Shown here piece by piece: positions 1-37,827 of a stretch of 37,827 nucleotides of DNA (the first letter of the stretch is position 1; each line of letters opens with the position of its first letter). The notes under the pieces were generated by a model. It saw only the letters and a program-made list of their open reading frames with translations. It did not search any database and was not told where the DNA came from. The stretch is taken from the NCBI GenBank assembly GCA_944359075.1, contig CALVSR010000007.1, positions 1 to 37,827 of the forward strand. Direction: 5' to 3'. Source of the stretch: an uncultured Bacilli bacterium (GTDB lineage: Bacteria; Bacillota_I; Bacilli_A; RF39; UBA660). The position numbers and the translations under genes were made by a program.

Positions 1-73
1 CTCACTTCGTTCGCCCTTGATTTTTTATTAAAAGAATAGTCCTTTTTATGATGTCTCCTAGATGGGGTTCACA

Positions 74-958
74 TCACCATTTAGTTCTTTCTATTAGGCC
101 TTTAGCTTGAGAAACAGAAGTGGTTTCCAAATCAATTCCTAGTTGTTTACAAGCATAACCATATTGAGTTAAAACATCTTTATCACTGGTTCTTTTATTA
201 GGGTTTAAAGACATATAGTTAAATACAGTACGATTATCCGTTAAGAACTTATAAGGAATACCATAATTAATAAGTATTTGATAAAATACGTGGTAATAAC
301 CATTTAAAGTTTCTTGTTTATCAAAGTAAGCTCCAACGATAGTAGAAGTAGCTTTATCAATAGCTAGATGTAGGCATGTTTTAATTCCACCAAACCATTC
401 ATGAATTGAGCCATCTTGCTCAATTATTTCACCAAAATATTTAGGTTTTTCACCTCTAGGATGAGAATCTTCTAAAGCTATTTCATGACTTATAATAGAT
501 TCAATTTGTTGCTCAGACATAGCCAAATTAATTTTCTTTTCAGATAATAATTTATTTTTAGCATGAGCTCTTTTAGTTTTCTTTCTAGCTTTAGGTGATA
601 ATATACCAGCTTTAGTTAATGTTTTATAAATAAAATTATAAGATACTTTAATGTTTTCATTTTTTTCTAAAAATTCTTTAAAGTGATTAAAATTAAAATC
701 ATAGTATTTTGTCTTATAAAGTAGTATAATATCTTCAGAGATTGACTTATCTAGGGTATTTACTGGTTTCTTTGTTCGGTTGCCATGAATAAATCCAGAT
801 TTGCCTTTCTCTTTATAAATAATTATGAGACGATTAACTTGTCTTACTGATATACCGAGTTTTAATGCGACTCGTTTTTTATTTCCTCCATGATCTACTA
901 GATTTTTAATTTCTTCATATTTTCTTTGTTCATTCATTCTTAATTCAACCTTTCTCAT
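74..958 (-). pseudogene. C-terminally truncated DDE transposase, ISNCY/IS1202-like
   Basis: This is an rve-fold transposase with an N-terminal helix-turn-helix (a KKRVALKLGISVRQVNRL-like segment). A catalytic core follows with the first Asp in EQDGSIHEWFGG, the second in FLTDNRTVF and the Glu in AKGLIERTKW. Related ISNCY-type transposases run well over 400 residues. Here the frame stops directly after the catalytic Glu motif, at about 294 residues, so the C-terminal part is absent and the protein is probably inactive. The ATG at 958 is preferred because GAGGTGG lies just upstream on the minus strand; a GTG at 967 is the alternative. That ribosome binding site sits in a short hairpin (963-976). 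The exact family is from recognition only. Confidence 0.7.
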
Positions 959-962
959 TTCT

Positions 963-976
963 TCCACCTCAGTGGA
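963..976. promoter_or_regulatory. Small hairpin sequestering the transposase ribosome binding site
   Basis: TCCAC at 963-967 pairs with GTGGA at 972-976 around the loop CTCA. On the minus strand this stem contains the GAGGTGG Shine-Dalgarno of the transposase. Insertion sequences often use such stems to block translation from transcripts that enter from outside. The function here is inferred. Confidence 0.35.
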
Positions 977-989
977 GTATTATAAATTA

Positions 990-1030
990 ACTTGGGACAT
1001 TTTCCTAAGTTATTACTTAAGACATTATCA
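990..1030. repeat. Two direct repeats at the IS end
   Basis: ACTTGGGACATTTTC (from about 990) and ACTTAAGACATTATC (from about 1016) match at 12 of 15 positions and are spaced about 26 bp apart. They lie between the terminal inverted pair and the transposase start, the usual place for transposase binding sites. Confidence 0.5.
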
Positions 1031-1070
1031 CAAGTTAATCAAAAAAAAGTTTAGAAAAGTGTTATATTCC

Positions 1071-1099
1071 TTGAGAAATGTCGCTTTTTGTTATATACT
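1071..1099 (+). promoter_or_regulatory. Promoter of the main glycan operon
   Basis: TTGAGA (1071-1076) and TATACT (1094-1099) are separated by 17 bp. The start codon at 1118 follows with AAGGAGG at 1107-1113. The promoter begins about 33 bp outside the inferred IS end, so it appears to be native rather than carried by the IS. Confidence 0.7.
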
Positions 1100-1117
1100 T
1101 AATTACAAGGAGGTAAT

Positions 1118-2038
1118 ATGGGAAAGCTTAATGATTACTTTAATGATAAAGTAACGCGTGTTTTAAACCAAAAGTTGTTAGATATTAATAATCAAATAGA
1201 AACTATTAATAAAAATATAAGTAAATTGCAGAAGAACAAACAAGATTTAAAAACACAAAAAAATTTTGAAAATGCAATATCTACTGATATTAAGGCAATA
1301 TCTGATGAAATTAATCGATTAAAAAACCTAATTAATCCTATATCAACAGAAGAAACAGAAGATATTTCTATGTTCTATGAAAATGAAATTTATATGAATG
1401 ATGAGAGGGTTTTTTCAAGAAAAGATATTGGAAATTTTGTCATTAATATTGATGGTTCTAATGCAAATCATAAAATTTATTTACATAGTACAAAAGGAAC
1501 TGGGAAAATCTTCATTAATTTTTCTGGTATAAAAAATATATTTAGAATTGGAAAAAATAATACTGTTAGAAATGATTTATTAATTGAATACTGGGGATGC
1601 CATCCAAATATTTATCCTGAAAACGTTGCTATTGAAGTAGGAAATAATAATTATTTTAATGGTGAGAAAATAAAATTTATTTCTCCTATTGAGAATGGTA
1701 AATTTATAAAAATAGGGGATTATAATCTTTTTGCTGGATACATTACCTTTCGTGGCAGAAATGACCATATCATTTATAATATTGATACTAAAGAACGAGT
1801 GAATCTAGATGACAATATAATATTGGGAAATAATATTTGGATTTGTGATTCAGTAATAATGCTTCCTAAAACAAATATTAAAGGGAATGTAGTAATTGGA
1901 GAACATTCTTTAGTAAATAAAACATTTAATAAAAAAAATATATTAATTGCAGGGATACCAGCTGAAATAAAAAAAGAAAATATCATGTGGCATATTAATT
2001 TAGACGATACTTACAAAGAAAGTAAATATCCAATATAA
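1118..2038 (+). CDS. Hexapeptide-repeat acyltransferase with N-terminal coiled coil
   Basis: This is a probable sugar O- or N-acetyltransferase of the left-handed beta-helix type. The first ~70 residues are Lys/Asn/Gln-rich and form a predicted coiled coil (NKNISKLQKNKQDLKTQ), likely for oligomerisation. The C-terminal part (about 210-285) holds the fold signature: a DHIIYN segment whose His aligns with the catalytic His of CatB/WcaF-like enzymes, then GNNIWICDSVIMLPK, GNVVIGEHSLVNK and an AGIPAEI ending. The middle is poorly conserved. The start is fixed by AAGGAGG five bases upstream. It is the first gene of the operon, so it probably modifies a sugar of the exported glycan. Substrate unknown. 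Confidence 0.7.
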   Translation: MGKLNDYFNDKVTRVLNQKLLDINNQIETINKNISKLQKNKQDLKTQKNFENAISTDIKAISDEINRLKNLINPISTEETEDISMFYENEIYMNDERVFSRKDIGNFVINIDGSNANHKIYLHSTKGTGKIFINFSGIKNIFRIGKNNTVRNDLLIEYWGCHPNIYPENVAIEVGNNNYFNGEKIKFISPIENGKFIKIGDYNLFAGYITFRGRNDHIIYNIDTKERVNLDDNIILGNNIWICDSVIMLPKTNIKGNVVIGEHSLVNKTFNKKNILIAGIPAEIKKENIMWHINLDDTYKESKYPI

Positions 2039-2069
2039 ATAAACAAAATTAGTGGGAGTGAGTGTTGAA

Positions 2070-4028
2070 ATGAGAAAGAAAAAAATAGCATTAGCATATG
2101 GGATTACAGGGGGATATGTTGATATTTTAGCTAATGTATTGATAGGTTTAAAGCATAAAAGTAAAAAGTTTTGGAACGATATCATTGTATTTCATGAAGG
2201 AATTACAGAAGAACAAAAAAAACACCTAAATAAAATTGTTGAATGCAAGTTTATAGAATTGAAAGCCAGAGATTTTTTAAAGAATGTTCCAAGAGTACAA
2301 TTAGAATTATATAGTGTAGCTACTTTTTTCAGATTTGAAAGTTTTAGTTTATTAGATGATTATGAAAAAGTAATTTGGTCAGACGTTGATGTATTATATC
2401 AAAAAGATATTAGTGAGCTAACCAAATTTGGTGATAAAACGGGGTATGCAGCAACCTATGCATCAGAACCCTATATAGTAGAAAATAATTTTTTTGAGTT
2501 AATTAACGAATATAACATGTTTATACCAATGATAAATGCTGGTCTTTTTGTTATTAGTGATAAATTGAAAAATTATAAAGAAATTCAGAAGTGGTGTTAT
2601 GAAAGTACTATAAAATATGGAAGCAAATTAAGGTGGTTAGATCAAGCAATCTTAAATATTATGGTACAAAAATTTAATATTGAGATAGAACCAATTGATT
2701 TAAATAAATTCCATTGCCACCCAACTGTTAAAGAATATAGAAAAAATGCTTGCATTATCCATGCTCATGGTTTAAGAAAATTTTGGAATGATTTAGAATT
2801 TCAACAATTATTTCCAGAATGGTACAAAAATCACAATGAGTGGCTTAAACTATATCCACATCAACCAACCAAGTTAATTTACGATTATTTACCTTTAGTT
2901 TCTGTTGTGATGTCTGTATATGAGAGATATGATTTTTTAGTAGAAGCAGTAGAAAGTATTTTAAAACAAACATATAAAAATCTAGAGTTAATTATCGTAG
3001 TAGAGAAATCAGATAACCAGAAAAAGATAAATAAAGTATTAGAGGAATTAAATAATAAAAAAATTAAAATTATTAATAATACGGAAAAATTAGGATTTTC
3101 TAATTCATTAAATGTTGGAATAAAAGCATCTAAAGGAAAATATATAGCTAGAATGGATGATGATGATATCTCCTTACCAACTAGAATTGAAAAACAAGTT
3201 CAATTTATGGAAAATAATTTAGAGATTGGAATATGTGATACAAATGCTGAGTTTTTTATGTATGGAAGAGGGTTATGGTATTATACCAATCCAACTAGTG
3301 AAGAATTGAAAGCTTTATTGCTAGTAACAAATCCAATTTGTCATCCAAGTGTAATGATGCGTAAATCAATGTTAGATGAGTATAAATTAAAGTATAATCC
3401 AGATTATTTTTCAGAAGACTATGAACTATGGAGTAGATCAATAGCTTATTTTCCAATTGCACATATCGATGAGGTATTATTAAAATATAGAGCATCGAAA
3501 AAAAATGTAACTAGTATTGAAGCAAATGATTCCAAGATTCAAACTTCAATAAAGAAAACAATAAAGCATCAATTTAAAGATTATTTGGATTTAGATTTTA
3601 ATGACAATGAAATAGAATTGCTTCAAAGAAGAATTAACATAATCGATAAAGTAGCTTGCCGTGATAGTGCAATAAAATTACAAAAACAAACCTATAAAAG
3701 AATTATTCAAAAAAACAAAGAGTGTAAAATCTATAATCAAGAATTCATTGAACAATTATTTCCAATTAATGAAAAATATCAAAAAAAATCTGCTGGTACT
3801 AAAAAAAGTCGCATAAAGAATGTTATAAAAAGAATACTTAAACCAATATATACGCCAATTTATAACGCAATTGAAAGAAGAGTATATGGGATTGTAGCCA
3901 ATCAATGTAATTCTATAAATTATCGACTGGATCTGATTCAAAATCAATTAGAGACAATAAATAATTATGAAAAGAAAAATATGAGAAGAAAAATAACGCA
4001 GAAAGGGAAAAATCATGGAGAAAAATAG
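2070..4028 (+). CDS. Bifunctional glycosyltransferase, GT8 plus GT2 domains
   Basis: Residues 1-265 form a GT8-type domain. They show the metal-binding DVD at 105-107, NAGLFVIS at about 156-163, WLDQAI at about 189 and HAHG at 231. Residues 275-500 form a GT2 domain: a VSVVMSVYERYDFLVEAVES nucleotide-binding start, ARMDDDDIS at 360-368 and the acid motif SEDYELWSR. The tail is basic, with a short amphipathic or coiled segment (about 580-650) that could bind the membrane. ATG 2070 is preferred over GTG 2052: GGGAGTGAG lies 8 bases upstream, and the paralog at 9830 begins with the same MxKKKxALAY. The protein likely adds two successive sugars to the glycan. It overlaps the next gene by 14 bp. 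Confidence 0.8.
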   Translation: MRKKKIALAYGITGGYVDILANVLIGLKHKSKKFWNDIIVFHEGITEEQKKHLNKIVECKFIELKARDFLKNVPRVQLELYSVATFFRFESFSLLDDYEKVIWSDVDVLYQKDISELTKFGDKTGYAATYASEPYIVENNFFELINEYNMFIPMINAGLFVISDKLKNYKEIQKWCYESTIKYGSKLRWLDQAILNIMVQKFNIEIEPIDLNKFHCHPTVKEYRKNACIIHAHGLRKFWNDLEFQQLFPEWYKNHNEWLKLYPHQPTKLIYDYLPLVSVVMSVYERYDFLVEAVESILKQTYKNLELIIVVEKSDNQKKINKVLEELNNKKIKIINNTEKLGFSNSLNVGIKASKGKYIARMDDDDISLPTRIEKQVQFMENNLEIGICDTNAEFFMYGRGLWYYTNPTSEELKALLLVTNPICHPSVMMRKSMLDEYKLKYNPDYFSEDYELWSRSIAYFPIAHIDEVLLKYRASKKNVTSIEANDSKIQTSIKKTIKHQFKDYLDLDFNDNEIELLQRRINIIDKVACRDSAIKLQKQTYKRIIQKNKECKIYNQEFIEQLFPINEKYQKKSAGTKKSRIKNVIKRILKPIYTPIYNAIERRVYGIVANQCNSINYRLDLIQNQLETINNYEKKNMRRKITQKGKNHGEK

Positions 4029-4956
4029 AATTTTAATAATTGGAGGAAACGGATATATTGGAAAAAATGTTGTATCCAATCTATTACAACATGGGTATGA
4101 GCCTGTAATATATGATATTGTGAAAAGTGATTTAGAGGTAGAACAATATACCGGTGATTTATTAAGTGATCCTGTTTTTGAAGAAATAATAAAATCCTGT
4201 AATAAAATAATATATTTAATAACTTCTGTATCTCCTAAAAAATCCATGGAAGATCCAACTTCTGCATATATGACAGATATTCCGTTACTAATAAAAACTT
4301 TAGACACTTGTGTAAAATATGGAATTAAAAGAGTTATATATGCTTCATCAGGTGGAACTGTATATGGAGAAGGTAATGGAAAACTATTTAGAGAAGAAGA
4401 TCAAACATATCCAATCAATCACTATGCAATTTGTAAAATAAGTTGTGAAAAAATACTAAACCTATATAACACTTTATATAATATGGAAAATATTAGTTTA
4501 AGAATTTCTAATCCATACGGAATTGGACAGAATCCTAAATCTGGAGTAGGGGCAATTACAACTTTTGCATATGAAATATTAATGGGTAATCCTATTACAT
4601 TATTTGGAAATGGTCAAAATTATAGGGATTATATTGATGTTGAATCAGTTAGCGAAGCATTTAGATTAAGCTGTAATTGGGAATATGATAAATCCATTTT
4701 TCCCGTTTTCAATATTGGTAGTGGGGAACCCTTGTCTTTAAATGATATTATAGAAATTATTACTAAGGCTTATGGAGTAACTCCAAATATAGAATATTTA
4801 GCTGAAAGGCCATTTGATGTAAGATATAGTGCATTAGATACATCTAAAGCTGAAAAATATCTAAATTATCAGTTTCCACATAATCAAAAAGAAAAGATAA
4901 AAGATTATGTTTTAAGAGTAAAACATCAATGGAATAATAATTTGAAAGGAGAATAG
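4015..4956 (+). CDS. NAD-dependent sugar-nucleotide epimerase/dehydratase (SDR)
   Basis: This is an extended short-chain dehydrogenase of about 313 residues. The Rossmann GGNGYIG lies near residue 10, ASSGGTVYG forms the Ser/Thr side of the active site and YAICK is the catalytic YxxxK. The family includes UDP-hexose 4-epimerases and nucleotide-sugar 4,6-dehydratases, and sequence alone does not decide between them. Because the next gene is a heptose kinase, a role in modifying or epimerising a GDP- or UDP-linked sugar of the same glycan is likely. It starts inside the previous gene (14-bp overlap) and stops 3 bp before hddA, so it is translationally coupled on both sides. Confidence 0.75.
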   Translation: MEKNRILIIGGNGYIGKNVVSNLLQHGYEPVIYDIVKSDLEVEQYTGDLLSDPVFEEIIKSCNKIIYLITSVSPKKSMEDPTSAYMTDIPLLIKTLDTCVKYGIKRVIYASSGGTVYGEGNGKLFREEDQTYPINHYAICKISCEKILNLYNTLYNMENISLRISNPYGIGQNPKSGVGAITTFAYEILMGNPITLFGNGQNYRDYIDVESVSEAFRLSCNWEYDKSIFPVFNIGSGEPLSLNDIIEIITKAYGVTPNIEYLAERPFDVRYSALDTSKAEKYLNYQFPHNQKEKIKDYVLRVKHQWNNNLKGE

Positions 4957-4959
4957 AAA

Positions 4960-5934
4960 ATGATAATAACTAGGACACCATTTAGAGTTAGTTTATGTGG
5001 TGGGGGTAGTGATTTACCTAGTTTTTATGAAAAACATGGAGGATGTGTCATTAGCACTACGATTAATAAATACATGTATATTACCATACATCCATCATTT
5101 CAGAAAGACTTAACGGTACTAAAGTATTTAAAAACGGAAACTGTAAAAAAAGTAAATGATATAGAACATCCAATTTTTAAACAGTGTTTAAAAGATAATA
5201 AAATAAAAGGGGTAGAAATCACCTCTATAGCTGATATTCCTCAAGGAACGGGACTTGGTTCATCTAGTTCTTTTACAGTAGGCTTATTGAATGCATTAGC
5301 ATGTTATAAAAGAAAGTTTGTTTCAAAAGAAGAAATAGCGAGTACAGCATGTCATGTTGAAATTGAGGAATTAGGAAATAGAATTGGTAAACAAGATCAA
5401 TATGCTGCAGCCTATGGAGGACTAAATTACTATCAATTTAACAAAGATGGTTCAGTATATGTAGAACCTGTTTTAATGTCAAAAGAGGCGTTTCATAAAT
5501 TAGAAGAAAATTTAATTATGATGTATGTTGGTGGTGTACACTCCGCATCAGAAATATTGAAAGAACAATCAAATAATGTGAAATCAGGTGATAAGGAGAA
5601 AAATCAACTGAAAATGTGTGCGTTAACAAAAAAGCTAAAAACAGAATTGGAAAGCAATAATGTTGATGCAGTTGGTAAAATTCTTCATGAAAGTTGGATG
5701 CTAAAGAAAACATTAGCATCAGGTATTTCAAATCCTGATATAGATAAATGGTATCAGACAGCAATCAAAAATGGAGCAATAGGTGGAAAATTACTAGGAG
5801 CCGGTGGTGGAGGTTTTCTATTATTCTATGTTCCAAAAGAAAAACAAAAACAAGTAATAGATAGTTTACCAGAATTAAAGCCATTGGATTTTAAGTTTGA
5901 CCATCAAGGTACAATACCAATTTTTGTAAGTTAG
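4960..5934 (+). CDS. hddA: D-glycero-alpha-D-manno-heptose 7-phosphate 1-kinase
   Basis: This GHMP kinase would phosphorylate heptose 7-phosphate at C1 to give the 1,7-bisphosphate. The N-terminus TRTPFRVSLCGGGSDLP is characteristic of the HddA group. The ATP-binding loop IPQGTGLGSSSS lies at about 93-104, GKQDQYAAAYGG follows in mid-protein, and the C-terminal GHMP motif is LLGAGGGGFLLFYVP. At 324 residues the length is normal for the family. The enzymes for the other steps are all within 5 kb (isomerase at 9206, fused phosphatase/guanylyltransferase at 7899), which supports heptose over other GHMP substrates such as fucose. The ribosome binding site is AAAGGAG. Confidence 0.85.
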   Translation: MIITRTPFRVSLCGGGSDLPSFYEKHGGCVISTTINKYMYITIHPSFQKDLTVLKYLKTETVKKVNDIEHPIFKQCLKDNKIKGVEITSIADIPQGTGLGSSSSFTVGLLNALACYKRKFVSKEEIASTACHVEIEELGNRIGKQDQYAAAYGGLNYYQFNKDGSVYVEPVLMSKEAFHKLEENLIMMYVGGVHSASEILKEQSNNVKSGDKEKNQLKMCALTKKLKTELESNNVDAVGKILHESWMLKKTLASGISNPDIDKWYQTAIKNGAIGGKLLGAGGGGFLLFYVPKEKQKQVIDSLPELKPLDFKFDHQGTIPIFVS

Positions 5935-5945
5935 GAGAAAAGATT

Positions 5946-6905
5946 ATGAAAAATATATTAATAACTGGAGGAGCCGGTTTTATTGGCTGCCATTTAACAA
6001 AAAAGCTTCTAGAAGAAGGAAATAAAGTTATTTGCATTGATGATTTTACTTTGGGTACAATGGAAAATATTAAGGAATTCATAAATAATTCTAATTTTCG
6101 TCTAATTCAGCAAGATGTCACAGAAGTTGATGAAATCTTAAATAAGATAGAAACAGAAAATATTGATATTATTTACCACTTGGCAGCAAATTCCGATATT
6201 CAAAAAGGTGGTAAGAATCCTACTATTGATTTTCATAACACATTAGAGACTACTTTTGCATCATTAGAAATTGCAAGAAGAAAAAATATAAAAGATTTTT
6301 TCTTTGCTTCTACTTCTGCCATATATGGAAATAGAACGGATGAATTATTAAAAGAAAATCTAGGAGATTTAAGACCAATATCTTATTATGGTGGTGCCAA
6401 ACTTGCAAGTGAATCTTTGATTTCATCTTATTCTTACATGAACGAAATGAATGTAATAATATTTAGGTTTCCAAATGTAATTGGGCCAAATCTAACTCAT
6501 GGTGTAATCTATGATTTTACTAGAAAATTGGAGGCTAATCCTCACAGATTGGTAATTCTTGGAGATGGAACCCAATCAAAACCCTATATATATGTAGAAG
6601 ATTTAATAGAAGTAATACTAAAAATGACCAAGAAGATTAACCCTGGAGTTGAAACTTACAATATCGGTGTAGAGGGTAGTACATCCGTTACTAAAATAGC
6701 AGATATTGTATGCAAAGAACTTGGCTTAGAAGAAGTTGAATATGAATATACAGGTGGCAATGTTGGTTGGAAAGGTGACGTACCTAAATTTCAATATGAT
6801 TTAACAAAAATACATAATTGGGGCTGGAAAGCAAAACATAACTCAGATGAGTCAGTAAAAGAAACTGTAAAACACATTAAAAAAAATGGGCAAAGCAGCA
6901 AATAA
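5946..6905 (+). CDS. NAD-dependent nucleotide-sugar epimerase/dehydratase (SDR)
   Basis: This is a second extended SDR, about 319 residues, similar in plan to UDP-glucose 4-epimerase. It has TGGAGFIG at the N-terminus, FASTSAIYG, and YGGAK as YxxxK. It is clearly distinct from the SDR at 4015 and from galE at 19852, so the glycan uses at least three such reactions. Enclosed by heptose genes, it could act on GDP-heptose or supply another sugar; I cannot tell which. The stop lies 20 bp inside the next gene. Confidence 0.75.
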   Translation: MKNILITGGAGFIGCHLTKKLLEEGNKVICIDDFTLGTMENIKEFINNSNFRLIQQDVTEVDEILNKIETENIDIIYHLAANSDIQKGGKNPTIDFHNTLETTFASLEIARRKNIKDFFFASTSAIYGNRTDELLKENLGDLRPISYYGGAKLASESLISSYSYMNEMNVIIFRFPNVIGPNLTHGVIYDFTRKLEANPHRLVILGDGTQSKPYIYVEDLIEVILKMTKKINPGVETYNIGVEGSTSVTKIADIVCKELGLEEVEYEYTGGNVGWKGDVPKFQYDLTKIHNWGWKAKHNSDESVKETVKHIKKNGQSSK

Positions 6906-7902
6906 TAACTATGATTTAATAGATATCTTCAAATTCTTTTTTGCTTGTTGTGTAGTTTTAATTCATACAGAAATCAGTAAAGAACTTTCCAATGGTTTTT
7001 ATTTACAAGAAATGTTATTTAGATTAGCAGTACCATTCTTTTTTGTAAGTTCAGGGTTTTTATCTTCTCAAAAAGAGTTATCATCAGCGAATTTAAAAAA
7101 GTCTCTAAAGAAAATGATTTCAATATATATGATATGGTCATTCATTTATATATTTGCAACATATTTTAGATATGATTTTGATTATACTTATCTTTTTGAT
7201 CAGTTTATCAGATTTTTCTTTTTAAGTGCCGATAATATAATGTGGTTTATAGGAAGTGTTATTTTTTCTATGATCGTTATTTTTCATTTAGGAAAAAATA
7301 AAAAGTATTTAATTATAAGCCTTGTGACCGCATTTCTGTTATATTTATTTGGTTTATTCTTTACCACCTATAATTTTATTCCAAAAAATACTTTCTTTAC
7401 GGAATTAGTAACATACCTGTCAAAAACATTTTATGCCAATAGAAATCCAATTTTTAGTGGTTACTTATATTTTGGAATTGGTTATTATATGTCATTATAC
7501 TGTAAAGATAATAAATTAAAATTAAAGCACTTAATAATTTTAATTCCCTTGGATATACTATTCCTATTTTTAGAAAGTAAATTAATTTATCAAAACTTAA
7601 ATAGTTTAATAGAATATGATTTTCTAATTATGCATATTCCTACAATTATATTACTTTTCCTAGTAATTAAGAATATCAAAAAATTGCCAATTAATACTAT
7701 CAAGATACGCAAAATATCAGCAATAATGTATTATATTCATATATTGATTTTATTTACATATCAATATTTAATTATCAATAATTATTTGCATTTGGACATC
7801 AATTCAAAAAAACTGGATTTATTAGTTTTAACAACAACAATTATTATTAGTTGGCTGGCTAATGAATTATTAAACTATAAGAGAAAGGAAGTAATTAGAT
7901 GA
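6886..7902 (+). CDS. Membrane acyltransferase, acyltransferase-3 family
   Basis: This is an integral membrane protein of about 338 residues with roughly ten hydrophobic helices. The N-terminal IDIFKFFFACCVVLIHTEI contains the essential His (about residue 27) of the acyltransferase-3 (OafA/WecH) family. Such enzymes transfer acetyl or other acyl groups onto surface sugars. The gene begins 20 bp before the end of the previous one without an obvious ribosome binding site, so coupled translation is likely. It ends in an ATGA overlap with the following gene. It is one of two acyltransferases in the operon, with the beta-helix enzyme at 1118. Confidence 0.8.
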   Translation: MGKAANNNYDLIDIFKFFFACCVVLIHTEISKELSNGFYLQEMLFRLAVPFFFVSSGFLSSQKELSSANLKKSLKKMISIYMIWSFIYIFATYFRYDFDYTYLFDQFIRFFFLSADNIMWFIGSVIFSMIVIFHLGKNKKYLIISLVTAFLLYLFGLFFTTYNFIPKNTFFTELVTYLSKTFYANRNPIFSGYLYFGIGYYMSLYCKDNKLKLKHLIILIPLDILFLFLESKLIYQNLNSLIEYDFLIMHIPTIILLFLVIKNIKKLPINTIKIRKISAIMYYIHILILFTYQYLIINNYLHLDINSKKLDLLVLTTTIIISWLANELLNYKRKEVIR

Positions 7903-9206
7903 AAGCAGTAATTATGGCTGGAGGAAAGGGAACAAGAATTAGCAGTATCACAACTGATATTCCCAAGGCAATGTTACCTATCGTAGATAAACCAATTATA
8001 GAGCATCAAATAGAATGCTTAAAAAATTCTGGTGTTACGGATATAACAGTAGTAATTGGGCATTTAGGTAGTGTTATTAAAAACTATCTAGAAGATGGTA
8101 GTAAATTTGGTGTACAAATTAATTATTTGGAGGAGGCAACCCCACTTGGCACAGCAGGTGCATTATATTATTTAAAAGAAAAATTTACAGAAGATTTTAT
8201 ATTTTTATTTGGTGATGTCTTCTTAAGTATAGATTTTAATAGAATGTTATCATATCATAATCAAAAAAAATCGGATGCTACATTATTTGTTCATCCTAAT
8301 ATTCATCCATATGACAGTGTTTTGGTAGAAAATGATAGAAACGATTGTATTCTTGGAATTGACTCTAAAAGAGTAGCTAGAGAATATGACTATAAGAATA
8401 ATGTGAATGCTGGTATTTTCGTGTTTTCTCCTAAGGTATTTGACTTTGTTATGGAACCTAAAAAAATGGATTTAGAAAACGAAGTAATTATTCCAATGAT
8501 TCAAAATGGCTATCATCTTTATACATATAAATCAACAGAATATGCTAAAGATATGGGAACACCTGAAAGATATTATGCAGTTAATGAAGATTGCCGTAGT
8601 GGTCTAGTGGATGCACGAAATTTATCTAATCCACAAAAATGTATTTTTCTAGATAGAGATGGAACAATTAATGAGTATGTAGGGTTCTTAAGAAAAAAAG
8701 AAGATTTAAAACTAATACCAGGTGTAGTAGAGGCCATTCGTAAAATCAATAATTCTGAATACTTATGTATAGTTGTTACTAATCAACCCGTTGTTGCAAG
8801 GGGCGAGGTGACAGTAGAAGAATTAGAAGACATACATAAACATCTAGAAACATTATTAGGAAATGAAGGCGTTTATGTGGATGATATTTATTATTGCCCA
8901 CATCACCCTGATAAAGGTTTTGAGGGGGAAGTTCCAGAATTGAAATTTGATTGCGATTGTAGAAAGCCAAAGAATGGGATGATTGAAAAAGCAAGTGAAA
9001 GATATCACATAGCGGTAGAAGAATCATATATCATTGGAGATTCTACACTAGATATTATGTTAGGTAAAAATGCTAATATGCAATCTATTTTGGTATTAAC
9101 AGGACAAGCAGGACAAGATTCCAAATATGATGTAGAACCAGATATGGTAGCCGATAATTTAGAAGAGGCAGTAAATAAAATTATGATAAAAAGGAGACAA
9201 AAATAA
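7899..9206 (+). CDS. hddC-gmhB: Fused heptose-1-P guanylyltransferase and heptose bisphosphatase (HddC-GmhB)
   Basis: Two enzymes of one pathway sit in a single chain. Residues 1-235 are a nucleotidyltransferase (MAGGKGTR near the start, IPKAMLPI, LFGDVFLS, NAGIFVFSP), matching HddC-type transfer of a nucleotide, probably GMP, to heptose 1-phosphate. Residues 245-430 are a HAD phosphatase of the GmhB type: FLDRDGTINEY with Asp252 and Asp254, VTNQPVVARG, the zinc-site residues Cys333, His335, Cys352 and Cys354, and IIGDSTLDI. GmhB removes the 7-phosphate, giving the substrate of the other domain. AAGGAAGT precedes the start, and gmhA overlaps the stop by one base. Anomer and nucleotide specificity are inferred from context with hddA. 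Confidence 0.85.
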   Translation: MKAVIMAGGKGTRISSITTDIPKAMLPIVDKPIIEHQIECLKNSGVTDITVVIGHLGSVIKNYLEDGSKFGVQINYLEEATPLGTAGALYYLKEKFTEDFIFLFGDVFLSIDFNRMLSYHNQKKSDATLFVHPNIHPYDSVLVENDRNDCILGIDSKRVAREYDYKNNVNAGIFVFSPKVFDFVMEPKKMDLENEVIIPMIQNGYHLYTYKSTEYAKDMGTPERYYAVNEDCRSGLVDARNLSNPQKCIFLDRDGTINEYVGFLRKKEDLKLIPGVVEAIRKINNSEYLCIVVTNQPVVARGEVTVEELEDIHKHLETLLGNEGVYVDDIYYCPHHPDKGFEGEVPELKFDCDCRKPKNGMIEKASERYHIAVEESYIIGDSTLDIMLGKNANMQSILVLTGQAGQDSKYDVEPDMVADNLEEAVNKIMIKRRQK

Positions 9207-9814
9207 TGAATTTTAAAAATGCTATTAAAGAATATTATGAAAGAGAAAGAAAAGTAATTGAAAATCTTAATTATGATGAAATTAATGATGCAATGAATGC
9301 AATTTATGAGACATACCAAAATGGAGGAAATATTTATATTTGTGGAAATGGTGGTAGTGCATCTACTGCTTCACATTTTCAAAATGATTTCAATAAAGGA
9401 ATTAGTGAATATGTTGAAAATAAATTCCGTTTTATTTGTTTAAATGACAATGTAGCTACATTAATGGCGATTGCTAATGATATTGGCTATGAAGAAGTTT
9501 TCCGCTTTCAATTAAGAAATAAAATTACTAAAAATGATTTGTTTGTTGGAATATCAGGTAGTGGCAATTCTAAAAATGTATTAAATGCTGCCGAATATGC
9601 TAAGGAGCAAGGTGCAAAGATTATTGGTATAACAGGATATACTGGTGGAAAATTAAAAGAAATGGCCAACTATAGAATGCATGCTGATATTATGGATATG
9701 CAGATTGCGGAAGATGTACATATGACCTTTGATCATATGATGATGAAGATTTTCTATAATTTATTAGTAGTAGGAGAGATATCAGGTGATAATCTAAACG
9801 ATAAACATTGCTAG
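9206..9814 (+). CDS. gmhA: Phosphoheptose isomerase (sedoheptulose 7-phosphate isomerase)
   Basis: This enzyme converts sedoheptulose 7-phosphate to D-glycero-D-manno-heptose 7-phosphate, the first step of the heptose pathway. The SIS domain shows ICGNGGSASTASHFQNDF (about 46-62), GISGSGNSKNVL for the second phosphate loop, and the C-terminal EDVHMTFDHMM, whose His residues match the GmhA active site. Length (202 residues) is normal. AAGGAG lies 10 bases upstream inside the fused gene, and TAATG joins the two frames. Confidence 0.9.
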   Translation: MNFKNAIKEYYERERKVIENLNYDEINDAMNAIYETYQNGGNIYICGNGGSASTASHFQNDFNKGISEYVENKFRFICLNDNVATLMAIANDIGYEEVFRFQLRNKITKNDLFVGISGSGNSKNVLNAAEYAKEQGAKIIGITGYTGGKLKEMANYRMHADIMDMQIAEDVHMTFDHMMMKIFYNLLVVGEISGDNLNDKHC

Positions 9815-9829
9815 TTAGGTAGTGATAAT

Positions 9830-11389
9830 ATGAAAAAAAAGAAATTAGCTTTAGCATATGAGATTAACGATAATCAAATATTAGATTTTATCAATCAAAT
9901 AGAAGAGTATAAGAAAAAATTTTCTTTTGATGCTATTTTGTTGTTTTCAAATAATTTAACAGATGATAATAAAAATAAAATCAATAAAATATATCCATGT
10001 GTTTATATTAGAACTACAAAAATAAAAAAAGCTAAATTTGAAATATTTAATTACTTAAAAGAATTTAAAACGGTTATTTATACAACCTTAGATAATGAAT
10101 TATCTGATACATTGATTCAAAAATATTGTAATAATTACTACTCGGTAAAGTTATTTCCGAATACTCGATTTGTAGAAGCAAACTTTAAAAGAATTTTAAA
10201 AAGCTACAATATGTTTGAAGTGGCACAGAGTTCTGATTTGATAGTAGTAACTGATAAAATCAAAAATTATAATAAAATTACCAATTGGTGTATAAAAAAA
10301 TCCATCTTTTTATATCCCTGGATGATAAATAGAGTAGATGGAATTTTAGATTTGATGATTCAAGAATTTAAAATACCAATTACCAATATAGTAAATAAAA
10401 AAAGTCTAGATATACCAACTAAATATTCATATCAACAGCCTAAAATTCAAAAAATAAAGGAAAAACTTTCCTGTGGTCCATTAGTAACTATTTTAATGTC
10501 TATTTATGATAGAACAGAATACTTAGACGAAGCAATAAAAAGTATTTTAAAACAGAGTTATAATAGCCTTGAGATATTAATTGTTTTAGAATACTCTAAA
10601 AAACAGGAAGAAATAAATCATATGCTTTTATCCTATCACGATAAAAGGATTAAGATTATAAAAAATAAGAAAAAACTAGGATTAGCAGAATCCTTAAATG
10701 TGGGAATGAAATTAGCTAAGGGAAAGTATCTTGCGAGAATGGATGATGATGATATTTCTTGTTTAAATAGGATAGAAAAACAAGTGGCCTATTTAGAAAA
10801 TAATCCTAATATTTCCATTGTCGGAACATTTATGAAATTTTTTGGTAATAGTGATTTAGTTTGTAAATTAGCAACTAATTCTGATTGTTTAAAAATAAAG
10901 TGTTTATATAAAACACCTTTATTTCATCCAACAGTAATGTTTAGATTAGATGATTTAAGAAAACATAAACTTTTTTATAAATCGAATGTTTATGCAGAAG
11001 ATTACGAATTATGGAGTAGAGTAATTTCAAAATTAAATATAAGTAATATTCCAGAGATTCTATATTATTATCGATTGGGAGCCGAAAATAAATCATTGCA
11101 AGATGAAAATTCTATAAATAGTTCACATCACAATATAATGAGATATCAATTAAAACACTATTTAGGATTAGATTTTAATTTCGACAAATTGCAATTATTA
11201 AGTGGAAGAATTGATGTATTAGGAAATAGTGTTAATTTGACCAAAATATATAGTTTAAAACTAAAAATGTGGAAGAAAATTATAAAAGCTAATAAAAAAA
11301 GTAAATTTTATACAGAGCAGTCTATATTAGATGAAATAAAGGAATTGAAAGATTATTATAATACTATTATAAAAATAAAAAAAAGTTAA
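9830..11389 (+). CDS. GT2 glycosyltransferase with a degenerate GT8 domain; paralog of the 2070 gene
   Basis: The protein has the same plan as the product at 2070, beginning with MKKKKLALAYEI. In its first 200 residues, however, the catalytic features have gone: DVD became T-L-D (86-88), the NAGLFVIS strand became SSDLIVVT, and the HAHG motif is missing. The GT2 half (about 217-440) is intact, with VTILMSIYDRTEYLDEAIKS, ARMDDDDIS at about 302-310 and AEDYELWSR. It is therefore probably a single-activity transferase whose N-terminal half may only bind sugar or partner protein. It arose by duplication, and the two copies bracket the heptose block. An intrinsic terminator overlaps its stop codon. 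Confidence 0.8.
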   Translation: MKKKKLALAYEINDNQILDFINQIEEYKKKFSFDAILLFSNNLTDDNKNKINKIYPCVYIRTTKIKKAKFEIFNYLKEFKTVIYTTLDNELSDTLIQKYCNNYYSVKLFPNTRFVEANFKRILKSYNMFEVAQSSDLIVVTDKIKNYNKITNWCIKKSIFLYPWMINRVDGILDLMIQEFKIPITNIVNKKSLDIPTKYSYQQPKIQKIKEKLSCGPLVTILMSIYDRTEYLDEAIKSILKQSYNSLEILIVLEYSKKQEEINHMLLSYHDKRIKIIKNKKKLGLAESLNVGMKLAKGKYLARMDDDDISCLNRIEKQVAYLENNPNISIVGTFMKFFGNSDLVCKLATNSDCLKIKCLYKTPLFHPTVMFRLDDLRKHKLFYKSNVYAEDYELWSRVISKLNISNIPEILYYYRLGAENKSLQDENSINSSHHNIMRYQLKHYLGLDFNFDKLQLLSGRIDVLGNSVNLTKIYSLKLKMWKKIIKANKKSKFYTEQSILDEIKELKDYYNTIIKIKKS

Positions 11390-11415
11390 TAGTATCTTGT
11401 GATTATTAACTTTTT
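11381..11415 (+). terminator. Intrinsic terminator overlapping a stop codon
   Basis: AAAAGTTAATA at 11381-11391 pairs with TATTAACTTTT at 11404-11414 around a 12-nt loop, followed by more T residues. The stop codon at 11387-11389 is inside the stem. It probably attenuates transcription between the heptose half of the operon and the exporter genes. Confidence 0.7.
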
Positions 11416-11439
11416 ATTTAATTAAATATGAATTTATAG

Positions 11440-11445
11440 TATAAT
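11440..11445 (+). promoter_or_regulatory. Possible promoter (-10 only) of the ABC exporter genes
   Basis: A perfect TATAAT lies 23 bp before the TTG start at 11469, directly after a terminator. The best -35 at 17-bp spacing (TTTAAT at 11417-11422) is poor, so this is tentative. Confidence 0.4.
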
Positions 11446-11468
11446 TGTGATAAATAGGAAGTGATAAT

Positions 11469-12209
11469 TTGAAGACCAAGAATAAAAATGCTATAGAAAT
11501 AATTAATGTTAGTAAACATTTTAAATTATATTATGATAAGCATAATACATTAAAAGAAAGAATTGTATTTTGGAAAGGAAAAAAGCCAGAAATTCATGAG
11601 GTTTTAAAAAATATTAATCTTAATATAAAAAAGGGAGAGACTGTTGCCTTAATTGGAGTAAATGGTAGTGGAAAAAGTACGTTATTGAAATTAATGACCA
11701 AAATAATTTATCCTAATAAAGGCAAAATTGTAACAAATGGGAAACTAACATCATTATTAGAATTAGGCGCTGGTTTCCATCAGGATTTTACAGGAAGAGA
11801 AAACATTTATTTTAATGCCTCTATTTTTGGACTAACAGCAGCTGAAATTGATAAAAGAGTTAACGATATTATTGCATTTTCAGAGCTTGGTAATTTTATT
11901 GATAATCCAGTAAGAACTTACTCTTCTGGGATGTATATGAGACTTGCTTTTTCTATTGCTATTAATGTAGATGCAGAAATCCTTCTGATCGATGAAATTC
12001 TAGCAGTAGGTGATAAACACTTTCAAGATAAATGCTTTCAGAAGCTAGAAGAATTAAGCAAAAGTGATAAAACAATTGTTATTGTTAGTCATGATCTAGG
12101 AAGTATGCGTAAACTATGTTCAAGAGGAATTTGGATTAATGAAGGAATTATTCAAATGGATGGAGATATTAATAAAGTAGCTGATGAATATATAAAGGTG
12201 TGTGGATAA
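11469..12209 (+). CDS. Polysaccharide ABC exporter, ATP-binding subunit (Wzt/TagH-like)
   Basis: This ATPase drives export of a lipid-linked glycan across the membrane. It has Walker A GVNGSGKST (about 63-71), the family-specific LLELGAGFHQDFTGRENIY, signature YSSGM (151-155), Walker B EILLIDE and H-loop His208. At 246 residues it lacks the C-terminal carbohydrate-binding domain of the longer Wzt proteins, so it is the short TagH/KpsT-like form. The start is TTG with AGGAAGTGAT 5 bases upstream. The permease gene follows immediately. With no Wzx or Wzy in the window, this pair is the apparent export route. Confidence 0.9.
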   Translation: MKTKNKNAIEIINVSKHFKLYYDKHNTLKERIVFWKGKKPEIHEVLKNINLNIKKGETVALIGVNGSGKSTLLKLMTKIIYPNKGKIVTNGKLTSLLELGAGFHQDFTGRENIYFNASIFGLTAAEIDKRVNDIIAFSELGNFIDNPVRTYSSGMYMRLAFSIAINVDAEILLIDEILAVGDKHFQDKCFQKLEELSKSDKTIVIVSHDLGSMRKLCSRGIWINEGIIQMDGDINKVADEYIKVCG

Positions 12210-12210
12210 A

Positions 12211-12990
12211 GTGAAAGAATTAATTAATAATTTATATAATTATAGGCAATTGTTAAAAAGTAATGTTCAGAAGGATATTAGAGGTAAATATAAAGGCTCT
12301 TTTTTGGGGGTTCTTTGGTCTTTTGTCAATCCCTTATTAATGACTTTAGTATATGCAATTGTATTTCCTATCATTATGAAAAATACAGAGCCACACTATA
12401 CTACCTTTTTAGTGATTGCTATTCTTCCATGGAATTATTTTACTACAGTAATTAGTCAAGGAACTACTTCTATTTTAATGAATGCAGGGATTATCAAAAA
12501 AGTGTATTTTCCAAGAGAAATTTTACCTATTTCAGTAAATACAAGTGGTTTAATTAACTTTTTTATATCATGTATTATTATTGCCATATTTTTAATATTT
12601 AGCGGAATTGGTTTTAGTTGGTATATTTTATTTTTACCAATTATTGTAGGAATTCAATATTTGTTACAACAAGGAATTATTTTTATAACTAGTGCTATTG
12701 AAATATACGTAAGAGATTTTGAATATATTATTAATTTTATATTGAATTTATTATTTTATGCAACACCGATTCTTTATGCATCAAATGTATTTAAAAATAG
12801 CCCTTTTGGTTTTATTATTCAATTAAATCCTATGGCTACTATCATTAATTCATATAGAGATATTTTCTATTATCAATCTATGCCAAGAATTAAATCACTA
12901 ATCGTAGTATTTGCAATTAGTTGTGTTCTATTATACATTGGTTTAAAAATCTTTAAAAAATTAGAAAAAGGTTTTGCAGAAGAGGTGTAA
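12211..12990 (+). CDS. Polysaccharide ABC exporter, permease subunit (Wzm/TagG-like)
   Basis: This ABC-2 type permease has about six membrane helices and an N-terminal cytoplasmic stretch that reads KDIRGKYKGSFLGVLWSFV, the typical Wzm/TagG entry motif. Length (about 259 residues) is normal. GTG 12211 is preferred because AAAGGTG ends 10 bases upstream; the in-frame GTG at 12202 overlaps the ATPase stop and has no room for a ribosome binding site. It works with the ATPase encoded just upstream to move completed glycan to the outer face of the membrane. Confidence 0.88.
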   Translation: MKELINNLYNYRQLLKSNVQKDIRGKYKGSFLGVLWSFVNPLLMTLVYAIVFPIIMKNTEPHYTTFLVIAILPWNYFTTVISQGTTSILMNAGIIKKVYFPREILPISVNTSGLINFFISCIIIAIFLIFSGIGFSWYILFLPIIVGIQYLLQQGIIFITSAIEIYVRDFEYIINFILNLLFYATPILYASNVFKNSPFGFIIQLNPMATIINSYRDIFYYQSMPRIKSLIVVFAISCVLLYIGLKIFKKLEKGFAEEV

Positions 12991-13012
12991 CCTGAAAAAA
13001 AATATATTGTTC

Positions 13013-13063
13013 ATGGCTATGTGTGCCTTGAAGACGAGTCTCAAGCGAGGCGGAAAGGAATGA
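13013..13063 (+). other. Short remnant reading frame before the WsaF-like gene
   Basis: A frame opened by AGAGGTG (12981-12987) and a CTG at 12992 reads LKKNILFMAM and ends in LKRGGKE with TGA at 13061-13063; the first ATG is at 13013. The N-terminus looks like the first beta strand of a Rossmann-type glycosyltransferase, so it could be the stump of a deleted gene. The stretch is richer in GC than its neighbours and contains a hairpin (CTTGA...TCAAG, 13027-13045). No function can be assigned. Confidence 0.25.
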
Positions 13064-15087
13064 ATCTTAATATGAACAAATGTGATGTTATTATTCCAGT
13101 ATATAATGCTCCTGAGTGGGTAAAATTATGTATTTATGCATTAATTCAAAATACTCCTAAAGAGTATTTAAATAAAATTTATTTACTAGATGATAATTCT
13201 GGTAATTATACCAAAAATTGCTTAAATAATTTAAAACAAAAGTATAGTAGCATGATTCAAATAGAAACAAATAAACAAAATTTAGGCTTTGTGAAAAATG
13301 TGAATAAAGGTTTAAAACTTTCCATCAAAGACAAAAATGCAGATTGTATATTATTATTGAATACAGATTGTTTAGTAAGTAAAAATACAATTCCTAAATT
13401 AATGGCACATATTGAAAAAGACAATAACATTGGTCTCATTTGTCCAATATCTAGTAATGCAGCTAATCTAACATTAGAAATGTTTGAAGGTTTTAGTTAT
13501 ACACAAATGGATGAGTTACTAGAAAAGAAGTTTAGTGGTATGTCATTTGATGCTTGTACGGTAGTGGGCAATTGTTTAATGATTACTAAAAAATGTATAG
13601 AAAAAGTTGGATTTTTGGATGAAATATATGGTATGGGATATGGGGAAGAAACAGATTATCATTTTAAAACTTTAGATAAGGGTCTAAAAGCTAAAGTAGC
13701 AATCGATACTTATGTATTTCATAAAGCAGAGGTGTCTTTTGGAACTTCAAAATTAAAACAAGAACGTTTAAGTAAAAATAGGAAGATTTTCTTTAATCGA
13801 TGGGGAAAAGAATATGATAAATGCTATCAACAATATAAAAAAAATGATCCTGTAGAGTATATCAAAAGGAATATAACAGAAAATGACAAGAAAATAACTG
13901 TTAGTACTTTATTCTATTTGCCAGATATTCATCAAAATGCAGGAGGATGCCATATGGTAAGTGATATGATAAACTATATGGTAATCAATGGCTATTCTGC
14001 CAATATTCTATACCATAATATTGTGAATTATAAAGAAATTATGGTATTTAATCCAATACATATTAAAATGATTGATCATGTAGAAGTTAATCAAATTGTT
14101 TCTACGATATGGGCATCTGTTTATCCCGCTTACCAAATTGCTTTAGATAAGAAAATACCATTAATTAATTTTGTTCAAGGATATGAACCTTATTTTGAAA
14201 ATGCTAATATATATGGGTTAGTGGAATTATCCTATAAATTATCTGATTCAATATTAACAATTTCCAATTATCTTTCTAACAAGCTTAAAAATATCTTTGG
14301 ATATTCTAGTAAGATAATTCCTAATGCTATTCATTATGATTTACTACATCATGTGAATGTGAATAAAGAAGTAAGAACGATTACCTTAATTTTACGTGGT
14401 AGTGATATGAAAGGTGATTTTATACTTATGGATTTAGCTAAATTGATTAATAATCGTTGCAAAAATTTAACGCTGAATATAGTACATATGAATCCATATA
14501 TTGAATTCCCCATTTTCTCTAATTCAGCAATCGATGTAAATCTAATCAAAGGACCATTAGAAAGAGCAAAAATACATGAATTATTACAACAGAGTGATAT
14601 TTATGTAGATGCTTCTATTAATGAAGGATTTGGATTAACAGCATTAGAAGCAATGGCAGCAGGATGTGTACCAGTTACCTCTAATTCTTTTGGAATATTA
14701 GAATATATGAATGATTCTAAGAATGGATTTATTATTAATGAAGTAAATGATGTAGAAAAATACTATAGTAAAATAAAAGAATTATTAGAAGATAAAGAAT
14801 TACTCAAAAATATGAGAGAAGAAGGAAGAAAGACATCTCAATTTTATGATTATGACAATAATGTAGAAAAATATATTAAGTACTTTGAAAGTATCGATAA
14901 TAGTTTTATTTGTGAAAAAAATATAACAGAGCAAGAAGATAGTATTATAAGAATACGCACTTTAGCAAATAAAAAAGATTCTAAAGCAAAGAAAATAGCT
15001 TATAGAATGAATAGAATAATTCCGAAATCAATAAAAGAAAAAATAAAAAAAATAATTACATCGTTATATAACTTATATCAACATTAA
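13060..15087 (+). CDS. Double glycosyltransferase, GT2 plus WsaF-like GT4
   Basis: The N-terminal half (to about 290) is a GT2 domain with CDVIIPVYNAPEWV, LLLNTDC and GYGEETDYHFK, like rhamnosyltransferases that read through an ED...D motif. The C-terminal half resembles WsaF, the S-layer glycan rhamnosyltransferase of Geobacillus: it opens with YLPDIHQNAGGCHMV and ends with the GT4 motif EGFGLTALEAMAAGCVPVTS. A basic tail (IPKSIKEKIKKII) may contact the membrane. ATG 13060 follows GGCGG/AAAGGA and is more plausible than the GTG at 13021; ATG 13072 is also possible. It probably builds a repeating backbone with the ABC exporter downstream of it in function. Rhamnose specificity is not proven. 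Confidence 0.8.
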   Translation: MNLNMNKCDVIIPVYNAPEWVKLCIYALIQNTPKEYLNKIYLLDDNSGNYTKNCLNNLKQKYSSMIQIETNKQNLGFVKNVNKGLKLSIKDKNADCILLLNTDCLVSKNTIPKLMAHIEKDNNIGLICPISSNAANLTLEMFEGFSYTQMDELLEKKFSGMSFDACTVVGNCLMITKKCIEKVGFLDEIYGMGYGEETDYHFKTLDKGLKAKVAIDTYVFHKAEVSFGTSKLKQERLSKNRKIFFNRWGKEYDKCYQQYKKNDPVEYIKRNITENDKKITVSTLFYLPDIHQNAGGCHMVSDMINYMVINGYSANILYHNIVNYKEIMVFNPIHIKMIDHVEVNQIVSTIWASVYPAYQIALDKKIPLINFVQGYEPYFENANIYGLVELSYKLSDSILTISNYLSNKLKNIFGYSSKIIPNAIHYDLLHHVNVNKEVRTITLILRGSDMKGDFILMDLAKLINNRCKNLTLNIVHMNPYIEFPIFSNSAIDVNLIKGPLERAKIHELLQQSDIYVDASINEGFGLTALEAMAAGCVPVTSNSFGILEYMNDSKNGFIINEVNDVEKYYSKIKELLEDKELLKNMREEGRKTSQFYDYDNNVEKYIKYFESIDNSFICEKNITEQEDSIIRIRTLANKKDSKAKKIAYRMNRIIPKSIKEKIKKIITSLYNLYQH

Positions 15088-15102
15088 TGCGGGGGAAGTA
15101 AA

Positions 15103-16674
15103 ATGAAAAAGAGAGATTGGATTTTACTAGGATTATTTTTATTATTATTTATATATTTTTTTGCAATCCCAATGAATATTTTTTGGGATACGGGTCATTA
15201 CATGTCATTTGTTTCTATTTTTGAAGGAAGTATGCCATGGAGTAGTTGGGATATTGTTAGAGGGGCCGTATTTCCATTAATTCTTCATTTAAGTAATATT
15301 GCTTTTGGTAAAACAATCCAAGGAATACTTATTTTAAGTTTCATTTTTTATTTGATTATGTTACTTACTGTAAAATTTATTTTGGACAAGGTCTTAGAAA
15401 AAGAGAAAACAAAAATAAAGACAATTATTTATATTAGTATATTTGGTTTCATTATTCTTGATCCTATTATTTATGGTTATTACCACGCCCTACTAACAGA
15501 GTTTATTGCAATAACAATTTCGTTAGTAATGTGTTATTTATCATGGAAGTGGATAGACATTAATTTTTTTAAAAATAAAAAAAATTATATTATTTATAGT
15601 CTAATATTTTTTTTAGGAACTATCTTTTCATGGCATCTAAAACAACCTTATGTAACAATTACCCTTTTTCCTGTAATAGTAGCTAGTATTGTTTCAGCCT
15701 TGTATAACCGGAATTGGAAAAATGTTTGCCAAAGAATCATTACAGTTTTATCATGTGTAGTAGGATTAGTTGCTAGTATATTTTTATGGAATGGATTTCT
15801 TGTTAGTAAAGGTATTGATTTAAATACTGATAGAAATGTAACGGCATCTTTTGGAAATCAATTATTAATAGGGCTAAATAATTATGAAATAGTTAAGAAT
15901 GTAGATTTTAATGAGATAGAAAATAGCGAATTTTTGAGTCAAAAAGAAAAGGAACTATTAAGAAAAGAAAATGCAAAATATTATTTAATTAATATTAATA
16001 ATACAAAAGGAAAAACTATAGATCAAAAAATTATTCCATTAAATGAAAACAATAATATTTCAACTATTACTTCTATTACTTTTATCATAAAACAACTATT
16101 TCAACACCCCTATTTGGTTTTGGAATCATATACTTCTAATTATTTAGCGATAGCAGATATTTATCCTAAAAAAACGAATGATAGTGTTTCTTATTGGGTA
16201 GAGAAAAAATTAACACTTGATTATTGTCATGAAAATTGCTCTATCGCAGTAAGTGTAGTGAATGAAAAATCCAATATCTCATATATGTTAGAAGAATCCT
16301 ACAACCGTGTTATTAACTATGAGCAATATAATGATTCACCAATTGTAATTAGATATTTATTAAAAGGAATATCTCTAATAACAACCAATGTATTTAAATT
16401 AATATTAATTATTTTGCCTATTGTAACAATTTTATCCACTTTTTCTATAGGAAAACATTATAAGGAAAAAGATGGCTTACTAGCAATAATATCTATTCTC
16501 TCTTGGTATAGTTTACTACATGTTTTAGTACATGTTATAACTGGAGCCAATATTGATAGGTATGCATCTCCTGCTTACATTACCACATTGTTATCAATAG
16601 TTTTGTATGTTTACTATCTAATTAAAAATAATAATACTAAAAAAATAAAGAAAAGTAGTGACAAAAATGCATAA
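15103..16674 (+). CDS. Multi-pass membrane glycosyltransferase, GT-C type
   Basis: The protein has 523 residues and about ten or more membrane helices. The first external loop carries Asp (FWDTGHYMSF), the usual position of the catalytic acidic residue in GT-C enzymes that take sugars from polyprenyl phosphate. A large external loop lies between about residues 245 and 430. The three genes that follow encode a polyprenyl-phosphate sugar synthase, a DUF2304 protein and an SMR-type transporter, which fits a three-step external glycosylation system. GGGGGAAG lies upstream of the ATG. The exact family is not certain. Confidence 0.65.
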   Translation: MKKRDWILLGLFLLLFIYFFAIPMNIFWDTGHYMSFVSIFEGSMPWSSWDIVRGAVFPLILHLSNIAFGKTIQGILILSFIFYLIMLLTVKFILDKVLEKEKTKIKTIIYISIFGFIILDPIIYGYYHALLTEFIAITISLVMCYLSWKWIDINFFKNKKNYIIYSLIFFLGTIFSWHLKQPYVTITLFPVIVASIVSALYNRNWKNVCQRIITVLSCVVGLVASIFLWNGFLVSKGIDLNTDRNVTASFGNQLLIGLNNYEIVKNVDFNEIENSEFLSQKEKELLRKENAKYYLININNTKGKTIDQKIIPLNENNNISTITSITFIIKQLFQHPYLVLESYTSNYLAIADIYPKKTNDSVSYWVEKKLTLDYCHENCSIAVSVVNEKSNISYMLEESYNRVINYEQYNDSPIVIRYLLKGISLITTNVFKLILIILPIVTILSTFSIGKHYKEKDGLLAIISILSWYSLLHVLVHVITGANIDRYASPAYITTLLSIVLYVYYLIKNNNTKKIKKSSDKNA

Positions 16675-17401
16675 AAGAAAACAAGATAAAATTTTATTCG
16701 TAATTCCAGCTTATAATGAATCAGCCAATATAGAGAAGGTATTACATGAAATTAAGAAAGATGCTCCTTTTGCTGATATCTTAGTGATTAATGATTGTTC
16801 AAAAGATAATACAAAAGAAATTGTTGAAAAAAATAATGTAAAATGTATTACAGGAATATTTAACTTAAAATATGCAATGGCTGTACAAACAGGAATAAAA
16901 TATGCAGCTATGAATGATTATGATTATGTAATTCAATTTGATGCAGATGGTCAACATATTGCTAAAGAGGCAATAAAACTGTTAGAAGAAATCAAAAAAA
17001 CAGATAGCGATATTGTGATTGGATCTCGTTATTTAAAAGATATGGGTTATCCTTGTCCATTCTTTAGAAAAATTGGCACAAAGTTTTTTGCATTTATTAT
17101 TAAATTAATTTGCAAACAAAAAATAGCTGATCCATTATCTGGATTCCAGTGTTTAAATAAAAAGGTAATTAACTATTATGCAAAAATCGGAAATTATCCA
17201 GAATTTCCAGATGCAAATTTAGTAATTGAAATGTTACTATTGGGTTACCAAATACGAGAGATTCCTGTAAAAATGCGTTTGCGTGAGGCAGGTGAAAGTA
17301 TGCATGGCGGTATTGTTAAACCAATAAAATACATGATAAATATGTTATATACAATTGTATTTATTATCATCCAAAATCCAAGAAGGAAAGGGATAAAATA
17401 A
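16667..17401 (+). CDS. Polyprenyl-phosphate glycosyltransferase (DPM1-like GT2)
   Basis: This soluble GT2 of about 244 residues resembles dolichyl-phosphate mannose synthase. It has FVIPAYNESANIEKVL at the start, FDADGQH for metal and sugar binding, and DPLSGFQCLN further on. It probably charges undecaprenyl phosphate with a sugar for the GT-C enzyme encoded just upstream. ATG 16667 overlaps the previous stop by 8 bp; a GTG at 16658 would add three residues. It has no C-terminal membrane helices, unlike the two GtrB-like enzymes at 18884 and 27143. Confidence 0.8.
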   Translation: MHKRKQDKILFVIPAYNESANIEKVLHEIKKDAPFADILVINDCSKDNTKEIVEKNNVKCITGIFNLKYAMAVQTGIKYAAMNDYDYVIQFDADGQHIAKEAIKLLEEIKKTDSDIVIGSRYLKDMGYPCPFFRKIGTKFFAFIIKLICKQKIADPLSGFQCLNKKVINYYAKIGNYPEFPDANLVIEMLLLGYQIREIPVKMRLREAGESMHGGIVKPIKYMINMLYTIVFIIIQNPRRKGIK

Positions 17402-17402
17402 T

Positions 17403-17741
17403 ATGAAAAACATTTACTTTATAATACTATCTTTACTAATTATACTATATGTAATACATGAAGTTCGCAAAAAGAAATTTTCCATTAAAGAAAGCTTTTG
17501 GTGGATTATTGCATCTCTAATAATGTTAATATTAGCAATATTTCCATATTCTATAGATAAGTTAGCTCTATTTCTACATATTTCCTACCCTCCATCTTTA
17601 TTATTTGTATTGTGTATTATATTTCTATTATTTATTAATTTTAGGAATAGTAAAAGAATCGCTGAACATCAAGAAAAAATTATTGAACTTGCACAATATG
17701 TAGCTTTACTAGAAGAAGAACTAAAAGAAAGGAAAAAGTAG
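17403..17741 (+). CDS. DUF2304 membrane protein
   Basis: This small protein of 112 residues has three membrane helices (about 3-18, 32-48, 55-78) and an acidic/basic coiled-coil tail (about 84-112). The pattern IRxxxFSIKESFWWI followed by AIFPYSIDKLA matches the DUF2304 family. These proteins recur between DPM1-like transferases and SMR-type flippases in polysaccharide clusters, as here. Their role is not established; they may hold the transferase at the membrane. The start is one base after the previous stop. Confidence 0.8.
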   Translation: MKNIYFIILSLLIILYVIHEVRKKKFSIKESFWWIIASLIMLILAIFPYSIDKLALFLHISYPPSLLFVLCIIFLLFINFRNSKRIAEHQEKIIELAQYVALLEEELKERKK

Positions 17742-17742
17742 T

Positions 17743-18093
17743 ATGAAATTATTATTAACTATAATATATATTGTTTTAACAACAATGGGATTATTTTTGA
17801 TGAAATTAGGAGGAAATTCATTATCATTAACATTTCAAAATAGTATTAATTTTAAAATTGGTTTTATTACATTATTAGGTTTTCTTTCATATATTTGCAG
17901 CTTTTTATTATGGCAAAAGCTTTTAGTAACTTTCGATTTAACCTATATTGTTCCGATTACTACAGGTATTACTCAGTTAATTATTTTATTGATTGGAATA
18001 TTATTTTTTAAGGAACAAGTAAATGTTACTGGAATTATTGGTGCATTATTCATTATAATAGGAGTTGTATTATTAGCAATTGGAAAGAGGTAA
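17743..18093 (+). CDS. SMR/EamA-type membrane protein, probable lipid-sugar flippase
   Basis: The protein has 116 residues and four helices, the size and plan of the small multidrug resistance fold and of ArnE/ArnF, which flip undecaprenyl-phosphate aminoarabinose. It contains YIVPITTGITQLIILLIGILFFKEQ, the typical SMR helix 3 with a following Lys-Glu. Its location behind the polyprenyl-phosphate transferase, rather than an isolated efflux gene, suggests it flips the sugar carrier. A drug-efflux role remains possible. Confidence 0.7.
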   Translation: MKLLLTIIYIVLTTMGLFLMKLGGNSLSLTFQNSINFKIGFITLLGFLSYICSFLLWQKLLVTFDLTYIVPITTGITQLIILLIGILFFKEQVNVTGIIGALFIIIGVVLLAIGKR

Positions 18094-18096
18094 AAT

Positions 18097-18855
18097 ATGA
18101 AAATTACAATCATCACAGTGTGTTATAATTCTGAGAAGACGATTAAAGATACATTGGAATCGGTTCTGAAACAGACATATAAAAACTATGAATATCTAAT
18201 AATTGACGGAAAAAGCCACGATCATACATTAGACATAATAAAAGACTATAAGCCAAAATTCAAAGGAAAATTAAAGTTTATTTCAGAAAAAGATAAGGGT
18301 TTATATGATGCGATGAATAAAGGAATAAAAATGGCAACAGGAGAAATAATAGGAATCATTAATTCTGATGATGTTTTAGCATCTAAAAATGCATTTGAAA
18401 TTATCGTTTCTTATTTTAAGAAAACCAATTGTGATGGAACATATTCAAATTTGGAAATTTTAGATGAAAATCTAGAAAAAAGAGTAAGAATCTTTATTCC
18501 TAAAAAAGGTAATTATAAATTAGGATGGTATCCACCACATCCGACATTATATTTAAAAAAGACAGTATATCAAAAACATGGCTTTTATAATCAAAAATAT
18601 AGGATTGCTGCTGATTATGATATGATGTTAAAAATAATGAATGATTCTACTCTTAATCTTAGTTATATTCCTAAAACATTAGTATATATGAGAAGTGGTG
18701 GAGTAAGTACGAGTGGATTGAAGGGCTATTACAGAAGTTTTAAAGAATCGTATAAGGTACTAAAAGCAAATGATATTAAATTTCCACTTTTAGTAAATGG
18801 AATACGAACAATGAATATAATGTTACAAGTTCTGAAGTCCAAAATAGTAAGATAA
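18097..18855 (+). CDS. GT2 glycosyltransferase (WcaA-like)
   Basis: This is a compact GT2 enzyme of 252 residues. The start ITVCYNSEKTIKDTLESVL is followed by IIDGKSHDHT, the family motif seen in WcaA-like enzymes (usually DGGSTDGT, slightly altered here). NSDD is the metal-binding acidic motif, and HPTLYLKK plus AADYDMMLK form the acceptor side. It probably adds one internal sugar to the cytoplasmic glycan. A GGAAAGAGG ribosome binding site lies in the end of the previous gene. Confidence 0.8.
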   Translation: MKITIITVCYNSEKTIKDTLESVLKQTYKNYEYLIIDGKSHDHTLDIIKDYKPKFKGKLKFISEKDKGLYDAMNKGIKMATGEIIGIINSDDVLASKNAFEIIVSYFKKTNCDGTYSNLEILDENLEKRVRIFIPKKGNYKLGWYPPHPTLYLKKTVYQKHGFYNQKYRIAADYDMMLKIMNDSTLNLSYIPKTLVYMRSGGVSTSGLKGYYRSFKESYKVLKANDIKFPLLVNGIRTMNIMLQVLKSKIVR

Positions 18856-18883
18856 TCCTATTGAAATGATTTGAGGTGTAGAG

Positions 18884-19846
18884 ATGGAAAAGAAAAATAT
18901 TTTATACATCGTAGTACCATGCTACAATGAAGAAGAAGTATTGAATGAGACAACAAAGCAATTAGAAAAAAAGATGAATAATTTAGTAGAAAAAGAGATT
19001 ATTAGTAATCAAAGTCGTGTGATGTATGTAAATGATGGCTCTAAAGATAAAACTTGGGAGCTTATTGAAAAAATTAGTAAAGAGCATGAATACTTTACTG
19101 GTATTTCCTTATCTAGAAATAGAGGTCATCAAAATGCCTTATTGGCAGGATTAATGACTGCTAAAGAATATGCAGATATTGTCATCAGTATGGATGCTGA
19201 CTTACAAGATGATATTAATGCCATTGATGAAATGCTAGAAAAGTATCATAATGGTTGTGATATCGTTTATGGAGTTAGAAGTTCTAGAAAAAAAGATAGT
19301 TGGTTTAAGAAAACAACTGCGCAAGGATTTTATAAATTCATGAAATTAATGGGAGTGGATATTGTTTACAATCACGCTGATTATCGATTAACTAGCAAAA
19401 GAGTACTAGAACATTTTTCCGATTATAAAGAAGTAAATTTGTTTTTAAGAGGAATGTTCCCTTTAATTGGATATCAGTCAGATATTGTTTACTATGAAAG
19501 AAAAGAAAGAGTTGCAGGTACCAGTAAATATCCACTCAAAAAGATGTTAAACTTTGCCTGGGATGGAATTACTTCCTTTAGTGTCAGACCCATTCGTTTT
19601 ATTTTAATTCTAGGAGTTTTGATTTTTATAATTAGCTGTGCAATCACTTTATACTGTATTATCGTAAAATTATTAGGAAATGCAGTAACAGGTTGGACCT
19701 TCCTAGCTTGTTCTATTTGGATGCTAGCTGGTGTTCAAATGTTATCTCTCGGTATTATTGGTGAATATGTAGGAAAAATGTATAATGAGACCAAAGCTCG
19801 TCCAAGATATATTGTTTCTAGAAATTTGTTAGAAGAGGAGAAATAA
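18884..19846 (+). CDS. GtrB-like polyprenyl-phosphate glycosyltransferase
   Basis: This GT2 enzyme of 320 residues has two C-terminal membrane helices (about 238-262 and 272-295), the GtrB/CsbB plan. VPCYNEEEVLNET, VNDGSKDKTW and MDADLQDD are present. Such enzymes load a sugar, often glucose, onto undecaprenyl phosphate. The nearest GtrA-type flippase domain is in the fusion protein at 26209. GAGGTG five bases upstream sets the start. Confidence 0.82.
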   Translation: MEKKNILYIVVPCYNEEEVLNETTKQLEKKMNNLVEKEIISNQSRVMYVNDGSKDKTWELIEKISKEHEYFTGISLSRNRGHQNALLAGLMTAKEYADIVISMDADLQDDINAIDEMLEKYHNGCDIVYGVRSSRKKDSWFKKTTAQGFYKFMKLMGVDIVYNHADYRLTSKRVLEHFSDYKEVNLFLRGMFPLIGYQSDIVYYERKERVAGTSKYPLKKMLNFAWDGITSFSVRPIRFILILGVLIFIISCAITLYCIIVKLLGNAVTGWTFLACSIWMLAGVQMLSLGIIGEYVGKMYNETKARPRYIVSRNLLEEEK

Positions 19847-19851
19847 GCTAT

Positions 19852-20850
19852 ATGCAAGTACTAGTCACTGGTGGTATGGGTTATATTGGAAGCCATACAG
19901 TAGTTGAATTATTAGAAAATAATTACGAAGTTATCATTATAGATAATTTAGTGAATTCTAAAATAGATGTATTAGATAAAATAGAGAAAATAACGGGTAA
20001 AAGACCAGACTTCTACCCATATGATTTATGTGATAAAGAATTATTAAAAAAAGTATTTATGCAACATAAAATAGAAGCTGTTATTCACTTTGCGGGATTA
20101 AAAGCAGTAGGAGAATCTGTTCAAAAACCTCTTCTTTATTATCACAATAATTTGATTTCTACTTTAAACTTGCTAGAAGTTATGAAAGAAATTGATTGTA
20201 AGAAGTTAGTATTTTCATCTAGTGCTACGGTTTATGGGAGTCCTAAAGAATTACCAATCAAAGAAGATTTTCCATTATCTACCACCAATCCCTACGGTTC
20301 TACTAAATTATTTATTGAATATATGTTAAAAGATTTATATCAATCGGATCCTACTTGGAGTATTGCGATACTAAGATATTTTAATCCAATTGGGGCTCAT
20401 CCTTCCTATTTGCTTGGAGAAAATCCCAATGGAATACCAAATAATTTAATGCCTTATATTGTGAAAGTAGCAAGCAAAGAATTAGATCATTTAAATATTT
20501 TTGGAAGTGATTACCCTACAAAGGATGGAACTGGTGTTAGAGATTACATTCATGTAGTCGATTTAGCCAAAGGACATATCAAGGCTTTAGAAAAAGTTTT
20601 ATCTACTAATAAAGTGGATTGCTATAATTTGGGAACAGGTATTGGTTATAGTGTTTTAGAAATGGTAGAATTATTTAAAAAGGTAAATCAAGTAGATGTT
20701 CCTTATCAAATAGTAGAAAGAAGAGCTGGGGATATTGCTGAATGTTATGCAGATCCAACTTATGCGCAAAAAGAATTAGGCTTTACTGCTGAAAAAAACT
20801 TAGAGGACATGGTAAGAGATAGCTATCAGTATTTCTTGCATAATCAATAA
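19852..20850 (+). CDS. galE: UDP-glucose 4-epimerase
   Basis: This enzyme interconverts UDP-glucose and UDP-galactose (or the N-acetyl forms) using tightly bound NAD. The sequence is a full-length, canonical GalE: VTGGMGYIGSHT at the N-terminus, HFAGLKAVGESV, SSSATVYG, YGSTK as YxxxK, LRYFNPIGAHPS and GVRDYIHVVDLA. At 332 residues the length is normal. It is the last gene of the main operon and is followed at once by a terminator. It provides a galactose-type donor for the transferases upstream. Confidence 0.93.
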   Translation: MQVLVTGGMGYIGSHTVVELLENNYEVIIIDNLVNSKIDVLDKIEKITGKRPDFYPYDLCDKELLKKVFMQHKIEAVIHFAGLKAVGESVQKPLLYYHNNLISTLNLLEVMKEIDCKKLVFSSSATVYGSPKELPIKEDFPLSTTNPYGSTKLFIEYMLKDLYQSDPTWSIAILRYFNPIGAHPSYLLGENPNGIPNNLMPYIVKVASKELDHLNIFGSDYPTKDGTGVRDYIHVVDLAKGHIKALEKVLSTNKVDCYNLGTGIGYSVLEMVELFKKVNQVDVPYQIVERRAGDIAECYADPTYAQKELGFTAEKNLEDMVRDSYQYFLHNQ

Positions 20851-20884
20851 AGAAGAATTTAATTGAAAAATTCTTCTTTTTTTG
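20850..20884 (+). terminator. Intrinsic terminator at the end of the main glycan operon
   Basis: AAGAAGAATTT (20850-20860) pairs with AAATTCTTCTT (20868-20878) around a 7-nt loop and runs into a T tract. It begins at the last base of the galE stop codon. Confidence 0.85.
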
Positions 20885-20909
20885 AGCATTTCTTTCATTT
20901 TTTTAAATA
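20882..20909 (+). promoter_or_regulatory. Possible promoter of the surface protein-sortase pair
   Basis: TTGAGC (20882-20887) and TAAATA (20904-20909) are 16 bp apart, just downstream of the terminator. The -10 box is weak. Confidence 0.4.
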
Positions 20910-20943
20910 ATACTATTGGAATCTATTGACAAGGAGGACAAAA

Positions 20944-23076
20944 ATGAAAAAAATATTCATGATTTTGATAGTATTCTGTACACTTTTTGCACTAAATGAT
21001 AAAGTGCAAGCATTAACAGATAGTTTTTATGAAGGCGACTATATTCCAGGAGAGTATATTAAAAAATTTAAAAATGGTTCTGGGAAATATGAACAGTTAC
21101 GCTTTTTTAGACGCAAAAGTGACAATCAGGCAGTATATTGTATTGAGTTATGGGAAGCACTTTCTACTAATAAAATAATTCCTGGCTATGACTCTGAGCA
21201 ATATCATTATGCTAATATGGATTACAGTGTATGGGAAAGAATAATGTTAATTGCTTATTATGGATATGGATATGCAAATCATACAGATAGTAAATGGTAT
21301 GCCATTACACAGTATATGATATGGAAAGAAACATCACCGGAAACCAATCTCTATTTTACCGATACATTAAATGGAAATAGAATTGAAAAATATGAGCAGG
21401 AAATAAATGAAATCAATTCGTTAATACAAAAACATGCAGATATACCATCTTTTTACAATCAGACTTATCAGGTAAATTATAATGAAGTACTTACTATTCA
21501 AGATACTAATTATGTATTAGAAAGATTTGAAATAATTGGTGATGGAGGGGTAAAAGTATCTAAAGAGGGAAATCGTATTACTATTTCTAAAAATAGTATT
21601 GGGGAATCACAAATATTGTTTGCTAATAATGGAAAAAAATATCAATCCTCTCCTGTTGTATATATTGATGATAATGGTCAAAATTTATTAGCACCAGGAA
21701 ATTATTATCCTATTTATATGGTAGTAAATGTAAATCTTCCATCAACTAATATTACAGTAAATAAATTAGATTTGGATACTCAAAGCAGTATTCCACAAGG
21801 GGATGCCAAATTAGAAGGAACGAAAATTCAATTATTAGATGTCAATCATCAGTTGATATCGGAAAAAACCATAAATGAAGATGGTACACTTGTATTTGAA
21901 AATGTAGGATATGGAACTTATTATGTAAAAGAAGTAGAAGCTGCTACCGGATATTTGCTGAATCAAGAGATAATAACCTTAGAAGTAAATAATCAAACCG
22001 AAACTGTAAATTTTTATAATCAAGTAATTCAAAATGAAATTATAATGAAGAAGTATTTACAAAATCCTCTAACCAATCATAAAGAGATAGAAGAGGGTGC
22101 TATCTTTTCCATTCACAATAGTAAAAATGAAAAAGTAGCAACAATCACTACAGATGGAAAAGGAATTGCTAAAATAGTTTTACCATACGGTACTTATACA
22201 GTAAAGCAAGAATCTGGTGCTAAAAATCATTCCTACATTGAAGATTTTGAAATCGTAATCAAAGAAGATAATATAACACAAACATTTGAGTTATATAATC
22301 AAGAATTAGTAGCTAGTATAAGAATCATTAATACAGATAATGATACAAAGCTTCCAATTTTAGAACAAGGAGCTATATTTAAAATAAAGAATTTAGATAA
22401 AAATCAATATATTCAAAATAGTCAAGGAGATGACTTCCTCTTAACAACCAATGATTTGGGAAAGACAGTCTTATTAACTCTTTCTAGTGGTAGATACCAG
22501 ATAGAGCAGCTAACAGCAGTAGCAGGTTATTATGTGAATAAGAAGGTTTTTGATTTTGAAATTAGTGATGAAGTAGAATTTGAGTTAGATGAAAATCAAA
22601 AGAAGTATTTAGAAATACACATCCCTAATATCAAACAAAAAAGTCAAATAGAGATAGAAAAATATATAGAATATTATATCAATGACCAATTCATAAGAAG
22701 AGAAACGGATACCAATATTAGGATTCCCGTTTATGCCTTGGAAGATATTTATTCAAAGGATGGAATCAAGCTATATCAAAAGGATGAACATATAGTAGAT
22801 GCTATTTTACAGAATGAAAAAGTAATCAGTCCAAAACTAGTTTTCGGAAAATATTATGTAAAAAACAGTTCAGACAATTCGATTATTCCCGTCGTATTAG
22901 ATAAAATAGAAAATTCAAAAATTAAACTCTTGGATAAAGTCTATGAATATCAGGAAATAAAAGAAGAAACTATTGAGGTACCTAATACTTTAAAGAATCA
23001 AACTATTACACTGGATGTTAATCTTTTATTACTATTACTAGGTTTACTAATCGTAAAAAGGGAGAAAAAGATATGA
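20944..23076 (+). CDS. Thioester-domain surface adhesin with Cna-B repeats
   Basis: This is a secreted wall protein of about 710 residues. Residues 1-23 form a signal peptide. The following domain is a thioester (TQXA) domain: Cys66 in VYCIEL and Gln123 in ITQYMIW are the residues expected to form the internal thioester that captures host or surface nucleophiles. Three or four Cna-B/SpaA-like beta domains follow (about 270-360, 365-455, 457-560, 565-680). The first has the Lys (VNKLD) and Glu (YVKEVEAATGY) of an isopeptide bond; later ones look degenerate. The end has VPNTLKNQ, a hydrophobic helix and KREKKI, so the sorting signal is of the PNT type, not LPXTG. ATG 20944 follows AAGGAGG. Confidence 0.85.
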   Translation: MKKIFMILIVFCTLFALNDKVQALTDSFYEGDYIPGEYIKKFKNGSGKYEQLRFFRRKSDNQAVYCIELWEALSTNKIIPGYDSEQYHYANMDYSVWERIMLIAYYGYGYANHTDSKWYAITQYMIWKETSPETNLYFTDTLNGNRIEKYEQEINEINSLIQKHADIPSFYNQTYQVNYNEVLTIQDTNYVLERFEIIGDGGVKVSKEGNRITISKNSIGESQILFANNGKKYQSSPVVYIDDNGQNLLAPGNYYPIYMVVNVNLPSTNITVNKLDLDTQSSIPQGDAKLEGTKIQLLDVNHQLISEKTINEDGTLVFENVGYGTYYVKEVEAATGYLLNQEIITLEVNNQTETVNFYNQVIQNEIIMKKYLQNPLTNHKEIEEGAIFSIHNSKNEKVATITTDGKGIAKIVLPYGTYTVKQESGAKNHSYIEDFEIVIKEDNITQTFELYNQELVASIRIINTDNDTKLPILEQGAIFKIKNLDKNQYIQNSQGDDFLLTTNDLGKTVLLTLSSGRYQIEQLTAVAGYYVNKKVFDFEISDEVEFELDENQKKYLEIHIPNIKQKSQIEIEKYIEYYINDQFIRRETDTNIRIPVYALEDIYSKDGIKLYQKDEHIVDAILQNEKVISPKLVFGKYYVKNSSDNSIIPVVLDKIENSKIKLLDKVYEYQEIKEETIEVPNTLKNQTITLDVNLLLLLLGLLIVKREKKI

Positions 23077-23630
23077 AAAGAATTAAAGTAGGCTATTTTT
23101 TAATCATAGTTGGCCTAGTTTGGACTAGCTATAAACAGGTTATTGCAAGAGAGGAAATTATAGTGGAAAACCATAAAATTGCTTACACACTTCAAGATCA
23201 GGCAGGATATCTAAAAAAAGAGGTAGATATCTATGATGTAATTTTAGAAATCCCTCAAATTCATTTAAAAAAAGGGATCTATAAAAAAGAAGATAAACGA
23301 AACCATATTGATAAAAATGTGACAATCCACGAAGCATCTAATTATCCCAATCAAGAAAAATCCAACATCATTTTAATGGCTCATTCTGGAACAGGGGAGA
23401 ACGCCTATTTTCAAGATCTATATCAATTAAATGAAAATAGTCTTATAAAAATTTATTATCAAAATATTAAATACACTTATAAAATTAGTCATTATTATGA
23501 AATAGATAAAAATGGTTTTGCTAACATCCAAAGAGATCAACATCAAAAAACAATCACTTTAATTACTTGTAGTCAAAAAAATAAATCGAAACAGCTAGTA
23601 TATATTGGCTATTTAATAGATGAAACTTAA
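23073..23630 (+). CDS. Sortase, probably dedicated to the upstream adhesin
   Basis: This is a transpeptidase that anchors surface proteins to the wall. It has one N-terminal helix (about 6-19), then a sortase beta-barrel with the catalytic His104 in MAHSGTGENAYF and Cys166 in TLITCSQKN. The usual Arg after the Cys-containing strand is not visible: the aligned stretch reads KSKQLVYIG, with Lys173/Gln174 at that place. ATGA overlap with the adhesin gene implies coupled translation and a one-substrate pairing, which fits the unusual PNT-type sorting signal. The protein is short (185 residues). Confidence 0.83.
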   Translation: MKRIKVGYFLIIVGLVWTSYKQVIAREEIIVENHKIAYTLQDQAGYLKKEVDIYDVILEIPQIHLKKGIYKKEDKRNHIDKNVTIHEASNYPNQEKSNIILMAHSGTGENAYFQDLYQLNENSLIKIYYQNIKYTYKISHYYEIDKNGFANIQRDQHQKTITLITCSQKNKSKQLVYIGYLIDET

Positions 23631-23680
23631 AAAAATATTCTGCTACAGATCACTGTTATTTAAGAAATATGAAAAAAAAT

Positions 23681-23710
23681 AAAGACTAATTCAAGTTAGT
23701 CTTTTGTTTT
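23681..23710 (+). terminator. Intrinsic terminator after the sortase gene
   Basis: AAAGACTAA (23681-23689) pairs with TTAGTCTTT (23696-23704), followed by TGTTTT. Confidence 0.8.
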
Positions 23711-23728
23711 ATAAATCACTGTAATTTC

Positions 23729-23757
23729 TTTACTTGTTAAAATTTATTTACTATAAT
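23729..23757 (+). promoter_or_regulatory. Promoter of the second glycosylation operon
   Basis: TTTACT (23729-23734) and TATAAT (23752-23757) are spaced by exactly 17 bp, 18 bp before the ATG at 23776. Because the promoter lies upstream of this ATG, longer start codons inside it can be excluded. Confidence 0.75.
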
Positions 23758-23775
23758 GTTATTAGGGTGATTAGT

Positions 23776-24921
23776 ATGAAAAAAATAACCATTTTTTCAC
23801 TTCACTTAGGATATGGTGGAATAGAAAGTAGTGTCGTTAATTTAGCCAATTTATTGTGTAAAGAATATCAAGTGGAAATTATCTCTACTTATAAATTAGC
23901 AGATACTCCAGCTTTTGATATTGATGATAGAGTAAATGTTACTTATTTAATTGATCAGCATAAGCCTAATCGTGAAGAATGGAAAGATGCTGTAAGAAAA
24001 ATAAGACCAATTAGATTTATAAAAGAAACATATAAAGCGATTCTTGTGTTAATGCTTAGGAAAAATAAGACAATAGAAGCAATGAAAAAATGTGATAGTG
24101 ATATCATGGTTTCTACTCGGGTATTGTTTAATAAATGGTTAGGTGAATATGGTAAAAAGAAAGCCTATAAAATAGCTTGGGAACATAATCATCATCATCA
24201 AGATATCGAATATGCCAATGGTGTTACGAACTCATGTCGCAATTTAGATGTTTTAGTATTAGTATCAGACTCTTTAAGAAATTTTTATAAGAAAAAAATG
24301 AAAGAAAAAGGAATAAAATGCAGATGTGTTTTTATTCCCAATATGTTGGATGATATTCCCAAAAAGACTTCTAAGTTAACAGAAAAAAGAATTATTTCAG
24401 TAGGAAGATTTTCCAAGGAGAAAGGATATGTAGATTTAATAGAAATTTTTGCTAAATTTCATCAAACAAATCCAGATTGGCATTTAGACTTGGTAGGAGA
24501 TGGTTCTGAGAGGAATAAAATAGTAGATCGTATCTATCAACATCAATTAACAGATTATATTAAAGTGCATGGTTATTTAAAAAAGAAAGAAATTAACGAA
24601 TTACTAAGCAAATCATCTCTGTATATTATGACTTCTTATACAGAATCTTTTGGTATTGTATTAATTGAGGCAATGTCTCATGGAATTCCGTGCCTAGCAT
24701 TTACTTCAGCAGAAGGTGCTAATGAATTAATTCAAAATAATAAAAATGGTTACTTAATTGAAAATCGAGATTTTGATGAAATGATTCATAAAATGGAAGA
24801 ATTAGCTAATGATAAAAACAAGCGATTAGAACTTGGCAAAAATGCTCGTGAGTTTAGCTTGAATTATAGTAGTGAGATTGTCAAAAAAGAGTGGCTAAAA
24901 TTATTAAAAAGAAAGGCATAA
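23776..24921 (+). CDS. GT4 family glycosyltransferase
   Basis: This GT-B fold enzyme of about 381 residues begins with FSLHLGYGGIESSVVNLANL, the acceptor-binding start of GT4. The donor-binding half contains ISVGRFSKEKGYVDLI, LVGDGSER and the EX7E motif ESFGIVLIEAMSHG. AGGGTGATT precedes ATG 23776. It is the first gene of a five-gene operon that also holds an Alg13/Alg14-type pair. The sugar is unknown. Confidence 0.85.
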   Translation: MKKITIFSLHLGYGGIESSVVNLANLLCKEYQVEIISTYKLADTPAFDIDDRVNVTYLIDQHKPNREEWKDAVRKIRPIRFIKETYKAILVLMLRKNKTIEAMKKCDSDIMVSTRVLFNKWLGEYGKKKAYKIAWEHNHHHQDIEYANGVTNSCRNLDVLVLVSDSLRNFYKKKMKEKGIKCRCVFIPNMLDDIPKKTSKLTEKRIISVGRFSKEKGYVDLIEIFAKFHQTNPDWHLDLVGDGSERNKIVDRIYQHQLTDYIKVHGYLKKKEINELLSKSSLYIMTSYTESFGIVLIEAMSHGIPCLAFTSAEGANELIQNNKNGYLIENRDFDEMIHKMEELANDKNKRLELGKNAREFSLNYSSEIVKKEWLKLLKRKA

Positions 24922-24922
24922 T

Positions 24923-25393
24923 ATGAAAAAAGTGTTATTTATATCGAGTACAGGTGGACATTTATCTGAAATGATGATGCTAAATGATCTATTTAAAAAG
25001 TATGATTATCATATTATTACAGAAAAAACAAAAACAACCAAAAATTTAAAAGATAAATACCATGAAAGAATAAATTATCTAATTTACGGAACCAAAGACC
25101 ATCCTTTTTCTTACCCATTTAAATTACTAGTTAATTGTTTTAAAAGTGTTTATTTTTATTTTAAGATAAGACCAGATTTTATTGTGACTACAGGAGCACA
25201 TACAGCAGGACCCATGTGTTGCTTAGGTAAAATCTTTGGAAGTAGAATTATTTATATTGAAACATTTGCTAACATGAATACCAAAACAATTACCGGGAAA
25301 CTAATCTATAAATTTGCCGATTTATTTATTGTACAGTGGAAAAGTATGTTAAAGTTATATCCAAAAGCTACCTATGGTGGATGGATTTATTAG
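24923..25393 (+). CDS. Alg14/PssD-like membrane-anchoring subunit of a split glycosyltransferase
   Basis: The protein has 156 residues, beginning FISSTGGHLSEMMML, the diagnostic start of Alg14/PssD/CpsF. The GAHTAGPMCCLGKIFGSRIIYIETF stretch is the conserved core. In this class the Alg14-like part binds the membrane and acceptor while a separate Alg13-like protein binds the sugar nucleotide. That partner is the N-terminal half of the fusion at 26209, but an unrelated gene separates them here. The start is one base after the GT4 stop. Confidence 0.85.
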   Translation: MKKVLFISSTGGHLSEMMMLNDLFKKYDYHIITEKTKTTKNLKDKYHERINYLIYGTKDHPFSYPFKLLVNCFKSVYFYFKIRPDFIVTTGAHTAGPMCCLGKIFGSRIIYIETFANMNTKTITGKLIYKFADLFIVQWKSMLKLYPKATYGGWIY

Positions 25394-25402
25394 GGGAAAA
25401 TT

Positions 25403-26191
25403 ATGCTAGTAATGAATAATGATAACATATGTGAGAATAAGAGTATAATAGAAATTACGGGAACATTTGCAGGAGCAGGGTGTTTAAAACAAAGTGATTT
25501 TTCTCATAATTTAATCGGTTGTTTAGCTTTGCAGTTATCGTTTGGAGATTTAAAATCCTTAGATAATTATGATAGAAGTTGTTTGAGAAAGTTGTATCCT
25601 CATGATGATTATTTTCCTTTTGAAGATGGTTTTATATTCCAAAAAGAAATAGAGGAATTAAGAAAATATGTATCAAAAGCCAAAAAAATTAGAGTTTGGT
25701 CTAGTCAAATAGCAGCTGATGAGTTTTTATTACTCCTATACATCTGTTATTTGTTTCCTAATAAAAATATTAGTGCAGTTTTTGCTGATGAATATAATCC
25801 ATATTGTTGGTCGATAGGATGCATGACTTTTAATGAAGTAAATGAACTATCTAAAAAAGAACATCTGTTAACTATGGAAGAAAAAGAACTCTATATAAAT
25901 GAATGGAATAGAATGGTAAAAGAAAATAGCACCCTTCGATATATAAAGAATAAGGAAATAAAAAGCGTTCCAATCAATTATTTTGATAAAGATATACTCT
26001 CATATTTAGGAAAACAGAAAATGAAATTTATTACCTTAGTTGGAAAATTAATGGGAAATGCTGTAATAGATAATGATTCGGATTCTATTTACTCTTATTT
26101 AATTAATCGTTTAATTGAACAAGGAAAAATCGAAGTAGTAAGAATAGATAAAAATGATCAAAAGTTAATAAGAACAGCCAGTAACATTTAA
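25403..26191 (+). CDS. DUF1835/DUF3658-like protein of unknown function
   Basis: This soluble protein has 262 residues. The N-terminal two thirds match the DUF1835 pattern: CLALQLSFGDLKSLDNYDR near 40-60, and KKIRVWSSQIAADEFLLLLYI at about 93-113. The C-terminal end (MKFITLVGKLMGNA and LINRLIEQGKIEVVR) resembles DUF3658, which often follows DUF1835 in one chain. The biochemical role of these domains is not known to me. It is unusual to find it between the two halves of an Alg13/Alg14-type transferase. AGGGGAAAA precedes the ATG. Confidence 0.55.
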   Translation: MLVMNNDNICENKSIIEITGTFAGAGCLKQSDFSHNLIGCLALQLSFGDLKSLDNYDRSCLRKLYPHDDYFPFEDGFIFQKEIEELRKYVSKAKKIRVWSSQIAADEFLLLLYICYLFPNKNISAVFADEYNPYCWSIGCMTFNEVNELSKKEHLLTMEEKELYINEWNRMVKENSTLRYIKNKEIKSVPINYFDKDILSYLGKQKMKFITLVGKLMGNAVIDNDSDSIYSYLINRLIEQGKIEVVRIDKNDQKLIRTASNI

Positions 26192-26208
26192 GAATTGATG
26201 GTGATAAT

Positions 26209-27105
26209 ATGATATTAATAACATTAGGAACACAGGATAAACAATTTACAAGACTTTTAAAAAAAGTAGATGAATTAATTGATAAAAAGATTATTAAAGA
26301 AGAAGTAATTGTACAAGCGGGATATACGAAATATGAATCAAAGAATTTAAAGATTTTTGACTATGTTCCCAAAAAAGAGTTAGAAAAATATATAGAAGAA
26401 TGCAGTTTTATGATTACTCATGCTGGAGTGGGTACAATCTTTGATGCATTAAAAAAAGGAAAAAAAATGATAGCAGTACCTAGACTTGCCAAATATAAAG
26501 AGCATCATAATGACCATCAACTCCAAATTGTAGAAGAATTTAGTAAAGAAAAACTAATTTTACCAGTATATGAGATGGATGAACTAGAGGATGCTTTAAA
26601 GAAAATAAAAAAGTTTAAACCTAATAAATATGAAAGCAATAATAAAAATATGATCAAACTAGTTAGCGATTATATTGATAAAAATGAGAGAAGAAGTATG
26701 AAAGAATTATTGAATCAATATCGTGAAATTATTATGTATTTAATTTTTGGAGTACTGACTACTATGGTTAGTTTGATGGTATATTATTTACTAGTATATA
26801 CTATTCTAAATCCAGACAATGCCCTACAATTGCAAATAGCTAATATTATATCTTGGATGGCTGGTGTAGCATTTGCATATGTTACGAATCGTAGTCTAGT
26901 TTTCCAAAGTAAAAATCAAAATAAAGTAAAAGAAGTTAGCAACTTTATATTAGCTAGAATTGTGACTTTAGTGATGGATATGGCAATTATGTTTGTAGGA
27001 GTGACTCTTCTTCATGGAAATGATAAGCTATTAAAATTGATTTCTCAAATCATAGTAATTGTGTCTAATTATGTATTTTCTAAATTATTTGTATTCAAAA
27101 AATAA
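26209..27105 (+). CDS. Fusion of Alg13/PssE-like transferase and GtrA-type flippase
   Basis: Residues 1-155 are an Alg13/PssE-like sugar-nucleotide domain: MILITLGTQDKQFTRLLKKV at the start, and SFMITHAGVGTIFDALKKGKK and PRLAKYKEHHNDHQ as the donor site. Residues 170-298 are a GtrA domain with four membrane helices (FGVLTTMVSLMVYYLL, AYVTNRSLVF and the C-terminal SKLFVFKK). GtrA proteins move undecaprenyl-linked sugars across the membrane. The junction carries an in-frame ATG at 26698 with AGAAG before it, so a free GtrA could also be made. A GtrB-like gene follows directly, completing a GtrA-GtrB pair. Confidence 0.83.
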   Translation: MILITLGTQDKQFTRLLKKVDELIDKKIIKEEVIVQAGYTKYESKNLKIFDYVPKKELEKYIEECSFMITHAGVGTIFDALKKGKKMIAVPRLAKYKEHHNDHQLQIVEEFSKEKLILPVYEMDELEDALKKIKKFKPNKYESNNKNMIKLVSDYIDKNERRSMKELLNQYREIIMYLIFGVLTTMVSLMVYYLLVYTILNPDNALQLQIANIISWMAGVAFAYVTNRSLVFQSKNQNKVKEVSNFILARIVTLVMDMAIMFVGVTLLHGNDKLLKLISQIIVIVSNYVFSKLFVFKK

Positions 27106-27142
27106 ATACAATATGTTAAACTGAGTCTAAGAAGGTGTAAAC

Positions 27143-28087
27143 ATGAAAAAAATTTCAATTGTTGTTCCTTGTTATAATGAAGAAGAATCGTTGCCTTTGT
27201 TTTATGATGAGGTAAATAAAATAACAGAACAAATGAAGAAAAAGTGTGAATTTGAATTTGTTTTCGTAAATGATGGATCAAAAGACCACACTTTAGAAGA
27301 ACTAAGAAAGCTTGCTAAGAAAGATAAAAGAGTACGATATATATCTTTTTCTAGAAATTTTGGAAAAGAAGCAGGAATGTTAGCTGGACTGGAACATGCA
27401 ACCGGAGATTACATTACAACAATGGATGCTGATTTACAAGATCCACCAGCTTTATTAGAAGAAATGTTTGATACATTAGAAGCTGGAGAATATGATTGTT
27501 GTGCTACAAAAAGTACCAATCGTAAAGGTTATTCATTTTTAAGAAAAACCTTTACAAAATGGTTTTACAGTATTATAGGTAAAATTTCTAAAATTGAGAT
27601 GGTACCAGGCGCTAGAGATTTTAGATTAATGACAAGACAAATGGTTGATGCGATTATTTCGATGAGAGAGTATAATCGTTATTCAAAAGGTTTATTCAGC
27701 TTTGTAGGATTTCAAACCAAATGGATTGATTTTGAAATTGAAGATAGACAAGCAGGAGTATCCAAATTTAATTTTTGGAAATTATTTTCTTATGCCATTG
27801 AAGGTATTGTAGCATTTTCTACATCACCACTTGTATTTGCTGCTTTAGTTGGTATTATTTTTTGTATCATTGCTTTCATTATGATTATTTTCATCATTAT
27901 CAAGACACTAGTTTGGGGAGACCCAGTTGGTGGATGGCCTAGTATGGTATGTATTATGTTTTTAGTAGGTGGAATTCAATTGTTCTGTACAGGAATTATA
28001 GGAGAGTATCTAGCAAAAACATACTTGGAAACTAAGCATAGACCAATTTATATTATAAAGGAAACTGAGAAAGACATTAGAAAGTAG
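27143..28087 (+). CDS. GtrB-like polyprenyl-phosphate glycosyltransferase
   Basis: This GT2 enzyme of 314 residues has VPCYNEEESLPLFYDE, VNDGSKDHTL, MDADLQDPP and RDFRLMTRQ, and two C-terminal helices (about 228-255 and 265-290). This is the standard architecture of bacterial GtrB, which charges undecaprenyl phosphate with glucose or a similar sugar. It follows the GtrA-containing fusion by 37 bp, so the pair can form and flip the lipid-linked sugar. A similar but not identical enzyme is at 18884. AAGGTG lies before the ATG. Confidence 0.87.
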   Translation: MKKISIVVPCYNEEESLPLFYDEVNKITEQMKKKCEFEFVFVNDGSKDHTLEELRKLAKKDKRVRYISFSRNFGKEAGMLAGLEHATGDYITTMDADLQDPPALLEEMFDTLEAGEYDCCATKSTNRKGYSFLRKTFTKWFYSIIGKISKIEMVPGARDFRLMTRQMVDAIISMREYNRYSKGLFSFVGFQTKWIDFEIEDRQAGVSKFNFWKLFSYAIEGIVAFSTSPLVFAALVGIIFCIIAFIMIIFIIIKTLVWGDPVGGWPSMVCIMFLVGGIQLFCTGIIGEYLAKTYLETKHRPIYIIKETEKDIRK

Positions 28088-28106
28088 TAGCCCAACTACT
28101 TTTTTT
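28081..28106 (+). terminator. Intrinsic terminator overlapping the stop codon
   Basis: AAAGTAGT (28081-28088) pairs with ACTACTTT (28095-28102) around a 6-nt loop, and the T tract reaches 28106. The TAG stop at 28085-28087 is within the left arm. Confidence 0.8.
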
Positions 28107-28170
28107 GATATCTAAATGTGTAAAGTAAGCGAAAAATAATGTCAAAAAAGAAGGGAATTATGTTATTCTA

Positions 28171-28176
28171 TATACT
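28171..28176 (+). promoter_or_regulatory. Possible -10 box of the NUDIX gene
   Basis: TATACT lies 12 bp before the ATG at 28188. I see no convincing -35 box at the right spacing, so the call is tentative. Confidence 0.3.
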
Positions 28177-28187
28177 AGGTGATAATC

Positions 28188-28748
28188 ATGAGTGATATTA
28201 TGACAGAATTATTAGATGTATTAGATGAAAATGGAAATAAAACAGGTCAAGTAGAAACAAAGGAAGAAATCTATAAAAAGGGATTATGGCACCGTTCTGT
28301 CCATATTTGGATTATGAACGATAATCAGGAATTATTAGTTCAAAAAAGGAATCCTTTTAAAAAAACATTTCCCAATCTATGGGCTATTTCCTCAGCTGGC
28401 CATGTAATGGCAGGAGAGAGTAGTATGGAATCGGGATTACGAGAATTAAAAGAAGAATTAGATATTGATGCGAAAGAAGAAGAATTAGAATTCTTATTTA
28501 CAATCAAAAGAGTTCAGCCATATCATGATTCTTATATTCGTGTTTTTGATGATGTCTATCTACTTCATAAAAATATAGATGTAGAAAAAACAAAACTTCA
28601 AGTAGAAGAGTTAACAGATATTAAATATGTATATTATGAATATTTAGAAAATATCTTCAAAGAAGGGGATAAAGACTATGTACCATACACAGAGGAACAT
28701 CAAAAACTATTCTCACTTCTAGAAGATAGGAATTTAGAAATTATATAA
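28188..28748 (+). CDS. NUDIX hydrolase
   Basis: The protein has about 186 residues with a NUDIX box running from GHVMAGE to REL.EEL, but with Asp where the last Gly usually stands (EELDI). The LLDVLDENGNKTGQ start, GLWHRSVHIWI and KRNPFKKTFPNLWAISSAGHV resemble the subgroup annotated as isopentenyl-diphosphate isomerase-like, whose members often hydrolyse other nucleoside or isoprenoid diphosphates. ATG 28188 is preferred, with AGGTGA five bases upstream. It appears to be a single-gene unit. Substrate not predictable. Confidence 0.85.
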   Translation: MSDIMTELLDVLDENGNKTGQVETKEEIYKKGLWHRSVHIWIMNDNQELLVQKRNPFKKTFPNLWAISSAGHVMAGESSMESGLRELKEELDIDAKEEELEFLFTIKRVQPYHDSYIRVFDDVYLLHKNIDVEKTKLQVEELTDIKYVYYEYLENIFKEGDKDYVPYTEEHQKLFSLLEDRNLEII

Positions 28749-28749
28749 C

Positions 28750-28790
28750 GAAAGCAGTATTATCGTTTTATAGCGTTTTACGGCTTTTTA
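28750..28790 (+). terminator. Weak terminator-like hairpin after the NUDIX gene
   Basis: AAAGC-GTA (from 28751) can pair with TAC-GGCTTT (about 28778-28787) with one mismatch and a long loop, followed by TTTATTTT. Weak, but the position fits. Confidence 0.35.
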
Positions 28791-28791
28791 T

Positions 28792-28820
28792 TTTACATTT
28801 AAGTCGAATGTTGTTATAAT
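28792..28820 (+). promoter_or_regulatory. Promoter of the esterase-acyltransferase-kinase operon
   Basis: TTTACA (28792-28797) and TATAAT (28815-28820) are spaced 17 bp apart, 35 bp before the ATG at 28856. Confidence 0.8.
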
Positions 28821-28855
28821 TTGTAATAGAGTAAATTAATTCAGGGGGAGTACTA

Positions 28856-29758
28856 ATGAAGAAGTATTATGATAAGGTATCTTTGTGGAGTAGAATATTA
28901 AATTTTTCCTTTAAATTTACAAGGGCTAAGAAAAATTCTGATACTGTAGAAAATGCTAAAAAATATATAGAAAAATTATCAAAAACAAGCAAGAATAAAG
29001 ATTTACCAAAAAAATTAGGATTAGTAAAAGAAAACATCAATAATATGGATGTATATTGCTATCGTGGTAATGTGGAAGATAATCGAAAAAAAATACTATA
29101 TATTCATGGCGGTTCGTATATTGAAGAAGCATCTTACTTTCAATTAAGTTTTGCAATGAAAATTGCCAAAAAAACTAATTCTACATTGATATTTCCCGTA
29201 TATCCACTTGCCCCTAAAGGTACTTATAAAATGATGTATCCTTTAATAGAAAGTGTTTATCAAAAAATACTAAAAAGTAATACCGAAATTAATTTTTTAG
29301 GAGATTCAGCTGGTGGTGGGTTTATATTATCTTTCTCTATGTATTTAAGAGATAAGAAAATAAAATTACCTAAAAATATTATTATGTTGTCTCCTTGGTT
29401 AGATGTCTCTTTATCCAATCCTAACACATATGAAGATGCTAAAAATGATTATATGTGTGGAGTAGATGGAACAAGATATTGTGGAAAATTATGGGCTGAT
29501 GATTTAGATATGAAGAATCCATTGATTAGTCCTATGTTTGGAAATGTAAAAAATTTAAGTAAAATGACCATTATTACTGGAGAAAAGGAAATATTAAAAT
29601 CAGATTGCCATAAATTTTCTGATATTCTTACTGCTAACAAAATAGAACATAATTTTATCGAATATAAAGGACAAGGGCATGATTTTGGTGCCTATCCAAC
29701 AAAAGAAGGAAAACTAGTAATAGAAGATATATGTAATATCATTTTAAATAAGAAATAA
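28856..29758 (+). CDS. Alpha/beta hydrolase, hormone-sensitive-lipase-like esterase
   Basis: This cytoplasmic-looking esterase has 300 residues and no signal peptide. It has the oxyanion-hole motif YIHGGSYIE, the nucleophile elbow LGDSAGGGF, a likely acid in TGEKEIL and the catalytic His in GHDFG. The family hydrolyses short acyl esters or deacylates small lipids and sugars. The next two genes, a PlsC-like acyltransferase and a sensor kinase, are 17 and 11 bp apart in the same operon, so a role in lipid acyl turnover is plausible but unproven. GGGGGAG lies upstream of the ATG. Confidence 0.83.
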   Translation: MKKYYDKVSLWSRILNFSFKFTRAKKNSDTVENAKKYIEKLSKTSKNKDLPKKLGLVKENINNMDVYCYRGNVEDNRKKILYIHGGSYIEEASYFQLSFAMKIAKKTNSTLIFPVYPLAPKGTYKMMYPLIESVYQKILKSNTEINFLGDSAGGGFILSFSMYLRDKKIKLPKNIIMLSPWLDVSLSNPNTYEDAKNDYMCGVDGTRYCGKLWADDLDMKNPLISPMFGNVKNLSKMTIITGEKEILKSDCHKFSDILTANKIEHNFIEYKGQGHDFGAYPTKEGKLVIEDICNIILNKK

Positions 29759-29775
29759 AAAAGGAAGTGAATTTT

Positions 29776-31263
29776 ATGAGAAATATTTTGGGAACCCAAT
29801 CGTATATGGATACTCTATTACCTAATGAAATAGAAATAGAGATTTATGAAAAAGAAGAAGAAAAAAAATTAAACAAAGATGATTTAGAAGAATACTATTA
29901 CAATTTAGAGGAGTATTGTAAATTATACCAAATTACAGAAAAATGGCATAAATACAAGACTAAAGTACAAATAAATCCGATAAGAATTTTACCAAAAAAT
30001 GAAAAAAGGGAAATTCCTACCGAACAATTAGAAAAGTATTTTCGACAATTAAAAGAATACTATCAAGCAACGAAAAGTCAGGAAAAAAATCGAAAAATTA
30101 TAAGATTATCAAATAAATTAGAAGAAAATTTGACAGATGATGAATATGCTATTTATTTAAAACAACTTAGAATACATGATGATTCTTCAAAAGTAAGTAA
30201 TTTAAGCTTAAAAGAAAGAAAAAGAATCGCACCATTTTTAAGAATCTTAATGAAAGGAAGTAGAATTGCATCAAGAATTAAAATCTATAAATTAAATCAA
30301 AAAGTGCCAAAGATCCCTAATGATAGACCAATTATATTTGTCTTAACACATGTGGGAAAGGATGATCAAATTGTATTTAGCGACATAATAAAAGAACATT
30401 ACACAATTTTATCCGGTGATTATGAAAGCCTACATAATAAAATAGAAGGTAATATATGTAAAATAAATGGTATTAAATTCTTCGATATGCGCTCTCAGAA
30501 AGAACGAAATGAAATTGGAAAAAAAGTTGAAGAAACCTTAAAAGAAGGAGATAATATTCTTTGTAGCATGGAGGCTGCATGGAATTTATATCCTAATGTA
30601 CCAGTTACCGAGTTATTTAAAGGAATGATTCATTCTGCAATTAATGCTAACGCTGTTATCGTACCTGTAGGAATTGAGAGATTTAGTAAAACCCGATATG
30701 GAATCAATGTTGGAGAAGAAGTGTTTGACCCATTGACATATGTAGAAAAATTTCAGACAGAGGAAGAAATGGTAAATGTTGCCAAAGATGACTTAAGACA
30801 AATATTAGCCAACCTTAAAATGAAATTATATTTCCATAAAAAAATAGCTAAAAAGATTAAAGCAACAAGAGAATCAATTGGTGACTATGAAGAATATAAT
30901 AAAAAATTTAAAGAAGACATCTTAACTGGATGGACTTTTACAGAAGAGGCAATCAAAGAAAAACGTTATCATAGCAAAGAAGAACCTATAAATGCTTTTA
31001 GCTATCTTATAACAAAATATAGTAATTTAACTCCATTATATGAATCAATAAAAGATGATACAATTCCAGTAGAGATAAAAGAAAAAATAATCAAGAAATT
31101 CAAAAAATTATTAGTAGAATTATCAAACGATATTAGCAATCCAATATATCCCAATGATATCCATAATGAATTACAAAAACAATTTGAAGATATATTACTT
31201 ATAATAAATAATGATATAGATGTCAGCAATAAAGTGGATGTAAAACAAAACAGGAAAAAATAG
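29776..31263 (+). CDS. PlsC-like acyltransferase with N-terminal helical repeats
   Basis: The central part (about 165-340) matches lysophospholipid acyltransferases: the HX4D motif is THVGKDD (His192, Asp197), then FFDMRSQKERN, the EGDNILCSMEAAWN segment in the place of the usual FPEGT motif, and VIVPVGIERF. About 150 residues precede it and contain three degenerate ~40-residue charged helical repeats built on LEEYYYNLEEYCKLY / LEKYFRQLKEYYQA / YAIYLKQLRI. No clear membrane helix is visible. ATG 29776 follows AAGGAAGTGA; the GTG at 29767 is less likely. Its substrate may be a lipid or a surface-glycan acyl group. Confidence 0.7.
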   Translation: MRNILGTQSYMDTLLPNEIEIEIYEKEEEKKLNKDDLEEYYYNLEEYCKLYQITEKWHKYKTKVQINPIRILPKNEKREIPTEQLEKYFRQLKEYYQATKSQEKNRKIIRLSNKLEENLTDDEYAIYLKQLRIHDDSSKVSNLSLKERKRIAPFLRILMKGSRIASRIKIYKLNQKVPKIPNDRPIIFVLTHVGKDDQIVFSDIIKEHYTILSGDYESLHNKIEGNICKINGIKFFDMRSQKERNEIGKKVEETLKEGDNILCSMEAAWNLYPNVPVTELFKGMIHSAINANAVIVPVGIERFSKTRYGINVGEEVFDPLTYVEKFQTEEEMVNVAKDDLRQILANLKMKLYFHKKIAKKIKATRESIGDYEEYNKKFKEDILTGWTFTEEAIKEKRYHSKEEPINAFSYLITKYSNLTPLYESIKDDTIPVEIKEKIIKKFKKLLVELSNDISNPIYPNDIHNELQKQFEDILLIINNDIDVSNKVDVKQNRKK

Positions 31264-31274
31264 AAGGTGGTAAT

Positions 31275-33599
31275 ATGGAAAATTTATCATATCCATTATG
31301 CGGACTTTTAGTAGCAATACTAATATATGTAATCTATTTTTCTAAAAAAAGGTTAGATAGTTTTGAGACTAAAATATACGGAAATTTAATTACATTTTGT
31401 TTGATTCAAGCAATAATAGAAGTAGTGGGGGTAATTATATTCAATTCATTTGGAACCTTAGCCATTATGTATTGGATGGTCAAAATCGATTATGTTTTCA
31501 TTTTACTATGGGGATGGAGCTTATTTAGATATATATTATACATCGCACCATTAAAAGATAAAATGCGTACTATTTTAGATAAAATGATAGCATTTATAGT
31601 ATTTTTGTTTTGCCCTATTATTTTATTCTCAAAAGTTTCTATTATAAACTCTAATAATGTATTAGACAGTTATGGAGATTCTACCAATTTTTTATATGTG
31701 ATATGTTTTATCCTAATTATTTTAATAGTAAGTTTAGTCATTGCTACTATCATTAAAGATGACAAACATTTTAAAAATAAAAAACTAATTCCATTGTACA
31801 GTTTGGTATTGCTAGTAATAGGAGCAATGATGATTAGATTGTACTATTCACAGATTGTTATACAAGCATTTATCCTAGCATTTGTAGATTTAATTATGTA
31901 TCATACTATTGAAAATCCAGATATGAAAATGATAGAACAGTTAAATATAGCGAAAGAACAGGCAGAAAAAGCCAACCATGCTAAAACCGATTTCTTATCT
32001 AGTATGAGTCATGAAATTAGAACCCCTCTAAATGCCATTAGTGGATTTAGTCAGTGTATCGAAACAGCAGAAACATTAGAAGAAGCCAAAGAAAATGCTA
32101 AAGATATAATTTCTGCAAGTGAAGCATTATTAGAAATTGTGAATGGAATTTTAGATATTTCTAAAATAGAAGCAGGAAAATTAGAAATTACGAATTCTGA
32201 CTATAATGCGAAAGAATTATTTGAAACAACAGCTAGATTAATTATGCCAAGAATAGAAGAAAAAGGACTAGATTTTAGAATTCATATTTCCGAAGATCTA
32301 CCAGAGGTTCTATATGGAGATCATACCAACCTAAGAAAAGCAGTAACCAATATCTTAACCAATGCTGCTAAATATACGGAAAAAGGATATGTTGATTATA
32401 CAGTAAATTGTGTTAGAAACGGAGATGTTTGTCGACTAATTATTTCGGTAGAGGATACAGGACGCGGAATTAAGAAGGAAAACATAGACAAGTTATTTAC
32501 AAAATTTCAAAGATTAGATGAAGATAAAAATACTACGATTGAAGGTACAGGATTAGGACTTGCGATTACCAAACAAATTTTAATGTTAATGGGAGGTAAT
32601 ATTGTAGTCCAAAGTGTTTATGGGAGTGGTTCTAAATTTACCATAGTAGTAGATCAAAAAATAAAAGAAAAATCACAAAACACAACAGTAGTATATAATC
32701 CTCAAACAGCTAATAGCGTAGTGGATTTATCCAACAAAACTATTTTAATAGTTGATGATAATAAGTTAAATTTAAAAGTAGGAGTAAAAATTATCAATTC
32801 TATTTATAAGACTATTATCGAAACAGCAGAAAGTGGTTTTGAGTGTCTAGAAAAAGTAAAAGTTAAAAACTATGATTTAATCTTAATGGATGATATGATG
32901 CCAAAAATGAGTGGAGTAGAAACCCTAAAAGAATTAAAAAAAATCGATGGATTTCATACGCCTGTGGTAGCCTTAACCGCTAATGCAATAGCAGGGATGA
33001 GAGAAAAATATTTACAAAATGGTTTTGTTGAATACTTAGCCAAACCGATTGAGAAAGAAGAATTAAAAAGAGTGGTCAACTTGCTATTTAAAAATAATGA
33101 TTCAAGAAATACAACTAATCCTGCAAAAGAAAGAATTGAATTCGAAGAATTACCAAAAGAGTTTTATGAAATAGGAAATCAAAAAGATGTTCAAGCAATG
33201 ATAACCCCAACGGAAACAGATATTAGAAACACAAATGCAGATATAGAGTTTTTAAAGAAGAATGGAATTGATGTAGATAGTGGAATTAGCTTGTTAGGAG
33301 ATATTGATGCATATCAAGAGACCTTACAAGATTTCTATCATAATTTGGAAGAGAGAATCAAGAAAATAACTACATTAAAAGAAAATCAAGATATGGTTAA
33401 TTATGCTGTTGAAGTTCATGCTTTAAAAAGTGACTCTAAATACTTAGGGTTCACCAAGTTAGCAAACTGTGCATTAGAACATGAATTAAAAAGTAAAGAA
33501 AATGATATTCAATTTGTACAAGAACATTATCCAGAACTATTAAATGAGGTAGAAAGAATTAAACAAATAATAAGTGAATATATAAAAAAGTATTTATAA
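31275..33599 (+). CDS. Hybrid sensor histidine kinase with receiver and Hpt domains
   Basis: The first ~210 residues form six or seven membrane helices without a large external domain, so the signal is probably sensed in the membrane. Then come a HisKA domain with His246 (SSMSHEIRTPLNAISG), a HATPase (NAAKYTEKG, DTGRGI, GTGLGLAI), a receiver with Asp539 (LMDDMMPKMSG) and the conserved Lys590, and a C-terminal Hpt with His715 (VHALKSDSKYLGF). One protein therefore holds the whole relay up to the final response regulator, and no DNA-binding regulator is encoded nearby. It is the last gene of the operon with the esterase and the PlsC-like enzyme. Confidence 0.9.
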   Translation: MENLSYPLCGLLVAILIYVIYFSKKRLDSFETKIYGNLITFCLIQAIIEVVGVIIFNSFGTLAIMYWMVKIDYVFILLWGWSLFRYILYIAPLKDKMRTILDKMIAFIVFLFCPIILFSKVSIINSNNVLDSYGDSTNFLYVICFILIILIVSLVIATIIKDDKHFKNKKLIPLYSLVLLVIGAMMIRLYYSQIVIQAFILAFVDLIMYHTIENPDMKMIEQLNIAKEQAEKANHAKTDFLSSMSHEIRTPLNAISGFSQCIETAETLEEAKENAKDIISASEALLEIVNGILDISKIEAGKLEITNSDYNAKELFETTARLIMPRIEEKGLDFRIHISEDLPEVLYGDHTNLRKAVTNILTNAAKYTEKGYVDYTVNCVRNGDVCRLIISVEDTGRGIKKENIDKLFTKFQRLDEDKNTTIEGTGLGLAITKQILMLMGGNIVVQSVYGSGSKFTIVVDQKIKEKSQNTTVVYNPQTANSVVDLSNKTILIVDDNKLNLKVGVKIINSIYKTIIETAESGFECLEKVKVKNYDLILMDDMMPKMSGVETLKELKKIDGFHTPVVALTANAIAGMREKYLQNGFVEYLAKPIEKEELKRVVNLLFKNNDSRNTTNPAKERIEFEELPKEFYEIGNQKDVQAMITPTETDIRNTNADIEFLKKNGIDVDSGISLLGDIDAYQETLQDFYHNLEERIKKITTLKENQDMVNYAVEVHALKSDSKYLGFTKLANCALEHELKSKENDIQFVQEHYPELLNEVERIKQIISEYIKKYL

Positions 33600-33601
33600 T
33601 A

Positions 33602-33648
33602 AAAAAGGTCAATTTATCACAAAAAGTAGAAAAATATTGACTTTTTTT
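33602..33648 (+). terminator. Intrinsic terminator after the kinase gene
   Basis: AAAAAGGTCAAT (about 33602-33613) pairs with ATTGACTTTTT (about 33636-33646) with one bulged G and a long loop, ending in a T tract. The right arm also holds the -35 box of the next promoter. Confidence 0.65.
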
Positions 33649-33664
33649 AATTTTATGTTATAAT
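33637..33664 (+). promoter_or_regulatory. Extended -10 promoter of the YfiH-like gene
   Basis: TTGACT (33637-33642) and TATAAT (33659-33664) are 16 bp apart, with TGT directly before the -10, giving an extended -10 element. The -35 box lies inside the upstream terminator arm. Confidence 0.8.
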
Positions 33665-33693
33665 ACAAGCCATATTGAAAGAGGGGATTTAAA

Positions 33694-34533
33694 ATGAAAG
33701 AAATTAAAAATTTCGTAGTGTTTAATTCACAAGTAAAACATGGACAAATGAATGCAGCTAAACAGTTTTATCCAGGTTTAGAAGATAATGCAGCTGAAAG
33801 GTCAAAATTAATGAGGGAACATAAACAAGCAATTGCTAATGAAGTCGGATTCAATATTAACAATATCTTTATGTCTTTACAAGCAAATGAAAAACATCCA
33901 TATGTTCCAGGAACATCTTATACAGTTACTCCAGAAGATGTAGCAGAATATGAAGATCTTTATAATTATGATGTTTGGTCAGACACTATTAAATTAACTA
34001 GAAAAACACCAAGAACTGTAATTGGATTTAATATTTCAGATGGAGCTAATGTAATTGCTATGAATACAAATACCTTAGAAGCCACTTCTACTTTCTGTAG
34101 TGGTGCGCATATTAATAAAGGAGTTCCATTTACTATTGCATCAACTTTAGGTGGAAATCCTGAAGATATCATGGTAGATGTATCACCTTTTACCTACTAT
34201 TTTCCATTTGTAGGAAATGATACCATGAAAGAACCAAATTGGATAAGTAATAAACAGATTTGGTCAGATTGTTTAACTGAGAAAGATGGAATTTTATATA
34301 TCGATCAGAAAAAGGCTTTATTAAGACAATTAGAAGCTTCTGGAATTAAATCAGAAAATATTTATGTAAGAGAGAATTCTTTACAAAATTCAAATTATTA
34401 TTCTTCTCAAAGAGCAAGATTATCGGATGATAAGAGCCAAGATGGAAGATTCATGCATGGTGTTATGTTCGAATTAGAAGGACAGGAAAGAGAATACGAT
34501 CAAACATATATTAAAAAATATCCAGTAAAATAG
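33694..34533 (+). CDS. Divergent YfiH/laccase-domain-like protein
   Basis: The protein has 279 residues and is not secreted. The order of features recalls the YfiH/YlmD (DUF152) fold: a QANEKHPYV.G segment early, CSGAHINKGVPFTIASTLGG where YfiH has its HAGWRG loop, EDIMVDVSPFTYYFPFVG for the GPxIG segment, and a C-terminal NYYSSQRARLSDDKSQDGRFMHG like FFSYRRD...TGRM. The metal-binding His and Cys of active YfiH enzymes do not appear at the usual places, so it may have another substrate or none. GAGGGGAT lies upstream. It has its own strong promoter and directly precedes the structured RNA. Homology is by eye and moderate. Confidence 0.45.
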   Translation: MKEIKNFVVFNSQVKHGQMNAAKQFYPGLEDNAAERSKLMREHKQAIANEVGFNINNIFMSLQANEKHPYVPGTSYTVTPEDVAEYEDLYNYDVWSDTIKLTRKTPRTVIGFNISDGANVIAMNTNTLEATSTFCSGAHINKGVPFTIASTLGGNPEDIMVDVSPFTYYFPFVGNDTMKEPNWISNKQIWSDCLTEKDGILYIDQKKALLRQLEASGIKSENIYVRENSLQNSNYYSSQRARLSDDKSQDGRFMHGVMFELEGQEREYDQTYIKKYPVK

Positions 34534-34558
34534 TAAAAAAGCAAATATTGAAATTAGA

Positions 34559-34586
34559 TTTTGAATATCTTATTTTGAATATCTTA
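34559..34586. repeat. Perfect 14-bp tandem duplication at the structured-RNA promoter
   Basis: TTTTGAATATCTTA occurs twice head to tail at 34559-34572 and 34573-34586. The first copy supplies the -35 region and the second leads into the -10 box of the RNA promoter. Confidence 0.85.
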
Positions 34587-34590
34587 TAAT
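34561..34590 (+). promoter_or_regulatory. Promoter of the OLE-like RNA
   Basis: TTGAAT (34561-34566) and TATAAT (34585-34590) are separated by 18 bp. The predicted start, at about 34597, coincides with the first bases of the RNA's closing stem, which supports it. Confidence 0.7.
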
Positions 34591-34596
34591 ATAATA

Positions 34597-35175
34597 AGAA
34601 ATGGTGCATTATTCTAGTCGCAATCAGTTGTTACAAAGACGAGCCTAAAAATTCGTTAAAGAGCACATCTGTGAAGCATCTGGTGCCTGCTTAGTACGCC
34701 CAGTATTGGGTGGGTGCTGGATGAAAGAGTCTATGGGCGCTCATAATGGCATATGACAAACGACCCATCTTCTCGTGGAGACCTAATCTTGTGGAATTAC
34801 AAGTTCTACGACTTAGGATAAAACCTATCATGTGGAGAAATCTACGGATAGTGTAGCTTGGCTTGCGTGATATATGGGGATAGAGACAGCTTACGAAAAG
34901 ATGTACAGCTTTTATGTAAGTATTGCTACTTGAAACATATGTTGCAAAAAAGCATAGTAATAACTCGAATGTGTTTGAGGAAAACTCCTAGAATGTACAA
35001 TTAATATAGGATTGCAGTGTATACTAAGTGGTAATCAAGTCATAGAATTGGTGACAATCTATTGCTTTCTTTTAAGGGGAACCGCTTACTGGTAACGGTA
35101 AGTAGAAAGTAGGGAAATCCAACTTGACCTAAGATACAAAGTTTACTATATTAATGACCATTTCTTATTTTTTTT
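34597..35175 (+). ncRNA. ole: OLE RNA (ornate, large, extremophilic), large structured non-coding RNA
   Basis: The 666 bp between two genes has no plausible coding frame and is clearly richer in GC than the genes. Its ends pair perfectly: AATAAGAAATGGT at 34593-34605 with ACCATTTCTTATT at 35157-35169, the right arm running into a T tract. Inside are several stable hairpins: CTTACTG/CGGTAAG with a GTAA tetraloop (35085-35102), enclosed by CTTTC (35075-35079)/GAAAG (35105-35109), and CTTGT/ACAAG and CCTAA/TTAGG in the middle. The length (~580 nt), the closed 5'-3' pairing, the GGGGAACCGCTTAC 3' domain and the membrane protein gene 25 bp downstream fit OLE RNA, which with OapA forms a membrane-bound ribonucleoprotein linked to stress tolerance in Bacillota. 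The identification rests on memory of the family, with no covariance search. Confidence 0.75.
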
Positions 35176-35199
35176 ATGATTTATAGTCGAGGTTAAAAA

Positions 35200-35787
35200 A
35201 TGAAACAAAAAAAATTTAATGAAAAGTATTCCAAAAAAGCAGCTAAGAAGCCTGTAAAAAACAAAAGATTAGTAGATTATAGATGGATTTTGACTGTAAC
35301 AGTATTAGCTTTTTTTATCTCTTTGACATTTTCTTTTTTTTCGGAATCTACCATTCCTAATGCGAATAGTATTGTAGCAGTTGTTATCATTCTTTTATTT
35401 ATTGGAATCGGTATTTTATTTGATATGATTGGAATTGCCATCACTGTTGCTGACATAAAAACATTTAATTCTATGGCTACTAAGCAAGTAAAAGGTGCAA
35501 AACTTGCCGTGAAATTGATCCAAAATAATGAAAAAGCATCTAGTTTTTGTAATGATGTAATCGGAGATATCTGCGGTATTATTAGTGGTTCTGCTGGCGT
35601 AGCCTTTTCCAATATATTATCAGAAAGCCTACATTGGAATTTATTGATAGTAAATTTAATGATTACAGCTATGATAGCAGCATTAACCATCGGTGGAAAA
35701 GCAATTGGTAAAGCTACCGCGATTAATAAAAGTACTCTAATATTATTTCAATTTTCAAAAGTAATATCTTGCTTTTGTAGAAAATAA
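35200..35787 (+). CDS. oapA: OLE-associated membrane protein OapA
   Basis: The protein has 195 residues: a basic N-terminus (1-25), then DYRWILTVTVLAF and about four membrane helices (28-48, 57-80, 115-138, 148-168). The conserved-looking core includes ILFDMIGIAITVAD (Asp75, Asp85), FNSMATKQVKGAKLAVKLI and SSFCNDVIGDICGIISGSAG, then GGKAIGK near the C-terminus. These features match OapA, the RNA-binding membrane partner of OLE RNA, related to the DUF21 part of CorB/C transporters. In known genomes oapA lies directly downstream of ole, as here. The start has GAGG eight bases upstream. Transcription probably comes through the ole terminator region. Confidence 0.82.
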   Translation: MKQKKFNEKYSKKAAKKPVKNKRLVDYRWILTVTVLAFFISLTFSFFSESTIPNANSIVAVVIILLFIGIGILFDMIGIAITVADIKTFNSMATKQVKGAKLAVKLIQNNEKASSFCNDVIGDICGIISGSAGVAFSNILSESLHWNLLIVNLMITAMIAALTIGGKAIGKATAINKSTLILFQFSKVISCFCRK

Positions 35788-35872
35788 GTTTTAAATCTAT
35801 CAGCTTATAGAGTAGTGAATCTTCCGCTTTAAATTTTTTTTGTTAGACAAATTATTTTTTTTTTGATATACT
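35788..35872. other. Short AT-rich gap between oapA and the IS element
   Basis: The 85 bp between oapA and the IS left end contain T tracts but no convincing hairpin, promoter or reading frame. Confidence 0.5.
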
Positions 35873-35890
35873 CCTGACTTTGACAGTTTT
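35873..35890 (+). repeat. Left terminal inverted repeat of the IS1634-type element
   Basis: CCTGACTTTGACAGTTTT, matching the complement of 37810-37827 at 16 of 18 positions. Confidence 0.85.
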
Positions 35891-35895
35891 TAAAA

Positions 35896-35948
35896 ATCAA
35901 AAAGACTCGAGTCCTTTATTTATAAGGAATTATGAGTCTTTTTTGATA
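35896..35948. terminator. Strong bidirectional hairpin at the 3' end of the IS transposase gene
   Basis: An outer stem (AATCAAAAAGACTC with GAGTCTTTTTTGAT) encloses an inner stem (TCCTT at 35912-35916 with AAGGA at 35924-35928). With T runs on both strands it can end transposase transcription and also block transcription leaving oapA. Confidence 0.75.
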
Positions 35949-35970
35949 TTGAAAAAATGCGTAATGTGAA

Positions 35971-37704
35971 CTATCTTTTGATTAGCTCAAAAATTTTTTT
36001 AAAATCTTTATAAGTATTTATTTCATAGTCAGTTCTAAAGCCAAATGTATCGTGCAAATCATCAGTTAGATTTGTTCTTATATATTCTGGAATATAACCA
36101 TCACCTTTGGATTCTAATACATTCATATTTCTTATTGCTTTAAGAATTTCCAAAGTTGTATATTTATAATCTAATTTCTTTTCAAGTATTCTATAAATAA
36201 GTAATGCCATAAAACATGTTAAGAAATGAGATTTAATTCTATCTTCTCTTGATAGGTTAACTGGTCTAGCCAAAAAGTCTGTTTTCATTATTCTGAATGA
36301 TTCTTCAATTTCCCATCTTCCTTTTGTTATTTTAAGTATTTGTTCAATATCTCCAACTAAGTTAGTAGTTAAAGCATAATAACCATCATATTGTTCTTCT
36401 TGTTTAATTAAATCTTCATCTAAGGAAAGGTTAGAATTTTCTGCAACTTCACCAGTGTCAGTTGATTTAGTATCAACAATAAATCTTCTATAATCATTTT
36501 GATTTTTACCTTTGCGAGCAGCTTGATTTGTATCAATAGATTTTTTAGCTCGTTCAATTTGTGAGTTTCTAATATTTCTATTGTAGTCAAAGTATTTAAA
36601 GGAGAAAGTTACTATTAAATCTTGTTTAACAGATTTAGTTTCACTAGAAATAATTTTATAAAATAATTTATCATAATATTTTTCTTTTAATTCTTCATTA
36701 TTTCTAATTTCATTTAAATTGTAAACATTTCTTAGATCTCCTGGAAGCCTCCAATCATTATCATCAAACACTTTTTCTTTTTCAGATTCTTTTAATTTTT
36801 TTAATGATTGTGTAATGACAAAACCTCGATTATCCTTAACATTAAATTTTTTTATTTCGTCAGAAGCAAGTCCGGCATCAGTACATAAGATCATTTTAGT
36901 GTTATCCATTTTAAAGTTATTTACTATTTTAGTTTCTTCAGGTATTAATGTCTTTTGTTCATTTTGATTACCTGGATAAATATTAAACGATAATGGAATA
37001 CCGTCACCATCCATAAATAACCCCATACCAACTTGTGGTTTTGGTTGATGTTGTTTATTTATTCCATATTTTCTAAATTCATCATCAAGTTCTATTTCGA
37101 AGAAATAATTTGTACAGTCATAATAAATTATTCCTGAATTTCTTTCTATTATACTTTTACTATTTTCAAATATTTTTTCTTGAATAAAATCAATATTATC
37201 GGCTAAATAACTTAAAGCTCTATATTCATCATGTAATTGAAATTTAGGTTGTTCAATAAAATTTTGGCATTGTTTATATGTTTCTAATTTAGATGCAGGA
37301 TAAATAATTCTAGCAAATACCAAATATGATAATATTTCATTTAAATCAAATTTGAATTGATATTTATTTTGTATATTATCACAAATATCCTTTAGTTTTA
37401 ATTGATTATATATTTTTTCTAGAAATAGATATCCAACATTAAATTTATTATTAATATTAGAATCAATAATTTTTTTATTATTTTTTTTAATAGTTATAAT
37501 TTCTTTTTTACAATGTTCTTCATTATATTTTTTAACATAATCTTTTAGCCATTCTTGATAATCTTGATTACCAGCTAATTTTTTTACTTCTTCAAGATTG
37601 CCAATTCTTTCAACATGTTTAGTAGAACGTTTACCATTTTTAGTGTAATCTTTAATAATATAATAATTAATTGTGTTTTTTGATTTAGAAATTCCTAGTC
37701 TCAT
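35971..37704 (-). CDS. IS1634 family transposase
   Basis: This is a DDE transposase of about 577 residues. The N-terminus (MRLGISKSKNTINYYIIKDY and RSTKHVERIGNLEE) is typical of IS1634. The catalytic residues are in IYYDCTNYFFE, LCTDAGLASDE and GRWEIEESFRIMKTDF. No frameshift or early stop is visible, so it may be active. The ATG at 37704 is preferred, since AGAAGG lies six bases upstream on the minus strand; a start at 37737 would add 11 residues. Confidence 0.88.
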   Translation of the reverse strand: MRLGISKSKNTINYYIIKDYTKNGKRSTKHVERIGNLEEVKKLAGNQDYQEWLKDYVKKYNEEHCKKEIITIKKNNKKIIDSNINNKFNVGYLFLEKIYNQLKLKDICDNIQNKYQFKFDLNEILSYLVFARIIYPASKLETYKQCQNFIEQPKFQLHDEYRALSYLADNIDFIQEKIFENSKSIIERNSGIIYYDCTNYFFEIELDDEFRKYGINKQHQPKPQVGMGLFMDGDGIPLSFNIYPGNQNEQKTLIPEETKIVNNFKMDNTKMILCTDAGLASDEIKKFNVKDNRGFVITQSLKKLKESEKEKVFDDNDWRLPGDLRNVYNLNEIRNNEELKEKYYDKLFYKIISSETKSVKQDLIVTFSFKYFDYNRNIRNSQIERAKKSIDTNQAARKGKNQNDYRRFIVDTKSTDTGEVAENSNLSLDEDLIKQEEQYDGYYALTTNLVGDIEQILKITKGRWEIEESFRIMKTDFLARPVNLSREDRIKSHFLTCFMALLIYRILEKKLDYKYTTLEILKAIRNMNVLESKGDGYIPEYIRTNLTDDLHDTFGFRTDYEINTYKDFKKIFELIKR

Positions 37705-37809
37705 AATATACCTTCTTACAGTACAATCATACAACATAACGATACATTACGCAAGAGTAAAATGATAAAAAAACTAAGTTTTTCAACGCTTAGTGAAGAT
37801 TTTTGATTT

Positions 37810-37827
37810 AAAACTGTCAAACTCGGG
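37810..37827 (-). repeat. Right terminal inverted repeat of the IS1634-type element
   Basis: AAAACTGTCAAACTCGGG, the complement of the left repeat with two mismatches, ending exactly at the window edge. Confidence 0.85.

Follow-up and report, generated by a model that had tools for sequence, protein, structure and literature searches.

A full-length OLE RNA encoded directly upstream of oapA at a conserved, losable locus in a small-genome gut Bacilli bacterium

The window analyzed here, taken at its whole length, comprises positions 1–37,827 of contig CALVSR010000007.1 (GCA_944359075.1) from an uncultured Bacilli bacterium (RF39; UBA660) with a small genome (1.34 Mb). All genomes compared were fragmented metagenome assemblies of ~90% completeness. 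A NUDIX protein similar to type 1 IPP isomerase is encoded at 28179–28748 (+); most of the genus members examined have it at the OLE locus, whether or not they carry OLE. Further along, a 279-aa divergent YfiH/Cu-oxidase_4-like protein (33694–34533, +; PF02578, E = 0.0019, below cut-off) is followed by an OLE RNA, the gene oapA and an IS1634-family insertion sequence. A hybrid histidine kinase that contains receiver and Hpt domains is encoded upstream of the YfiH-like gene (31275–33599), and relatives of it were also seen upstream of OLE in L053 and L054. A sequence-only reading of the same DNA had placed the RNA between a YfiH-like gene and an IS; the upstream gene is indeed weakly YfiH-like and the IS belongs to the IS1634 family, but the intervening oapA had been missed.

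A scan of the whole window against Rfam returned OLE (RF01071) at 34585–35177 on the forward strand, with a score of 411.3 bits (E = 1.3e-117; gathering score, 50 bits) covering model positions 1–616 of 616. OLE was the only family that Rfam returned at the site, and a tRNA or other RNA class there was accordingly rejected. The region is non-coding, with no ORF of at least 80 aa between 34534 and 35199, and the G+C content of the match is 37%, compared with about 24–32% in the flanks. Its folding energy of −174.7 kcal/mol corresponds to a z score of −6.4 relative to dinucleotide shuffles, with 0 of 100 reaching as low a value. The stretch 34593–35175, which the earlier reading had called a likely OLE RNA and described as non-coding and GC-enriched, is a genuine full-length OLE RNA and a further example of a known, large bacterial non-coding RNA; the mature molecule probably spans 34593 to about 35177. 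Hosts of this kind are already on record for OLE (PMC11332333), and the window adds one more good OLE RNA to them; the neighborhood is more useful than the RNA by itself.

Structural conservation was assessed in an alignment of 20 full-length OLE sequences from the same family as the window host, onto which the Rfam structure was projected by way of the window sequence, with the closing stem added. Paired cells amounted to 87.3% (74.7% in shuffles), compensatory changes on both sides were found at 103 of 167 pairs (65 in shuffles), and the covariation score was 0.397 (0.167 in shuffles); 0 of 500 shuffles reached the observed values. In slid controls, about 40% of cells were paired, and 37–52 pairs with double changes were reported. 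The 13-bp perfect closing pair noticed earlier is exact, joining 34593–34605 (+; AATAAGAAATGGT) to 35157–35169 (+; ACCATTTCTTATT), the latter being followed by a run of T. Rfam draws these two strands as unpaired ends; since 81.5% of their cells are paired and 9 of the 13 pairs have changed on both sides, the closing stem is real.

Helices corresponding to P7 (34782–34817, +; starting near position 198 of the Rfam model, with 9 doubly changed pairs and 87.9% of cells paired) and P8 (34825–34851, +; model about 250–278; 85% of cells paired) are both present, the helix numbers being inferred from PMC11332333. The 3′ domain carries two hairpins conserved in the alignment and capped by GNRA loops, as had been proposed. 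One, at 35042–35062 (+) with loop GUGA (35051–35054), is helix 17, in which 94% of cells are paired and 8 of 8 pairs covary, and is probably P12.2. The other, at 35084–35103 (+) with loop GUAA (35092–35095), is helix 19, with 97% of cells paired, and is probably P13, the hairpin bound by OapB in H. halodurans. Helix 11 was a poor fit (54% of cells paired), attributed here to the way in which a variable arm was aligned.

The claim that the RNA has its own promoter could not be sustained from the single sequence, where a promoter scan performed no better than chance (12 found, 14 expected), but it was borne out by conserved spacing among relatives. In the window, the candidate promoter TTGAAT-18-TATAAT (34561–34590, +) matches the consensus at 10 of 12 positions. 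Counterparts were found in 18 of 20 relatives, each a sigma-70 promoter with at least 10/12 matches and a −10 box ending 10–17 nt upstream of the TGGY conserved in the closing stem; L060 and G021 were the two without a qualifying promoter. For each sequence, no more than 5.5% of shuffling trials reached this standard. Because the promoter lies at a fixed distance from the closing stem, transcription would be expected to start at about the stem. No terminator-like site was found by scan between OLE and oapA.

The ORF at 35200–35787 (+), which begins 30 nt downstream of the OLE RNA and lies between it and the IS, encodes a 195-aa protein. No Pfam family matched it above cut-off (PF01595 fell below); it is nevertheless OapA (OLE-associated membrane protein A), as shown by its co-occurrence with OLE, its DxxxD motif and its predicted fold. 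The motif, DVIGD at residues 119–123, has both aspartates invariant in 21 of 21 sequences; DxxxD is distinctive of OapA and absent from CNNM domains (PMC11332333). In searches with a predicted model of the protein (pLDDT 83), the only convincing PDB matches were CNNM/CorB/CorC transmembrane domains, which made up all of the top five (including 7m1t, 7m1u, 7cff and 7cfg), with modest structural scores (best E = 0.004, TM = 0.47). A relationship to CNNM proteins is also what the literature reports for OapA. At 195 aa, the protein is too short to include CBS or CorC domains. Across 58 relatives, the presence of OLE agreed with that of oapA, the two mismatches (G008 and G034) both falling at contig ends. 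oapA is the commonest immediate neighbor of ole (PMC12265935). No OapA relatives were confirmed in viral contigs.

Within the genus, the gene order is NUDIX, a variable gene, OLE, oapA, U185 and NAGPA, usually then pyruvate:ferredoxin oxidoreductase (PFOR). U185, a 186-aa protein, and the NAGPA-type glycosidase were the original downstream neighbors before the IS arrived, and the pair follows OLE–oapA in 10 of 10 OLE-plus genomes checked, with oapA and U185 on separate contigs in G000 and G011. PFOR follows NAGPA in the OLE-plus genomes checked, except G014. The upstream side is usually occupied by the IPP-isomerase-like NUDIX protein plus a variable gene; the YfiH-like gene adjoins OLE in several but not all members and lies outside the OLE unit. 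Four OLE-minus genomes (G001, G005, G007 and G013) retain NUDIX and U185–NAGPA–PFOR while OLE and oapA are both gone, and a fifth (G016) retains U185–NAGPA–PFOR on a contig that ends upstream. No OLE remnants were detected near the locus in OLE-minus relatives at E values up to 10. Two changes suffice to account for the presence and absence of OLE, both on the NAGPA + PFOR tree and on rpoB. The ole–oapA pair is a conserved, losable unit at its locus and not a mobile copy. Because OLE stands directly upstream of oapA, and the genus conserves this locus, the suggestion that its setting is unusual was not supported.

U185 was itself found to be conserved between oapA and NAGPA (184–212 aa; L052:623–1183, L054:6669–7232, L083:2578–3138 and other genus loci), and also where OLE–oapA is missing. 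A single membrane helix lies at its N terminus, and a D-x-N-x-D-G loop in its C-terminal part resembles a calcium-binding motif.

The insertion sequence (35873–37827, −) is 1955 bp long with terminal repeats CCYGASTTTGACAGTTTT. Its transposase (35971–37737) matches NF033559 at 336.6 bits (cut-off 100). A 201-bp target duplication, consisting of the end of oapA plus downstream spacer, gives an exact repeat, the left copy lying at 35672–35872 and the second beyond the right IS end, at the end of contig C17. The rejoined empty site matched, at 98.6% over 432 bp, locus L052 of the close relative G008, which has the same site without the IS. The element is a later insertion that does not carry the OLE RNA, and oapA was left intact by it. 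A second OapA match (G000:C17:27326–27463) was considered as a duplicate gene and rejected, being the other half of the target duplication. Long target duplications of variable size (8–514 bp) are a known trait of IS1634-type elements (PMC2266710); the present one is unusually long, copies the end of oapA (window; L044) and marks contigs C7 and C17 as genomic neighbors.

Searches across the order found OLE in 165 of 290 genomes and 73 of 101 genera. Counted from the score table, in which the lowest-scoring genomes are not given individually, the 165 carriers divide into 108 with at least 330 bits (full length), 53 with 248 bits or less and 4 in between. Full-length here means that the P7/P8 region is retained, and short (variant 2) that it is absent; one short OLE that was aligned, that of G028, is missing roughly model positions 198–286 (P7, P8). 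RF39 variant 2 OLEs have been described without P7/P8 (PMC11332333). If the order corresponds to RF39, as is probably the case, full-length OLE is common there, which the summary of PMC11332333 does not convey. With 411 bits, a place in the full-length lineage and so many carriers in its order, the suggestion that the window RNA may be a divergent representative was not supported.

After exclusion of the P7/P8 columns, the OLE tree puts 20 of 21 short OLEs on one side of a 100/100 branch. The OapA tree has the same split (100/99), and the single exception, G076, takes the corresponding position in each tree. The window OLE and OapA branch with close relatives in agreement with rpoB. On the rpoB tree, the short carriers G154 and G185 lie inside genera g73 and g56, respectively, among full-length carriers, and short and full-length cassettes occupy different loci. 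No genome is listed with both types. In the mixed genera, short cassettes were recorded in G185 (L121), G154 (L118) and G292 (L119) and full-length ones in L138–L145, and the OLE type always matched the OapA type. One metagenome assembly, G227, has two full-length OLE copies (C37:9232–9824 and C101:1296–1892), which may be real or an assembly mixture.

Lateral replacement is the best explanation for the mixing of types within genera, with ancient paralogy and loss a possible alternative ranked below it. Misbinning is unlikely for G185, where the cassette is on a 236-kb contig, and possible for G154, where the contig is 24 kb. We lean, if only a little, toward a broader reading in which OLE RNA and OapA form one exchangeable and losable cassette, found as two deeply separate, co-inherited types within single genera; the complex here would then be a minimal OLE–OapA device, and losing it would not call for MpfA in its place. 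No OLE match was found in phages. A 78-bp piece with 82% identity to the window OLE was noted at NZ_AP023421.1:200891–200968, on a 504-kb conjugative plasmid of Pusillibacter faecalis, where it is unannotated; it is possibly an OLE RNA on a plasmid.

The other known partners were then considered. OapC (L7Ae family) was absent from all 21 family genomes searched. No OapB candidate was found in the window genome, whose only KOW proteins are uL24 and a 183-aa protein that is probably NusG, and OapB could have diverged beyond the reach of the KOW model. The P13-like hairpin, the target of OapB elsewhere, is kept though no OapB candidate was found. OapB and OapC occur in about 60% and 45% of OLE hosts, respectively, and published RF39 and TANB77 clades are without both (PMC11332333); these partners are not required for OLE membership. 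A bS21 gene is present in 19 of 21 family genomes, including that of the window, and the conserved G–C pairs of P6, the bS21 site, are kept in 20 of 20 sequences; the window RNA lacks the exact CCUCCU anti-Shine-Dalgarno mimic of that site.

The window genome yielded no CNNM-type transporter. Across the order, CNNM (MpfA-like) transporters are equally rare in OLE-plus (9 of 165) and OLE-minus (6 of 125) genomes (Fisher p = 1), a pattern at odds with a simple exchange of OLE for MpfA in this order, a reading that was rejected here, although the published OLE–MpfA anticorrelation spans all Bacillota. The genus offers near relatives with and without ole–oapA at the same site, both groups being without an MpfA-type transporter, so the published idea of MpfA as an all-protein substitute for OLE becomes testable in natural pairs. 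A minimal OLE complex that lacks OapB and OapC is also indicated.

Taken together, we consider it highly probable (roughly 0.92) that this is the ole gene of a small-genome gut Bacilli, with its own promoter, making a ~580-nt OLE RNA that works in a reduced ribonucleoprotein with the OapA encoded directly downstream. The gene would be transcribed from that promoter into a full-length RNA of ~580 nt closed by the 5′–3′ stem, and the RNA would assemble with OapA into a ribonucleoprotein. Homology with the H. halodurans system suggests that OapA anchors the RNA in the membrane and that the complex takes part there in Mg2+ handling and stress adaptation. The comparisons establish the identity of the RNA, its covarying structure, its pairing with oapA and the conservation of promoter and locus, whereas transcription, ribonucleoprotein assembly, membrane placement and physiological role are inferred. 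Because OapC is absent and no OapB candidate was found, the complex is probably reduced to OLE RNA, OapA and perhaps bS21.

Of the competing readings, the one most worth weighing is that the RNA serves mainly as a long 5′ leader through which oapA is controlled in cis, and not as a part of a trans-acting ribonucleoprotein. The 30-nt distance to oapA, the promoter and the lack of a terminator-like site in the scanned interval would all suit such a role. It is nonetheless improbable: oapA lies more than 1 kb away or on another contig in some relatives (G021, G019), another gene separates the two in genus g73 and in G185, and the H. halodurans OLE RNA binds OapA directly (PMC12265935). A decaying relic in a shrinking genome would accord with the 1.34-Mb genome and with the loss of OLE–oapA in relatives, yet the full-length high score, intact covarying helices, intact oapA and conserved promoter make this very unlikely.

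Least probable of all is the mobilized copy that the sequence-only reading had allowed for, considered here as one carried or moved by the neighboring IS. The element does sit just downstream of oapA in the window strain, and OLE is patchy within the genus; its ends, however, exclude OLE, it made its own 201-bp target duplication, and the G008 site is free of it. Genus members without the IS have OLE at the same locus, the branching of the window OLE and OapA with close relatives agrees with rpoB, and phages and plasmids yielded no OLE-sized match.

Among known systems, the window IS shares its transposase family, terminal repeats and long duplication with IS1634 insertion sequences, with no notable difference. 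With the MpfA/CorB-type CNNM Mg2+ transporters, OapA shares a predicted CNNM-like transmembrane fold, but differs in having DxxxD and no space for CBS/CorC domains. The closest counterpart is the H. halodurans OLE ribonucleoprotein (RF01071), to which the window corresponds in its full model match, all major helices, GNRA-capped 3′ domain and closing stem, and in having oapA directly downstream. It departs from that system in the conserved promoter of its own, whereas the H. halodurans ole lies within a polycistronic RNA (PMC12265935), and also in a host without OapC or an OapB candidate, a short P7 and the absence of the CCUCCU mimic of the bS21 site. The RF39 variant 2 OLEs (PMC11332333) likewise come from reduced-genome gut Bacilli without OapB/OapC, and short OLEs of that P7/P8-less kind occur in the family of the window host; in contrast to them, the window RNA keeps both P7 and P8 and belongs to a separate, full-length lineage.
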